DNA of 64,000 bases from Desulfacinum sp. (GTDB lineage: Bacteria > Desulfobacterota > Syntrophobacteria > Syntrophobacterales > DSM-9756). This document shows positions 1 to 64,000 of the stretch, in pieces (positions within the stretch are counted from its first letter, which is position 1; every line of letters begins with the position of its first letter). The stretch lies in contig JACIYN010000018.1 of NCBI GenBank assembly GCA_014359885.1, forward strand, positions 1 through 64,000, in the 5' to 3' direction. The notes beneath the pieces are model-generated. The model was not told the origin of the DNA. It saw only the letters and a program-made list of their open reading frames with translations, and did not search any database. A program made the translations under genes and the position numbers.

Positions 1-576
1 GGCGTCCTGCAGCTGACGTGTGGCCTTTCCCGCCATGTCGGCCAGGATCAAGGTTTCGTCGTCCACGTGTTCGATGGGCTTTTCCCGGGCCACGCGCAGC
101 AGGGACGGCGCGGGATACTTGCCCAGCTGCGGATCCAGGGGACCCAGCACGGCGTGCGGCCCCATGACGATCTGGTCCGCGGCCAAAGCGATCAGCGTTC
201 CACCGCTCATGGCATAATGGGGGACATAGACGGTCACGGGAGCCTGATGCTTCTTGAGGGCCCGGGCGATCTGAAGGGCGGCCAGGACCAGACCGCCCGG
301 AGTGTGGACCACCAGGTCCAGAGGAACATCCGAATCGGTCATGTGGATGGCTCGAAGGATCTCTTCCGAATCGTGCACATCGATGTAGCGCATGACGGGA
401 AATCCCAGCAGGCTCATGGTTTCCTGCCGGTGGACCAGCAGAATCACCCGAGAGCCCCGTTCCGCTTCGAAACGGGCGATGGCCCTCTGGCGGGTCGCAT
501 CGATGATCCGCTGGCGCAGCAGGGGCTGCAGAGACGCCAGGACGATAAAAAGCCAAAAGAAATCCGTAGGATTCAT
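1..576 (-). CDS. SDH_sah/ClpP-class serine protease-like membrane protein (3' end beyond window)
   Basis: My reverse-strand translation MNPTDFFWLFIVLASLQPLLRQRIIDATRQRAIARFEAERGSRVILLVHRQET...VHTPGG...YAMSGGTLIALAADQIVMGPHAVLGPLDPQLG; N-terminal TM and SGG Ser motif typical of SDH_sah/SppA-like proteases. Absent from the ORF track because it runs off the edge. Confidence 0.82.
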   Translation of the reverse strand, partial: MNPTDFFWLFIVLASLQPLLRQRIIDATRQRAIARFEAERGSRVILLVHRQETMSLLGFPVMRYIDVHDSEEILRAIHMTDSDVPLDLVVHTPGGLVLAALQIARALKKHQAPVTVYVPHYAMSGGTLIALAADQIVMGPHAVLGPLDPQLGKYPAPSLLRVAREKPIEHVDDETLILADMAGKATRQLQDA

Positions 577-608
577 CCCTTCTCCTTTCCTTCAATTCTC
601 CCAAGAAC

Positions 609-1334
609 TCAGATCCGGTACAGATGACGCACCGGGTGCCATTCATCCGGATAATGGCGCCTGTAGTGCTTGGCCGACCTCTTGACCAGGGGACCGATCA
701 CGGCCCCCACCATAAAACCTCCGATGTGCGCCCACCAGGCGATCCCTCCGCCCGCCGTGGGCGCCAGGATCGAAAAAGTGCCCGAAAAAAGCTGGCTCAG
801 GAACCAGAATCCCAGGAACACCACCGCGGGCACCTCAATGAGCCATGGCAGGAAGAAAATGGGGATGAGGGTGATGATACGGGAGTGGGGAAACATCACG
901 AAATAGGCGCCCATGACACCGGCGATGGCCCCCGAGGCCCCGATGGCCGGTACGGTGGAATGGACGTTGAACGCGATGTGGGTCAGGGACGCCGCAACTC
1001 CGCACACCAGGTAGAAGATCGCGTATCGCACGTGGCCGAGCCGATCTTCCACGTTGTCGCCGAATATCCAGAGGGTCCACATGTTGCCGAGGAAGTGGAG
1101 CCAACCGCCATGGAGGAACATGTTGGTGAGAAACGGCCAATAGCTCAGACCTTCGGAAGGCCACGCCGGATGCGTGTATCGGGCGGGGACAATCCCCAGG
1201 AAAAAGATGAGTCGCTCCAACGCGGGTTCCGGCAGGGCGATTTCCACCATGAAAAAGAGGAGATTGATAAAAATGATGGTCCACGTGACGAACGGACTCC
1301 TGCGCCGGGGAATCGTATCCTGCAGAGGAATCAT
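609..1334 (-). CDS. Rhomboid family intramembrane serine protease
   Basis: 241 aa; multiple TMs, N-terminal HGGWLHFLGNMWTLWIFGD, catalytic GASGAIAGVMGAYF, C-terminal WWAHIGGFMVG. Confidence 0.93.
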   Translation of the reverse strand: MIPLQDTIPRRRSPFVTWTIIFINLLFFMVEIALPEPALERLIFFLGIVPARYTHPAWPSEGLSYWPFLTNMFLHGGWLHFLGNMWTLWIFGDNVEDRLGHVRYAIFYLVCGVAASLTHIAFNVHSTVPAIGASGAIAGVMGAYFVMFPHSRIITLIPIFFLPWLIEVPAVVFLGFWFLSQLFSGTFSILAPTAGGGIAWWAHIGGFMVGAVIGPLVKRSAKHYRRHYPDEWHPVRHLYRI

Positions 1335-1362
1335 GCTCGCTTCCGCCCCCTTTCAATGGATT

Positions 1363-2529
1363 TCAGACTTCCTCGTCAAAGAAGAGATCGGCTTTGATCT
1401 CGGCTTCTTCCTCGATGTTTCCCCCCACGGCGCCGGCCACGACGCCCAAGACAGCCATGAAGGCAGCATAGTGAAAGGAATCGGCCGTGTCGAGCCGCAC
1501 GTCACCACCCAGCCAACTGCCCACGATTTCCTTGGGAAATCCCAGAGCAACTATACTCATGACGATGAAAAGCATGAGCCATAGGGAGAAGAGACCCAGC
1601 AAGAGAGTCAGAAACGTCACCATCCGAGTTCGGGCCACCTGTTCACGAAATCCCAGTTCCCGCGTCACTTGTCCTAGATTCTGCCCGGCAAAGATAAAGA
1701 CCGTGGCACATACGATGGACAGGAGGGCACCTGCGGCCAAAGCAACACCGTCCAAATCAATCCCCAACTGCCACGGCTCAGGACTCAGAACCATAAAAAG
1801 CATGGAGACAACCGTTGCAGCCGTCATCCGTCCCATCTTGAGCGGAAGTCTCCAGGGAGCATAGCCTATGACATCCAGCAGCAGGCTCCGGGGATCCGCT
1901 CGGAAGGTGTTCCAATAAAAGCGAAACATCCCCTGCCCGCTGTTCCGCTCTTCCACACGAACGTCGGAAACTTCTTCCAATCGCCTGACAACCGTCAGGC
2001 GTTCGTCGTCCGAAAAGGATTCGATGCGAAGTTGGGAGGCATGCTCCGGAGGGGCCATAACACCCTCTGCGGAATGTTCCAGCCCCCACAGATGTCCCAG
2101 AATGTGGAGAGCGAGACCCGCCAGCTTCCGGGATTTATCCGGATCGCCCGCCAGCTCGTGTCCGGAAAGAACGCCCACTTCCAGGGCAGAGGAGGGTACT
2201 CCGAGCGTGGCGATGCGGTAGCGAGCCTTCAGTTCATTGGATACCAAGACAACGGCAAAGTCCCAATGATTCTTTATCTTCTCCTGGACCCCGGACTCCA
2301 GGAGATCCAGCGGATCCAACATGCCGTAGGCCGGATAGCGTGGCTTTCGGACAATCTGCCATTTCCAGTAAAATTCCGGAAACTGGCTCTCGATGACCTC
2401 CGCCGTCAGCTCCACCGCCTGCACGTAATCTTGCATCTCCTCAGGATTGGTCATGTGGGACAGGATGACCCAGCCGATATGAATCAGATTGCGACCCTTG
2501 GCGGACTGTTCCTCTGGGGAATTGTTCAT
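1363..2529 (-). CDS. Metzincin-like protein with C-terminal membrane domain; zinc motif reads HILGHLWGLEH (catalytic Glu absent)
   Basis: 388 aa from MNNSPEEQ; HxxxHxxxxxH plus downstream Met-turn-like GVMAPP, then several hydrophobic segments. Confidence 0.6.
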   Translation of the reverse strand: MNNSPEEQSAKGRNLIHIGWVILSHMTNPEEMQDYVQAVELTAEVIESQFPEFYWKWQIVRKPRYPAYGMLDPLDLLESGVQEKIKNHWDFAVVLVSNELKARYRIATLGVPSSALEVGVLSGHELAGDPDKSRKLAGLALHILGHLWGLEHSAEGVMAPPEHASQLRIESFSDDERLTVVRRLEEVSDVRVEERNSGQGMFRFYWNTFRADPRSLLLDVIGYAPWRLPLKMGRMTAATVVSMLFMVLSPEPWQLGIDLDGVALAAGALLSIVCATVFIFAGQNLGQVTRELGFREQVARTRMVTFLTLLLGLFSLWLMLFIVMSIVALGFPKEIVGSWLGGDVRLDTADSFHYAAFMAVLGVVAGAVGGNIEEEAEIKADLFFDEEV

Positions 2530-2652
2530 ATGCCAGTCGTTTCCCTTGGTTTCAATGGGTAAGGAAGGTGGAAACAATCGGGCGGGCCCAGGCCCGCCCG
2601 ATCTTCCCGACTCACACACATGGGCGTTGATTCGCGTTCATTGGCGGTTTTC

Positions 2653-4479
2653 TTAGGCCAAGCCCAGGCGCTCCAGGAGCTTTGGGGTGGGGCGGCCGTT
2701 TTCGTCCCATTCCCTCAGCCGGTAGTAGATGGGGAGCATCTTGTCCAGTTCGCACACGTGGCCCTTGGCGGGCCCCGCGGGCATGGGTTCGCGGGTCATG
2801 CGCGGCGGCAGCGTGTCGTCCTTGGCGTCCAGGCCCGCCCTGTTGAGGAAGATCCTTTCCGCGTTGATGATCCGCTCGGCGGACGTCATGAGCGATTCCA
2901 TGGTGTAGCCGGCCCCGGTGGCGGTGTTGAGGAGCTCCAGGATGCGCACCGGCCGGATGTCCTTGGTCTTGGTCACCAGGTTGCGCACGGAAAAGAAGAC
3001 GCACAGGCCCGCCGAGTCGATGAGGGCGAACACGTCCTGCCAGTCCTTCACGATCTGGGGCTTGTCCTCCCAGGTCAGGGGATCCACCAGCAGGGGCACG
3101 CCGATGATTTCGATGTAGGCCGGATCTCCCCGCATGTGGCTGGCCCCGATGGGAGAGGTGGCATAGGCGAGCCCCATGCCCTTTTCCGCCCGGGGTTCGT
3201 AGCCGGCGAATTCCTGCCCCTTGGACACCATGGCCAGTTCCGGGCATCCATACTTGGCGGCGAGCCGCAGGCTGCCCAGGGCCAGGTCGTTTCCGAAGCC
3301 CTCGCGGGCGGCGGTCTTTCGGACCATGTCCACCATGGCTTCCGCATCGCCGAAGGGAAGCGGCCGCCCGACGGTCTTTTCGTCCAGGATGCCCTTTTCG
3401 AACATCTCCATGGCGCAGGCGATGGTGGCCCCCATGGTGATGGTGTCCATGCCCATCTCGTTGCAGATGTAGTTGGCCTTGATCACGGCGGCCAGGTCCC
3501 GCACGCCGCAGTTGCTCCCGAGGGCGTACACCGTTTCGTATTCGGGGCCTTCGCCTTCGCCCTGAAAGGGGCCTTCCGCCACACGGGTCACCCGCCCGCA
3601 GGCGATGGGACAGCTGAAGCAGGCCTTGGCCCGCACCAGGTACTTTTCCGTGAGCGCCTCGCCGCCGATGTCCTGCCAGTGTTCAAAGGTGCCCTGCTGA
3701 AAGTTCCGGGTGGGGTAAGCCCCCACGTTCTGGGTGCCCGTGGACGTGATGGGCGTTCCGTAGATCCGGAGGGGCGGCGGACCGTCCTTGGTCTGCTCCT
3801 TGAAGCCGGCCATGATCTCCTTGACCACCTTCTTGAACCCTTCCGGATCGTGGATGGGAACCTTTTGGGTTCCGAAGACGGCCACACCCTTGAGGTTCTT
3901 GGAGCCCATGACGGCTCCCACGCCCGAGCGGCCGGCGGCCCGGTCCTTGTCGTTCATGACCGAGGCGAAAAGGACGCCCCGTTCCCCGGCGGGGCCGATG
4001 ACCGCCGTGCGCGCGTCCTGTCGAGTTTCTTGGCGAAGCAGCCGGTCCGTCTCGTGGGTGTCCCGGCCCCACAGGTGTTGGGCGCTGCGCAGTTCGGCGC
4101 GGCCTTCTTCCACCCAGAGATAGACCGGTTTTTCAGCGCGCCCCTCGAAGATGATGCCGTCCAAGCCGGCCCTTTTGAGCATGGCGGGGAATTGGCCGCC
4201 CGCGTTGGAGCAGGTGAGGGCGCCGGTGAGCGGCGACTTGGTCACCACCATGTACCGGGCGCCGGTGGGGGTTCCCGTTCCGGTCAGGGGAGCGGTGAGG
4301 AAGATGAGCTTGTTTTCCGGAGAAAGGGGATCGCAGGCGGGGTCCACCTCATCCAACAGGAACCGGGTGCCCAGGCCCCGGCCTCCCACGTAGTCCATGG
4401 CCTTCTGCCGGTCCAATTCCTCCACCGCCGTGGTGCCTTCGCTCAGGTTGACCCGAAGGATCTTTCCCATCCATCCCAT
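2653..4479 (-). CDS. Aldehyde:ferredoxin oxidoreductase (tungsten/molybdopterin AOR family)
   Basis: Starts MGWMGKILRVNLSEG; GGRGLGTRFLLDEV, GTGTPTGARYMVVTKSPLTGALTCSNAGG, CFSCPIACGRV are AOR hallmarks. Upstream in-frame extension lies in repeat DNA and was trimmed. Confidence 0.93.
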   Translation of the reverse strand: MGWMGKILRVNLSEGTTAVEELDRQKAMDYVGGRGLGTRFLLDEVDPACDPLSPENKLIFLTAPLTGTGTPTGARYMVVTKSPLTGALTCSNAGGQFPAMLKRAGLDGIIFEGRAEKPVYLWVEEGRAELRSAQHLWGRDTHETDRLLRQETRQDARTAVIGPAGERGVLFASVMNDKDRAAGRSGVGAVMGSKNLKGVAVFGTQKVPIHDPEGFKKVVKEIMAGFKEQTKDGPPPLRIYGTPITSTGTQNVGAYPTRNFQQGTFEHWQDIGGEALTEKYLVRAKACFSCPIACGRVTRVAEGPFQGEGEGPEYETVYALGSNCGVRDLAAVIKANYICNEMGMDTITMGATIACAMEMFEKGILDEKTVGRPLPFGDAEAMVDMVRKTAAREGFGNDLALGSLRLAAKYGCPELAMVSKGQEFAGYEPRAEKGMGLAYATSPIGASHMRGDPAYIEIIGVPLLVDPLTWEDKPQIVKDWQDVFALIDSAGLCVFFSVRNLVTKTKDIRPVRILELLNTATGAGYTMESLMTSAERIINAERIFLNRAGLDAKDDTLPPRMTREPMPAGPAKGHVCELDKMLPIYYRLREWDENGRPTPKLLERLGLA

Positions 4480-4494
4480 GAGCGTCCTCCTTGT

Positions 4495-4557
4495 CCGTTG
4501 TCCGTGATCCGTGATCCGTGGTCCGTGAGCCGTGATCCGTGGTCCGTTAGCCGTTAG
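4495..4557. repeat. Heptanucleotide tandem array (CCGTGAT/CCGTGGT/CCGTGAG/CCGTTAG)
   Basis: About 9 consecutive 7-nt units read directly upstream of the AOR gene. Confidence 0.85.
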
Positions 4558-4756
4558 CCGGGGCCCGCAGACTGCAAGGCGTTGCCCGTGAATGGGGGCT
4601 CGCCGGGAGCGTGTCCGAAAACGCCGGCCATGACCGCTTTTCTCCCCTTTTTCAAAGGGGGCCGGGGGAATGGCCCGTGATCCGCTGTCCGTGCTCCAAG
4701 GATCCAGGGGCCCGTGCCTCTTCACCCGTCCCTTTCCCCGAAGGGCGACGCACAGA

Positions 4757-4818
4757 CGACGGTTCACGGATTACGGCCTGCGGATTACGGATCACGGATC
4801 ACGGTTTCCGGTTCCCGG
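4757..4818. repeat. Heptanucleotide tandem array, opposite orientation (ATTACGG/ATCACGG/TTTCCGG)
   Basis: Reverse complement of the 4495-4557 units. Confidence 0.8.
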
Positions 4819-4900
4819 CCCCGGGGGTCTCCGGCTATAAAGAACTCCGAAGAGGGGATCGCCTCCCAACAAATGAATCCATCACCCGGAAGGTGTCCAC

Positions 4901-5134
4901 ATGAAGATCCGCGTGGAAAGCTTCGCCACCTATCGAACCTACACGGAACACCTGCCCCCGGACAAGCGGCTGGATGTTCCCGAAGGCGCCGTCATCCGGG
5001 ACGTGCTGGACACCCTGGGCGTTCCCATGGACAAACCCATCATCCTCATCGTGAACGGCCGGGCCCGCCCCGCCCACACGCCCCTCAAGGAAGGCGACCA
5101 CCTGGTCTTTTTTCCTCCCCTGGAAGGGGGCTAA
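4901..5134 (+). CDS. MoaD/ThiS-family ubiquitin-like sulfur carrier
   Basis: 77 aa; beta-grasp pattern and C-terminal FFPPLEGG di-glycine. Confidence 0.88.
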   Translation: MKIRVESFATYRTYTEHLPPDKRLDVPEGAVIRDVLDTLGVPMDKPIILIVNGRARPAHTPLKEGDHLVFFPPLEGG

Positions 5135-5227
5135 AAGGATAGGGACCAAAATCCACGCGAACGCTTTCACCCATTTGGCGGCCACTTGTTTTGTCCAACA
5201 GGACCTTGTGCCTTTCATACAGGCGGG

Positions 5228-5259
5228 CTGTAGGGGCGAATCATCATTCGCCCCTACAG
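5228..5259. repeat. REP-like palindrome family R1
   Basis: ctgtaggggcgaatcatcattcgcccctacag; near-perfect inverted repeat repeated through the window. Confidence 0.9.
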
Positions 5260-5384
5260 CTCCCTGGGTCCTAAAGGCGCGTTTCACCCTTCCGTGTCGC
5301 GGATTCCCGTGATGGGGGTTTGCGCGAAAAAGAACCGCAAACGAGACGCCCTCAGGTTCGAGCAGGCGCTGCGGGAGCGCCTCT

Positions 5385-5603
5385 GGGAGGCTGTTCGAGA
5401 ACGCCGCGAGTGAGCGCCCTTTTCGTAGCGCAGCCCTTTAGGGCTGCGGAAAGACCCCCGAACGTCGGGTAGGCCATCGCATATTTCCTGTCACTTCATG
5501 AAGTTGCGATGGCCCTTTCCGCGGGGCTGAAGCCCCGCGGCTACGAAAGGAGGGGCCATAACCCGGGCTCTTAACTCGGACAGCCATTGTCGGACAGGCT
5601 CCC
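5385..5603 (+). repeat. TIR-flanked composite element, core A (three inverted repeats)
   Basis: Left end gggaggctgttcgagaacgcc, right end gccattgtcggacaggctccc (inverted); core cgcagccctttagggctgcg, ggccatcgca...tgcgatggcc, cgcggggctgaagccccgcg. Confidence 0.75.
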
Positions 5604-5770
5604 AGGAGCTTGTCCGACAACGGAAGATTTATGCCGTTCAACGTCCATCCGTCATCCCCGCGAAGCTTGTCCCCGGCTTGAACGGGGAGCGGGGATCCAG
5701 GATTTCCGGCAGCTTATGGACTCCCGCTTACGCGGGAGTGACGGTTTGTAGCGTTCTCGGACAGGCTCCC
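5604..5770 (+). repeat. TIR-flanked composite element, core B (gtcatccccgcg...gcgggagtgacgg)
   Basis: Same TIR (aggagcttgtccgacaa / gcgttctcggacaggctccc) around an unrelated palindromic core. Confidence 0.75.
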
Positions 5771-5795
5771 AGGCGCGATCCGAGCCGAGGTCCTG

Positions 5796-6489
5796 TCACA
5801 GCCCCAGGTAGGCCTCCCGGATCTTGGGATCCCCCAGAAGCTCCGCCGAAGCGCCCTGGCGCACCAGCCGCCCGGTTTCCATCACGTAGGCGCGGTCGCT
5901 GTTTTTCAAGGTCATCTCCACGTTTTGTTCCACCAACAGCACGGTCATCTCCTTTCGGATCCGCCGGAGCTGCTCGAAGATTTCCTTCACGATCAAAGGC
6001 GCCAGGCCCAGGGACAACTCGTCGATGAGAAGCACCACGGGCCGCGCCATGAGCGCCCGGCCGATGGCCAGCATCTGCTGTTCGCCGCCGGAAAGGGTTC
6101 CCGCCCGCTGGTTCCAACGCTCCCGCAGGATGGGAAACATCTCGGTCACCCACTCGAAGGATTGGGAAAGGCGGTTGCGTGCTTCCTTGCGAAAGGCGCC
6201 CATTTCCAGGTTTTCCCTGACGGTGAGGTCCTTGAAGACCCGGCGGCCTTCGGGAACGCAGGCCATGCCCCGATGGGCGATTTCGTGCGGGGCCAGGGCC
6301 CCGATGTCGGTTCCGTCCAGGAGCACCCTTCCCTGGGCGGGCTTGAGAAGCCCCATCAGGGTGCGGATGAGGGTGGTCTTGCCGGCGCCGTTGGCGCCCA
6401 CCACGGCCACGGTTTCCCTGGGGCGCACATCCAGCGAGATGCCGTGCAGAACCTTGTTTTCCCCGATAAAGACGTGCAGATCTTGAACT

Positions 6490-6497
<8 letters not shown>
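5796..6497 (-). CDS. livF: Branched-chain amino acid ABC transporter ATP-binding protein LivF
   Basis: Walker A GANGAGKTTLIRTL, LSGGEQQMLAIGRALM, LLIDELSLGLAP; Liv operon context. Confidence 0.93.
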
Positions 6498-7221
<724 letters not shown>

Positions 7222-7231
7222 GGCGTTTCCT

Positions 7232-8188
7232 CTAGGGTTGAGCGTCCAGGGTGCGAAAGCGCTTCCGCCACAGGCCCACGAGGCCTTCCGGGGCGAACCG
7301 GCTGATGAAAAGGGCCACCAGCCCGAAGATGAGCACGTGGAATTCCCCGTAAATCCGGATGTATTCCGAAAGCACCTCCAGGAAGACGGCTCCCACGATG
7401 GGCCCCGCCAAGGTGCCCAGCCCTCCGATGATGGTCATGGCCAGCACCAGGAACATGAGGTTGAGCGAAAGGATTTCCGGGGTGATCAGCTGGTGGTAGT
7501 GGCCGTAGAGGGCCCCCGCCAGGCCCGCCATGGTGCTGGAAAGGACAAAGGCCGCCACGCGGATCTTCACCACGTGGATTCCCAAGGACGCGGCGGCCGT
7601 CTCGTCGTTTTGCACCGCCCGGAAGGCGGTCCCCAGATCGGATCGGATGATCCGGTGGATCACGTAGAGCAGACCCAGGGCCACCGCGGCCATGAGATAG
7701 AAGGCCCACGCCTTGGAATAGAAGGGCAGGACGAAGGGGACGGACAGGCCCATGGTCCCCCGGGTGATCTCGTATTCGTTGTCGATCACGATCCGGAGCA
7801 TCTCGGAAAAGGCCAGGGTGGTGAGCGACAGGTAGATGCCGCCCATGCGGATGCAGAGCACTCCCAGCAGCAGGCCCAGAACCGCCGCCACGGCCATGCC
7901 CACCAAGGCCCCCAGAAGGGGCGGGAGCTGGAAATAGATGGCGCACATGCCGGACACGTAGGCTCCGATGCCGGCAAAGGCCGCGTGGGCAAAGGACACC
8001 TGGCCGGTATAGCCCGCCAGGAGATTCCAACTGGCGGCCATCATCACGTAGAAAAGGCAAAGAATGGCCGTGTGGAGCCAGTAGTCTCCGGCCACCAGAG
8101 GGAGCACCGCCAGCACGCCGAAAAGACCCATGGACAGCAGCCAGACAACAGAACGGGGCACGGACAACTCCTTCGCTGCAAAAGGCAA
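7232..8188 (-). CDS. livM: Branched-chain amino acid ABC transporter permease LivM
   Basis: 318 aa polytopic; SWNLLAGYTGQVSFAHAAFAGIGAY. Confidence 0.92.
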   Translation of the reverse strand: MPFAAKELSVPRSVVWLLSMGLFGVLAVLPLVAGDYWLHTAILCLFYVMMAASWNLLAGYTGQVSFAHAAFAGIGAYVSGMCAIYFQLPPLLGALVGMAVAAVLGLLLGVLCIRMGGIYLSLTTLAFSEMLRIVIDNEYEITRGTMGLSVPFVLPFYSKAWAFYLMAAVALGLLYVIHRIIRSDLGTAFRAVQNDETAAASLGIHVVKIRVAAFVLSSTMAGLAGALYGHYHQLITPEILSLNLMFLVLAMTIIGGLGTLAGPIVGAVFLEVLSEYIRIYGEFHVLIFGLVALFISRFAPEGLVGLWRKRFRTLDAQP

Positions 8189-8251
8189 CAGAACGCCAAC
8201 TTTCCTTCGCGCATTGCGGGTCGCCGGGGCGACCGACTTTCCCTTGCGCGA

Positions 8252-9115
8252 TCAGGTCTCCTTTCGGCCGAAAAGGCCGGCCGGCCGGATGGTGAGCACC
8301 AGCACCAGGATGAGAAACCCGAAAAAGTGCTTGTAGCCGGACGAAATGTAGGCGGATCCCAGGTTCTGGACCACGCCGAGAAGGATGCCGCCCACCACGC
8401 AGCCTTCCAGGCTGCCCATGCCGCCCAGGACCACCACCACGAAGGCGGTGAGGCTGATCCCCACGCTCACCGTGGGGTTCACCGGAAAGATGGGCGCCAG
8501 GATGACGCCGGCCGCCGCCGCCAGAGCGCATCCCAGGGCAAAGGAGAGCATGTTCACCCGCGCGGCGTTCACCCCCACCATGGACGCCATCTCCCGATCC
8601 TGGGCCACGGCGCGCACCATCTTGCCGAACCAGGTCTTCTTGATGAGAAGAAAGAGAAGGGCGATCACGGCGGCTCCGGCCAGAAAGGAAGCCAGCCGCT
8701 GGTTGCCGTAATAAAAGAGGCCGAAAAGGTGCGTGGACCCGCTCACCCAGTTGGGGGGCTTCTGGGGATAAGGCCCGAAGATGAAGAGATAGGCGTTTTG
8801 CAAAACGATGGACAGAATGAAGGTGATGATGAGCGAATACATGTCGTTGCCGTAGGTGGGCTGGATGAGGGTCCTTTCGATGAGAAGGCCGAAGACGAAG
8901 ACCAGACCCACCGCCAGGGCCATGGCCAGGGGGATGGGAAGGCCCAGGGCATGGGCGAAGAGGGCGCTGAAGTAGCCCGCCAGCACGTAGAGTTCCCCGT
9001 GGGCGAAGTTGATGACGTTCATGATGCCCACGATGAGCGAGACGCCCAGAGCCGACAGGGCGTAGATGACGCCCAGCAGCAATCCGTTGGTGAGGTAGAG
9101 CAGAAAGTCGTCCAT
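8252..9115 (-). CDS. livH: Branched-chain amino acid ABC transporter permease LivH
   Basis: Starts MDDFLLYLTNGLLLGVIYALSALGVSLIVGIMNVINFAHGELY. Confidence 0.92.
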   Translation of the reverse strand: MDDFLLYLTNGLLLGVIYALSALGVSLIVGIMNVINFAHGELYVLAGYFSALFAHALGLPIPLAMALAVGLVFVFGLLIERTLIQPTYGNDMYSLIITFILSIVLQNAYLFIFGPYPQKPPNWVSGSTHLFGLFYYGNQRLASFLAGAAVIALLFLLIKKTWFGKMVRAVAQDREMASMVGVNAARVNMLSFALGCALAAAAGVILAPIFPVNPTVSVGISLTAFVVVVLGGMGSLEGCVVGGILLGVVQNLGSAYISSGYKHFFGFLILVLVLTIRPAGLFGRKET

Positions 9116-9280
9116 GGGAGGTGGTTCCTTTGCCTTGCGATCGCGGGCGATCCTTCCGTCTGGGATAGGGGGCGAAAGGCCGCCGGATGACGGTTCACGG
9201 TTCACCAGACTTTTTAACGGTCGTGGCTCTCGCTGTGTCACCCTGCATGGATGGAAGACTGAGCTAGGTAAGAGCCTTTT

Positions 9281-9372
9281 GTGGGAGCGCCGCAAGGCGC
9301 GATTTTCTTTACGTGACCGCACGCTTGTTGGATCACCGGCCACACTCATCGCGGCTTTCGCCGCTCCCACAC
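9281..9372 (+). repeat. Paired-stem repeat family R2
   Basis: gtgggagcgccgcaaggcgcga...cgcggctttcgccgctcccacac; same pattern at 9533, 11531(-), 32468, 37303, 62345(-). Confidence 0.8.
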
Positions 9373-9532
9373 ACCGGTCATTTCCATCTTGCGTTCATAT
9401 GGGTTCATTGCCGGTTTTCTTTCACATTAGCGATCATGGTGTGGTACGCCACCCCGCACGGATGAAAGAACCGGCAGCGGGGCGCTCTCCGCCCTGTGAG
9501 CGCTTTCCGCCCTGTGGGAGCTTTCTCGTCTC

Positions 9533-9622
9533 TGTGGGAGCGCCGCAAGGCGCGATGAGGTGGTGGCCGCACCGCCACGGAACGGCCGGCCATCCCCTTC
9601 GCGGCTTTCGCCGCTCCCACAG
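9533..9622 (+). repeat. Paired-stem repeat family R2
   Basis: tgtgggagcgccgcaaggcgcgatgagg...ttcgcggctttcgccgctcccacag. Confidence 0.85.
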
Positions 9623-9798
9623 ATGATGGTGCTCCCCCAGGGGATGGTGTTCCCACAGGGGATGCCGCACCTGTTGGGTGTTGATTGGAGCCCCCGATGC
9701 TCCTGCAACATACCGAAAGTACGGTTCTTTCACATTAACCCCCCATCACGGACGGCCCGTGACAACGAAGGATGAAAAGCCCCTTTGGCAAGCAGACC

Positions 9799-9832
9799 CC
9801 TGTAGGGGCGAATGATTATTCGCCCCTACAGG
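9799..9832. repeat. REP-like palindrome family R1 (consensus copy)
   Basis: cctgtaggggcgaatgattattcgcccctacagg. Confidence 0.92.
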
Positions 9833-9910
9833 CCGCGCGCGCGAATGGAACAACCTCGCGTTTCATATAGAAGTGGACGATTCTTTCCCATCTCGAGGTT
9901 CCGGCGGGCG

Positions 9911-9985
9911 GGCGCAAGGCCCGCCCCAACGAAGGTAGATGGACCCGTTGAGTAGGGGCGGGGTTTATCCCCGCCCGCTCATGTC
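9911..9985. repeat. Paired GC-rich palindromes (family R5)
   Basis: gggcgggcgcaaggcccgcccc ... agtaggggcggggtttatccccgcccgct; same pairing at 17455-17527 and 44711-44790. Confidence 0.75.
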
Positions 9986-10040
9986 GCGGAGCTAAGGAGT
10001 CGCTCCATTTAGGCTTTCGCTTCTATATCACGGGCTCTTC

Positions 10041-11237
10041 CTAGTGCTTTTTCAGCTCGCCCGTCTTCACGTCCAGGGGGTAGACCACCACCTGCTCCTT
10101 GTTCTGCCACTGGACGATCAGCATGGGCGGCTGCCACTGGTGGTAACGATACGTGCCTTTTTCCGTGCCGAACTGCACCACGCCGCTTCCCACCTTGAGC
10201 TGGGTCTTTTCCAGGGCGTCCACGATCTTTTCGGGATCCGTGCTTCCGGCCCGGCGGATGGCATCCGCGGCCACCAACAGGACGTCATAGATGGAGCGGG
10301 ACTTGTAATCGGTGGGTTCCTTGCCGAACTTCTTCACGTAGGCTTCCCGGAACTGGCGGGAGACTTCGTTGAATTCCACCTGGGCGTGCATCCGCGAGAC
10401 GAAGAGCTCCAGGTTGCCCGCATCGCCCACGTTCTGCCAGAATTCGGGCCACAGGCTGGGAGGGCCCGCGCCTTCCAGGATCAGGGCCTGTTGGGGGAAG
10501 AGCCCCACTTCGTTGGCCTGGGCGATGAAATAGTGCACGCCGAAGCCGTACACGAAGGCCAGGACCAGGTCCGGCTTGAACTTGGCGATCTTGTTGAGTT
10601 CCGTGTAGTGGTCCTGGCTCTTTCGCTCCGTTTCCACGGTCATATATTCCACGCCCATGGCCTTCAGACCGTCTTCGGCCAACTTCTTGATTCCCAGGCC
10701 CCAGTCGGTGTTTTCCGCCACGATGGCCACCCGCTTGAACCCGTAGTCCTTGACGAAGCCCAGGATGTTGTCGTTCACCACGCCGCTGTTGCACGGCCCG
10801 GCCCGAAAGACGTACCGGGAATTCTTGGCCGTGATGTCGTCGGCCCAAGCTTCCGCGATGATGAGGGGGTGCTTGTACCGATCGGCGATGGGCACTTCGG
10901 CCAAGGCGCAGGACGAATGGCTCTCGCCCACGGTCACCACCACCTGGTCCTTGGTGATGAGCTTTTCAAAGCCGGAGGCGGCCTTTTCCGGCGTGCCGCC
11001 CGTGTCTTCGAAGACCACTTCCACCTTCTTTCCCAGCACACCGCCCTGCTGGCCGTTGATCACATCCAGGGCCAGTGCGATGCCTTCCTCGAAGGCCTTT
11101 CCAGTGGCCGCCGCTGGCCCGGTCCGCGGGCCCACCACGCCGATCTTGATCACGTCCTGGGCCTGAGCGGCACCGACCGCCAAAAGCCCTGCCAAAGCCA
11201 ACCCCAGCACAACGGTCCACGTTCCCTTCCGACGCAT
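10041..11237 (-). CDS. Branched-chain amino acid ABC transporter substrate-binding protein (LivK/Peripla_BP_6 type)
   Basis: Signal peptide MRRKGTWTVVLGLALAGLLAVGAAQA then DVIKIGVVGPRTGPAAATGKAFEEGIALALDVIN. Confidence 0.92.
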   Translation of the reverse strand: MRRKGTWTVVLGLALAGLLAVGAAQAQDVIKIGVVGPRTGPAAATGKAFEEGIALALDVINGQQGGVLGKKVEVVFEDTGGTPEKAASGFEKLITKDQVVVTVGESHSSCALAEVPIADRYKHPLIIAEAWADDITAKNSRYVFRAGPCNSGVVNDNILGFVKDYGFKRVAIVAENTDWGLGIKKLAEDGLKAMGVEYMTVETERKSQDHYTELNKIAKFKPDLVLAFVYGFGVHYFIAQANEVGLFPQQALILEGAGPPSLWPEFWQNVGDAGNLELFVSRMHAQVEFNEVSRQFREAYVKKFGKEPTDYKSRSIYDVLLVAADAIRRAGSTDPEKIVDALEKTQLKVGSGVVQFGTEKGTYRYHQWQPPMLIVQWQNKEQVVVYPLDVKTGELKKH

Positions 11238-11390
11238 GTTCGCCTCCTTTTCGGCTGTGGCCCCCGTTATTCCCGGGCGGCCGGTTAGGGAAAATCCAAG
11301 ACCCCATGGAAAGGCCACGCCCGCCTGGCGTGCGGCGCCCCAGAAACCGGACGCAAATCGCTCCATCGAGGTCCACAAAGGAGCAAAGGA

Positions 11391-11421
11391 CCTGTAGGGG
11401 CGAATGATTATTCGCCCCTAC
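11391..11421. repeat. REP-like palindrome family R1
   Basis: cctgtaggggcgaatgattattcgcccctac followed by reversed flank ggtctgcttcccaaaggtgcgtttcat. Confidence 0.9.
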
Positions 11422-11530
11422 TGGGGTCTGCTTCCCAAAGGTGCGTTTCATTCCTCATGGTTTCGCCCCGCGTGATGGGGGTTATGGGGTCATATGGAGG
11501 AACGGACTAAGCCCGAGTTGCCACCGGCAC

Positions 11531-11618
11531 GAGCGGCGCAAGCCGCCATGAGAGTGACCGGCAACCCAACAACCGCGCGGTCACGCAAAGAAGATCGCGC
11601 CTTGCGGCGCTTCCACAA
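11531..11618 (-). repeat. Paired-stem repeat family R2 (reverse)
   Basis: agcggcgcaagccgccatgag...cgcgccttgcggcgcttccac. Confidence 0.7.
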
Positions 11619-11710
11619 AAGGCCCTTGCCTGGTCCACTCTTTCATCCATGCGGGCTTGCACAAAACGGGCCATGAACGTTGGGGTATTGGTGAAGAACG
11701 CCGGAGCGCA

Positions 11711-12544
11711 TCAGACGGCGGCCTGGGCCTTCCCGTTCAGGCCCAGGATGGCCCGCGCTTCGTCCGGCGTGGCCACTTCCCGGCCCAGTTCCCGCGCGAG
11801 CCGCACGATCCTTTCGATCAGCCGCTCGTTGGAGGCCAGTTCCCCTTTGCGGTAGTAGATGTTGTCCTCCAAGCCCACCCGCACGTGGCCGCCGGCCAGG
11901 ATGGCATGAACGTTCATGGGAAGTTGGGCGGCGGCGATGCCCGAGGCGGTCCAGGTGGCATCCGGAGGAATGCTGTTTTTCAGGTGCACCAGGTTTTCCA
12001 GCGTGGCCGGGATGGCCCCCTTGAGGCCCATGACGAAGTTGAAATGGAGGGGCGGCCTCGCCAACCCCCGGCTCACCAGGTCCAAGGCGTTGGCGATCAT
12101 GCTGGTGTCGAAGATCTCCATCTCCGGCTTGATGCCGTAACGCTGCATGTCGGAGGCCAGCTTGTCGATGAGGTCGGGGCCGTTGGCATAGACGGCATTG
12201 GGGAAATTGACGGAACCGGTGGTGAGGCTCGCCATCTCGGGGCGGAGCTTCAACCGCTCGCTCCGCTCTTCATAGCCCATGCCGGCGCGCCCCCCCGTGG
12301 AGATCTGGGTGATGAGTCGGGTCCGGGACCGAAGTCCCTCCATGGCTTCCTGAAAGAGATCGAACCGCGGCGACGGGGATTCGTCCTTGGGATCGCGCAC
12401 GTGCACGTGCACGATGGCCGCTCCCGCCGATTCGCATCGTACGGCGCACTCCACGATTTCCTGGGGCGTGATGGGGACGTGGGGGGTTTTGGCCCGAGAG
12501 GGTAGCGATCCGGTGGGAGCCACGGTGATGATCAGTTTCTCCAT
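11711..12544 (-). CDS. BKACE family protein (3-keto-5-aminohexanoate cleavage enzyme-like, DUF849)
   Basis: MEKLIITVAPTG...PQEIVECAVRCESAGAAIVHVHVRDPKDE; TGSVNFPNAVYANGPDLIDKLA; ILAGGHVRVGLEDNIYYRKGELA. Confidence 0.92.
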   Translation of the reverse strand: MEKLIITVAPTGSLPSRAKTPHVPITPQEIVECAVRCESAGAAIVHVHVRDPKDESPSPRFDLFQEAMEGLRSRTRLITQISTGGRAGMGYEERSERLKLRPEMASLTTGSVNFPNAVYANGPDLIDKLASDMQRYGIKPEMEIFDTSMIANALDLVSRGLARPPLHFNFVMGLKGAIPATLENLVHLKNSIPPDATWTASGIAAAQLPMNVHAILAGGHVRVGLEDNIYYRKGELASNERLIERIVRLARELGREVATPDEARAILGLNGKAQAAV

Positions 12545-12565
12545 GGAGCTGCCTTTCTCAAGGGG

Positions 12566-13372
12566 TCACACCCGGGCCACGGAAACCTGTTTTTCCAGCA
12601 GCTCGGAGATGGCCCGAGCGGTTCGGAGCAGCGGGCCCGACAGCTGGCCAACCAATCGCTCCAGGCTGTACCGGGTGGTGGGCACCGCCACATTGATCGC
12701 CCCCGCCGGGTAGCCGTCCCGAAGGATGGGAGCGGCGATGGAGCGCAGGCCCACTGAAAGCTCTTCGTCGTTTACGGCAAAACCGTCGTTTCTCACCCGC
12801 GCCAGCTCTTCCCTGAAGCGCGACACCGAGACGATGGTGCGGTGGGTCAGGGAAGCAAAGGACTGCTCGGCAAGCACCTCTTGCAGCTCGTCTTCGGGAA
12901 GATAGGCCGCGATGGCCTTTCCCATGGACGTGCAATAGACGGGCAGGCGAGCGCCGATGCTCAGCGGGTGCTGCATGATGGGTTCCGTGACGTAGCGGGC
13001 CACGTAGAGGATCTGGCCGCCGTCCAGGATGGCCATGTTCACCGTCTCGCCCAATTCCCGGGAGAGCTCCCGAAGGTTGGACTCGCCCACTTGGCGAAGA
13101 TCCATCTGGCTCAGGGCGGCATAGCCCAGCCCCAGGACCTTGGGGGTCAGGCTGTAGCGCTTTCGCTTGCTGCGGTGCACGTATCCCAGCCGCACCAGGG
13201 TGTAGCAAAACCGGGAGACGGTGACCTTGTTGAGCCCGACGGCCTCGGCCAATTCCGTGAGGTTGAGGGGTCTAGGTGCCTGGGAGAGGACCTCCAGCAC
13301 CGCCATGCCTCGGGACAGGGAATTGATGAACGCCCGGGACGGATCTTCCACGATGGTCACTTTCGGCTTCAT
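12566..13372 (-). CDS. IclR family transcriptional regulator
   Basis: HTH LNLTELAEAVGLNKVTVSRFCYTLVRLGYV and C-terminal GFAVNDEELSVGLRSIAAPI. Confidence 0.92.
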   Translation of the reverse strand: MKPKVTIVEDPSRAFINSLSRGMAVLEVLSQAPRPLNLTELAEAVGLNKVTVSRFCYTLVRLGYVHRSKRKRYSLTPKVLGLGYAALSQMDLRQVGESNLRELSRELGETVNMAILDGGQILYVARYVTEPIMQHPLSIGARLPVYCTSMGKAIAAYLPEDELQEVLAEQSFASLTHRTIVSVSRFREELARVRNDGFAVNDEELSVGLRSIAAPILRDGYPAGAINVAVPTTRYSLERLVGQLSGPLLRTARAISELLEKQVSVARV

Positions 13373-13418
13373 CGTTCGACCCTTTCGGTGGGGGTGGAAA
13401 ATTACGCCTTGCAATAGA

Positions 13419-13439
13419 TGATTCTGCTATGTAGAATCA
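13419..13439. promoter_or_regulatory. Putative IclR-family operator palindrome TGATTCT-gctatgt-AGAATCA
   Basis: 7-bp perfect inverted arms between the iclR-type gene and the divergent transporter operon. Confidence 0.6.
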
Positions 13440-13742
13440 GGGCTCGGGTTGTGTCAAGTGAAATATTTCGGAAAACACCTTGACCTGTCGGTCCAATCGT
13501 GCCCCTATGGCCGGGTCGCTTCAAGACCCAATGTCACTTTTTTTCGACGGCCATCCCCAACACGGCGCGGACCGGGGACCTCCGTCGGCCATGACTCCCG
13601 GCTCCCTTTCAGGCCGGAGAGATGCTTAGGTAGGGACGCCCTGTCCATGCAAAGGCCCCGGATGGTTGTTGGTCCCGTCTCACACCAGGGGTCAACCGAT
13701 CGGCGAGCTGCGAGGACAAGAGGCTTCCGAAGCCAAAATCCA

Positions 13743-14738
13743 ATGATGAACAACGACGCCCTTCTCGCCATCCAGTCCCTGCGCACCTGCTTCCAAACCC
13801 CGGCGGGCATCGCCCGGGCCGTGGACGGGGTTTCCCTGAACGTGCACGAAAGTCAAGTGCTCGGCATCGTGGGGGAATCGGGGTGTGGAAAGAGCGTCCT
13901 TTCCCTTTCCATCCTCCGGCTTCTTCCCATGCCGCCCGCCTTTTTCGACGGAGGCGCCATCTTCTTTCGGGGTCGCAACCTGCTGGATCTCTCCATGGAG
14001 GAACTCCGCTCCATCCGCGGAAACGAGATCAGCATGATCTTCCAGGAACCCATGACGGCCCTCAATCCCGTCTTCACCGTGGGCGACCAGCTGGCGGAAG
14101 TTTACCGGGTTCATCGCGGCCTTTCCCGGAAGGAAGCGTGGCAGCGGGCCATCGGCATGTTGGAGCGGGTGGGAGTTCCGGCGCCGGAATCCCGGGTGCG
14201 GGAATATCCGTTCCAGCTTTCCGGAGGCATGCGCCAGCGGGTCATGATCGCCATGGCCCTGGCGTGCCGCCCCAAGCTGCTCATCGCCGACGAGCCCACC
14301 ACGGCCCTGGACGTGACCATCCAGGCCCAGATCCTGGACCTCATGGAAAAGCTCAAGGAAGAGATGGGCACGGCCATCATCCTCATTTCCCACGATCTGG
14401 GCGTCATCGCCGAAATGGCCCAGGAGGTGGCGGTCATGTACACGGGCCGGGTGGTGGAGCGGGCGGACACATTGGAACTCTTCGACCATCCTCTGCATCC
14501 CTACACCCGGGGCCTCATGCAGGCCATCCCGGGCCCGGACATGTCCATGGCCGACGGGGAGCTCTACGAGATTCCCGGGGTGGTTCCCAGCCTCACGGAC
14601 CTTCCCCAGGGCTGCTCCTTCCATCCCCGGTGCGCTCTGGCCGACGAGATCTGCCGAACCCGCCCGCCGGATCTGACGGAAGTCCGGCCCGGGCACTGGG
14701 CGGCCTGCTGGATGGTGACTGGAGGCGCCCATGCTTGA
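13743..14738 (+). CDS. Dipeptide/oligopeptide ABC transporter ATP-binding protein (DppD/OppD)
   Basis: [57 protein letters not shown]-terminal GCSFHPRC. Confidence 0.94.
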
Positions 14739-15726
14739 AGTGCGCAACCTGGTCAAGCATTTTCCGGTTCGGAGGGGATGGCTCCAGCGCGTGCAGGGAG
14801 CGGTCCACGCGGTGGACGGGGTTTCCTTTTCCCTGAAGACCCACGAAACCTTGGGGATCGTGGGAGAATCCGGATGCGGCAAATCCACGGCGGGAAGAAC
14901 GATCCTTCGGCTGATCGAACCCACGTCGGGAGAGGTCTTTTTCCGCGGCCGCAACATCTTCCGGATGGAGCCCCGGGAACTGAAGGCGCTTCGCCGAGAG
15001 ATGCAGATCATCTTTCAGGACCCCTACGGATCGTTGAACCCGCGGCTCACGGTCTCCCGGATCCTGGAGGAACCGCTCCTGACCCACAAGATGGGCTCGC
15101 GAGCCGAAAGGCGTCGGGCCGTGGAGGAGGTCCTGGAGCGGGTGGGGCTTCTTCCCGAGCACATGCACCGCTTTCCCCATGAATTTTCCGGCGGCCAGCG
15201 CCAGCGGATCATGATCGCACGGGCGCTCATCCTGAAGCCGAGCCTCATCGTGGGCGATGAACCCGTGTCCGCCCTGGACGTTTCCGTGCAGGCCCAGATC
15301 CTCAACCTGCTGGGACGCCTGCAGCGGGAAGCCGGCTTTTCCCTCATCATCATCTCCCACGATCTGGGCGTCATTCGCTACATCTGCCATCGGGTGGCGG
15401 TGATGTATCTCGGCAAGATTGTGGAACTGGCCCCGGCGGACCAACTCTACCGGGAGCCGCTGCACCCCTACACCCAGGCGCTTCTTTCCGCCGTGCCCGT
15501 ACCCGACCCCAGGCGGCGGCGGGAACGGATCGTGCTCGCGGGCGATGTGCCGAGCCCCCTCCATCCGCCTTCCGGGTGCCGATTTCATCCGCGGTGTCCC
15601 CAGCGGCTGGACGTGTGCCCCAGGGAAGAACCGCCCATGCGGGACATGGGCGATGGTCGTCGCGTGGCCTGCCATCTCCATGGGGAAGGCAGGCTGTGGG
15701 AACCGACCCGGTCCGGAGCGGCCTGA
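14731..15726 (+). CDS. Dipeptide/oligopeptide ABC transporter ATP-binding protein (DppF/OppF)
   Basis: [48 protein letters not shown]. Confidence 0.94.
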
Positions 15727-15809
15727 GACCTCATGCCGTCCCGTTTCCCGAAAGCGGTTCCCTTGGCTTGTCGGGTTTTCCAAGAACCACAAACGAGAGG
15801 AGGAGGATC

Positions 15810-17306
15810 ATGAAACGAGTGCTCTTGGCTGTTCTGGCCCTGGCCGTGGTGTTCGGTGTGGGATCGACGCCCCTTCAGGCGAAGGACGCCGACACCCTGG
15901 TGGTGGTGCAGGAAGCGGAACCGGTGGGCCTGGATCTCATGCAAAGCTCCATCCAGACCACCATGAGTGTCTGCTATAACATCCACGACACCCTCTTTCA
16001 TCCCCAGGAAGACGCCAGCGTGAAGCCGGCCCTGGCGGAAAAGTGGGAAAAGGTGGACGACACCACCTGGAAGATCACCCTGAGGAAAGGCGCCACCTTC
16101 CACAACGGGGAGCCCGTGACGGCCCAGGCGGTGAAGTTTTCCTTTGACCGGGTCTTCAATCCCGACATCAAGTGCCCCCACAAGGGAAAGATGTCCGCCT
16201 TCAAGGAAGTGAAGGTGCTGGACGACTACACCTTCACCATCAGCACCCACAAGCCCTATGCGCCGGGACTTTACATCTTGGGCTACTATCTGCCCATCGT
16301 GCCGCCCAAGTACGTGCAGGAAGTGGGCGATACGGAATACAACGTGAAACCTGTGGGATGCGGCCCTTACAAGCTGGTGAAATGGGTGCGGGGAGAAGAG
16401 ATCGTTCTGGAGCGCTATGAGAACTATTACGGGCCCAAGCCGGCCTACAAGCGGGTGATCTTCAAGGGCGTTCCGGAAGAGGCGTCCCGGATCGCGGCGC
16501 TGCTCACGGGCGAAGCCGACGTGATCAGCGGTGTGCCGGTCCACCAGCGCAAGAAGATCGAAGAATCCGGCAAAGCCTACCTCACCCCCCAGATGGGCGT
16601 CATGCCGTACCTGGGCCTGGACACCTACCACAAGCCCTTTGACGACGTCAGGGTCCGCCAGGCGGTCAACTACGCCATCAACCGGGAACTGATCAACAAG
16701 GCCCTTTTCGGAGGCAAGGCCATCCTGTGCGCCGGCCCCATCAGCCCCCGCACGTTTGGCGCCAACCCCAATCTGAAGCCGTACCCCTACGATCCGGAAA
16801 AGGCCAAGGCGCTGTTGGCCGAAGCGGGCTATCCCAACGGCTTCGAAGCCCGGCTGGCCTACCCCACCTACATGTCCCAGATCCAGGAACAGGCGGAAGC
16901 CATCGCCGCGGATCTGGCCAAGGTGGGGATCCAGGTGAAGCTGGAACCGTTCGAGCGGGCCGTCATGTGGGAACGCTACAAGGGCCGCCAGCACCAGATG
17001 TACATCTACTGGTGGGACGACGCGCCCGAACCGGACCGCTACATGTATTCGCTCTTCCATTCCAAGAGCCGCGATTACTATTACAAGAACCCCACCGTGG
17101 ACGTGCTCTTGGATCTGGGGCGAACCATCATGAACCGGGACGACCGGGCCAAGGTGTACCACGAGATCGACCGGATCCTGTATGAAGACGCTCCGTGGGT
17201 CTACCTGTACGTCATTCCCGAGGTGTTCGGGGTGGCCAACGACGTGGACTACCAGGGCCGCCGGGACGGCTTCTTGAACATGCGCTACGCCCAACCCAAG
17301 AAGTAG
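15810..17306 (+). CDS. Peptide/solute ABC transporter substrate-binding protein (SBP_bac_5)
   Basis: Signal peptide MKRVLLAVLALAVVFGVGSTPLQA; WKITLRKGATFHNGEPVTAQAVKFSFDRV. Confidence 0.93.
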   Translation: MKRVLLAVLALAVVFGVGSTPLQAKDADTLVVVQEAEPVGLDLMQSSIQTTMSVCYNIHDTLFHPQEDASVKPALAEKWEKVDDTTWKITLRKGATFHNGEPVTAQAVKFSFDRVFNPDIKCPHKGKMSAFKEVKVLDDYTFTISTHKPYAPGLYILGYYLPIVPPKYVQEVGDTEYNVKPVGCGPYKLVKWVRGEEIVLERYENYYGPKPAYKRVIFKGVPEEASRIAALLTGEADVISGVPVHQRKKIEESGKAYLTPQMGVMPYLGLDTYHKPFDDVRVRQAVNYAINRELINKALFGGKAILCAGPISPRTFGANPNLKPYPYDPEKAKALLAEAGYPNGFEARLAYPTYMSQIQEQAEAIAADLAKVGIQVKLEPFERAVMWERYKGRQHQMYIYWWDDAPEPDRYMYSLFHSKSRDYYYKNPTVDVLLDLGRTIMNRDDRAKVYHEIDRILYEDAPWVYLYVIPEVFGVANDVDYQGRRDGFLNMRYAQPKK

Positions 17307-17403
17307 GAAGGGGAAAGGGGAAGGAGGAAAGGTTAAAGGCGAAAGGGGAAAGGTAAAAGGAACAAGGCATTCGCTTCACCGTCCATTCACGCCTTGTTCC
17401 TTT
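17307..17403. repeat. Purine-rich heptamer-like array ending in a 13-bp perfect hairpin
   Basis: aaggggaaagg units; AAAGGAACAAGGC (17356-17368) pairs with GCCTTGTTCCTTT (17391-17403). Confidence 0.7.
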
Positions 17404-17454
17404 CCCTTAGACTGAGCGATTTTTTCTTCGGGTGTCTCTTTCACCGCGTGATTA

Positions 17455-17527
17455 GCGGGCGGGGATAAACCCCGCCCCTACCTAAAGGGTCCGTGCCTTT
17501 TTGTAGGGGCGGGCTTTACGCCCGCCC
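17455..17527. repeat. Paired GC-rich palindromes (family R5)
   Basis: gcgggcggggataaaccccgcccctac ... gtaggggcgggctttacgcccgccc. Confidence 0.8.
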
Positions 17528-17570
17528 TTCAGGACCTGTCCATGAGAAAGAATCGTCCCATTTAGGTTTC

Positions 17571-17683
17571 CCCTTTTCGATCCGAACCTTTTCCCTCGTC
17601 CCCTTTACCCTCAACCCCTTTAACCGTTAACCATTAACCTTTTGCCTTTTACCTTTAGCCTTAACCTTGGACCTTTTACCTCT
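17571..17683. repeat. Heptanucleotide array (AACCTTT/TACCTTT/AGCCTTA type) directly preceding the permease ATG
   Basis: aaccgtt aaccatt aaccttt tgccttt taccttt agcctta accttgg acctttt acc. Confidence 0.8.
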
Positions 17684-18610
17684 ATGGGACGCTACATCCT
17701 CAAAAGACTCTGGCACGCCGTCTACGTCATGGTGGGGATCTCCATGATCAGCTTCTTCTTCATCCACCTGTCGGGAGACCCGGTGATGCTCATGCTGCCC
17801 GCCGACGCCTCCCACCAGGAGATCGAGGAGCTGAGGGAACGGTTGGGCTTCAACGATCCCATCCCCGTCCAGTACCTGCGCTTTGCGTCCAACGCGGTCC
17901 GAGGTGACTTCGGCGAATCGCTCTACTACCATGTGCCCGCCATGGAGCTCATCCTGGAGCGGCTGCCGGCCAGCCTGGAGCTGGCGGTGGCGGCCATGGT
18001 GATCGCCTTGGGCGTGGCGGTGCCCATCGGCATCGTGTCGGCGGTGCGCAGAAATTCCCTTTTGGACATGGGCAGCATGCTGGGGGCGCTCCTGGGGCTT
18101 TCCATGCCCCACTTCTGGCTGGGGATCATGCTGATTCTGCTCTTTTCCGTGAAGCTGGGCTGGCTGCCCACGTCCGGACGCGGGTCCTGGGCTCAGCTCA
18201 TCATGCCGTCCCTGGCCCTGGGCATGGGGCTCATGGCCATGTTCGCGCGGCTTACCCGGTCGGTCATGCTGGAAGTCCTGGGCCAGGATTACGTGCGGAC
18301 CGCCCGGGCCAAGGGCCTCAAGGAGCGTCTCGTCATCGGCAAGCACGCCCTCAAGAACGCCCTCATTCCCCTGGTCACCGTGGCGGGCATGCAGTTCGGC
18401 TTTCTCATCGGAGGCACGGTCATCATCGAAACGGTCTTCGCCTGGCCCGGGGTGGGCCGGCTGGTGGTGCAGGCCATCTTCAACCGGGACTACCCGCTGG
18501 TGCAGGCGTGCGTGCTGGTCCTGGCGGTGATCTTTGTGGTGGTGAATCTTTTGGTGGATCTCCTTTACGTTTATTTGGATCCCCGGATCAGTTATCTCGA
18601 GGAAAAATGA
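17684..18610 (+). CDS. Dipeptide ABC transporter permease (DppB)
   Basis: MGRYILKRLWHAVYVMVGISMISFFFIHLSGDP; RTARAKGLKERLVIGKHALKNALIPLVT. Confidence 0.93.
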   Translation: MGRYILKRLWHAVYVMVGISMISFFFIHLSGDPVMLMLPADASHQEIEELRERLGFNDPIPVQYLRFASNAVRGDFGESLYYHVPAMELILERLPASLELAVAAMVIALGVAVPIGIVSAVRRNSLLDMGSMLGALLGLSMPHFWLGIMLILLFSVKLGWLPTSGRGSWAQLIMPSLALGMGLMAMFARLTRSVMLEVLGQDYVRTARAKGLKERLVIGKHALKNALIPLVTVAGMQFGFLIGGTVIIETVFAWPGVGRLVVQAIFNRDYPLVQACVLVLAVIFVVVNLLVDLLYVYLDPRISYLEEK

Positions 18611-19524
18611 ACAGCGCCAACGCCACATTCCCCACGGTTTTCACGGAAGAAATCCAGCCGCGACTCCGCCTCCTTTGGGAAACGACCCGGGAGGTGGCCC
18701 GGCGTCCCAGCGCCCTGGTGGGAGGGATTCTGCTGCTGGGCATCGTGCTCACCAGCCTTTCTTTTCCGCTCTTTTACGGCGTGGACCCCCTGGAACAGGA
18801 CCTCCTCGCCCGGCTCCAGCCCCCCGCCTGGGAGGAAGGCGGAAGCTGGGAGCATCCGCTGGGAACGGACAACCTGGGCCGGGACATCCTGGCCCGCATT
18901 CTTCACGGCAGCCGCGTTTCCCTCACCGTGGGGTTGAGCGCCGTGCTGGTGGCGGAACTTCTGGGAATCGTCCTGGGCCTCCTCTCCGGCTACTACGGGG
19001 GAAGACTGGACAGCGTCATCATGCGCATCGCCGATGTCTTCATGGCCTATCCCTTCATGCTGCTCACCATTTCGGTGATCGCCGTCCTGGGATCCTCCCT
19101 TTTCAACCTCATCCTGGTGCTGGGCATCTCGGACTGGGTCACCTACGCCCGAACCATCCGGGGCAGCGTGTTGTCGCTCAAGGAAAAGGAGTTCGTGGAG
19201 GCGTCCCGGGCCGTGGGCACCCCGAACCGGGTGATCCTGGTGCGTCACATCCTTCCCAACGTCATCTCCCCCCTGCTGGTGCTGGGCACCCTGCGCGTGG
19301 CCAACATCATCATCTGGGAAAGCGGCCTGTCCTTTCTGGGCATGGGCGCCCCTCCGCCCACGCCCACCTGGGGGCGCATGTTGGCCGAGGGCCGGGTGTA
19401 CATCACGGACGCATGGTGGCTCGTCACCTTCCCGGGGCTCGCCATCATGCTGACCATCCTTTCCATCAACCTGCTGGGAGACGGATTGCGGGATGCGCTG
19501 GACCCGCGGCTTCGAAACATCTGA
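18607..19524 (+). CDS. Dipeptide ABC transporter permease (DppC)
   Basis: ATGA overlap with dppB; GTDNLGRDILARILHGSRVSL; LGMGAPPPTPTWGRML. Confidence 0.93.
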   Translation: MNSANATFPTVFTEEIQPRLRLLWETTREVARRPSALVGGILLLGIVLTSLSFPLFYGVDPLEQDLLARLQPPAWEEGGSWEHPLGTDNLGRDILARILHGSRVSLTVGLSAVLVAELLGIVLGLLSGYYGGRLDSVIMRIADVFMAYPFMLLTISVIAVLGSSLFNLILVLGISDWVTYARTIRGSVLSLKEKEFVEASRAVGTPNRVILVRHILPNVISPLLVLGTLRVANIIIWESGLSFLGMGAPPPTPTWGRMLAEGRVYITDAWWLVTFPGLAIMLTILSINLLGDGLRDALDPRLRNI

Positions 19525-19582
19525 CTTCCATGAATATACAAGATCACGCGCTATTTATGGGACGGCAGCGGAGGTACCTACC

Positions 19583-20776
19583 ATGAAGATCCTGGTTTTG
19601 GGGGTGGGCTTGCAGGGAAAGGCGGTGCTCCACGATCTGGAAAGATCGGAGCAGGTCCGGGAGATTGTCGCGGCGGACATGAACGCTGAGGCCGCCGAGG
19701 ACCACGTTCGGCGGAAAGGCTACCGAAAGACGACCGTCGTCCATCTGGACGCCACCAGCACGGAGCACCTGGAGCGGCTCCTGCGATCCGTCCGGCCCCA
19801 TGCGGTCATCTGCATGCTGCCGCCCCACTTCGGGTTCAAGGTGGCCGAAGCGGCCGTGGCGTGCGGCGTGCACTTCGTGAGTTCCAGCTACACGGGGGAT
19901 CTCGTCCGCTTGGCGGACGCGGCCCGGTCAGCGGGTGTCACCCTCCTGCCCGAGATGGGCATGGATCCGGGGATCGACCTGGTGCTGTGCAGGCTGGCCT
20001 TGGAAGAGCTGGACCGGGTGCACGGTCTTCATTCCTACGGGGCCGGGGTGCCCGAGCCGGCCTGCGCCGACCACAATCCGCTGCGCTACAAGATCAGCTG
20101 GACCTTCGACGGGGTCCTCAAGGCCTACAAACGCCCGGCCCGCTTCCTGGCGGAGGGCCGGGAGGTACGCGTGGCGGAAGGAAAGGTCTTCCGGCCCGAA
20201 TACGGTCACACGGTGGAGGTTCCCGGGCTGGGAACCCTGGAGGCCTATCCCAACGGGGACGCCGTGGCCTACATGGACACTTTCGGCCTGGGCCGGGAGG
20301 TCCAGGCCATGGGGCGGTTCGCCCTGAGATGGCCGGGCCACAACGCCCTCGTGAACGCCCTGTCCGAGTTGGGCTTCCTGGAAGACGCCCCGGTGGACGT
20401 GGGGGGATGCAGCGTCTCGCCGCGCCAGTTCCTGGTCCATCACCTGACGCCCCGCCTCACCTTCGCCGACGACGAACGGGACGTGGTGATCCTGCTCGCC
20501 CGGGCCTGGGGCCTGAAGGGCGGCGAACCCCGGCGCGTCTCGTACTGGCTCATGGACTACCGGGACTTGGAAACGGGGCTTTTCGCCATGAACCGCACCG
20601 TGGGCTACACGGCCGCCATCGGAGCGCAACTCATCCTGAACGGCACCATCACCAGGCGGGGACTGCTCAACCCGGCCCGGGACGTGCCACCGGACGTCCT
20701 GCTGAGCGAACTTGAAAGGCGGGGCATGACCGTTCAAAAACAGGTGGAAGACCATGGGGCCGGAACCGGCATCTGA
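19583..20776 (+). CDS. Saccharopine dehydrogenase-like protein
   Basis: MKILVLGVGLQGKAVLHDLERSEQ; LLPEMGMDPGIDLVLCRLALEEL; SYGAGVPEP. Confidence 0.85.
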   Translation: MKILVLGVGLQGKAVLHDLERSEQVREIVAADMNAEAAEDHVRRKGYRKTTVVHLDATSTEHLERLLRSVRPHAVICMLPPHFGFKVAEAAVACGVHFVSSSYTGDLVRLADAARSAGVTLLPEMGMDPGIDLVLCRLALEELDRVHGLHSYGAGVPEPACADHNPLRYKISWTFDGVLKAYKRPARFLAEGREVRVAEGKVFRPEYGHTVEVPGLGTLEAYPNGDAVAYMDTFGLGREVQAMGRFALRWPGHNALVNALSELGFLEDAPVDVGGCSVSPRQFLVHHLTPRLTFADDERDVVILLARAWGLKGGEPRRVSYWLMDYRDLETGLFAMNRTVGYTAAIGAQLILNGTITRRGLLNPARDVPPDVLLSELERRGMTVQKQVEDHGAGTGI

Positions 20777-22157
20777 AACCAGAACCACCGACGTTCTGGC
20801 CGATTTCGCCATCAACCTGGAATCGGACGCCCTTCCGGCGTCCTCCCTGGATGCGGCCAAGAGGTGCGTGCTGGACCTTGTGGGCGCCGCGGCGGCGGGG
20901 GTTTCCAGCCTGCCGGCCCGGGCCGTCCGGCGCGTCTTCGACCGCTATTCCGTTTCAGGCCAGGCCACCGTGTGGTTCCACGGCCTGAAGCACCCGGCGC
21001 CCGCCGTGGCCATGGCCAACAGCGCCGCCGCCAGCGCCCTGGACCTGGACGATGGACACCGGGCGGCCGGAGGGCACCCCGGAGCGGCCATCATCCCGGC
21101 GGCCCTGGCGGTGGGGGAGGAAACCCGGGCTTCGGGAAGGGAACTTCTGGCGGCCGTGGTGGTGGGCTACGAAGTGGCCGTACGCGTGGCGGCCGCACGG
21201 GACTTCGCGGCCCTGGACACCCTGTCCACGGGACGCTGGGCGGCCTACGGAGTGGTGGCGGCCGCGGGAAGACTCCGCCGCCTGTCTTCGCACCATGTGG
21301 CGGAAGCCATGGCGGTGGCCGGCGTGCAGTCTCCCGGGCTTTCCGCCGCCGGATACAGCAAGGTGATGGGAAACAGCGTGAAGGAAGGCATTCCCTGGGC
21401 CACCTTCACGGGCCTGGTGGCGCTGGATCTGGCCGTGGAAGGATACACGGGCCCCACCGACATCCTGGACCACCCGGCCTACTACGATGCGGTGCGGATC
21501 CGGTCGAAGCTGAAGGAATCTTTTGCCATCGAAAGGACCTATTTCAAGCCCTATTCCTGCTGTCGCTGGATCCACAGCGCCGTGGACGCCCTGTCGGACA
21601 TTCTGGCGGAACAGGGCCTGGACCCCGACGGCATCCGGCGGGTACGGGTGGACACCTTCGGCCGGGCGCTCACCCTGAACAACTACCCCGATCCGCCGTC
21701 CCTGGAATCGGCCCAGTACAGCGTGCCGTTTTGCCTGGCCGTGGCGGCCGTGCGGGGCCGGGACGCCCTGCTGCCCCTCAAGGAAGAGACCCTGGGCGAT
21801 GCGGCGGTGGTCGATTTCGCCCGCCGGGTGGAACTGGGCCGGGACGCCGCGCTGGACGCCCTCTTTCCGGCCCACACCCCCGCCCGGGTTACCGTGGAAA
21901 CCACGTCGGGGGCGGTCTTCCAAAAGACCGCGGTGGACCCCCTGGGAGACCCGGACCATCCCTTGTCCAACGAAGCCTTGGAAGAAAAATTCCACCGGCT
22001 CACGGAACCCGTCCTGGATCGGGCGGCCAGGGAATCGGTGGTGCAGGTGGTGCACGGCCTGGACGGCCTCCCCACCCTGGATCCTCTCATGGAACTCATC
22101 GCCAACGAGGCTCCGAAAGGCAGGGAGGCGTCTTCGAACGGGAGGCCCCTGCCGTGA
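20754..22157 (+). CDS. MmgE/PrpD family protein
   Basis: 467 aa; ANSAAASALDLDDGHRAAGGHPGAAIIPAALAVGEE; FKPYSCCRWIHSAVDAL. Confidence 0.92.
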   Translation: MGPEPASETRTTDVLADFAINLESDALPASSLDAAKRCVLDLVGAAAAGVSSLPARAVRRVFDRYSVSGQATVWFHGLKHPAPAVAMANSAAASALDLDDGHRAAGGHPGAAIIPAALAVGEETRASGRELLAAVVVGYEVAVRVAAARDFAALDTLSTGRWAAYGVVAAAGRLRRLSSHHVAEAMAVAGVQSPGLSAAGYSKVMGNSVKEGIPWATFTGLVALDLAVEGYTGPTDILDHPAYYDAVRIRSKLKESFAIERTYFKPYSCCRWIHSAVDALSDILAEQGLDPDGIRRVRVDTFGRALTLNNYPDPPSLESAQYSVPFCLAVAAVRGRDALLPLKEETLGDAAVVDFARRVELGRDAALDALFPAHTPARVTVETTSGAVFQKTAVDPLGDPDHPLSNEALEEKFHRLTEPVLDRAARESVVQVVHGLDGLPTLDPLMELIANEAPKGREASSNGRPLP

Positions 22158-23065
22158 CACCCCGGGACCGCGTGGAACGGGCCGTCCGCCGTGAGCCCGT
22201 GGACCGCCTGCCGGTGGGGGAGCTCTGCATCGACGAGGCCCTGGCCGACGCCTTCGCACCGTCGCTTCCGCCTGGATTTCCAAGGCGGCGGGCCCTGCTG
22301 CATCACCTGGGCGCGGACCTGGTGTGCCTGCCGCCTCCGGAGCCCCCCCCGGATCCAAACGGGTGTCCCGCCCGGCAGGGGCAGCCGCCGTGGCCGGATC
22401 TTTCTTCCTGGGTCCGGGAGACGGATCTTTTCGTTTTCGTCACGGTAAACGGCCCCTTCGGAGCGGGGTGCCGGGCCCTGGGGTGGATGTCCTTTCTGAC
22501 GGCCTTCGAGAGGGAAACCGAGACCGTCCGGGAAATTTTCGAAGATTCCCTGGAACAGGCCCTGGCCCAAATCCGCCATGCCGCCCATCAGGGGGCCCAC
22601 GGTCTTGTGCTGGCCGATGACATCGCCTACGGGAAGGGACCTTTCGTTTCTCCCGCACGCCTTCGAAAGAGCTATTTCCCTTGGATTTCGCAGGCGGCCT
22701 CCGCCGCAAGGGATGCGGGCCTGACCGTCTTTTTCCATTCGGACGGCAACCTCCATCTGCTCCTCGGGGATCTCGCGGATACCGGCATCCACGGGCTGCA
22801 CTGCCTGGATCCCCGCTCGGACATGGATCTTGCCGCCGTCAAGAAAGAATACGGAGACCGGCTGTGCCTGTGGGGCAACCTGGATCCCGCTTGCCTCACC
22901 GGGGAACCCGTCCGGGAGGAGGTGGAACGGCATGTGGTCGCTCTCCTGCAGTCGGTTCCCGACCGCACCGGCTGGATCTTCGGAACCACCAGCGGCCTCT
23001 TTTCCGGCATGGATCTGGACGCGGTCTCGTGGGCCTACCAGGTGGTGCGTTCCTTCCGTCCGTAA
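22154..23065 (+). CDS. Uroporphyrinogen decarboxylase-like (UroD/MtaA superfamily) protein
   Basis: GTG start overlapping upstream TGA; TPRDRVERAVRREPVDRLPVGE; VFFHSDGNLHLLLGDLADTGIHGLHCLDP; LCLWGNLDP. Confidence 0.82.
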   Translation: MTPRDRVERAVRREPVDRLPVGELCIDEALADAFAPSLPPGFPRRRALLHHLGADLVCLPPPEPPPDPNGCPARQGQPPWPDLSSWVRETDLFVFVTVNGPFGAGCRALGWMSFLTAFERETETVREIFEDSLEQALAQIRHAAHQGAHGLVLADDIAYGKGPFVSPARLRKSYFPWISQAASAARDAGLTVFFHSDGNLHLLLGDLADTGIHGLHCLDPRSDMDLAAVKKEYGDRLCLWGNLDPACLTGEPVREEVERHVVALLQSVPDRTGWIFGTTSGLFSGMDLDAVSWAYQVVRSFRP

Positions 23066-23311
23066 GCCAACCCAAGGCGGCCCCGATCCCTGCAGCGATC
23101 GGAAAAACTCAGCCGGAGCGATCCCTTTCCATGAAACGCGGCCAGTGGGAGCCATTAGTCATTCGTCCCCACGAGGGCCTGCTTTTCAGGGTGCGCTTCA
23201 TCCTTCGTTGCCGCGGCCCCGTCCGTAAAGGGCGATAATTTTTTATCACCGTGCACTTGGCGGGCGGGGATAAACCCCGCCCCTACCCGAAAGGTCGATC
23301 CCTTCTGGTGC

Positions 23312-23464
23312 GCAATTCCCGGCCGCCGGATAGGCCATCGCGTATTTCCTGTTACTGCATGGAGTTGCGATGACCCCTTCCGCGGGGCTGAAGCCCCGCG
23401 GCTACGAAGAGAAAGGAAATTCTCCGGCCTCTTGAGGCGGAGGAACATTCTCGGACAAGCCCTT
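23312..23464 (+). repeat. TIR/core A element, 5' truncated
   Basis: ggccatcgcgtatttcctgttactgcatggagttgcgatgacccc, ccgcggggctgaagccccgcgg, right TIR aacattctcggacaagccctta. Confidence 0.7.
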
Positions 23465-24785
23465 AGGCCAGAAACGGCTTCAGGTAGGCATAGTCGGGCG
23501 TGAACTCTCCCCGGTGGACGATGAGGGCCGGCTTGAGCGGGTCGGGGAGGGCGGCGGGCGCCCCGGGATCGTTCAGGTCCAGCCGGCAAAGATCCGGAAG
23601 AAACGGCATCAGCGCCTTTCCGAAATCTTCCGACGCCTCCCTGGGGAATTCGCACGGCAGGTTGTCCACGGCCATGATGACCGGGCCGCGGCCCCCCTCC
23701 ATGCCGTCCAGCAAGCCATCCGTTTCCACGTCGTAAACGTAGCAGGGATCGGACGGGCTGGTGGCCTTCCGGGTCACGGCGATGGAACCTTCGATATCGC
23801 AGGTGATGTCTCCGATAACCTGGAGCTTGGCCTTCGGATGGGCATAGACTTCCCGGAGGTTTTCCGCCGTCACCAGCACCGGATACCGCGGATCCCAGTA
23901 GATGGCGTTGATAAGCACGGTCAAGTGGGGAAGGTAGGGCGCCAGGGCCGGCCGGTACTTTTCGGGATGCGCGTAGTAGTCCTGCAGGTCGAAGGGGCCG
24001 CCGTCGGAACGCCGCACCGTGTCCTTTTCCTCGAAGACCACCACGTGGAGCATCCGGCGGGATGCTTCGGCCACCGCACCGGAAAGGAGATCCCGGGGCT
24101 TCCATCGGCGGACGGGAAAGCAGGCGTCCAGGACTTCCAAGGCGCCGCGCGCCACGTTCCCATAGCCCAGCACGCCGATCACCACGGGCCCCAGACTTTC
24201 CGGAACTCCGTTCTTTTCCAGGGCCGCCGCGGCCTCTTCCTTGAGGCGGTCCAGGGCGTTTTCCAGGGTTTTATATCGGTAGGGCTGCTGAACTGAGAGG
24301 AAGGGATTGAGCCCAGGATCGCATCCTTTCCAGGCCAGGCGGCGCCCCAGGGCGTGGAGGGATTCGATCATGCCGGCCAGGCCCGCGTAGCGGCCGAAAA
24401 GCACCAGGCGGCGCCCGGCGGAGTCCACGATCCGCTCATAGTCCATGAGATGGGCCCCGGCGCCCATGAGGGCCCGGAGCATGGCCATGTTGTAGGATTG
24501 GCCCTTGATGGTGTGGGAAAAGAAGACGTAGAGGGTCCCCGGGCGAAAGAGGGAGGCGGGCATTTCCTTGACGCCCAGAACGATCCGGCACGGAGAGAGG
24601 TCCTCCTGGACGAGGGCTCCCGCTTCCCGGTAGGCGCCGTCCGGGAAAACCCGAAGTTCCGAAGGTTGCACGATCACCGAAAGGCCGTGGTCCCGAATGA
24701 GGCTCCCCACCTGTTCCGGGGTGAGGGGCACCCGCCGTTCCCACTGGTTCTTGTCTTCCCGCCGAATCCCCAAGGCAACGCTCAT
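23463..24785 (-). CDS. Lysine-ketoglutarate reductase/saccharopine dehydrogenase N-domain-like protein (AlaDH/PNT fold)
   Basis: ALGIRREDKNQWERRVPLTPEQVGSLI; VFFSHTIKGQSYNMAMLRALM; VIGVLGYGNVARGALEVLD; VIGDITCDIEGSI. Confidence 0.85.
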   Translation of the reverse strand: MSVALGIRREDKNQWERRVPLTPEQVGSLIRDHGLSVIVQPSELRVFPDGAYREAGALVQEDLSPCRIVLGVKEMPASLFRPGTLYVFFSHTIKGQSYNMAMLRALMGAGAHLMDYERIVDSAGRRLVLFGRYAGLAGMIESLHALGRRLAWKGCDPGLNPFLSVQQPYRYKTLENALDRLKEEAAAALEKNGVPESLGPVVIGVLGYGNVARGALEVLDACFPVRRWKPRDLLSGAVAEASRRMLHVVVFEEKDTVRRSDGGPFDLQDYYAHPEKYRPALAPYLPHLTVLINAIYWDPRYPVLVTAENLREVYAHPKAKLQVIGDITCDIEGSIAVTRKATSPSDPCYVYDVETDGLLDGMEGGRGPVIMAVDNLPCEFPREASEDFGKALMPFLPDLCRLDLNDPGAPAALPDPLKPALIVHRGEFTPDYAYLKPFLA

Positions 24786-25105
24786 TCCGTCCCAACCTCC
24801 CTTTGCAGCATCCTTCCATCAAAGAAGGGGCGGAGGATGATCCGCCCCGGAGAAAAAGATAACCGAACTGCACGATTCTATCTCATTGTGCGGTCCTGAC
24901 GGGCGGGCCTAAAGCCCGCCCCTACCATAAACTTTGCCCCCGATTTCCCGGCCCTCGCGCTCCCGGGCATGGAAGTGGAGGCACCATCCAATCGGGCGTT
25001 TCGTTTGTCAAGGGATAAGAACCGTTTTGAAGGCCATGGCAATTCGGCCGCTCAATCCGGTTGGCCAAAAGGAAGGCCGCGGAGATATGGGGGTGGGCCT
25101 TGGTG

Positions 25106-25513
25106 TCACCTTGCGAGGACAACGCCCGCCGAGACCGGTTTCGTTTTTCCCACCTTCGAGGTCGCCTTGTCCCAAAAGGATACATAGCCCGTTATGCGGT
25201 AGGTACCCGGTCTACCTGTGTGAAGCATGAAGACCACCTCACCCGACTGGGGATCGACGCGGGTGGGTTCATAGGCATAAGGCCCCTCTCCATTCCAGAA
25301 AAAATGCCCTTGGAGAATGTCCACCTTTTCAAGGCCTACACAGTGCATGACGGCCGGGTAGGGTGACTTGGTGCTGACCGTTTCGGGAATGGTCAGCTTT
25401 TTGACGGCAAATCCCGATGTTCCTGTTTCTGATGTGGTGGCACATCCCAAGATTAGCGCGCCGAAGACCACCACCAGCAAAAGACCTCCCAAGGACTTGG
25501 CCGACCGACTCAT
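25106..25513 (-). CDS. Hypothetical lipoprotein
   Basis: N-terminal hydrophobic stretch with lipobox FGALILGC. Confidence 0.7.
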   Translation of the reverse strand: MSRSAKSLGGLLLVVVFGALILGCATTSETGTSGFAVKKLTIPETVSTKSPYPAVMHCVGLEKVDILQGHFFWNGEGPYAYEPTRVDPQSGEVVFMLHTGRPGTYRITGYVSFWDKATSKVGKTKPVSAGVVLAR

Positions 25514-25563
25514 GGCACCTCCTTTTCTCTCCTGCTTTGCCTTTTCCCGGACGGTCCCTTCGA

Positions 25564-26241
25564 TCAGCGGAAATGATCTCCAGGGAAATCATCCTCACCC
25601 ATGCCTTGCACCTTCTCTTTGCCAACCTTCGACAGCGCATTGGGATTTTCCGGATCCAAGTCCCAGCGGATCGGGTTGTCCCGAATGTATTCCCGGATTT
25701 GCTGCAGGGATTGGTCGTTTCGGATGACGTGTTCGTAGTAGTTCCGCTGCCAGACGGTTCGAATGTTTGTGTTTTGTCGAAACCACTTGGTAACGCCGAT
25801 CTTGAAGCCACGCACGACGGATCCCACGGTCTTTGATGTTCCGCGAGCTCGCGACATGCCATTACCCTGTAGGGGCGAATGATTATTCGCCCCTACAGGT
25901 TCACGCTGTGCCCGTGTGCCACGGACGATCCACAGAATGCCATGCAGGTGGTTCGGCATCACCACGTATTGATCCAGCCGAACCTGCGGAAAATGGCCGG
26001 GAATATCCAGCCAGCACCGCTCTGCAACCCTTCCGGCGGCGTTCAACACCATCCGGCCATCCTCCACCCTACCGAACAGGGGAATCTTCCGGTGGGTGCA
26101 GAGGGTCACAAAATAGGCGCCCGGCCGGGAATAATCGTATCCGGGCAGCCGCATCGGCCGACGTCTGTGCCTGGTGTGATCAGAAGTCCGCATCCCCATC
26201 TGCTCGAAGGGAATCCCACTATTCGGATCGGTTGCTTCCAT
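25564..26241 (-). CDS. REP-associated tyrosine transposase (RAYT / TnpA_REP, IS200-like Y1 fold)
   Basis: LPGYDYSRPGAYFVTLCTHRKIPLFG, HUH motif MPNHLHGI, candidate catalytic Tyr WQRNYYEHVIRND, YIRDNPIRW. Confidence 0.93.
   Translation of the reverse strand: MEATDPNSGIPFEQMGMRTSDHTRHRRRPMRLPGYDYSRPGAYFVTLCTHRKIPLFGRVEDGRMVLNAAGRVAERCWLDIPGHFPQVRLDQYVVMPNHLHGILWIVRGTRAQREPVGANNHSPLQGNGMSRARGTSKTVGSVVRGFKIGVTKWFRQNTNIRTVWQRNYYEHVIRNDQSLQQIREYIRDNPIRWDLDPENPNALSKVGKEKVQGMGEDDFPGDHFR
25866..25899. repeat. REP-like palindrome R1 inserted in frame inside the RAYT gene
   Basis: cctgtaggggcgaatgattattcgcccctacagg; encodes PVGANNHSPLQ in the RAYT frame. Confidence 0.93.
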
Positions 26242-26276
26242 GCGCGTTCCAAAGAAACTGACGGAATATCATGGTC

Positions 26277-26306
26277 TGTAGGGGCGAATGATTATTCGCC
26301 CCTACA
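26277..26306. repeat. REP-like palindrome R1 immediately upstream of RAYT
   Basis: tgtaggggcgaatgattattcgcccctaca. Confidence 0.92.
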
Positions 26307-26375
26307 ATCGCCGATTCAAGCAAGTGCTTTGGAGCTCTGGATAGGAATTCGATTAACCCCGATGGGGCGGCCTTG

Positions 26376-27020
26376 TCAATTTCGGCGGAGCGGTTTTCCC
26401 GCGTCGATCCCGGATAGAAGCCCCCGGGAGCGGAGATCTTCAGCCAGGGAGGCGGCGTTATGGAAATGGTGGACCTGGAGGCCCAGCCTGCGGGCGGCTT
26501 CCACGTTTTCCCAGGCGTCGTCCACGAAGAGCGTCCCTTGGGCGCGAACTCCCAGCCGTGCCAGCGTCCGCTGGTAGGCTTCCGCAAAGGGTTTTCGAAC
26601 GCCTTCGTTGGCGGAACAGAAAACCACGTCGAAAAGAGGAAGAAGGCCCCACCGATCCAGCCATCTTTCCAGCCCCAGAGGCGCGTTGGAAAGGACCGCC
26701 AGGGGCAACCGTCCGTGGAGGGCTCGAACGATGGCGGCCACCTCCTCGTTGAGCCGCTCGTCGGCATCGTACCGGCCGCGAAAGGCCTCCACGGCTTCCG
26801 GAGTCTCGAGCCCCAGTTCCGGCCCTACCCGCCTCCAGTATTCGTCCGGGGTGATCCGGCCCAACAGAGCGTCCTCCCAGGCGGGATGGTCGAACATGAG
26901 GGTGTTGAGCGCGCCGGTGGGAATTCCCAGGGCCTCTTCATAGCTCCGAAAGAGGGATTCGGGCTTCTGGGCCGAAATCACCCTTCCGAAATCGAAAATC
27001 ACCGCTTCCAGATCCTGCAT
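26376..27020 (-). CDS. HAD superfamily hydrolase
   Basis: MQDLEAVIFDFGRVI; VLSNAPLGLERWLD; TLFVDDAWENVEAARRLGLQ. Confidence 0.88.
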   Translation of the reverse strand: MQDLEAVIFDFGRVISAQKPESLFRSYEEALGIPTGALNTLMFDHPAWEDALLGRITPDEYWRRVGPELGLETPEAVEAFRGRYDADERLNEEVAAIVRALHGRLPLAVLSNAPLGLERWLDRWGLLPLFDVVFCSANEGVRKPFAEAYQRTLARLGVRAQGTLFVDDAWENVEAARRLGLQVHHFHNAASLAEDLRSRGLLSGIDAGKPLRRN

Positions 27021-27070
27021 GGGGTGGCGTCCTTTTGAAAAATCCTTAGATTTGCTATTGTTCTTGCCTC

Positions 27071-28432
27071 GTGTCGCATTTTCCGTGGTGGAAAGGGAAG
27101 AAAGGCATGGCCTCATCCGTCCGGCCCCGGCCGGGTTTCGCAAAAGCCGAAGGAATACTGGCCCTCATGGGCTCGGGAGAACTGACCTCCTCCATGGTGG
27201 AAGTGCACAAGGCCCTTCTGCGGCGCTGCGGTCCCCGCCCTTTGGCAGTCTTCCTGGATACGCCCGCCGGGTTCCAGCTCAACGCGGACGAAATCTCCCG
27301 GCGCGCCCGGGACTACTTTTCACGGCACGTAGGATACCCGCTTGAGGTGGCGTCGATCAAATCCCGGGATGCCCTGGAAACCCCGGAAGGAACGCAGGCG
27401 CTTGAACGGCTCCGGGCGGCGGACTACATCCTGGTCGGGCCGGGAAGCCCCACCTACGCCGTGCGCCAGTGGGACGGCACGCCGGTTCCGGAGATCTTCA
27501 GGAACTGCCTGCTCAAGGGAGGAGTGCTCACGGCCGCCAGCGCCGCCGCGCTCACCCTGGGCGTGCACACCCTTCCCGTCTACGAAATCTACAAGGTGGG
27601 CGAAGATCTTCACTGGGCGCCGGGCCTGGATATCCTGGGAACCCTGGGGATCCGGGCCGTGGTGGTTCCGCACTGGAACAACGCGGAGGGAGCCACTCAC
27701 GACACCCGCTTCTGCTACATGGGCCTGGAACGGTTCCGGGCCCTGGAGGCCATGCTCCCGGACGATGCAGCCGTGCTGGGGATCGACGAACACACGGCCG
27801 TGCTGCTCGACTTGGAAGCGGGCAGGGGAACCGTGTACGGAGTGGGGAAGTTCACCCTCCGGCGGCCGCCTCACGGACCGTCGCCCCAGCCCACGGAATG
27901 CATCTTTTCATCGGGCGACACGTTCAGACTGGAAGTTCTCCGGCAAGGACCGGAATGGGACGCCGAAGGCACGTGTGCCGCTCTTGGGGAGGGAGATTTC
28001 CGAGGGGACGACGAGAAAGGAAGGCCCCCGGAACTCCGTGAGGATGCGCCCTTCTGGGACCGACTTCGACGGTTGGAATCGAGCTTTCAGGAGAGCCTGG
28101 AGCCTCGCAACCCCCACGGTGCGGCCGCCGCCCTCCTGACCCTGGACGGGCTTCTCTGGCAGGCGAACGAGAGGGACCTGTCTCCTGAGGATGTGAGCCA
28201 GGCACGGGAAATCTTCCGGGAATGGGTGGTCGCCTTGGCCCAGAAGCTCGCCTTGTCGGAAGAGGACAAGACGGCCGTCCTGGCTCCGGTGATGGAACGG
28301 CTGCTCGAACTGCGGCAGGAACTCAGGAATCGACGGGATTGGGAGACCGCCGACGCTCTGCGGGACGCCCTGGCCGCAGGCGGCATCGTGGTGGAAGACA
28401 CACCGCACGGGCCCCGATGGCGGCTTCGGTGA
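27071..28432 (+). CDS. Peptidase S51/cyanophycinase-like domain fused to a CysS C-terminal-like domain
   Basis: ILALMGSGELTSSMVEVHK...ADYILVGPGSPTYAVRQW...GVLTAASAAALTLG; C-terminus LLELRQELRNRRDWETADALRDALAAGGIVVEDTPHGPRWRLR resembles the cysteinyl-tRNA synthetase tail. Confidence 0.75.
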   Translation: MSHFPWWKGKKGMASSVRPRPGFAKAEGILALMGSGELTSSMVEVHKALLRRCGPRPLAVFLDTPAGFQLNADEISRRARDYFSRHVGYPLEVASIKSRDALETPEGTQALERLRAADYILVGPGSPTYAVRQWDGTPVPEIFRNCLLKGGVLTAASAAALTLGVHTLPVYEIYKVGEDLHWAPGLDILGTLGIRAVVVPHWNNAEGATHDTRFCYMGLERFRALEAMLPDDAAVLGIDEHTAVLLDLEAGRGTVYGVGKFTLRRPPHGPSPQPTECIFSSGDTFRLEVLRQGPEWDAEGTCAALGEGDFRGDDEKGRPPELREDAPFWDRLRRLESSFQESLEPRNPHGAAAALLTLDGLLWQANERDLSPEDVSQAREIFREWVVALAQKLALSEEDKTAVLAPVMERLLELRQELRNRRDWETADALRDALAAGGIVVEDTPHGPRWRLR

Positions 28433-28601
28433 AAAGAAAACCGCGAATGAACACCGATCAACGCCAATGGCGCTCATGGCCTGGAGGACCGGGGCTTCAG
28501 CCCCGCAGGAAATAAGTGAGGACAGCGGCCATCCCCAGCGTTTTCGAACAAGGCCGGGGCAATCGGGTCAAACAGGCAGAGGAAAAAGGAGAGCGGAACT
28601 G

Positions 28602-29561
28602 TTGGACGAGTTGCGGCGGTTGTGGAAAGAGCGAAACAGCCTGGGCCTTGGCTGGCCCAATCCGTTCGTGACGCCGGCCTGGATCGACGCCTGGAAGAAA
28701 ACCCTGGGAACGGATGCGGAGATCTTCACGGTTTCGGCCCGGGAGGGGAAATCCCTCTGCGGCGTCCTGCCCCTCATGAAGGCGGGAAACGAGGCGCGCT
28801 TTGCCGGGGATCCGGACGTGTTCGACTATTTTGACGCCGTGGCGGTTCCGGGGCAAGAGATGAAGACCGCGTCGCTATTGCTGGAAGCGGCACGGCGGGA
28901 AGGCATTGGAATCCTGGACCTGGGGCCGGTTCGCCCGGAATCCTTCGTCCACACCCACCTGGCCGAAACGGCGCGCCGGCAAGGTTTGCAGGTTTCCGTT
29001 GAGCCGATAGCCGTCACCGTGGAGATGGACCTTCCGGACACCTGGGATGCCTATCTCCAAAGTCTTTCCGGAAAGCAGCGCCATGAAGTGCGCCGAAAAC
29101 TCCGCCGTTTCCAAGAGGCCGGAGCGACCGCCTTTCGCCTCCACACCCATCCGGAGGACGTGGAGCGGGCCCTTCCCGTCTTCTTTCAGCTATTCAAGAG
29201 CAACCGAAAGGACAAGGCCGGGTTTCTCACGCCGCCCATGCGCGCCTATTTCGAAGAGCTGTGCCGCGCCCTGAGCCGGGAGGGCATGGTGCGCCTTTCG
29301 GTGCTGGAGCTCAACGGCGATCCCGTGGCCGCCACCCTTTGTTTTGATGACGGCCGCACCATCTACCTGTATAACAACGGCTACGATGCGGCCTACGGCG
29401 CCGTGAGCGCGGGGCTGGTGAGCAAGGTCTTCACCATCCGGGACGCCGTGGAACTGGGACGCAGGCGCTACGATTTCCTCCGGGGCGACGAAATCTACAA
29501 GTTCCGACTGGGAGGTCGGGAAATCCAACTGGTTCGGGTTCGAATCCACCTGCTCGGCTGA
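28602..29561 (+). CDS. CelD/BioF2-like GNAT acyltransferase
   Basis: QRHEVRRKLRRF; VLELNGDPVAATLCFDDGRTIYLYNNGYD; YDFLRGDEIYKFRLGG. TTG start chosen; the track ATG at 28467 lies in repeat-like DNA. Confidence 0.82.
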   Translation: MDELRRLWKERNSLGLGWPNPFVTPAWIDAWKKTLGTDAEIFTVSAREGKSLCGVLPLMKAGNEARFAGDPDVFDYFDAVAVPGQEMKTASLLLEAARREGIGILDLGPVRPESFVHTHLAETARRQGLQVSVEPIAVTVEMDLPDTWDAYLQSLSGKQRHEVRRKLRRFQEAGATAFRLHTHPEDVERALPVFFQLFKSNRKDKAGFLTPPMRAYFEELCRALSREGMVRLSVLELNGDPVAATLCFDDGRTIYLYNNGYDAAYGAVSAGLVSKVFTIRDAVELGRRRYDFLRGDEIYKFRLGGREIQLVRVRIHLLG

Positions 29562-29587
29562 ACGTTTGAGGCTGTTACGACAGGGAG

Positions 29588-30940
29588 ATGCACGGGAACG
29601 GAAAAATGAGGGATTCGGAGAAGGATAGCGGCGGCGGAAGGCTGCACATCGCTCTGATCTGCGCCCATTCGAGCCCCACGGGGCCCCTGGGGCGCCGGGA
29701 CACGGGCGGGATGAGCGTCTATATCCGGGAGATCTCCCGAGCCCTGGCCTGCCTGGGACACGATGTGGATATTTTTGCCGGGACCACGGCCCCGGAAGGG
29801 GCCCCTTCGAAGGTTGTCCGCCCGGCTCCCACCGCCCAGGGTTCCCGAACGGGTGGCTCCGTGCGCGGCATCCGGGTCCCTGCGCCCCCCGCCCATGGAA
29901 ACGACCCGGACCGGGTCCGCAAGATCGCCGACCGTTTCGCCGAAGCCGTCTTCCGCCACAGCCTGCGCCAGCGGCCCTACGATGTGATCTTCAGCCACTA
30001 CTGGGTTTCCGCCCTGGCGGGCCTTCAGGCCTCCCAACGGCTCCAGGCGCCCCACGCCGTCATGTTCCACACTCTGAGTGAGCTGAAGCGACGGGCGCTG
30101 GGGAAAAGCGTGGATTCTCCCTGCAGGCTGTGCGCGGAAAGGCGCATCGCCCGCAAAAGCACCCGCGTGATCGCCGCCACGAATCGGGAGCGGGAGGCCC
30201 TGCGGGAAGAGTACGGGGTTTCGGAGGACCGCACGGTGGTCATCCCCTGCGGCGTGGACGAACGCCTTTTCCGGCCTCTGGACCGGCCGGCCTGCCGCCG
30301 GCGCTTGAACCTAAAGCCCGAGGAGGCCGTCCTTCTCTTCGTCGGGAGGTTCGACCCGATCAAGGGCCTGGAGCGACTCTTCCGGGCGGTGGGGCTTGTG
30401 GATTCCCCCCGACCCATCCGGCTCCTGGTGGTGGGGGGAGATCCCGAGGAAGACGGTTCCTCCTGGCAGGAGATGACGCATCGGGCGGAGGAGCTGGCCC
30501 CGGGTCGCCGTATCTCCTTTCTCGGACGGGTGGAACAGGAAGATCTTCCCCTCTACTACAACGCCGCGGACCTCTTCGTGGTCTCGTCCTTCTACGAGAG
30601 CTTCGGGCTGGCCATCCTGGAGGCCATGGCCTGCGGCACTCCCGTGGTGGGACCGCCCGTGGGCGTGCTGCGGGAGATCCCCCAAGAAAGCGGAGCCGCC
30701 CTGCTCACACCGGATAACGCCCCGGAATCTTTGGCGCGGGGCATCCGCCGGGGACTGGCGGGCCTGACGGTCGTCCCGGACCGGGAGCGCATCCGGGCGA
30801 CAGCCGTGGCCTACCGGTGGCGGGAAGCCGCCCGAAGGCTGGAAGCCTGCTTTTATGAAATGAAGGAGGAAGCCTCGGTCCCGTGGACGGGCGAGGCACC
30901 GGAACATGATTTAAATCTTCCCCAGGTGGGATGGCAGTGA
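29588..30940 (+). CDS. GT4 glycosyltransferase, MshA/sucrose-synthase-like
   Basis: HSSPTGPLGRRDTGGMSVYIREISRALACLGHDVDIF; VIPCGVDERLFRP; LLFVGRFDPIKGLERL; SFYESFGLAILEAMACGTPVVG. Confidence 0.9.
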   Translation: MHGNGKMRDSEKDSGGGRLHIALICAHSSPTGPLGRRDTGGMSVYIREISRALACLGHDVDIFAGTTAPEGAPSKVVRPAPTAQGSRTGGSVRGIRVPAPPAHGNDPDRVRKIADRFAEAVFRHSLRQRPYDVIFSHYWVSALAGLQASQRLQAPHAVMFHTLSELKRRALGKSVDSPCRLCAERRIARKSTRVIAATNREREALREEYGVSEDRTVVIPCGVDERLFRPLDRPACRRRLNLKPEEAVLLFVGRFDPIKGLERLFRAVGLVDSPRPIRLLVVGGDPEEDGSSWQEMTHRAEELAPGRRISFLGRVEQEDLPLYYNAADLFVVSSFYESFGLAILEAMACGTPVVGPPVGVLREIPQESGAALLTPDNAPESLARGIRRGLAGLTVVPDRERIRATAVAYRWREAARRLEACFYEMKEEASVPWTGEAPEHDLNLPQVGWQ

Positions 30941-30958
30941 GACGCAGAGGAACCGACG

Positions 30959-31654
30959 ATGATGGAACCTGTTGACGTGCTGGTGATTGCCGCTCATCCC
31001 GACGATCCCGACTTCGGGGCGGCGGGAACCATTGCCCGAATGACCCGGGAAGGAAAGACGGTCGCTTACGTGATTTGCACGGACGGGGAAAAGGGAACCA
31101 GCGATCGGAACATGGACCCCGCCGAGCTGGCGCGGATGCGACAAAAGGAGCAGCGGGCCGCTGCGGACACCCTGGGGGTGGGGCCGGTGATCTTCTTGCA
31201 CCATCCGGACCAAGGCCTGGAAGACACCCCGGAATTCCGGAAGGAACTGGTGCGCTGGATCCGCACCTTCCGCCCCCGGCTGGTGCTCTCTTCCGACCCC
31301 TACCGCCGGTACCTCTGGCACCGGGACCATCGGATCGTGGGCCAGGTGGTCATGGACGCCCTCTTCCCCTACGCCCGGGACCATCTGGCCTACCCGGACC
31401 TACTGGCCGAAGGCCTGGAACCCCACAAGGTGCGGGAGGTGTGGTTCTGGGCGGCGGAAGACATCAACCACCGGGTGGACATCTCCGATCTGTTCGAAAC
31501 CAAGATCGCCGCCCTGCAGTGCCACGCCAGCCAGTGGAACCAGCATCCCGTGGCGGACATCCGAAAGTGGGTGGAAGACCGGTGTCGCAGGCTGGCGGAG
31601 GGCACGCCCTACACCTATGCGGAAGGATTTCACCGCGTGGTGCTTCCGGAATAG
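30959..31654 (+). CDS. PIG-L/LmbE-family deacetylase
   Basis: VLVIAAHPDDPDFGAAGTIARM; CTDGEKGTSD; LWHRDHRIVG. Confidence 0.92.
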   Translation: MMEPVDVLVIAAHPDDPDFGAAGTIARMTREGKTVAYVICTDGEKGTSDRNMDPAELARMRQKEQRAAADTLGVGPVIFLHHPDQGLEDTPEFRKELVRWIRTFRPRLVLSSDPYRRYLWHRDHRIVGQVVMDALFPYARDHLAYPDLLAEGLEPHKVREVWFWAAEDINHRVDISDLFETKIAALQCHASQWNQHPVADIRKWVEDRCRRLAEGTPYTYAEGFHRVVLPE

Positions 31655-31670
31655 GGGGCCAAGCCCCGTT

Positions 31671-32282
31671 TCAGCGGCCCCAGTCCACGTCTCCGCAGAG
31701 ATCTTCCGGAAGGCCCCGTGCCAGAAAGGCCCGGGCGGCATCCCGTTCCATGCCCACGTTGGTGGGCGGGCCGTGGCCGGGAAGGACCAGGGTGCTCACG
31801 GGAAGGACGAAGATCTTTTCTTCCAGGGATTGGAGGATCCGGCGAAAGGCGGCGGGGCTGTCCGTGTGCCCGGGGCCTCGCGGAAAAAGGGTGTCGCCGG
31901 AAAAGAGGACGTTTCCGCTGTGAAGGCAGAGGCTCCCCGGCGTGTGGCCCGGAGTGTGGAGAACCCGCACGGTGAGGGATCCCACGGAAAGGGAGTCGCC
32001 GTCCTCAAGCGGCTTCAGGCCGGAGACGGGAACGCGGGGGGCGTCTTCCCCATGGCAGAAGACCGGGACGGACAGCGCGTGGACCAGTTCCTCCAGGCCC
32101 TCCGTGTGGTCCCCGTGTCCGTGGGTGAGCACCACCGCCTTGGGAAGAACATCCTCCAGGGCCGCCAGGATCCCCCGGGGCGCGTCGAGGAGAAGCGTCT
32201 CACCGGTTTCGCGGCAAACCAGGCCGTAGGCGTTCACCTGGTAAGGCCCCAGAACGAAGCGCAAAACCCTCATCTCCCCCAT
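31671..32282 (-). CDS. MBL-fold metallo-hydrolase (glyoxalase II-like)
   Basis: VVLTHGHGDHTEGLEELV; LHTPGHTPGSLCLHSGNVLFSGDTLF; LVLPGHGPPT. Confidence 0.9.
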   Translation of the reverse strand: MGEMRVLRFVLGPYQVNAYGLVCRETGETLLLDAPRGILAALEDVLPKAVVLTHGHGDHTEGLEELVHALSVPVFCHGEDAPRVPVSGLKPLEDGDSLSVGSLTVRVLHTPGHTPGSLCLHSGNVLFSGDTLFPRGPGHTDSPAAFRRILQSLEEKIFVLPVSTLVLPGHGPPTNVGMERDAARAFLARGLPEDLCGDVDWGR

Positions 32283-32467
32283 GGTCAGCAGGACCGGGTC
32301 CGATGCCGCCACGCCGTCACCTCCCCTTGGGTTTTCGTGTTTTTGCCCTTTTTCGACCACACCATCCCCTAAGGCCCCTTCGCTCCGTGCCGGGACAACC
32401 CAACCAGCACGTCAAGCCCCCCACCCCGCCTGGATGAAAGAGCCTGCACCTGGCTATTGTCCGCCCT

Positions 32468-32557
32468 ATGGGAGCGCCGCAAAGCGCGATGAGCTGTGGC
32501 GGCCGCACCTCCATGGAGTGACCGGCCTCCCGTTTCGCGGCTTTCGCCACTCCCACA
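32468..32557 (+). repeat. Paired-stem repeat family R2
   Basis: atgggagcgccgcaaagcgcgatgag...tttcgcggctttcgccactcccac. Confidence 0.75.
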
Positions 32558-32645
32558 CCTCGTTCACGCCCATGGCCGCCCCTTGGCCTTCCTTGCCCGT
32601 TTTTCACACCAACAAACAATAAAACGCCCCTTTGGGAAGCAGACC

Positions 32646-32679
32646 ACTGTAGGGGCGAATGATCATTCGCCCCTACAGT
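32646..32679. repeat. REP-like palindrome R1, fully self-complementary 34-mer
   Basis: actgtaggggcgaatgatcattcgcccctacagt. Confidence 0.93.
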
Positions 32680-32867
32680 CCCTCTGCACGGACGGTGTCA
32701 GATCGCTTTTCATAAAAAGAGAGGGCCCCGATACGGCCTTTTACCGGAAATGCGGGCATACCGTCCGCACCCTCGGCGGGCCGAAGGCCCGCACTCCCGG
32801 GGAACACATAGACCTTCTCTACTCTTTACAGCCCTTCAGCAATGCATTCCCCCTTTACGGAATGCGT

Positions 32868-34625
32868 TTACACGTTCTCGTCCATGAAGGGCAGGCCGTC
32901 CAGGGTCGGGGCGAGATCCTGAAGGATCTTTTCCACGGCTGCGGCAAGCTCTTCGCGGCGGAAGAAATGAACCTCGCCGGTTTGGCGCACCTTCACCTCG
33001 AAGGTGCCCTGCTTGAGGCCGCGCTGGCTCACCACCACCCGCACGGGGATGCCCAGAAGATCGGCGTCCTTGAGCTTCACGCCCGGCGATTCGTCCCGGT
33101 CGTCGTAGATCACTTCCCACCGCCGGCCCAACTCCCGGTAGAGATCCTCGGCCGTGGCGTCCACATCGGCCTTCTTGCCCAGCGTGGAAATCACCACCTG
33201 GAACGGGGCGATGCTCACCGGCCAGATGATGCCCGCCTCGTCGTGCCAGCGCTCCACCACGGAAGCCATGAGCCGTTCCACACCGATCCCGTAGCAGCCC
33301 ATGACCACCCGGCGGTTTTCCCCCTCGGCGTCCAGGAAGGTCACATCCATGGTGTCGGGGGCCGTGTACTTGGTGCCCAGCTTGAACGTGTGGCCCAGCT
33401 CGATGCCCCGCCGGATCTCCAGGGTTCCCGTGCCGCACTGGGCGCACCCGTCCCCGTGGCGGACCTCGGCGATGTCGGCCCGGTCCGTAATGGTGAAATC
33501 TCGGCCCGCCACCACGTTTTTGAGGTGCACGTCCACGTCGTTTCCGCCCGCCACGTAGAGGGTGCGATCGCCCACGGACGTGTCCACCACCACGCGGATC
33601 TTTTTGCCGTCCAGGCCCACGGGGGAGAGGAACCCGCCGTGCAGTCCTTCCTTTTCCAGCGCCTCTTCGGACGCCATGTCCAGGTGGACCGCCTTCAGGT
33701 GGTTGGCCAGCTTGGTGGAAGACACGTTGAAATCCCCCCGCACCACGGCCAGCACCAGCTCACCGTCCGCTTCGTAGGCCACGGTTTTGAGGAAATGATC
33801 CTCGGAGGTGCCGAAAAAGTCCATGAGCTGGGCGATGGTCCTGACCCCCGGCGTGGCCACCCGCTCCATGGCCGGAGGATCCGCCGGCAGGTCGTCCACG
33901 GCGGGCTTGACGCCCACGGCCTTTTCCGTGTTGGCCCGGTAGCCGCACGCCGCGCACACCACGAACTGGTCTTCGCCGTGGGGCGACTCCAGCATGAACT
34001 CGTGGGATCCAGTCCCTCCCATGATGCCCGTGTCCGCCTCGATGGGCACGGCCTGGAGGCCGCAGCGGGCGAAAACGCGAAGATAGGCGTTGTAGATGCG
34101 CGGATAGTAGCGGTCCAGGTCCTGGAAGTCGGGATGGAAGCTGTAGGCGTCCTTCATCTGGAATTCACGTACCCGCAGGAGTCCCGCGCGGGGGCGGGCT
34201 TCGTCGCGGATCTTCGTCTGGATCTGGTAGAGCATCACCGGAAGATCCCGGTAGGAGCGCAGGAATTTCTTGGCGATGTCGGTGATGATCTCCTCGTGGG
34301 TCATGGCCAGGACGAATTCGCGGTTTCGCCGATCGCGAATGCGGAAGAGCTCCGGTCCGATGTCGTAGTAGCGCTTGGTGGCCTTCCACAGCTCCGCAGG
34401 GTTCAGCACCGGCATGGTCACTTCCATCCCGTCGATGCCGTCCATCTCCTCGCGGATGATCTTCTTCACCTTTTCCGCCACCCGGTGCCCCAGAGGAAGG
34501 AGCGAATAGATGCCCGCCGCCGCCGGATAGATGTAGGACCCCCGAAGCAGCAGGATGTGGGACGGGGTTTCCGCCTCCTTGGGAACCTCGAAGAGCGTGT
34601 GCACAAAATACCTGCTGTAGCGCAT
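32868..34625 (-). CDS. proS: Prolyl-tRNA synthetase
   Basis: 585 aa; [79 protein letters not shown]. Confidence 0.96.
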
Positions 34626-34824
34626 GGACCGGACCTCCTCCTTGGCTGTCGATGGACTTTTCGTTAGTTATTAAGGCGTTAGACCTTACCACGGGCGCGG
34701 CTCCGCCACAACCGGAAATCGCCCTTTCCGAAAAGCCCTTGGCCCCTTCGGCCCGGCCTGCTATGAAGAAGCCCTTCGGTCGCAGCCCGGCCGAAAGAAT
34801 CCCCATGAAGGAGACGAGAGCACC

Positions 34825-35781
34825 ATGAGCGATCGAGAGTCCAGGCGCCATCCGGGCGGGGAGGAAGGCCATTCGCCCGCCTTGTGGAATATCGAGCAGT
34901 TTCGGGAAAACGTCTTTCGCTACGCCGAAGAACTCACGGACGACCCGGACAACCCCGTGCCCAAGGAACGGGTGCTTCTGCAGCTGGACCGGGATCCCGA
35001 GTTTCAGACGATCCTGCAGAAGTGGCACAGGCTGTGCGGAGCGGAAAAGGTGCGGGATTGGAAGCGGGTGTTGGAGCTGGCGGAAACCCACGCCCGGGAG
35101 ATTCTGCCCAGTTGCCTCATGTGCGGGGAGTGCTGCCGCCGCGGAAGCCCCACCCTGCACGTGGAAGATTTAAGCCTGCTGCGGGAGGGGAAGATCCCCT
35201 GGGACGCCCTTTACACGCTTCGGCGCGGAGAGCCGGTCCATTCGCCCTTCAAGGACGAGCTTTTCTTCCTGCTGGACGAACGGATCAAGCTGCGGGAAAA
35301 GCCGGGCGGTCGTGAATGCCTCTTTCTGGACGGGGACACCCAGGAATGCACCATCTATGCGGAACGGCCCCTGCAGTGCCGGGCCCAGGCCTGCTGGGAT
35401 CCCAAGCCGGGGGAAGAGCTGACCGCCCAGCCTTACCTGACCCGCAGGGACATCTTCTCGGAAGTGGAGATCCTGTGGGACCTTCTGGAAGAACACGATC
35501 GGCGATGCGCCTTCGAAAAGCTCAGCGCCGCCTTCAAGGCCCTGGAGGAAACGCGGGGGCAAGCGGTGGACCAGGTGCTGGAGCTTCTGGCCTACGAGGA
35601 CCATTTCCGGAACTTCGTGGCGGAAAAACTGAGCATTCCCCGTTCCCAGATGGAACTGGTCTTCGGAAGGAGCTTTGCCGACCTGGTGCAGGTGTTCGGG
35701 TTCCGGGTGGAAACGGAAGCCGACGGCACCCGGGTGCTGGTTCCCGACGCGCCGCCGGAAAAAACGGAGAAGAGCCAATAG
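34825..35781 (+). CDS. YkgJ-family cysteine cluster protein
   Basis: CLMCGECCRRGSPTLHVEDL; GRECLFLDGDTQECTIYAERPLQCRAQAC. Confidence 0.88.
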   Translation: MSDRESRRHPGGEEGHSPALWNIEQFRENVFRYAEELTDDPDNPVPKERVLLQLDRDPEFQTILQKWHRLCGAEKVRDWKRVLELAETHAREILPSCLMCGECCRRGSPTLHVEDLSLLREGKIPWDALYTLRRGEPVHSPFKDELFFLLDERIKLREKPGGRECLFLDGDTQECTIYAERPLQCRAQACWDPKPGEELTAQPYLTRRDIFSEVEILWDLLEEHDRRCAFEKLSAAFKALEETRGQAVDQVLELLAYEDHFRNFVAEKLSIPRSQMELVFGRSFADLVQVFGFRVETEADGTRVLVPDAPPEKTEKSQ

Positions 35782-35851
35782 GACCCTTTGGGGTGGGCGT
35801 CGAATTCGCCAATTCCAGGAGGATCTCTGCGGATTTCGAGGCAACGCCCGG

Positions 35852-35883
35852 CTGTAGGGGCGAAAAATCTTTCGCCCCTACAG
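35852..35883. repeat. REP-like palindrome R1 with compensatory arm substitution
   Basis: ctgtaggggcgaaaaatctttcgcccctacag (GAAT/ATTC replaced by GAAA/TTTC). Confidence 0.92.
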
Positions 35884-35960
35884 GTTTCGGGCCTTCCGGG
35901 AAACCAGTGGGCGCAAGCGGCAACGCATGGCCCATGGCCTCCCGTAAAAGCGACCGCCCT

Positions 35961-36028
35961 CACCCCTTCCCCCTTCCCCCTTTAGCCTTTTACCTTTTAC
36001 CTTTAGCCTTTAGCCTTTCCCCTTTAAC
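35961..36028. repeat. Heptanucleotide tandem array (CCTTTAG/CCTTTTA/CCTTCCC)
   Basis: About ten 7-nt units next to the stop codon of the following minus-strand gene. Confidence 0.85.
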
Positions 36029-36029
36029 C

Positions 36030-36386
36030 TCACGAAAAAAGCGTATAACACACCTTGTCCCCCACCTTGGTGGCCTTGGCCAGCTCCAGGTGGCGCAACG
36101 TGGCGAAGTTGGCTCGGAATTCGCTCTCGTCGATCCCCAGTTCCGCCTCGATTTCTTCCAGCGGCACCGGGCCTCTTTCCTTGAGGAGCTTCAGGATCTT
36201 TTCCTGGAGTTCCGTCAGGCCCCCTTGGCCTTCGCCCGTCTTCTTGGCGCTGTAGACCGCCCAGGGATCGCACACCTTGGGGGTGGCCATGCGATCCAGG
36301 TAACAGTCCTCGCACAACGTCTGGCCGGCGTGTTCATACTGTTCGTCTCGGTTCACCGTGGCGCCGCATGCATCGCAACGTAACAT
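36030..36386 (-). CDS. Small zinc-ribbon/winged-helix protein
   Basis: MLRCDACGATV...LCEDCYLDRM then wHTH-like LTELQEKILKLLKERGPVPLEEIEAELGI. Confidence 0.65.
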   Translation of the reverse strand: MLRCDACGATVNRDEQYEHAGQTLCEDCYLDRMATPKVCDPWAVYSAKKTGEGQGGLTELQEKILKLLKERGPVPLEEIEAELGIDESEFRANFATLRHLELAKATKVGDKVCYTLFS

Positions 36387-36494
36387 GATCCTTCACCTCC
36401 CGCCTTCCGAAAGACTCAGTGGATTGATGAACGCGTTGGACCTTTTTAGAGAAGATGGTGCACGGCCCACCAAAAATCAAGGCCGCGTCCTCCT

Positions 36495-37217
36495 GTGATC
36501 GCCCCCCTTGCCTCCTGGCAAGATGAAAAACATTTCTTCAAGTCTCTTGGGGTGCGGACCGATTGTACTGGCGACTCCCTCTTTCTGACTGGAGCTCTTA
36601 TGCTAAGAAGGCGAATTTTCTTTCTTCGCATACTGAAGCGCATATTCGAACCGTTCTACACGAAGAAGAAGATGGGCCGGAGCGGGTCGGGATTGGGCAT
36701 GCCGATCGTGTGGCATGCCGTAAAGGACATGGGGGGGTTCATTGACCTGAAAAGCGAGGTGGGCCGAGGAACCGTCATCTCCCTTTACCTGCCGGAGAAG
36801 GAACCTCCTTCCCGCGAGGAACCCTCAACCGATAGGGAAACCCTCTCGGGCCGGGGGGAAAAGGTCCTCATCGTGGAAGACATGGAGGATCAACGGATTC
36901 TGGCGGAAAAGGCCTTGATAAAACTCGGCTATCAAGTCACCTCGGTGGACGACGGGGCCCGGGCCCTGGAACACCTCCAACGGGAAGCCCCGGACCTGCT
37001 CCTGCTGGATCTCATGCTGGGCAACGGGATGAGAGGGGACCAGCTTTACCGGGAAATCCTCAAAACCTATCCGAACCAGAAAGCATTGGTTGTGACCGGT
37101 TATGCGGATCATGCACGAATTGAAGAAATTCTTCGACTGGGAGCCTCGGGATGTCTCGCCAAGCCCTACACCATTGAACAGCTGGCCCGGGCCGTCCACC
37201 AGGCCTTGTACGGCTGA
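36495..37217 (+). pseudogene. Truncated hybrid histidine kinase remnant (C-terminal HATPase G-boxes plus REC domain)
   Basis: RIFEPFYTKKKMGRSGSGLGMPIVWHAVKDMGGFIDLKSEVGRGTVISLYLP then VLIVEDMEDQRILAEKAL...LLLLDLML...VVTGYAD...CLAKPY; no DHp or N-box. Confidence 0.75.
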
Positions 37218-37302
37218 AGCAAATCCCGCCCGGAAGAGGCGTGACGGCCCGGGAGGAATTGGAAAGCCCGTTGCTCCGGACCTTCCTTGTTGATGGCTGC
37301 CT

Positions 37303-37391
37303 GTGGATGCCCCATAAGGCGCGATGAGCCGGAGGCGGCGGCACCTCCATGGAACGGCCGGCCATTCCTTTCGCGGCTTTCGCCGCCCCTA
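37303..37391 (+). repeat. Paired-stem repeat family R2 (diverged)
   Basis: gtggatgccccataaggcgcgatgag...tttcgcggctttcgccgcccct. Confidence 0.6.
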
Positions 37392-37432
37392 TCGGCTCAT
37401 TCTTGCCCATGGTCGCGCGTTCGTGCCTTTTT

Positions 37433-37461
37433 CCTGTAGGGGCGGTTCGCGAACCGCCCCG
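37433..37461. repeat. R1-like palindrome with a different inner stem
   Basis: cctgtaggggcggttcgcgaaccgccccg. Confidence 0.75.
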
Positions 37462-37535
37462 ACCCACAAACCGTTGGAGCTCATGGTCGCCCGTTCGTGC
37501 TCGTTTTCGTTCAAACCTCCGGGACGCCTGCGGCA

Positions 37536-38465
37536 TCAGGGGCGTGAGCCGGCCAGCTGCTCCAGGGCCAGCATGAGGGCGTGGGTCCCCTTCTTACCGT
37601 GCCCCTGGGCTTTGACGGCCAGGTAGAGCTGATGGACCAGGGCCAGGCCGGGGAGGCACAAGCCCATGCGTTCCGCTTCCTTGAGGGCGATACCCATGTC
37701 CTTGATGAAATGCTCCACGAAAAAGCCGGGGTCGAAATTCTTCTTGAGGATGCGCGGGGCCAAGTTGTCCAGGGTCCAGCAGGCGGCCGCTCCCCGGCTG
37801 ATGGACTGAAGCATGGTTTCCAGATCCAGCCCCGCCCGGGTGCCGTAGAGGAGGCTTTCGCACACCCCGATCATGGTGCCCGCAATGACGATCTGGTTGC
37901 ACATCTTGGTGTGCTGCCCCGCACCGGCGGGTCCCTGGTAGACGATGTTCTTCCCCAGGATTCGAAACAGGGGCAGGACCACGTCCACCGCCTCCGGATC
38001 GCCGCCGATCATGATGGAAAGGGTTCCTTCCCGGGCGCCCACATCGCCTCCGGAAACGGGGGCATCCACGGCATGGACGCCCTTGGTTTGGGCGTACTTG
38101 TGGATTTCCTGAGCCAAATGGGGTTCGGTGGTGGTCATGTCCACCACCACGGTGCCTTCCCGGGCGGTTTGAAGAACGCCTTCCTTCCCCAGGTAGACTT
38201 CCCACACGTCTTCCGGAAAACCCACCATGGAGATGACCACGTGGGCTTCCCGGGCGGCCTCGGCCGGGGATTCCACCCAGCGGGCTCCCTGTTCCAGGAG
38301 GGGCACCGCCTTTTCCCGGGTACGGTTGTAGACCGCCACGGAATAGCCGGCCTTGAGAAGATGGGCGCACATGGCCGCCCCCATGACCCCTGTGCCGATC
38401 CAGCCGATCCGGGTCCATTGGGGATCGCATGCCTTGAGATTTTGGGCCTGAGCCTGTGTCATCAT
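37536..38465 (-). CDS. 3-hydroxyisobutyrate dehydrogenase-family NAD(P)-dependent oxidoreductase
   Basis: [66 protein letters not shown]. Confidence 0.93.
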
Positions 38466-39346
38466 GCCTCCTCCCGTTTCGTCTTTTCCGGTCGCACCCA
38501 TTCACCCACGGCCGCGTAGGGCCGGGCGATCTCCTTCAGTTCCTTCCGCCTGGCCAGGAAGGCGTCCTTCATGGTGCGAAGCCATTCCAGGTGGGCCTTG
38601 GCGTCGTCGTAGGTGAGAAAGAGCGGGTGAAGTCCCCGCCGGGTTTCCACGCGAAGCGAACCGTCTTCCCAGCCAATCGTCCCCTCGTTGCTGCAAACCA
38701 TGCAGCGGACCCGCTGCGATCCCGGCAGGGTCTCGTCTTTCGGGGGCAGAAAGCGGAAGGTGTCTCCGCCGCACAGGGGACACCGGGGCGCCGCGTCGGC
38801 GGCGGCCCCGTCGGTGAGCGCCGCCGCCAGGCGTCGGGCGCAGGCCTTGGCGGCCTCGTCCAGGAAGATTTCCCCGGGAAGCGCCCCGTAGAGCACATCG
38901 GATCCGCGGTGATCGGCCAAAATGAGCTTCAGGAAGCTGTCCACCATGAGCTTGGTGTAGCCTTCCAGGCCGGGCACTCCGGCGACGGCCGCGCCCACCG
39001 CCGGTTTTCCCCACAGGGCGTCCATGTGCGCGTAGAAACTGAGGCCCCGGTCCAGGACCCGCTTCAGGCTGGCGTTGGCCCCCAGAAAGTAGGTGGGAGC
39101 GGCCAGGGCCACGGCGTCCGCCGCGGCCAGTTCCCGCAGGAAAAGTTCCATGTCGTCTTTTTGCACGCAGCGCATCTCCCCGAACAGGCACTGGTAACAG
39201 GCGATGCACGGCCGGATGTCCAGTTCGGGCAGCCGAAGCATCCTGAGATGCCATCCGTCCGGAAGGTTTCGGAAAAGTTCCTTGATGAAAAGTTCCGAAT
39301 TTCCGTACTTTCTCGGCGACGCCACCAAGCCCAACAGCGTCTTCAT
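38462..39346 (-). CDS. Flavodoxin/NADPH-dependent FMN reductase family protein
   Basis: [55 protein letters not shown]. Confidence 0.85.
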
Positions 39347-39365
39347 TCGTCCCTCCTTGGTTCGT

Positions 39366-39436
39366 TGACCGTGATCCGTGATCCGTGAGCCGTAATCCGT
39401 GAAATGAGTGACGGGTGATGAGTGACGGGTGACGGG
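39366..39436. repeat. Heptanucleotide tandem array (CCGTGAT to ACGGGTG)
   Basis: ccgtgat ccgtgat ccgtgag ccgtaat ccgtgaa atgagtg acgggtg atgagtg acgggtg. Confidence 0.8.
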
Positions 39437-39602
39437 CGGGGAAAGTGCCCCTCCCCTAGCCCTTACCCCATATCCCATACCCCTGGCCCGACACACCATA
39501 GCCGGAAAAGCGGGGCCGGGCAAACGGGCCGTGTTGATTCCCCTTTCCCAGGGCCGTTAAGATGCGGCAGATTCGAAATCCATTTGCAAGGAGGCGACGG
39601 CC

Positions 39603-40943
39603 ATGGTGGAAAAGGTGGTGATCATGGGGGCGGCGGGAAGAGATTTTCACAACTTCAACGTTTATTTCCGGAACAATCCCCGGTACCGGGTGGTGGCGTT
39701 CACAGCGGCCCAGATCCCCGACATCGAAGGACGCCTTTATCCGCCCGAACTGGCCGGCCCGGGCTATCCGGAAGGCATCCCCATCCACCCGGAAGAGGAA
39801 CTGGCGGAACTCATCCGCCGCCACACCATCGACCTGGTGGCCTTTTCCTACAGCGACGTGCCCCACGTGGAAGTGATGCACAAGGCGTCCATTTGCATGG
39901 CGGAAGGAGCGGACTTCATCCTGATCGGAGCCACCTACACCATGCTGAGATCCTCGAAGCCCGTGGTGGCCGTGTGCGCCGTGCGGACCGGGTGCGGCAA
40001 GTCCCAGACCACCCGCAAGGTGTGCGAAATCCTCCGGAGCCGGGGATTGCGGGTGGTGGCCGTGCGCCATCCCATGCCCTACGGAGACATCCGCCGCCAG
40101 GAGGTGCAACGGTTCTCTTCCTACGACGATTTCGACCGGCACCGGTGCACCATCGAGGAACGCGAGGAGTACGAGCCCCTGGTGGACCAGGGCATCGTGG
40201 TCTATGCGGGCGTGGACTACGAAAAGATCCTTCGCCGGGCGGAAGCAGAAGCGGACGTGATCGTCTGGGACGGCGGGAACAACGACACCCCCTTCTACTT
40301 TCCGGACGTGCACATCGTGCTCCTGGATCCCCACCGGCCCGGCCATGAACTCACCTACTATCCCGGCGAGACGAACCTGCGGATGGCCCACATCGCCGTG
40401 ATCAACAAGGTGGACACGGCCCCGGAGGAAGGGATTCGGCAGGTGAGGGAAAATATCGAACGGATCGCCCCGCAGGCGGAGATCCTCCTGGCCCAATCCC
40501 CCGTACTCGTTTCGGACCCGGAGAAGATCCGGGGGCGGAGGGTGGCCGTGGTGGAGGACGGACCGACCCTCACCCACGGCGAAATGCCCACGGGAGCCGG
40601 CATGATCGCGGCCCAAACCTTCGGCGCCGCCCAGGTGGTGGATCCCAAGCCCTATGCGGCGGGAAGCCTTCGGGAGACCTACGAACGCTACCCGCACATG
40701 GGTCCCGTGGTTCCGGCCATGGGCTACAGCCCGCGCCAGATCGCGGACCTGGAAAAGACCCTGAACGCCGTTCCCTGCGATCTGGTGCTTTTCGCCACGC
40801 CCATCCAGCTCACCCGCATCGTCACCCTGAAGCATCCCTCCGTTCGCGTGCGCTATGAATACCGCGATTGCGGAACCCCCACGCTGGAAGAGGCCTTGCT
40901 GCGCCGACTGCCCTTCCTTTTCGGATCGGAGGTCGATGCATGA
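39603..40943 (+). CDS. Cyclic 2,3-diphosphoglycerate synthase-like P-loop protein
   Basis: MVEKVVIMGAAGRDFHNFNVYFRNNP...VVAVCAVRTGCGKSQTTRKVCEIL...VRHPMPYGDI...DVIVWDGGNNDTPFY. Confidence 0.83.
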   Translation: MVEKVVIMGAAGRDFHNFNVYFRNNPRYRVVAFTAAQIPDIEGRLYPPELAGPGYPEGIPIHPEEELAELIRRHTIDLVAFSYSDVPHVEVMHKASICMAEGADFILIGATYTMLRSSKPVVAVCAVRTGCGKSQTTRKVCEILRSRGLRVVAVRHPMPYGDIRRQEVQRFSSYDDFDRHRCTIEEREEYEPLVDQGIVVYAGVDYEKILRRAEAEADVIVWDGGNNDTPFYFPDVHIVLLDPHRPGHELTYYPGETNLRMAHIAVINKVDTAPEEGIRQVRENIERIAPQAEILLAQSPVLVSDPEKIRGRRVAVVEDGPTLTHGEMPTGAGMIAAQTFGAAQVVDPKPYAAGSLRETYERYPHMGPVVPAMGYSPRQIADLEKTLNAVPCDLVLFATPIQLTRIVTLKHPSVRVRYEYRDCGTPTLEEALLRRLPFLFGSEVDA

Positions 40944-41884
40944 GCCCGCCCACACCTCCCAAGCCCGTCCTGCTGGTGGCCCTGGGCGGAAACGCCCTCA
41001 TCCGAAAGGGCCAGGAAGGGACCATCGAGGAGCAGTTCGAAAACCTCCGGGTGCCCATGCGCCAGATCGCCCGACTGTGCGAAACCCACCGGATCGTCAT
41101 CACCCACGGCAACGGCCCCCAGGTGGGAAATCTCCTGCTCCAGCAGGAATGCTGCCCCCACGTGCCCCGGCTTCCCCTGGAAATCCTGGTGGCCCAGACC
41201 CAGGGACAGATCGGCTACATGATCGAATCCACCCTGGACAGCGCCCTCATGGACCTGGGGATCGTCACGCAGAAACACCTGGTGAGCCTCATCAGCTACG
41301 TGGTGGTGGACCCGAAGGATCCCGCCTTCGAAAATCCCACCAAGCCCATCGGGCCGGTCTATCCGGAAGAGGCCGCCGCGAGCCTGCCCTTTCCCGTCAG
41401 GAAGACGGCCAAGGGATACCGGCGGGTGGTGGCCTCTCCCAAGCCGCTCCATATTGTGGAACGCCGCGAAATCCAACGGCTCATCGCCATGGACTTCGTG
41501 GTGATCTGCTGCGGCGGCGGCGGCATCCCGGTGGTGCGGGAAGGGCGGAGCTTCGCCGGCGTGGATGCGGTGATCGACAAGGACCTGGCCAGCGCCAGGC
41601 TCGCCCGCGAAGTGGGCGTGGATCTTTTCTGCATCGCCACGGATGTGCCCGGCGCCTATGTGCATTACGGTCGCCCCGAACAGAGGCTGCTGGAGGATCT
41701 TTCAGCCGATGAAGCTGAACGGCTCGCCCGGGAAGGCCATTTTCCGGAAGGCTCCATGGGACCCAAGGTGGAAGCGGCCGTGGAGTTCGTTCGGGCCACG
41801 GGAAAGGAAGCCGTCATCACGTCCATTGAAGCCATCGAAGCGGCGGTGGAAGGACGGGCGGGCACCCGCATTCGGGCGGAGTGA
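40940..41884 (+). CDS. arcC: Carbamate kinase
   Basis: VLLVALGGNALIRKGQ; ITHGNGPQVGNLLLQQE; VVICCGGGGIPVV; DKDLASARLAREVGVDLFCIATDV; SMGPKVEAAVEFV. Confidence 0.95.
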   Translation: MSPPTPPKPVLLVALGGNALIRKGQEGTIEEQFENLRVPMRQIARLCETHRIVITHGNGPQVGNLLLQQECCPHVPRLPLEILVAQTQGQIGYMIESTLDSALMDLGIVTQKHLVSLISYVVVDPKDPAFENPTKPIGPVYPEEAAASLPFPVRKTAKGYRRVVASPKPLHIVERREIQRLIAMDFVVICCGGGGIPVVREGRSFAGVDAVIDKDLASARLAREVGVDLFCIATDVPGAYVHYGRPEQRLLEDLSADEAERLAREGHFPEGSMGPKVEAAVEFVRATGKEAVITSIEAIEAAVEGRAGTRIRAE

Positions 41885-41935
41885 TGGGTGATGAGTGATG
41901 AGTAACGGGTAACGGGTAACGGATAACGGTTGAAG
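41881..41935. repeat. Heptanucleotide tandem array (GTGATGG/GTGATGA/GTAACGG) overlapping the carbamate kinase stop
   Basis: gtgatgg gtgatga gtgatga gtaacgg gtaacgg gtaacgg ataacgg. Confidence 0.85.
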
Positions 41936-42029
41936 AGTCAGGCGTGAGCCCAAAGGCCGTTTGCAGGCCCGGTCGGCGATGGCCGGTGGAGCAGGCCGTT
42001 CCACAACGCACTCGAAAACCTCACCCCCC

Positions 42030-42172
42030 GGGAGCCTGTCCGACAATGGCTTATTTGCCCCTTGCAACGTCCATCCGTCATCCCCGCGGAAGCGGGGATC
42101 CAGAATTTCCGGCATCTTATGGACTCCCGCTTGCGCGGGAGTGACGGTTTGCGGCGTTCTCAAACAGCCTCC
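42030..42172 (+). repeat. TIR-flanked composite element, core B
   Basis: gggagcctgtccgacaatggc ... gtcatccccgcggaagcggggatccag...gactcccgcttgcgcgggagtgacgg ... gcgttctcaaacagcctcc. Confidence 0.78.
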
Positions 42173-43266
42173 TAACCTTCTTCCCGGCGGCGGAGGCCGC
42201 GTTCCACGGTGACCACGAAATCCTGCACGTTGGTGAGGATGGACCGCGCGGTGAGCGATCCCCGGTTGGCCAGTTTCTGCACGGCGAACTCGGACATGTC
42301 CACCGTGTAGAAAAAGACGGGGCGGACCGTGCCGTCGTCCAACACGCGATAGGAAGGGGCCATGTTGCCCGTGGCGATGGCGTGGAGCTGGGTGGCCAGG
42401 GCCACGATGGTGGTGGCGCGCCGCACCTGGTCCCGCATGCGGTCCTGGGCCTCGTAGGCGTCCGCAATGACGCCGGGAAGAGGGCCGTCGTCCCGGATGG
42501 AGCCCGCCAACACCACGGGGATTCTCTGGGTCACCGCCGCGTGCATCACGCCGTCCGTCACCATCCCCCGCCGGATCGCCTCCTCGATGGAACCCACCTC
42601 CCGCAACCGGTTGATGGCGTCCAGATGGTGATAGTGGCCCAAGGGCACGGATCTCTTGGAATAGATTTCCTGGCCCAGGGCGGTCCCGAAGAGCGCCCCT
42701 TCCAGATCGTGGGTGGCCAGGGCGTTTCCGGCCAGCAGAGCGTGCACGTACCCGTGGCGGATGAGGGAGGCGAAGGCGCTTCGAGCGTCCTGGTCAAAGA
42801 CCACGGCGGGTCCCAGAACCCAGACGATGGTGCCGTGATCCCGCTCGTAGGAAAGCAGGTCGTAGAATTCGTCGTAATCGATGGAAAAGGACGTCTCCCG
42901 GGTCAGACGCGTGCGGAAGGCGAACTTGTCCCCGGTTCCGGACATGTCCTGGAAGGCTTCCGCGTGGACGTAGATGCCCTCTTGGGCGTTCTCCCCGCGG
43001 CCCACGGCCACCCGATCCCCCGGCCGAAGCCGCCGGAACTCCACCACCTCCAGGGACCCGTCCGGTCGCTGCACCACCACGCAATCCATGCGGGATTCCC
43101 GAAGCAGCTCCCAGCGGCCCGGTTCCAGGTGGAAGTACTCCGGAAAGACCGAGGTGGCATGGTAACCCTCGGGCGCCACTCCGGCCTTCACCACTTCCCG
43201 GAAGGTGACCACGGGGGCCTCGGCGAAAAGCGGATCGGAAAAGTCCGGCGGACGGTATTCGGGCAT
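42172..43266 (-). CDS. TIGR00300-type protein (LOR/SDH-domain ornithine cyclodeaminase-like)
   Basis: PVVTFREVVKAGVAPEGYHATSVFPEYFHLEPGRW; GPAVVFDQDARSAFASLIRHGYVHALLAGNALATHDLEGALFGTALGQ; VPVVLAGSIRDDGPLPGV. Confidence 0.78.
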   Translation of the reverse strand: MPEYRPPDFSDPLFAEAPVVTFREVVKAGVAPEGYHATSVFPEYFHLEPGRWELLRESRMDCVVVQRPDGSLEVVEFRRLRPGDRVAVGRGENAQEGIYVHAEAFQDMSGTGDKFAFRTRLTRETSFSIDYDEFYDLLSYERDHGTIVWVLGPAVVFDQDARSAFASLIRHGYVHALLAGNALATHDLEGALFGTALGQEIYSKRSVPLGHYHHLDAINRLREVGSIEEAIRRGMVTDGVMHAAVTQRIPVVLAGSIRDDGPLPGVIADAYEAQDRMRDQVRRATTIVALATQLHAIATGNMAPSYRVLDDGTVRPVFFYTVDMSEFAVQKLANRGSLTARSILTNVQDFVVTVERGLRRREEG

Positions 43267-43503
43267 TCGAAACACGGTGCACCTCCCTGGGTTACAGCCC
43301 TTGTTTTGGAAAAAAGTTGAAAGAGCCCGATCTGCCTTTTGGATCCACCTTTGGGGCACCATAACAGGGTATGGCGCCGAGTGGAAAGCCCAAGCGACCT
43401 CAAGGCCCGGAGACATTGGAAGTGGTTGACGGACCACGGAACTCGCGTATATACAGGATCGATTTCATTTATCGATCAAACCGATGTGAGGCGAACGGCC
43501 CTT

Positions 43504-44400
43504 ATGGATCTTCGGCGCTTGGAAGTTTTTTGCAAAGTGGTGGAGCTGGGAAGTTTCACCAAGGCGGCGGAATCGGTTCTGCTGTCCCAGCCCACCATCA
43601 GCGAACACATCCGCACCCTGGAAGAGCTGGTGGGCGAACGGCTGGTGGACCGCTTGGGCCGGGAGGTCCTTCCCACCCAGGCGGGCACCATCCTTTACGA
43701 ATACGCCCGTAAGATCCTGGCACTGAAAGACGAGGCGCTCCAGGCCCTGGCGGCCTACCGGGGCGACCTGGCGGGGGAGCTCACCGTGGGGGCCAGCACC
43801 ATCCCCGGAACCTACATCCTGCCGCGCCTCATCGGCACCTTCAAGGAGAAACACAGGGAGGTGCAGATCCGGGTGCACATCGCCAGCACCGCAGAAGTGG
43901 CGGAGGGGGTTCTGGACGGCCGCCACGAATTGGGGCTGGTGGGGTCCCAATGGAAGGACCGGCGCTTGGACTTCCAGCAGATTTTTTCCGACGAGCTGGT
44001 CCTGGCGGTTCCCAAAGGGCACCGTTGGAGCGGGCGCCGGGAGGTGGCCGTGGAAGAATTGGCGGATGAACCCTTCATCGCCCGTCACCGGGGATCGGGC
44101 ACCCGCATGGTGGCCTACCACTACCTGGAACAGCACGGGCTGGAGCCCCGGCGCCTCCGGGTGGTGGCGGAGATGGGAACCACGGAGGCGGTCCGTCAGA
44201 GCATCAAGGCGGGCATCGGGGTGTCCATCCTGTCCAGGCAGGCGGTGGCCGAGGATGCCGCCCACGGGCTTCTGGCCATCGTCCCCCTCCGCGGCCTGGT
44301 CATGGAGCGCCCGTTTTTTCTCGTCAAACGCCGAGGGCGGGAGCCCTCGCCCCTGTGCGCTTCCTTTGAAGCCCACCTGAAGGCCCACAATCACGGTTAA
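43504..44400 (+). CDS. LysR family regulator (selenium metabolism-associated subfamily-like)
   Basis: MDLRRLEVFCKVVELGSFTKAAESVLLSQPTISEHIRTLEE; GELTVGASTIPGTYILPRLIGTFKEKH. Confidence 0.85.
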   Translation: MDLRRLEVFCKVVELGSFTKAAESVLLSQPTISEHIRTLEELVGERLVDRLGREVLPTQAGTILYEYARKILALKDEALQALAAYRGDLAGELTVGASTIPGTYILPRLIGTFKEKHREVQIRVHIASTAEVAEGVLDGRHELGLVGSQWKDRRLDFQQIFSDELVLAVPKGHRWSGRREVAVEELADEPFIARHRGSGTRMVAYHYLEQHGLEPRRLRVVAEMGTTEAVRQSIKAGIGVSILSRQAVAEDAAHGLLAIVPLRGLVMERPFFLVKRRGREPSPLCASFEAHLKAHNHG

Positions 44401-44610
44401 CCGGGGTCGGCACCATCCCTATGGAAACAGGATACCCTCCTCGAGGCTTTCGCCGTTCCCACAGGCGTTGGTTCGGTTTCGTGCCCTGCCCGCAATGAAC
44501 ACGGCCAAGGCCGCACCTACAAGGGACCGAAAACACTGTTTTTTATAGAACCCCCCATCACGTACGGCCCGTGACAACGAAGGATGAAACGCACCTTTGG
44601 GAAGCAGGCC

Positions 44611-44644
44611 CCTGTAGGGGCGAATGATGATTCGCCCCTACAGG
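44611..44644. repeat. REP-like palindrome R1 in a composite with R5
   Basis: cctgtaggggcgaatgatgattcgcccctacagg preceded by gatgaaacgcacctttgggaagcaggc. Confidence 0.9.
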
Positions 44645-44710
44645 CCGCGCGCACGGACGGCCGAGGTCGCGTTTCCCATAAACTATATGTTTTTCCTCAT
44701 CGTACGGTTG

Positions 44711-44790
44711 GCGCGGGCGGGCGTAAAGCCCGCCCCTACGAAATGGGAGGAGCCTGCTGGATCGGGGCGGGGTTGATCCCCGCCCGCTAA
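44711..44790. repeat. Paired GC-rich palindromes (family R5)
   Basis: gcgcgggcgggcgtaaagcccgcccctacg ... ggggcggggttgatccccgcccgct. Confidence 0.8.
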
Positions 44791-44898
44791 TTCCGCGATG
44801 ATAAGAGAATCCGGCAAGAGAATCGCCGGACCAGAAGGTTGTTTCCCGTGGAAATCCTTTGCGGGAAGGTGCAGAGGGCATTCCCGGAATTTTGTCCC

Positions 44899-45453
44899 TC
44901 AAGGAAGGAGCAGGGCGGCTTTTCTGAGTCGGCCGGAAAGGGCGCCTTCGGTCTTTCGCAGGTAGCCTCTGTCTGCTCGGTGAGCCAATTCCGGCCATTG
45001 TTCCAGGAGAATCCGGACCGCCAGCTGGGCCGCCGCGCCGGTCACCCCCGCGCAGTGGTCGAAGTGGAGCTTCGGATCGTGGCGAACCTTTCGGGTGAGC
45101 GTGCGGCAGCATGTGGCTCCGAACTGCTCCTTGAACCGTTGGTGAAGATCGGCCACGGCCGCCCGAACATCCTTGCGGTTCCGAAGCCCCTTGGCGGCGC
45201 CCACCACCAGCCCGAGAGCCACCGCCGCCCCGCTCACGGCCCCGCACACACAGCCGCTTCCTCCCAGCCCTTCGGGCAGGCCCGATGCCAGGCCGACCAC
45301 CACTTCATCGGGAAGTTCGCAGCCGAAGGCCCGGTTGAAGGTCAAGAGGACCGCTTCCGAACAGTACCACCGGTGGTGCCGGTAGAGATTTTCCGATTTT
45401 TTGCGGAAAAGCTCCGGAAGATCGGAGGCCGCGCCGGCGTTTTGTGTCGTCAT
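44899..45453 (-). CDS. C_GCAxxG_C_C family protein
   Basis: YCSEAVLLTFNRAFGCELP...GGSGCVCGAVSGAAVALGL...CCRTLTRKV...HCAGVTGAAA. Confidence 0.85.
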   Translation of the reverse strand: MTTQNAGAASDLPELFRKKSENLYRHHRWYCSEAVLLTFNRAFGCELPDEVVVGLASGLPEGLGGSGCVCGAVSGAAVALGLVVGAAKGLRNRKDVRAAVADLHQRFKEQFGATCCRTLTRKVRHDPKLHFDHCAGVTGAAAQLAVRILLEQWPELAHRADRGYLRKTEGALSGRLRKAALLLP

Positions 45454-45564
45454 CCCTGGGTCCTTGCTATGGCCAGTGCCGAAGGCTCAACGGCCCTCAT
45501 TCAGGGTCTCGAAAACCATTGCATTCAACCATCACGTCTTATGGAGGCCAAGGGCGGGCACAAT

Positions 45565-45590
45565 GGAGGGGCGGTTCGCGAACCGCCCCT
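45565..45590. repeat. R1-like palindrome with alternate inner stem (second copy)
   Basis: ggaggggcggttcgcgaaccgcccct. Confidence 0.7.
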
Positions 45591-45803
45591 GCGCTGCCCC
45601 CCGAGGGCAACCGGTCCACACGCCGCAAACAGGTTGGGTCCTATCCGCACCGTTAAAGATAAGGGACACCAACTTTTCGGGAAAGACCCCCCGCAGGAGC
45701 CAATCATTATTCGCCCGTGCAACAACCCTCCGGTCATCGGCCGTCCTGCCCCCGGGTCCCTCGGGGCGAAAACGGCGCGCATGAAAAGGCCGGCGCCGGC
45801 CTC

Positions 45804-46313
45804 CTACTGCACCTTCTCCGCGGGGTAACCCGCTTCCATCCAGCCCTTGATCCCGCCCGGGCACCGGTACACGTTGGTGTAGCCCAGCTTGACCGCCCAC
45901 ATGGCCCCGTTGTGGCTCCGCGTGCACTTGGTGAAGCCGCAGTAGAAGACGATCAGCCGGTCCTTTTCCGGCCCCAGCAGCTCGGTGAGAGCATCCCTTT
46001 GGGCCGGATCCAGGCTTTCCATCTCCGGGATGGGAAATTCCATCTGGACCGCACCGGGAATATGCTGCTTCTTGTAGCTGGCCTCATAGGGCATGGTGTC
46101 CACGATGAGCATCTCTCGCCCCTGGTCCATCCATTGCTTGAGCTCCTCCGTGGTCACCACTTGATAGCCGCCCCGTTCCACTTCCCGGTGGAAGGTAACG
46201 GCGACCTTCTCCGTTTCCAACTCCTTTTTGCCCCATGCGTACGCATCCCGTACCGGAGCCGCAAGCCAACCCAGCGCCACAAGACCCGCCAACACAAGAA
46301 CCGTTCGTTTCAT
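45804..46313 (-). CDS. Exported rhodanese-like domain protein
   Basis: Signal peptide MKRTVLVLAGLVALGWLAAPVRDAYA; IPGAVQMEFP; IVFYCGFTKCTRSHNGAMWAVKLGYTNVYRCPGGIKGWMEAGYP. Confidence 0.88.
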   Translation of the reverse strand: MKRTVLVLAGLVALGWLAAPVRDAYAWGKKELETEKVAVTFHREVERGGYQVVTTEELKQWMDQGREMLIVDTMPYEASYKKQHIPGAVQMEFPIPEMESLDPAQRDALTELLGPEKDRLIVFYCGFTKCTRSHNGAMWAVKLGYTNVYRCPGGIKGWMEAGYPAEKVQ

Positions 46314-46801
46314 ACCGACTCCTTTCGCCTTTCCTCCACCCAACGATTCTTCCCGTTCCATCGCTTCCACACAAGAAGCCCCCCCAGCATGGCGAGCATT
46401 ACCCAGTCCCGATAAAACGCCTGCCGGAGGGATTCCTGGGACGCCAATTCATCGGCCGAAAAACATCCGCAGTCGATGGCGAGCCCCTGAAGAATCCCGA
46501 ACCACAGGACACCGATAAAGAGGACAAGGAGGCCCGCCATGGTCCAAAGACTCCATGCCGCGTTCCAAAGGGCTCCCGCCCCCGCCGCCACTTCCAGCAA
46601 GGGAAGCCCCACGGACACCGGCCCCAGGGCCCAGTCGGGAACCAGTTCATAGTGGGAAATGGTGTGGGCGAAACCCGAAGGATCCAGAAGCTTCACCCCT
46701 CCCGCCCACAGGAAGGTGATCCCCAGGCCCACGCGCACGACGGCAAAGATCCAGCGACCCGGATTCCGGTTGAGAACCTTGGAAGCCATCCCTCTCCACA
46801 T
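46310..46801 (-). CDS. DoxX/MauE-like membrane protein
   Basis: FAVVRVGLGITFLWAGGVKLLDPSGFAHTISHYELVPD; LAIDCGCFSAD. Start placed at MWRGM because the upstream extension enters an intergenic element. Confidence 0.82.
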   Translation of the reverse strand: MWRGMASKVLNRNPGRWIFAVVRVGLGITFLWAGGVKLLDPSGFAHTISHYELVPDWALGPVSVGLPLLEVAAGAGALWNAAWSLWTMAGLLVLFIGVLWFGILQGLAIDCGCFSADELASQESLRQAFYRDWVMLAMLGGLLVWKRWNGKNRWVEERRKESV

Positions 46802-46815
46802 ACCGAACAAACCCT

Positions 46816-47033
46816 TCCAGCTGTCTGACAATGGCTTACCGGCTTACAAGGCAGAGGAATTCTGACCCTCCTCGTAGCCGCGGGGCTTCAGCCCCGCGGG
46901 AAAGGACCGTCGTAACCCCATGAAGCGACAGAAAATGCGCGATGGCCTATCCGACGGCCGGGGGTTCCTCCGCAGCCCTAAAGGGCTGCGCTACGAGGAA
47001 AAAGGTCGTCCGCGGAGTTCTCAGACACCCTCC
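46816..47033 (-). repeat. TIR-flanked composite element, core A (reverse)
   Basis: ccagctgtctgacaatggc...cgtagccgcggggcttcagccccgcggg...ccgcagccctaaagggctgcgctacg...gagttctcagacaccctcc. Confidence 0.8.
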
Positions 47034-47181
47034 TAGCCAGTCGGGAGCCGGCCGGGCCCGGCCGCATCCCCTGTCCTTGGCGGTTCAGGTTATTCAGCAC
47101 GGGCGGGCAGCTCAAATAGGTAATTGTGATGGATCCCGGCATGTTGCATCGCGACCGCCTATACGCTTGACTCTTGCCATC

Positions 47182-47206
47182 AAACATGCAATTGAGTTGC
47201 ATGTTT
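47182..47206. promoter_or_regulatory. Putative Zur operator: AAACATGCAA-TTGAG-TTGCATGTTT
   Basis: Perfect 10-bp inverted arms 15 nt upstream of the znuA ATG; regulator gene in same cluster. Confidence 0.72.
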
Positions 47207-47220
47207 GGTAGAGCTTCAGC

Positions 47221-48168
47221 ATGAAAAAAAAATCGCCCGATGCAGGAGGAAAATGCGTGAGGTTTCGAACCGTCCTTTTCATCGCCTGCCCCCTCGTGGT
47301 GGTGGCGGCGCTCTTTTCCATCTCCCTGGGAGGATCCGCCGGCCAGCGCATGGGCGTGGTGGTGAGCATCCTCCCCCAGAAATACTTCGTCCAGCGCATC
47401 GCCTCCGACCGCGTGCAGGTTTCCGTGTTGGTTCCGCCGGGGGCCAACCCGGCCGTCTACGAACCCACCCCGGCCCAGATGAAGGCCCTGTCCCAGGCCG
47501 CGGTCTACTTCACCGTGGGGGTTCCCTTCGAGAGGGCCTGGCTGCCTCGGATTCGCTCCGCCTTCCCCGAGCTCCGCATCGTGGCGACCGACCGTGAGAT
47601 CCACAAGAGAAGCCTGCCACGCCACGTGCACGAAGAGGAAGGACAGACGGTCCACTCCCATCCCGAGGACCACGGCGGCTTTCCGGACCCGCACGTGTGG
47701 CTGGCGCCCCATCTGGTGGGGGTACAGGCACGCGCCGTCTTCAAGTCCCTGGCGGACCTGGATCCGGAGCATGCGGGCTTTTATGAAGCCAACTACAAGC
47801 GGTTCGCCCTGGATCTGGTGGATCTGGACCTGGAACTCCAGCGTCGGTTCCGGGACGTGGGGCAGGCCAACCGCTTTGTGGTGTTTCATCCGTCCTGGGG
47901 CTACTTTGCCGACGCCTACGGCCTGAAGCAGTTGGCCATCGAACTGGAAGGCAAGGAAGCCCGGGCTCCGGAGTTGAAGAAGCTCATGGACGAGGCGCGT
48001 TCCCTGGGCGTGAAGGCGCTTTTCGTGCAACCCCAGTTTTCGAAGCGCTCGGCCGGCGTGGTGGCCCAGGCCGTGGGCGCCGAGCTCGTAACCTTGGATC
48101 CTTTGGCCGAAGACTGGGCCGAAAACCTGCGTGCCGCAAGCCGCCGTATCCGGGAGGCCCTTCGATGA
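47221..48168 (+). CDS. znuA: Zinc/metal ABC transporter substrate-binding protein (ZnuA-like)
   Basis: VVVSILPQKYFVQRIASDRVQVSVLVPPGANPAVYEPTPAQMKAL; His-rich RHVHEEEGQTVHSHPEDH; DPHVWLAP. Confidence 0.92.
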   Translation: MKKKSPDAGGKCVRFRTVLFIACPLVVVAALFSISLGGSAGQRMGVVVSILPQKYFVQRIASDRVQVSVLVPPGANPAVYEPTPAQMKALSQAAVYFTVGVPFERAWLPRIRSAFPELRIVATDREIHKRSLPRHVHEEEGQTVHSHPEDHGGFPDPHVWLAPHLVGVQARAVFKSLADLDPEHAGFYEANYKRFALDLVDLDLELQRRFRDVGQANRFVVFHPSWGYFADAYGLKQLAIELEGKEARAPELKKLMDEARSLGVKALFVQPQFSKRSAGVVAQAVGAELVTLDPLAEDWAENLRAASRRIREALR

Positions 48169-48950
48169 ACTCCCAACCGACAAAGGAAGCGGCCAGCCTC
48201 CGCGGGGTCTCTTTTTCCTACAACGGCCACCAGGTCCTGGAAGGTGTGGACCTGCGGTTGGAGGAGCGGGATTTTGCGGCCGTCATCGGCCCCAACGGGG
48301 GCGGCAAGACGACCCTTTTGAAAATCCTCCTGGGGCTGTTGCGGCCCCGGAGCGGGCAGGTGCTCCTGTTCGGAGAGTCGCCGGAGCGCACCGCGCACCT
48401 GGTGGGTTACGTGCCTCAGGATATCCATGCCAACAAGCACTTCCCCATCTCGGCCCTGGACGTGGTCCTCATGGGCCGCCTTCGTCCCGGGCGACTTTTC
48501 CACCGCTACTCCCGGGAGGACCATCGAGCCGCGGAAGAAGCCCTGGACAAGATGGAGATGTGGCCGGAGCGCCACAAGAGAATGGAGGAGCTGTCCGGCG
48601 GGCAGCGACAGCGGGTCTTTATCGCCCGGGCCCTGGCTTCCAACCCCCGGGCCCTCTTTCTGGACGAACCCACGGCCAGCGTGGACGCCATGGGCCAGAC
48701 GGACCTCTACAGCCACCTGAAGGACCTGAACGAGCGGATCACCATCCTGGTGGTCACCCATGACCTCATGGTGCTTTCCAGCTACGTGAAATCGGTGATC
48801 TGCGTCAATCGCTCCCTCATCCACCACCACGCCCCGGAAGTCACCCCGGACATGCTCCGGCTGGGCTACCGCTGCCCCGTGGAATTGCTGGGTCACGGAC
48901 ACCTGCCCCACCGCGTGCTGCCCTGCCACGGAGGGCCCTGCTGTGAGTGA
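48165..48950 (+). CDS. znuC: Zinc/metal ABC transporter ATP-binding protein (ZnuC-like)
   Basis: [50 protein letters not shown]. Confidence 0.93.
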   Translation: MNSQPTKEAASLRGVSFSYNGHQVLEGVDLRLEERDFAAVIGPNGGGKTTLLKILLGLLRPRSGQVLLFGESPERTAHLVGYVPQDIHANKHFPISALDVVLMGRLRPGRLFHRYSREDHRAAEEALDKMEMWPERHKRMEELSGGQRQRVFIARALASNPRALFLDEPTASVDAMGQTDLYSHLKDLNERITILVVTHDLMVLSSYVKSVICVNRSLIHHHAPEVTPDMLRLGYRCPVELLGHGHLPHRVLPCHGGPCCE

Positions 48951-49752
48951 ATGGCTCCAGCTTCCCTTTGTTCAGAACGCCCTGGCGGGCGGGATTTTGG
49001 CCGGCATCCTGTGCGGAGTCATGGGCACCTACGTGGTGGCCAACCGGATCGCCTATCTGGCGGGCGGCATCGCCCATGCGGCCTACGGAGGCGTGGGGCT
49101 CGCCCTTTTCCTGGGCTTTTCGCCTCTTTGGGGCGTGTTGGGCTTTACCCTCACCGGCGCGCTCATCATGGGATGGATCTATCTGAAGGAACGCCACCGC
49201 GCGGACACGGCCATCGGAGTCCTCTGGGCCTTCGGCATGGCCGTGGGGGTTCTGCTGACCGACCTGACGCCGGGCTACAACGTGGACCTCATGAGCTATC
49301 TTTTCGGCAGCATCCTCACCATTTCCCGACAATCCCTGGCGGCCATGGCCGCCCTCATCACCGCCGTCCTCCTCTTTGTGACCCTCTTTTACCGGGACCT
49401 GGCGGCGGTTTCCTACGACGACGAATTCGCGCGGGTGCGAGGCATTCCGGTAACCGCCCTCCAGCTTCTGCTCATCGGAGCCGTGGCGCTTTCCGTGGTG
49501 GCGCTCATCCGGGTGGTGGGGCTCATCCTGGTCATCGCCCTGCTCACCATCGCCCCTTACATGGCCGAGAAACGCTGCCGGTCCCTGGCATCCATGATGG
49601 TGACGGCCGGGCTTCTCAATTGCGTCTTCGCCCTGGCGGGCCTGTGGATTTCCGTCCGTTTCAACGTGACTTCCGGCGCCGCCATCATCTGCGTGGCCTC
49701 CCTGGCCTATTTCGCCTTCGTGGGATGGTCGTCCCTGAGGCCCCGGGCCTGA
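48943..49752 (+). CDS. znuB: Zinc/metal ABC transporter permease (ZnuB-like)
   Basis: FVQNALAGGILAGILCGVMGTYVVANRIAYLAGGIAHAAYGGVGLALF. Confidence 0.93.
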   Translation: MSEWLQLPFVQNALAGGILAGILCGVMGTYVVANRIAYLAGGIAHAAYGGVGLALFLGFSPLWGVLGFTLTGALIMGWIYLKERHRADTAIGVLWAFGMAVGVLLTDLTPGYNVDLMSYLFGSILTISRQSLAAMAALITAVLLFVTLFYRDLAAVSYDDEFARVRGIPVTALQLLLIGAVALSVVALIRVVGLILVIALLTIAPYMAEKRCRSLASMMVTAGLLNCVFALAGLWISVRFNVTSGAAIICVASLAYFAFVGWSSLRPRA

Positions 49753-49844
49753 AGCCCCGAGATGTTGGCGTGCGTCGGATCCAGGGGCGGCCCCGATGGG
49801 GCCCATGGGCCGGGAGACAAGAAAGCGGAAAAAAGGGAAGGATC

Positions 49845-50276
49845 ATGTGTGAGCGCTGCGACTATTCGGGGCTTCTTCGTGCGGTAGGGCTTCGACCGAC
49901 CCTGCACCGTTTGGCGGTGCTTCGGGTGGTGGGGGCCGCTCCGGCGCCCATGACCGCCCAGGACGTGTATGAGGCCGTCCAGACGGACCGGCCCATCAAC
50001 CGCGTGACCGTCTACAGGGTCCTGGATTCCCTGGTGGAAAGCGGGCTGGTGGAAAAGATAAGCGCAGGGGATCGAAGTTTTCGTTACGGCTTGGCCCCCA
50101 ACGAACACCACCCGCGGCATGCGCACTTTTTCTGCCGCCAATGCGGCCTCATGGCCTGTCTTCCCCCGGAAAGCCTTCCCGTCCCATGGCAGGACGCCTC
50201 CGGCGCGCTCCCCGGCGTCGCCGAAAAGGTGGAAATCCGGGTGGACGGCATCTGCGAGCAGTGCCTGGGAACCTAA
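49845..50276 (+). CDS. Fur family transcriptional regulator (Zur candidate)
   Basis: GLRPTLHRLAVLRVVGAAPAPMTAQDVYEAV; RVTVYRVLDSLVESGLVEKI; HHPRHAHFFCRQCG; CEQC. Confidence 0.9.
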   Translation: MCERCDYSGLLRAVGLRPTLHRLAVLRVVGAAPAPMTAQDVYEAVQTDRPINRVTVYRVLDSLVESGLVEKISAGDRSFRYGLAPNEHHPRHAHFFCRQCGLMACLPPESLPVPWQDASGALPGVAEKVEIRVDGICEQCLGT

Positions 50277-50355
50277 GAGACTGTCTGAAAAACGCCGGGA
50301 ATCACTGCTTTTCCCGTAGCGGAGCCCTTGAGGGCTGCCAAAGGATTTTCGGATA
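50276..50355 (+). repeat. Partial TIR/core A element
   Basis: agagactgtctgaaaaacgccgggaatcactgcttttcccgtagcggagcccttgagggctgccaaagg. Confidence 0.55.
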
Positions 50356-50527
50356 GCGGTCAGTCTTCCGAGCATTTTCAACAACGTGAAGGTGCGGCCG
50401 AAAGTTATAGGCCGGCCCGATTCTTGAGCCCCCCTTTCATCGAAACTTCCTATTTGTTTGTGCGCCCTCGGATTCCTATCTTGCCGAGTGATTCAATCCT
50501 TTGCTCAGACCGAGGAGGCGTTCGACC

Positions 50528-51133
50528 ATGGCGCACAAGCACATCGACTGTCGAGGGCTGGCCTGCCCGGCACCTGTGTTGAAAACCAAGGAAGCGGTGG
50601 ACCAGGGGGACGCGGATCCCATTACGGTTCTGGTGGACAACGAGGCGGCCAAGGAAAACGTGCGCCGGTTTCTTTCCAGAAGCGGCTACCGGGTGGAGGT
50701 CCGAACGGAGGGCGAAACCATCCTGGTGGAAGGCACCCGGGACGGCGCCCAGGCCTGTGAGGTCTTCGTTCCCGAACCGGACGACGCCGAAAACGCCCGG
50801 ATCCTGGTGCTGGTGGGAACCCGGCGGATGGGAACCGGGGACGACATGCTGGGCGAGAAGCTGATGGAAAACTTCCTGGGGACCCTCAAGGAGATGGGCC
50901 CCGCCCTGTGGCGTCTGGTCTTTCTCAACGCCGGCGTGACGCTCACCGTGGACGATTCCCCGGTGCTGGGGGTGCTCCAGGACCTGGAAAAGTCCGGTGT
51001 CCATATCCTGGTTTGCGGTACCTGCCTTTCCCACTTCGGCCTGCTGGAAAGAAAGAAGGTGGGGGAGACCACCAACATGCTGGATATCGTCACCTCCATG
51101 CAACTGGCCCACCGGGTGATCAGCCTCGTCTAA
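50528..51133 (+). CDS. yedF: Sulfurtransferase-like selenium metabolism protein YedF
   Basis: TusA-type DCRGLACPAPVLKTKEAV plus DsrE-like ILVLVGTRRMGTGDDMLGEKLMENFLGTLKEM...VCGTCLSHFGL. Confidence 0.92.
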   Translation: MAHKHIDCRGLACPAPVLKTKEAVDQGDADPITVLVDNEAAKENVRRFLSRSGYRVEVRTEGETILVEGTRDGAQACEVFVPEPDDAENARILVLVGTRRMGTGDDMLGEKLMENFLGTLKEMGPALWRLVFLNAGVTLTVDDSPVLGVLQDLEKSGVHILVCGTCLSHFGLLERKKVGETTNMLDIVTSMQLAHRVISLV

Positions 51134-51388
51134 CATCCGCCTGAACCAAGCGGTTTTTCCACCGGGTTTCTCTGGAACCGTGCCAACGGCGGGCGTGGAT
51201 AACCCCCGCCCCCACCCAAGAGGCCAATGCGTTCCGGTAGGAACGGACTTCATGCCCATTGGCCAGAACCGCACCACGAAAGAGAATCGTCCCGTTGGAC
51301 ATGCTGCTTCCTGTTTGACAAATTCGTCACAAGACCCTAAGGAAGGGGCGACTCGTGCCTACATGCCAGCACACGCCGGGAGCGCCCC

Positions 51389-52825
51389 ATGCCCACCACA
51401 TCCGCCAAGAACCTCTTCATCTTCAACGTCCTGGACGGCTTGCGGGAAGGCCTTTCGCAGTTCTCGGGCCCCAGCCGCGCCGCTCTGCTCTATGCCGAAT
51501 CCCCCGGGGATCCCATGAGGATCTGCGACCCGGAGAACCTGCTCCGGGGCCATGAGCCCATGCTCAAGGCGCTTTATCTGGATTCCGACGAGTGGCGCTC
51601 CAATGCTCCGGACACCCACGGCATGAAGCGCTTCGGCCAGATTTACCCGGAAAAGAACCTGGAAATGGCGGGGCTCATCTCCTACGGCGGCCGATCCCGA
51701 TCCATCTTCTACCAGATGTGGTTTACGGAACACCACCCGGACATGTGTTCCGTGGCCCCCACGGAAAGGTGGCTGGAACACGCCGTGTGGCTGCTCAGCC
51801 ACGATTTTGCCACCTCCAGTGCGTTCTACACCGGCTCATCCCGGTACGTGCTCCGCGAATACGCCACCCACGCCGTGCGGGACGCCGTCATGGACGGCCT
51901 CAACATGATGATCGGCTGGGACAACCGGCTCCAGGTCTATCCCATCCTGGATGCCGTCCTGGAGATATCCAAGACGCCGGAAGAAGGGGCCTGGCCGCGG
52001 GGGGAATTGGTCTTCGTGGAAGAGCGGTTCCTGGAAGAGATTCCCTTCATGGCGCGATTCCCCAGGCTGGAACAGCCGGACATCAAGAACACCAAACATA
52101 TTCGAAAACTTCTCCAGGCCGTGGAATATTCCGATCGCCAGCTGGTTTCGGACGGCCGCTCCCTGGTGGGCATCGCCCGCGGCGCCCTGCCGGACTGCCG
52201 GGTCACGGCTGATTTCCGCGGAAGCTACGGTTTCCTGCATCTGAACGGGAGTCCTGTCTGCAGCTTTTCCGACGGCCGCTTCCATTCCACCAACCGCCGG
52301 GCCAAACTGGTTCAGCTGGAAGAGGCCCTGCTCAGCTCCTCGGTGGATTCGTCGGTGGCGCACACCCTGTTCCGGATCACCGCCGCCATCGTGCACGGGG
52401 CCGAGGAAAAAAAACACGGCTGTACGCTGGTTCTGGACCTGAACGAAACCCCCATCGCCATTTCCGGCCAGGAACTGGACCGTCCCTTGGATCTACAGGA
52501 CCCGGCCTACCTGGACCTGGCCAAATCCCTGGCCAAGGTGGACGGGGCCCTCCACATCGGCCGCGACGGCCGCCTACATCGCTTCGCCTGCCTTCTGGAC
52601 GGCCGGGCGGTTCCCGGAGAGGACCGGGCCCGGGGCGCCCGCTTCAACTCCGCCCTGCGTTTTACGGCGGAACACGATCAGCTATTGGTGGTGGTCGTTT
52701 CGTCCGACCGGCCGGTTTCGGTCATCCAGGGCGGCGTGGAACTCACCGCCGTCTGCCGCTGGAAGCCCAGCTTCAGCTTCACCACGCCCCCGCCCACCCT
52801 GAGCGATTGGATTTCCTGGGGATGA
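51389..52825 (+). CDS. DAC/DisA_N-like nucleotide-binding protein with N-terminal putative sensor domain
   Basis: C-terminal AKVDGALHIGRDGRLHRFACLLDGRAV...RARGARFNSALRFTAEHDQLLVVVVSSDRPVSVIQGG matches the DGA...RHR layout, with RFN in place of RHR. Confidence 0.72.
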   Translation: MPTTSAKNLFIFNVLDGLREGLSQFSGPSRAALLYAESPGDPMRICDPENLLRGHEPMLKALYLDSDEWRSNAPDTHGMKRFGQIYPEKNLEMAGLISYGGRSRSIFYQMWFTEHHPDMCSVAPTERWLEHAVWLLSHDFATSSAFYTGSSRYVLREYATHAVRDAVMDGLNMMIGWDNRLQVYPILDAVLEISKTPEEGAWPRGELVFVEERFLEEIPFMARFPRLEQPDIKNTKHIRKLLQAVEYSDRQLVSDGRSLVGIARGALPDCRVTADFRGSYGFLHLNGSPVCSFSDGRFHSTNRRAKLVQLEEALLSSSVDSSVAHTLFRITAAIVHGAEEKKHGCTLVLDLNETPIAISGQELDRPLDLQDPAYLDLAKSLAKVDGALHIGRDGRLHRFACLLDGRAVPGEDRARGARFNSALRFTAEHDQLLVVVVSSDRPVSVIQGGVELTAVCRWKPSFSFTTPPPTLSDWISWG

Positions 52826-52942
52826 CGGCCTCCCTTCCATCGCCTTTTCCTATTGGACGCACGGGAAGGAAATGATTACAGGAGTGCCTTGGGCATTCTC
52901 CCCGGCGCCCCCTGTGAAAAGGGAGGCGACAGCCCTCCATAT

Positions 52943-53035
52943 GGCCCTTTCCCGCGGGGCTAAAGCCCCGCGGCTACGAGGAGGAGCCAATTTCCTCGGC
53001 CTTGTAAGTCGGTGAGCCATTGTTGGACAGCCTCC
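52943..53035 (+). repeat. TIR/core A element, 5' truncated
   Basis: cccttt cccgcggggctaaagccccgcggctacgagg...gagccattgttggacagcctcc. Confidence 0.65.
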
Positions 53036-53073
53036 ACGGCCCACGGATTACGGATTACGGAAAGGACGGGCGT

Positions 53074-53898
53074 TTGAACACTCCCAGGCTGGCCCTACCC
53101 AATTTTGTGGATGATGTGGAAGTCTTGCGCCATCTGGCCATGGAACTGGGAGCGGAGGGCATTGACTGGAGCTTCCGCCCCCACACGCTTCCCCGCACCC
53201 CGCTGGAACAGTCGCGGCTGGCCCGCACCCTGGCCCGTTTGGAACCCTTGGAGATCCGCTATCATGCGGCACTCCCCCATGTGGATCCGGGGGACCGCGA
53301 TCCGCACCGGGCGCAAGCCGCCCTGAGCGTTCTGGAAAGGCTCTGCCGGGTAACGGCCGGGCTGGGAGGCCGCGTCCTCACCATTCATGTGGGTCTCGGG
53401 CGATCCACCACCCAGGATCTTTCCTGGCACCGAACCCTGGAAAACCTCAACCGTCTGAACGAAACGGCCCGGAACCTGGGGCTGCGCCTCTGCCTGGAAA
53501 ACCTGGCCTGGGGATGGACGAGCCGCCCGGACCTCTATGAGAAGATGCTTCGAAAGACGGGACTCTGGGCCACCCTGGACATCGGTCATGCGGCCGTGAG
53601 CCCGTCCATCACCAGCCAACAATTCGAACTGGAGGACCTGGTCTCGCCCCAGCCGGATCGGTTTCTCAACGCCCACGTCTACCACCTGGAAGTGGACGAT
53701 CACCATATCCCGCCGGAAGACCCCGCGGATCTCTCGGTCCGCCTGGACCTCCTGGCGGCACTTCCTTTCTGTGACTGGTGGGTGTTGGAACTGCGCGACG
53801 CTCTCTCCGTGAGAAAGGCCCACGGAGTCGTCCGCCGCTATCTGGACGAGAGACGTCAAGAAGCCCCCAGGTCTCAAGGGGTCTTCTTGCGGATGTAG
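53074..53898 (+). CDS. Xylose isomerase-like TIM-barrel protein (AP_endonuc_2 fold)
   Basis: EGIDWSFRPHTLP...GLGGRVLTIHVGLGRS...GLRLCLENLAWG...LWATLDIGHA. TTG start chosen; the ORF-track N-terminus is repeat-derived. Confidence 0.78.
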   Translation: MNTPRLALPNFVDDVEVLRHLAMELGAEGIDWSFRPHTLPRTPLEQSRLARTLARLEPLEIRYHAALPHVDPGDRDPHRAQAALSVLERLCRVTAGLGGRVLTIHVGLGRSTTQDLSWHRTLENLNRLNETARNLGLRLCLENLAWGWTSRPDLYEKMLRKTGLWATLDIGHAAVSPSITSQQFELEDLVSPQPDRFLNAHVYHLEVDDHHIPPEDPADLSVRLDLLAALPFCDWWVLELRDALSVRKAHGVVRRYLDERRQEAPRSQGVFLRM

Positions 53899-54326
53899 AG
53901 CACCTTTTCGATCCTCGCCACCACGTCCCCCGATTCGTCCACCACCTCCACCGTGAAGGTGGGCAGGACCTTGCCCCGTTCCGCCACCTTTCGGCGGATA
54001 TCCCTAAGGGTTTCCTCGTCCAGATGAAAGCGCGCCCGCACGGTTCCGCGGCCGGGCTTGACGAAATCGATGGAAGCCGCCTTGTCCCAGACGATATAGT
54101 CGGGTCCCAGGTTTTTGATGAGCATGAGCATGTAGAAGGGATCCACCATGGAATAGAGGCTTCCGCCGAAATGGGTCCCCACGTAGTTTCGGTTCAGGAA
54201 GGTGAGCGGCATCTCCACCACAATGTCCCGGTAGTCTTCCGATAGGTGCCGGACGCGAACTCCCGCACCCAGATACGGCGGATACACATTGAGCAGCCAT
54301 CGAAACTGGTGGTGATTCATGAGCAT
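53874..54326 (-). CDS. DUF4442/hotdog thioesterase-like protein
   Basis: MNHHQFRWLLNVYPPYLGAGVRV...LNRNYVGTHFGGSLYSMVDPFYMLMLIKNLG. Confidence 0.85.
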   Translation of the reverse strand: MLMNHHQFRWLLNVYPPYLGAGVRVRHLSEDYRDIVVEMPLTFLNRNYVGTHFGGSLYSMVDPFYMLMLIKNLGPDYIVWDKAASIDFVKPGRGTVRARFHLDEETLRDIRRKVAERGKVLPTFTVEVVDESGDVVARIEKVLYIRKKTP

Positions 54327-54401
54327 CCCCTCTTTGAAAGATCTCCCCCTTTGGATCCACACGGCACCGCCCAGGGCCGTCGGTGCCTTCTTCACGGCAT
54401 C

Positions 54402-55313
54402 TCAGTGAATACCAAGACCTCTGCAGACATCCGGGAAAAGGCCCCTCAGCCCCCCGTGCGCCAGGGCCTTCACATGATGGTCCACCATGGTTCCGTCCCA
54501 CATGCGGAGAAAGGATCGCATGGGTTCGGCCACCGCGTCCTTATTGGGGAAAAAGAGCCCTTCTCGGACCATGTGCTCCCGGTCCCAGCCCTGATCCAGC
54601 CACGATTCCACCTTGCCTTCCCGGCGAAAGATCTCCCCCAGCGCCCCGTCCCAGGCCGCCGGGATATCCTTCGTGATCACCCCCCCGTGGCTCGTGAGAA
54701 GCACCCGGGCATCCAGGGCCTTCAGGCGCAGGTAGGATTCCACCATCTTCGCGAGATCACAGTCCACCCACCCATACCAGGGGCCGAATCGGTCCAGTCC
54801 CATGTCCCCGGTGAAGAGAATCCTGTCCCGGGGAAAGAAGACGGCCGTGTGGCCGGGCGAATGTCCGGGCGTGGGAACCAGCTCCATGGGAACCCCGCAG
54901 TCCAAAACGCCGTCGCCGGCCCGGAGGGGCTCCACGGCGGGCACTTGCCCATAGCCGGCCGTCTCCGTCACAAACCGCTCCCACGATTCCGTGAGTCCCG
55001 CAGGTCCCGCCGTTCTTTCCACGAAATGGGCCAGCGACCGCACAAGAGGCACCTCCGATTCCGCAATGACCACCCGGGCGCCCCCTTGGACCGCCGCCCG
55101 GGCCCAGATGGTGTGGTCAATGTGGTAATGGCTCAGAAAGGCCACGTGGGGCCGAAACTCCTCCAGCAGGGCCTCCGCGTCCCCGGGGCCCGGGTTGGCG
55201 TCCATGGCGATGCGCCGAGAGCCGTGAACCAGAACCCCGGCGCAGGCCCGAAAGAGCTTCATGGAGCGCGGCTCCACGTATTCCACCGTCTCGGTGATCT
55301 TGGTCCGCTTCAT
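54402..55313 (-). CDS. MBL-fold metallo-hydrolase
   Basis: FLSHYHIDHTIWARAAV; LVPTPGHSPGHTAVFFPRDRILFTGDMGLD; LLTSHGGVI. Confidence 0.9.
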   Translation of the reverse strand: MKRTKITETVEYVEPRSMKLFRACAGVLVHGSRRIAMDANPGPGDAEALLEEFRPHVAFLSHYHIDHTIWARAAVQGGARVVIAESEVPLVRSLAHFVERTAGPAGLTESWERFVTETAGYGQVPAVEPLRAGDGVLDCGVPMELVPTPGHSPGHTAVFFPRDRILFTGDMGLDRFGPWYGWVDCDLAKMVESYLRLKALDARVLLTSHGGVITKDIPAAWDGALGEIFRREGKVESWLDQGWDREHMVREGLFFPNKDAVAEPMRSFLRMWDGTMVDHHVKALAHGGLRGLFPDVCRGLGIH

Positions 55314-55345
55314 GATCGTTCGTCCTTTACAAGGCTCCGCTCCCG

Positions 55346-55768
55346 TCAGCCGCCCTGGGCCAAACGCACCAGAAGGCTTCGAAAGAGCGCCTCCTCCTCT
55401 TGGGAGATCTCCTTCAGGAACGATGCGTTGGCTTCGCGGCTGATGCGGATGATCTCCCGGGCCACGCGCTTTCCCTCGTCCGTGAGGCAGATGAGGATGG
55501 ACCGGCGATCATGGGGGTTCTTTCGCCGTTCCACAAAGCCCAGCCGCTCCAACCGGTCCAGGATGCCGGTCAGGGTGGCGCTGTCCAGTTGAACCCGCTG
55601 GCCCAGCCGTGCGGAGGTAACCCGGTCCTCATCGGCCAGAAAAGCCAGCACAAGGCCCTGCACGGCGGTCACGTTCAGGTGGGAAATCCGGGACGTCCAG
55701 TATCGCACCCCCGCCTGGGCGGCCTTGGCCAGTTGGAAAAAGATGCAGTCTTCCGGTTTTTTGAGCAT
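55346..55768 (-). CDS. MarR family transcriptional regulator
   Basis: RVTSARLGQRVQLDSATLTGILDRLERLGFVERRKNPHDRRSILICLTDEGKRVA. Confidence 0.93.
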   Translation of the reverse strand: MLKKPEDCIFFQLAKAAQAGVRYWTSRISHLNVTAVQGLVLAFLADEDRVTSARLGQRVQLDSATLTGILDRLERLGFVERRKNPHDRRSILICLTDEGKRVAREIIRISREANASFLKEISQEEEALFRSLLVRLAQGG

Positions 55769-55901
55769 GCCATTCCCTCGCAGTCACTTTACTTGCATAC
55801 AAGCAAATAGCCCCTGCACCCCTTCCTGTCAAGTCTCAGAAGCCCGTTTCGCCTTTGCACTCCAAGATGTTTTTTCCTATCTTCGGTGTACCGGCAAAAC
55901 A

Positions 55902-56110
55902 GGAGCCTGTGCGAGAACGCCGCGGACGACCTCTTTTTTCGTAGCGCAGCCCTTTAGGGCTGCGGAGGAACCCCCGCCTCGGATAGGCCGTATTTCCTGT
56001 CACTTCATGGAGTTACGGTGACCCTTTCCGCGGGGCTGAAGCCCCGCGGCTAAGAGGGAAACGCAAGCCCCGGGCATCTTCAGCCGAAGGGCCATTCTCA
56101 GACAAACCCG
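55902..56110 (+). repeat. TIR-flanked composite element, core A
   Basis: aggagcctgtgcgagaacgc...cgtagcgcagccctttagggctgcgg...ccgcggggctgaagccccgcgg...ggccattctcagacaaacccg. Confidence 0.8.
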
Positions 56111-56158
56111 TGGTGTTGGAACGATCGGCTCACCTTTGAAATTGCGGGAGGATCCGCC

Positions 56159-56710
56159 ATGGCGACCCTGGTGATCGGAGCGGTTCTTGTCTTGGTGCTT
56201 CTGTTTTCCGTGGTCTTGTACAACCGGCTGGTGCGCGCCCGGAACCTGGTGGAGGAGGCCTGGAGCGGCATCGATGTGCAGCTCAAGCGGCGCACGGACC
56301 TCATCCCCAACCTGGTGGAGACGGTCCGCGGCTACGTGCAGCACGAGCGCGGCGTGCTGGAAGAAGTGACGGCGCAACGGACCCGGACCCTGCAGGCATC
56401 TTCCGTGGAAGAGCGCGAGCAGGCGGAGCGCGGCCTGGGTCGCGCCCTGGGGGCCCTTTTCGCGGTGGCGGAAAACTACCCGGATCTCAAGGCGAACCAG
56501 AATTTTCTGGAGCTTCAGCAGGCTTTGGCCGACATAGAAAACGAGATCCAGCTGGCGCGACGCTACTACAACGGCACGGTCCGGGACCTGAACATCCTGG
56601 TGGAATCCTTCCCCAGCAATCTCTTCGCTTCCCTTTTCGGATTCCGGAAGGCCCGGTTCCTGGAAATCGAGGAAGGGGAACGGGCGGTCCCCAAGGTGAG
56701 CTTTTCCTGA
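56159..56710 (+). CDS. lemA: LemA family protein
   Basis: YNRLVRARNLVEEAWSGIDVQLKRRTDLIPNLVETVRGYVQHERGVLEEVTAQR. Confidence 0.95.
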   Translation: MATLVIGAVLVLVLLFSVVLYNRLVRARNLVEEAWSGIDVQLKRRTDLIPNLVETVRGYVQHERGVLEEVTAQRTRTLQASSVEEREQAERGLGRALGALFAVAENYPDLKANQNFLELQQALADIENEIQLARRYYNGTVRDLNILVESFPSNLFASLFGFRKARFLEIEEGERAVPKVSFS

Positions 56711-56723
56711 CGAGGTGAGCCCC

Positions 56724-58637
56724 ATGATCCGAAGGCTTCTTCAAACAGCTTGGGCGCTCCTGGTGCCGGCCCTTCTTTGGGTCGCCCCCGCCCCGGCATC
56801 CGCCGCTGAAACGGAAAAGATCCTCCATTTCCACAGCACCATCCTCATCGAGGCCGATTCGAGCCTGACGGTGACCGAATCCATCACGGTGCAAGCCTTG
56901 GGCAGGACCATCAAGCGCGGCATCGTGAGGGATTTTCCCACGACGTACAAGGACCGCTACGGCAACACCGTGCGGGTGGGCTTCGAGGTGGTGGAGGTCC
57001 GGCGGGACGGGAGGCCCGAACCCTACCACATGCGGCCTGCCTCCAACGGGGTTCGGATCTACATCGGGCGCAAGGACGTTTTCCTGAAACCGGGGGTCTA
57101 TCGCTACGAGATCACGTACCGCACCACCCGGCAGCTGGGGTTTTTCCCGGAATACGACGAACTTTACTGGAACGTGACCGGAACCGACTGGACCTTTCCC
57201 ATGGAGCGGGTGACGGCCCGGATCCGCCTGCCCGAAGGCGCGTCCCTCGTGCAATATGCGGCCTATACGGGTCCTGCGGGAGCCAGGGGGAAGGATTTTC
57301 GCTTTTCATCCGAAGGTGGCGGCTGGGTGACCTTCGAAACCACCCGTCCGCTGAAGCCCCGCGAAGGGCTGACCGTGGCGGTGGCCTGGCCCAAGGGGTT
57401 TGTCGCGGAACCCGGCGCACTGGATCGAGCGGGCTACCTGTTGGAAGACAACCCGGGACTGGGCGCCGGACTCCTGGGGCTGCTCTGCATTGTGGCTTAT
57501 TGCCTGGTCGTCTGGGCCCGCGTCGGAAGGGATCCCAAACCGGGAACCATCATTCCGCTCTTCCATCCTCCCCAGGATCTTTCCCCCGCGGCCGTGCGCT
57601 ATGTGCGGCGCATGGGATTCGATCAAAAAGCCCTGGCCGCAACGCTTGTGAACATGGCCGTGAAGGGATATCTGACCATCGAGGAGGAGGACAAGGGCTA
57701 CACGCTCCGGCGCACGAACCAGGGGGAAGAGGGGCTGTCGCCGGAGGAAAGGCCGGTGGCGGAGGAGCTTTTCACCCGCAGCAAGGCCGCCTCTGTTCAC
57801 TTGGGCAAGCGTTACACGCCGAGGCTTCGCCAGGCCATGGACGCGCTCCACAAGGAGCTTTCCCAGAGGTACCGAAAGGTCGCCTTCTTCACCAATTCCA
57901 AGTATATGGCCCCTGCGCTGTTGATGACCCTGGCCACCCTGGCGGCCATGGTCCTGGGCTCCCGGGACCGTTCCTCGGCCGCGTTCATGACCCTGTGGCT
58001 TTCCATCTGGACCGTCGCCTGTCTCCTCTTGGTCCATCGAGCCCTCGCTGCCTGGAAATCGGCCCCATCCAAGGCGGCCGCGCTGACTCCCACCTTCATG
58101 GCGGCGGCCTTCTGCGGCTTCGAAATAATGGGTTTGACCCTGTTCGCCGGCGCCGTGTCGTGGGGAGGCGCTCTGCTTCTGGTGTGCCTCGCGATCACGC
58201 ACCCGGTTTTCTATTTTCTTTTGAAGGCTCCCACCTCGTTCGGCCGGAAGCTCCTGGATCAAATCGAAGGATTCCGCCGGTATCTCTCCGTAGCGGAAGA
58301 AGACCGCCTCAACATCCTCCATCCCCCCGACCGGACCCCGGAGCATTTCGAAAGGAACCTCCCCTACGCCATGGCCCTGGACGTGGAGCAGGAATGGTGC
58401 GAGCGATTCGCCGGGATCCTGGAGGCGGACGGCGCACCGGACCGCCGCTACCGCCCCGCGTGGTATCGGGGCACGCACTGGTCCTCCCTCGGCACGCGGT
58501 CTTTCGCCGAAAGCTTGGGAAGCTCCTTTGCGGGAGCCGTGGCCTCCGCGTCTTCGCCTCCCGGCTCTTCGTCGGGATCGGGAGGTGGCGGCTCCTCGGG
58601 CGGCGGGGGAGGCGGCGGAGGCGGCAGCGGCTGGTAA
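56724..58637 (+). CDS. DUF2207 domain membrane protein with Gly/Ser-rich C-terminus
   Basis: Signal peptide, RGIVRDFPTTYKDRYGNTVRVGFEV, TM segments, C-terminal GGGGSSGGGGGGGGGSGW; follows lemA. Confidence 0.9.
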   Translation: MIRRLLQTAWALLVPALLWVAPAPASAAETEKILHFHSTILIEADSSLTVTESITVQALGRTIKRGIVRDFPTTYKDRYGNTVRVGFEVVEVRRDGRPEPYHMRPASNGVRIYIGRKDVFLKPGVYRYEITYRTTRQLGFFPEYDELYWNVTGTDWTFPMERVTARIRLPEGASLVQYAAYTGPAGARGKDFRFSSEGGGWVTFETTRPLKPREGLTVAVAWPKGFVAEPGALDRAGYLLEDNPGLGAGLLGLLCIVAYCLVVWARVGRDPKPGTIIPLFHPPQDLSPAAVRYVRRMGFDQKALAATLVNMAVKGYLTIEEEDKGYTLRRTNQGEEGLSPEERPVAEELFTRSKAASVHLGKRYTPRLRQAMDALHKELSQRYRKVAFFTNSKYMAPALLMTLATLAAMVLGSRDRSSAAFMTLWLSIWTVACLLLVHRALAAWKSAPSKAAALTPTFMAAAFCGFEIMGLTLFAGAVSWGGALLLVCLAITHPVFYFLLKAPTSFGRKLLDQIEGFRRYLSVAEEDRLNILHPPDRTPEHFERNLPYAMALDVEQEWCERFAGILEADGAPDRRYRPAWYRGTHWSSLGTRSFAESLGSSFAGAVASASSPPGSSSGSGGGGSSGGGGGGGGGSGW

Positions 58638-58653
58638 CGAGTTCGGCCTTCGG

Positions 58654-59622
58654 TCAGGGCGCCTCCACCAGGCACAGGTGGACCTTGCGGGCGTTGTGAA
58701 GGAGCTTGTTGGCGTGGCTTCCCATGAGGAAGGGCTTGCGCTCCTTGAAGCTCCGCTTGCCGATCAGGATCGCCTCGTAGTCTCCCCTTTCGATCTCCGC
58801 CAGGAGATCCTGGGCGATGCCGCGCCGGGCGGTGACAACCCGCGTTTCAATGGCCGATTCCGGAATGCCCTGAAGAATCAGGGCATGGCGGGCCTCATCC
58901 ATGAACTGGTCCACGTGGCGGCGGGTTTCCGTCTCCCAGCCCTTGCGCCACACACGGCGTTCATCCCGCTCCCCTGCATCCAGAATGTGGCCGTCGTCCC
59001 AGAGCGCGGGGGGAAGGGGCGGCAGGATGTGCAGGATGGTATAGGTAAGACCGGACGTGGGAGCGATCCACTCGTTGACGTAGTAGGTGAGCGCCCGGCA
59101 TTCGGGCCTTCCTTCCACGGCCACCAGGACCTTGCCGCTGGAGGGTGCTTCCGGATCCATCACCCACACGGTGCGGTGTTCGGCGTACTGGGCCACACGG
59201 CTGGAGACGCTCCCCAGCAGCAGGTTTTCGGCCGGGGTGAGGCCGCGCCGACCCACGGCGATGGTTCGGATCTTGTGCCGTTCCGCCGTCCGGAGGATGT
59301 CCATGCCCGGGTCCAGGCTGTCGAAACAGCAGGCCGTTTCCACCTGCTCTTCTGCGAAACCGTTTTCGCGGAGTGCCTTCCGGCACGGTTCGGTGATGCT
59401 GCGGCAGATTTTTTCCTGGGTGTCCTTGGCGATCCGAAGCGATGTTTCCGCATCCCACAATTCCCCGGGATAGAGGAGCAGGTTCTGCTGCACGCAGTGC
59501 AGCAGAACGAAGCAGCAATCCTTTCGGCCGCGAAGGAACGATCCGAACCGGGAGACGGCTTGCAGACACCTCTCCGATCCGTCCACGGCCACCAAAACGC
59601 ACTTTTCCAGGCGCTCTTCCAT
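58654..59622 (-). CDS. Universal stress protein (tandem UspA-like domains)
   Basis: CVLVAVDGSERCLQAVSRF...IRTIAVGRRGLTPAENLLLGSVSSRVAQYA; second half KVLVAVEGRPECRALTYYV...AILIGKRSFKERKPFLMGSHANKLLHNA. Confidence 0.85.
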   Translation of the reverse strand: MEERLEKCVLVAVDGSERCLQAVSRFGSFLRGRKDCCFVLLHCVQQNLLLYPGELWDAETSLRIAKDTQEKICRSITEPCRKALRENGFAEEQVETACCFDSLDPGMDILRTAERHKIRTIAVGRRGLTPAENLLLGSVSSRVAQYAEHRTVWVMDPEAPSSGKVLVAVEGRPECRALTYYVNEWIAPTSGLTYTILHILPPLPPALWDDGHILDAGERDERRVWRKGWETETRRHVDQFMDEARHALILQGIPESAIETRVVTARRGIAQDLLAEIERGDYEAILIGKRSFKERKPFLMGSHANKLLHNARKVHLCLVEAP

Positions 59623-59862
59623 GGCGGTCCCTCCTTTCGGGACGGGCGTCCCGCACGGGGCGGAAGACAAAGATCCTCCGAAATGGGGTTCTCCTCTGCC
59701 ACCAATATAACCCGCCGGTCCAAGAGGGCCATCTCCTGTTTGGAGGGGCATCGCCTTTCCCACTTTAACGCTGGGATTTGACAACACCTGGAACCCATGA
59801 AAAAGTACCTTTAGGATAGAGCGCATACCGGGTTCCGTTTCTGACGCTTCAGGGGGATGATA

Positions 59863-60906
59863 ATGGGCCGATCACGATTGTCCGCTGGAAAACTCGCCGT
59901 ATGGCTGTGTGCATTCGCCCTGGCCGGGTCCTGTCTCGGAGGCCAGGCCTCAGCAGAGACTCAGCGCCGTTTCAAGATCCTCCACGTCATGAGCTACCAC
60001 TCCCCTTGGAAGTGGACCGATGATCAGTTCAACGGCTTCAAGGCCGCTTTGAAGGATTTGGACGTGGAATACCGCGTGGTCCAGCTGGACGGAAAGCGAA
60101 ACACGTCCGAAGCCCATCTTGAGAAGGTGAGCCGAGAAGCCCGGGAAATCATCGAGAGCTGGCGTCCCGACCTCGTCTACGCCACGGACGATCTGGCACA
60201 GGCCCGTGTCGCCGCCCATTACGTCAACAGGGACATTCCCATCGTCTTCAGCGGCGTCAACGCCAATCCCTTTAAGTACGGCTATGTGGGAAGCTCCAAC
60301 GTGACGGGCATCATGGAGCAGGAGCATTTTGTGGAAACGGTCAACTTGTTGAGGGAAATCGTTCCGAACGTCAAAAGGATCGCCGTCATCTTCGATGACG
60401 ACCCCACATGGGAAGGGGTGGCGGAGCGCATGCTGACGCTCTTGCCGAAACTGAAAGATATTGAGGTGGTCAGCTGGGACGTGATCCGGACCTTCGACCA
60501 CTACAAGAAGCGGATCAAGGAGCTCCCCAACGAAGCCGATGCCGTGGCCCTCCTGGGGATCTTCACCTTCAAGGACTCTTCCGGCCGGAACGTGCCCTAC
60601 ACGGAAGTCCTTCGCTGGACGGCCGAAAACAGTTCCCTGCCCGATTTCTCCTTTTGGAAGGATCGGATCTCCTACGGAACCCTCTGCGCAGTGACGGTCT
60701 CGGGATTCAATCAGGGCTTTGAGGCGGGAAAACTAGCCCGCCGCATCCTGGTGGACGGCGTGCCGCCCCGTTCGCTCACCATGCATCCGTCCTTGAAGGG
60801 AGAGCCTGTCATCAGCCTTGCGCGAGCGCGGAAGCTGGGCCTCACCATCCAAGCAAGCCTTCTCTTGTCCGCGGAAATCGTCACTCAATTCAAATGGGAG
60901 CAATAG
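59863..60906 (+). CDS. ABC_sub_bind-type (BMP/TrpX-like) periplasmic binding protein
   Basis: Signal peptide; RRFKILHVMSYHSPWKWTDDQFNGFKAAL; PIVFSGVNANPFKYGYVGSSNVTGIMEQEHFVETV. Confidence 0.87.
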   Translation: MGRSRLSAGKLAVWLCAFALAGSCLGGQASAETQRRFKILHVMSYHSPWKWTDDQFNGFKAALKDLDVEYRVVQLDGKRNTSEAHLEKVSREAREIIESWRPDLVYATDDLAQARVAAHYVNRDIPIVFSGVNANPFKYGYVGSSNVTGIMEQEHFVETVNLLREIVPNVKRIAVIFDDDPTWEGVAERMLTLLPKLKDIEVVSWDVIRTFDHYKKRIKELPNEADAVALLGIFTFKDSSGRNVPYTEVLRWTAENSSLPDFSFWKDRISYGTLCAVTVSGFNQGFEAGKLARRILVDGVPPRSLTMHPSLKGEPVISLARARKLGLTIQASLLLSAEIVTQFKWEQ

Positions 60907-62196
60907 ATGGTCGTCCGTCTCCGAACAAAAACCATCCTCATCGGAATCGGGATCTTTCTGCTGGCCATTGGATCCAGCACGGCCGTCAACGGCATTTACT
61001 TTGTCCGGGAATACTTCGATGCGCGCAAATCGGAAACCTTCGTCATTGCCCAGAGCCTGAAATCGCAGCTGGACAGAATCTTGAAGATGCGCATTCCCTT
61101 GGAGCAACTGGAAGGGTTCGAGGTGATGTGCACGGAAGTCGTGGAAAACTTCAAGTTCTTGTCCTATGCCATGGTGCTGGACCCGCAAGGCAAGGTGCTT
61201 TTCCGGAGCGACCCGCGGAAAGGCAGCGGAAGCATCGGGGATGCCGTACCCCCGGCGACCCCGGGAAGCCGGCAAAAGACGGTACGGCTCTTTTCCATGA
61301 ACGGACAAGCCTATTACGATTTCCAGCTGCCCGTTTTGGGGAGCCACGACGAGCCCGTCGCCACCATCCGAATCGGCTTTCCCCGCTCCTTCATCCTCAA
61401 CAAGGCGCTTTCCCTCATCTCTTATTCGGCCATCACCGCCACCGTGTTCCTTCTCATGGGCGCCCTTCTCATCTTCACCTTGTTCGATCTCTGGGTCACC
61501 AAGCCGGTAGAAAACCTCATGCGATCCATTGAAAACGTCCGCAAAGGCACCTGGTCCACGGAAAAACTGGCGGACATCAAGTCCTCCGACGAATTGGGAC
61601 AGCTGGCCAAGGCCTTCAGGGAAATGATGGAGGACTTGCAACAGACGACGGTTTCCAGGGACTTCCTGGACAATATCATCGAGAGCATGCTCAACAGCCT
61701 CATCATCACCGACGCGGAGTTTCGAATTCGTTCCGTCAACAGGGAAACCACCCGAATGCTGGGATATTCGGAAAACGAACTGGTGGGCGCTCCGTTTACC
61801 AAGATTCATGTCCATCCCGACGCTTCCCGCGACCGCCACGTCCACGATGCGCCCCCCATGGAAACCGTGAAGGCCCACGAAACCAGCTACCGGTCGAAGG
61901 ATGGCAAAGAAATCCCCGTTCTCTTCTCGTGCAGCAAGATACAAACCCGGGACGGGGAGATTGAGGGCTATGTTTGTGTGGCGCAGGACATCAGCGAAGT
62001 CAGCATGCTCCGAGGACTCCTACCCATCTGCATGGTGTGCAAGAAGATTCGAGATGACCAAGGGTATTGGAACCGAATCGAAACCTATATCCGGAAGCAT
62101 TCCAAGGCCAGGTTCAGCCACGGAATCTGCCCGGACTGCGCCAAGAAGCTCTACCCCGATATCGACCTTTACCCTGATGAGCAGAAGGGATCGTGA
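60907..62196 (+). CDS. Membrane sensor: extracytoplasmic domain, HAMP, PAS and Cys-rich C-terminal domain, no histidine kinase
   Basis: Two TMs; HAMP-like VTKPVENLMRSIENV; PAS IIESMLNSLIITDAEFRIRSVNRETTRMLGYSENELVG; C-terminus LLPICMVCKKIRDDQGYWNRIETYIRKHSKARFSHGICPDCAKKLYPD. Confidence 0.85.
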   Translation: MVVRLRTKTILIGIGIFLLAIGSSTAVNGIYFVREYFDARKSETFVIAQSLKSQLDRILKMRIPLEQLEGFEVMCTEVVENFKFLSYAMVLDPQGKVLFRSDPRKGSGSIGDAVPPATPGSRQKTVRLFSMNGQAYYDFQLPVLGSHDEPVATIRIGFPRSFILNKALSLISYSAITATVFLLMGALLIFTLFDLWVTKPVENLMRSIENVRKGTWSTEKLADIKSSDELGQLAKAFREMMEDLQQTTVSRDFLDNIIESMLNSLIITDAEFRIRSVNRETTRMLGYSENELVGAPFTKIHVHPDASRDRHVHDAPPMETVKAHETSYRSKDGKEIPVLFSCSKIQTRDGEIEGYVCVAQDISEVSMLRGLLPICMVCKKIRDDQGYWNRIETYIRKHSKARFSHGICPDCAKKLYPDIDLYPDEQKGS

Positions 62197-62344
62197 ACAC
62201 GGAGCTCACACCCCCCCGTCCGGGAGCTCTAGCTACTGGCCGCAGTTGCCACCTTCCCGACCATCATGGCCGCAAGGTGCGATTATCCTGAAAGAGTTCT
62301 GTTTTCAGCAAGCTGCAGGAATGTCGGGGGCTCAAAGCAACACC

Positions 62345-62432
62345 TGTGGGAGCGGCGAAAGCCGCGAAATGGGTGGCCGCTTATTCAATGGCGGTGCTGC
62401 CGCCAGATGATCGAATCCAGCGGCGCTCCCCC
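62345..62432 (-). repeat. Paired-stem repeat family R2 (reverse, diverged)
   Basis: tgtgggagcggcgaaagccgcgaaatggg...agcggcgctcccc. Confidence 0.65.
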
Positions 62433-62510
62433 AGAGGGGAAAACGCCCCGTTGCCGGCTCTTTCTTCCCTGAGGGGTGTCGCTAGTCCTTGGGGGCTGGA
62501 ACACCCGCGT

Positions 62511-64000
62511 TCAGAGGAAATCGCCGGGAAGGTCGGACAGCCTGCGAAGGACGGGCATGGGCGGGAGACTCTCGAGGAAGAGGCGCCCGTAGGGCTTGGT
62601 GGTGAGCCGGCAGTCGAACAGGACCACCAGCCCGCGGTCCGAACGGGATCGGATGAGGCGCCCGATGCCCTGCTTGAGGAGCAGCACGGCCCGCGGCACC
62701 TGGTAGCGGTAGAAGGGGTTTTCCCCGGATCGTTTCAGGATCTCCAGGCGCGCCGCCGTGACGGGATCATCGGGGACTTCGAAGGGCAGCTTGTCGATGA
62801 GCACGCAGCTCAGGGCCTCGCCGGGCACGTCGATGCCTTCCCAAAAGGAATAGGTGGCCAGCAGCACCGAGTGCAGCTCGCTCTTGAAATCCGCCAGAAG
62901 AGCCCTCTTGGGACGTTCCCCCTGGCACAGGATGGGATAGGGAAAGTCCCGGGCCGCGAGCCTTTGATGCACTTCGTGCAGGTTCCGGTAGCTGGTGAAG
63001 AGAAACAGAGCGCGGCCTCGGGTTCGTTCCAGGACGGCCCGGGCCTCCTGCGCCACGGCATCGCAGAACTGGGGATCCTGGGGGTCGGGAAAGGGCTGGG
63101 GCAGATAGAGCAGGGCCTGCCGGGAAAAGTCGAAGGGTGACGGGAAGATCTTCTCCGCGGCTTCCTGTGGCACTCCCAGGCGCTCACGGATGAAGTGGAA
63201 GCCGGGCCGCCCCTTCTGGGCCGTGGTGAGGGTGGCCGAGGTGAGGATGACGGCGCCGGTGCGCCCGAAGAGCCTTTCCGAGAGGATGGGCGCCACTTCC
63301 AGGGGGGTGGCGCGAAGGGTGAAGCTTTTTCGGACCGGAGAGGCTTCGTACCAGTAGGTCATGCGGGGATCTTCCCGCTCCGAAAGCATCTCCAGACTTC
63401 GCGACAGGGCCCCCAGGCGCCCCCGGGCCATTTCCAACGCAGGCGAAAGGGAACTGTGGGCTTCCAGAAAGGCCGCCAGTTCCCGCAAAGACTCCTGCAG
63501 GTCCCCGCAGGTTTGCGCAAACGGCTTTCCCAAGGCGGGGGGATCCAGGCGCACCCGGCCGCCCCTCTTCCCCGCCCCCTCCACCAGCACCTGGTGAAGA
63601 TCCCACAGCTTGCGGGAAAGGTGCTCCCCGGTGCCCGCCACCCGGGACCTCAGTTCCGCGGGTGCCTTGGGGGCGGAAGCGGCCCTTTGGAGATCGCGAA
63701 GGGTTTCCACCACCTGGAAGCTGGAAAATTCCAGGCCGAAATACATGGCCGCCACGTCCTCCAGCCGGTGCGCCTCATCGAAGACGAACACGTCGAAAGA
63801 AGAAAGCAGGTCCCAGGACCCTTCGCCTTCCAGGGACAGGGAGGCGAAAAAGAGGTGGTGGTTGACCACCAGAAGATCCGCCCGGGCGGCTTCCAGGCGG
63901 TTTTTCTGGACGAAGCACTCTTCGTTGTGGGGGCACTGGGTCCCTAAACATTGGTCTCCGGAAGCCGTCAGCTCGCTCCAGATGGGCGCGTCCTCGGCAA
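62511..64000 (-). CDS. DinG/XPD-type ATP-dependent helicase (5' end beyond window)
   Basis: DLLVVNHHLFFASL, VFDEAHRLEDVA, AVILTSATL, SYSFWEGIDVPGEALSCVLIDKLPF, QGIGRLIRS; upstream in-frame CLGTQCPHNEECFVQ gives Fe-S cysteines. Confidence 0.92.
   Translation of the reverse strand, partial: AEDAPIWSELTASGDQCLGTQCPHNEECFVQKNRLEAARADLLVVNHHLFFASLSLEGEGSWDLLSSFDVFVFDEAHRLEDVAAMYFGLEFSSFQVVETLRDLQRAASAPKAPAELRSRVAGTGEHLSRKLWDLHQVLVEGAGKRGGRVRLDPPALGKPFAQTCGDLQESLRELAAFLEAHSSLSPALEMARGRLGALSRSLEMLSEREDPRMTYWYEASPVRKSFTLRATPLEVAPILSERLFGRTGAVILTSATLTTAQKGRPGFHFIRERLGVPQEAAEKIFPSPFDFSRQALLYLPQPFPDPQDPQFCDAVAQEARAVLERTRGRALFLFTSYRNLHEVHQRLAARDFPYPILCQGERPKRALLADFKSELHSVLLATYSFWEGIDVPGEALSCVLIDKLPFEVPDDPVTAARLEILKRSGENPFYRYQVPRAVLLLKQGIGRLIRSRSDRGLVVLFDCRLTTKPYGRLFLESLPPMPVLRRLSDLPGDFL

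Follow-up and report, generated by a model that had tools for sequence, protein, structure and literature searches.

A Desulfacinum DACND-DACNH-DAC protein with an R[FY]N/LDG active site, a predicted sensor-regulated cyclic-dinucleotide synthase

In the 64,000-nucleotide stretch of Desulfacinum sp. DNA analysed here (hereafter the window), the gene at positions 51389-52825 of the forward strand encodes a 478-aa protein, probably a soluble enzyme of the diadenylate cyclase (DAC) superfamily that synthesises a cyclic dinucleotide under the control of sensor domains. Judging from its sequence, it belongs to a distinct active-site class, denoted R[FY]N/LDG here, with c-di-AMP as the most likely product. 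The RHR triplet, treated as a catalytic hallmark of diadenylate cyclases, is replaced in this conserved class, which includes a DAC required for phage defence.

Domain architecture and fold

The open reading frame is real, starts with ATG and encodes three domains that all exceed the Pfam cut-offs in the order DACND (PF21749, E 3.5e-85; aa 6-177, 51404..51919, + strand), DACNH (PF21750, E 1.7e-32; aa 184-288, 51938..52252, +) and the predicted catalytic DAC domain (PF02457; aa 335-449, 52391..52735, +), the last of which scores 54.8 bits (cut-off 27; E 9e-15), far above chance. Pfam catalogues DACND and DACNH as 'probable sensor' domains of diadenylate cyclases, with no ligand attached, so that the N-terminal ~300 aa, initially described as uncharacterised, in fact comprise two catalogued domains. 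A literature search on DACND, DACNH, DACNV and DACNG yielded nothing relevant; the DACN* names reportedly go back to 'All DACs in a row' by Galperin in the J Bacteriol of 2023.

An AlphaFold2 model of the protein, built from 55 window and relative sequences, reached a mean pLDDT of 87 and a pTM of 0.81, and its best 50 PDB matches in a Foldseek search were all DAC enzymes, with a probability of 1.00. These included B. cereus 2fb5, a CdaS homologue (PMC8573169), CdaA/DacA of Listeria, B. subtilis and S. aureus, CdaM/DacM of Mycoplasma, mycobacterial DisA and the DisA structure 3c1y. The DAC fold, on the presence of which the first-pass annotation had made its assignment depend, is thus found in the protein. 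DACND was modelled confidently; for the N-terminal domains, no significant or assignable PDB fold match was detected, the best being to GAF (E 0.043), with longin-like proteins next. The loop that carries LDG through RFN has low confidence in the model (pLDDT about 60), and we therefore make no structural claim on side-chain contacts.

Active-site motifs and their conservation

Examination of the DAC domain bore out the earlier observation of a DAC-like region with the DGA motif kept and RFN in place of RHR: VDGA is found at aa 384-387 (DGA at aa 385-387, 52541..52549, +), with D385 and G386 invariant across all classes, and GARFNSA at aa 416-422 (nt 52634-52654; RFN itself at nt 52640-52648). 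In the alignment, LLDG (aa 402-405, 52592..52603, +) replaces the LPL adenine-site stretch of CdaA, the block RGARFNSALR (aa 415-424, 52631..52660, +) brings two new arginines, R415 and R424, along with RFN, and VSSD (aa 437-440, 52697..52708, +), with S438 and D440 invariant, is the counterpart of VSEE. The CdaA reference residues D171, Y187, L188, R203-H204-R205 and S222 (PMC8573169, PMC10167629, PMC12974146) correspond in the motif alignment to D385, L402, L403, R418-F419-N420 and S438, the last equivalence being set by eye, with the automatic alignment off by one there. The diadenylate cyclase spacing claimed at first pass is likewise present, with 15 residues from L403 to R418 as from L188 to R203 in CdaA; relative to CdaA, there is one additional residue in the DGA-to-leucine hairpin and one in the loop before VxS. 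Of the RHR by which the DAC superfamily is recognised, the protein retains the first Arg alone, and the first glutamate of VSEE is replaced in the R[FY]N class by S, A, V, C or M.

Across the sequences compared, RFN is a family property. R[FY]N, in the form RGAR[FY]NSA, is present in 18/18 DACND homologues with an intact DAC region, all retrieved by a DACND profile search blind to the DAC motif (a 19th match is cut by a contig end); a wider set of 80 loci is consistent with this, although it was partly found by motif pattern and hence is not independent. We define the R[FY]N/LDG class by LDG, RG[AS]R[FYL]N[SA], an Arg 6 residues past the first motif Arg, and VSxD, and the 478-aa protein displays each of these features. 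In a class alignment of 32 R[FY]N rows with 26 CdaA-like and 11 DacZ-like rows, D404 and G405 are found in 32/32 R[FY]N rows, compared with P followed by L, M, V or I in 26/26 CdaA-like rows (among 79 relatives, D404 is replaced by H, A, Q or E in 4). All 32 rows also share N420, D440, R415, where CdaA and DacZ types carry a hydrophobic residue, and R424, where other DACs have G, A or S, and every row of all classes retains D385 and R418. The His of RHR is invariant in 37 canonical rows and the second Arg varies, so that loss of the His is the true peculiarity of the class. Basic residues in the motif block average 3.0 in the R[FY]N class versus 1.8 in CdaA types, and R415 and R424 might compensate for what was lost from RHR. 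In those members of the class that were checked, a DACNH domain precedes the R[FY]N/LDG DAC domain.

After removal of the motif columns, a tree of the short DAC domains places R[FY]N and DACNV proteins apart from the CdaA and DacZ types (98/93); the same analysis neither demonstrates nor rules out one common R[FY]N clade (p-AU 0.47). The DACNV-type proteins of the phylum carry GSRHRSA or GTKHNSA, and one of them has a degraded-looking DAC-like region with GTTHGGSRKETA.

Purifying selection

The protein of D. infernum is 100% identical to the 478-aa protein, and the two genes differ by 30 synonymous and 0 amino-acid codon changes; six neighbouring genes, pooled, show 103 synonymous and 53 amino-acid differences (Fisher p 2.8e-5 versus the gene). 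The DACND-DACNH-DAC gene is under purifying selection. The aligned motifs indicate that RFN is not decay but a substitution that arrives as a package. A functionless DAC, for which the non-canonical RHR would speak, is extremely improbable, and a pseudogene or degenerate effector is ruled out by the invariant alternative motif with its coupled changes, the wide presence across the order and the 0 versus 30 substitutions. Of the three proposals made at first pass, altered specificity, nucleotide sensor or degenerate effector, the last is thereby dropped; the first two, between which sequence does not decide, are weighed below.

Relationship to the DS-2 anti-phage system

The sole significant NCBIfam match of the protein is a partial one to DS2_3_antiphage (NF053872; 69.7 bits versus a cut-off of 630). 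DS2_3, a DACNG-DACNH-DAC protein, is encoded by the third gene of DS-2, and according to the DefensePredictor paper each of two predicted catalytic-residue mutations in the DS-2 DAC eliminated defence (PMC13092281). In E. coli strain 361, where DS-2 is annotated as anti-phage phospholipase, nucleotidyltransferase and protein, DS2_3 (819 bits) has the motif IILDGEATDECTPSRGSRYNSGVRY and is collinear with the 478-aa protein over DACNH and DAC (24% identity, E 2e-9, aa 186-446). Genes for a patatin phospholipase, a CD-NTase and a DAC are also found together on Citrobacter plasmid NZ_CP029730.1 and Gluconobacter plasmid NZ_CP014690.1, with DACs of the DACNG-DACNH type that score above the DS2_3 cut-off (804 and 712 bits, respectively) and carry the motifs SRGSRYNSGVRY and SRGARYNSAVRY. 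When altered versions of the window fragment were compared with the DS2_3 model, RYN scored 50.8, RFN 49.5 and RHR 41.6 bits, and LLDG scored 49.5 versus 36.8 bits for LLPL, preferences that the motifs of the actual DS2_3 proteins bear out.

These similarities raise the question of whether the 478-aa protein could itself act against phages, as an orphan related to the accessory cyclase of the DS-2 CBASS. Its closest experimentally tested relative is anti-phage, and other R[FY]N DACs reside on plasmids and phage-derived contigs, with GARFNSA or similar motifs on plasmids of Priestia, Dyadobacter and Phycisphaera (RLN) and in three IMG/VR contigs. Nevertheless, we consider this quite improbable: the N-terminal domain is DACND rather than DACNG, the neighbours are housekeeping-like, the gene is stable in the order, a PADLOC match is absent, and the genome gave no SMODS CD-NTase match with a model that scores a real DS-2 CD-NTase only weakly (28.9 bits). 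Its fold, DGA motif and motif spacing place the protein in the DAC superfamily, although it lacks RHR. With a score far below the DS2_3 cut-off and no adjoining phospholipase or CD-NTase, it is best classed as a DAC with a variant active site, within the DACND-DACNH-DAC architecture, rather than as a DS2_3 protein.

Several observations concern the DS-2-like loci themselves. The DS-2 system of the E. coli strain 361 chromosome (2999-9676) adjoins a second CBASS that consists of a cGAMP-activated phospholipase and DncV. Priestia megaterium pFDU301D (2929-5918) carries the gene of an R[FY]N-class DAC next to, and divergent from, that of a strong SMODS CD-NTase (138.6 bits); this locus, which has no obvious phospholipase, may be a Firmicutes counterpart of DS-2. 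The three IMG/VR contigs with R[FY]N-class DACs are classified as viral, and these are probably prophage-borne defence genes; two of the proteins align with the greater part of the DS2_3 model, at 578 and 297 bits (below the cut-off of 630), and one, of 865 aa, has a long C-terminal extension. Pfam DAC (PF02457) gives no match on the DS2_3-type proteins of the Citrobacter and Phycisphaera plasmids despite a plain DAC domain after DACNG and DACNH, and profile-based DAC counts thus miss part of the R[FY]N class.

Genomic context and distribution

Directly upstream of the gene lies yedF (50501..51133, +; TIGR03527, 218 bits), as noted at first pass, preceded by a znuABC-type metal transporter; a TIM-barrel protein, a DUF4442 protein and a metallo-beta-lactamase-fold protein are encoded downstream. 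Synteny with yedF is retained in Desulfacinum and Desulfosoma only, and the largest recurring neighbour family is present at 20/76 loci, at varying distances and in either orientation, which rules out a conserved operon partner. A defence-island location was likewise rejected given the character of the neighbours and the PADLOC result. Elsewhere in the window, the ZnuA/ABC/ABC-3 metal-uptake genes are followed by what looks by eye like a Fur-family repressor, in the frame ending at 50276 (47221-50276), and a LemA gene is followed by one for a DUF2207 membrane protein whose C-terminal tail is rich in Gly and Ser (56159-58637).

DACND is present in 28/39 genomes of the order and in 19/297 sampled genomes of the phylum. 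The same genome also encodes a CdaA-like cyclase with an intact GTRHRAA (TIGR00159, 169.5 bits, just below the cut-off of 188.8), a DacZ-like cyclase with RHM, a 7TMR-HDED (PgpH-type) protein and several TrkA_C (RCK_C) domains; a search of the genome for c-di-AMP riboswitches found none. Given the two cyclases and the PgpH-like protein, a c-di-AMP network probably exists without the 478-aa protein.

Proposed mechanism and alternative readings

From these features, we infer the following scheme, which covers catalysis and its product, the parts played by individual residues, the control of dimerisation and the signal. DACND and DACNH would bind a ligand or partner and thereby control the head-to-head pairing of two DAC domains, each of which would bind one NTP through backbone contacts of L403. 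A metal would be held by D385 and D440, and the phosphates by R418, S438 and R415 and/or R424, in place of the His and Arg lost from RHR. The two NTPs would thereby be linked to form a cyclic dinucleotide, of which c-di-AMP is the likeliest. An active enzyme is favoured because the same motif occurs in DS2_3, for whose anti-phage activity the predicted catalytic residues are required (PMC13092281); the missing His and second Arg, the loss of the first VSEE glutamate and the presence of two other DACs in the genome argue against an active synthase. The literature searched contained no biochemical assay of any R[FY]N DAC. The likelihoods that we attach to the alternatives overlap with that of the synthase wherever the readings are not mutually exclusive.

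The main rival is a nucleotide receptor, in which the DAC domain would not catalyse but would bind a nucleotide (ATP, c-di-AMP or a different cyclic dinucleotide) and signal its state to DACND/DACNH or to a partner. The altered phosphate ligands of RHR, the missing VSEE glutamate and a c-di-AMP network already run by the other two DACs and the PgpH-like protein are in line with such a role. However, the catalytic Asp, D385, whose loss marks pseudo-cyclases, and the first Arg are invariant, and the domain order, sensor followed by a terminal DAC, fits an output enzyme. The dependence of DS2_3, with the same motif, on predicted catalytic residues also points away from a receptor, although loss of binding could look alike (PMC13092281). 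All considered, a receptor appears unlikely.

Distinctly unlikely, in our view, is a cyclase with an altered product, that is, one whose substrates are GTP, pyrimidine NTPs or NTP mixtures, or whose product is linear or larger, with base or phosphate recognition re-tuned by the LDG/RFN/RR package. The changes do cluster, with D404 next to the leucine that reads adenine and others in the phosphate site, and the DS-2 DAC works beside a CD-NTase that would otherwise duplicate the cyclic-nucleotide output (PMC13092281). However, the adenine-reading leucine, which acts through its backbone (PMC10167629), is kept as L403, and DacZ-like DACs commonly have D, N or S directly after it; altered specificity therefore gains little from LDG, and LDG as proof of guanine specificity is ruled out.

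The existence of a conserved class without RHR means that motif-based annotation may wrongly call R[FY]N DACs inactive, or miss them, and the question arises of what the second cyclase of DS-2 produces. More speculatively, the R[FY]N/LDG DACs could form a catalytically distinct cyclase class, spread over at least five phyla and serving both chromosomal signalling (DACND) and CBASS-linked defence (DACNG), with a product other than c-di-AMP or a different phosphate-binding chemistry. Desulfacinum is a heat-loving genus, and its protein may serve as a convenient stable model.

Comparison with known diadenylate cyclases

The 478-aa protein shares with CdaA, DisA, CdaS and CdaM the fold, the DGA motif, the first Arg of RHR and the motif spacing, but differs from them in having RFN instead of RHR, LDG instead of LPL and VSSD instead of VSEE, in the new R415 and R424, and in its N-terminal domains. 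Mutants of canonical enzymes show that the residues retained in the 478-aa protein are the most important ones: in Leptospira CdaA, D172A and R203A abolish activity and S222A reduces it (PMC12974146), and the Asp and first Arg concerned are both kept. In mycobacterial DisA, the change of RHR to AAA abolishes ATP binding (PMC3328451), but this mutant also removes the Arg that is kept in RFN. The DacZ-like DACs resemble the protein in that their third RHR position also varies (RHM in the copy of the same genome) and in that D, N or S often follows the adenine-site leucine; in contrast, DacZ-like DACs keep the His (11/11) and lack R415, R424 and N420.

Compared with other Pfam proteins combining DACND, DACNH and DAC, the protein has all three domains in order with no difference found, and is a typical member of the Desulfobacterota group of such proteins. 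With DS2_3, it shares the LDG, RG[AS]R[FY]NS, additional Arg and VSxD motifs; the differences are DACNG in DS2_3 versus DACND here, and phospholipase and CD-NTase neighbours there versus an orphan, chromosomal gene in the window.
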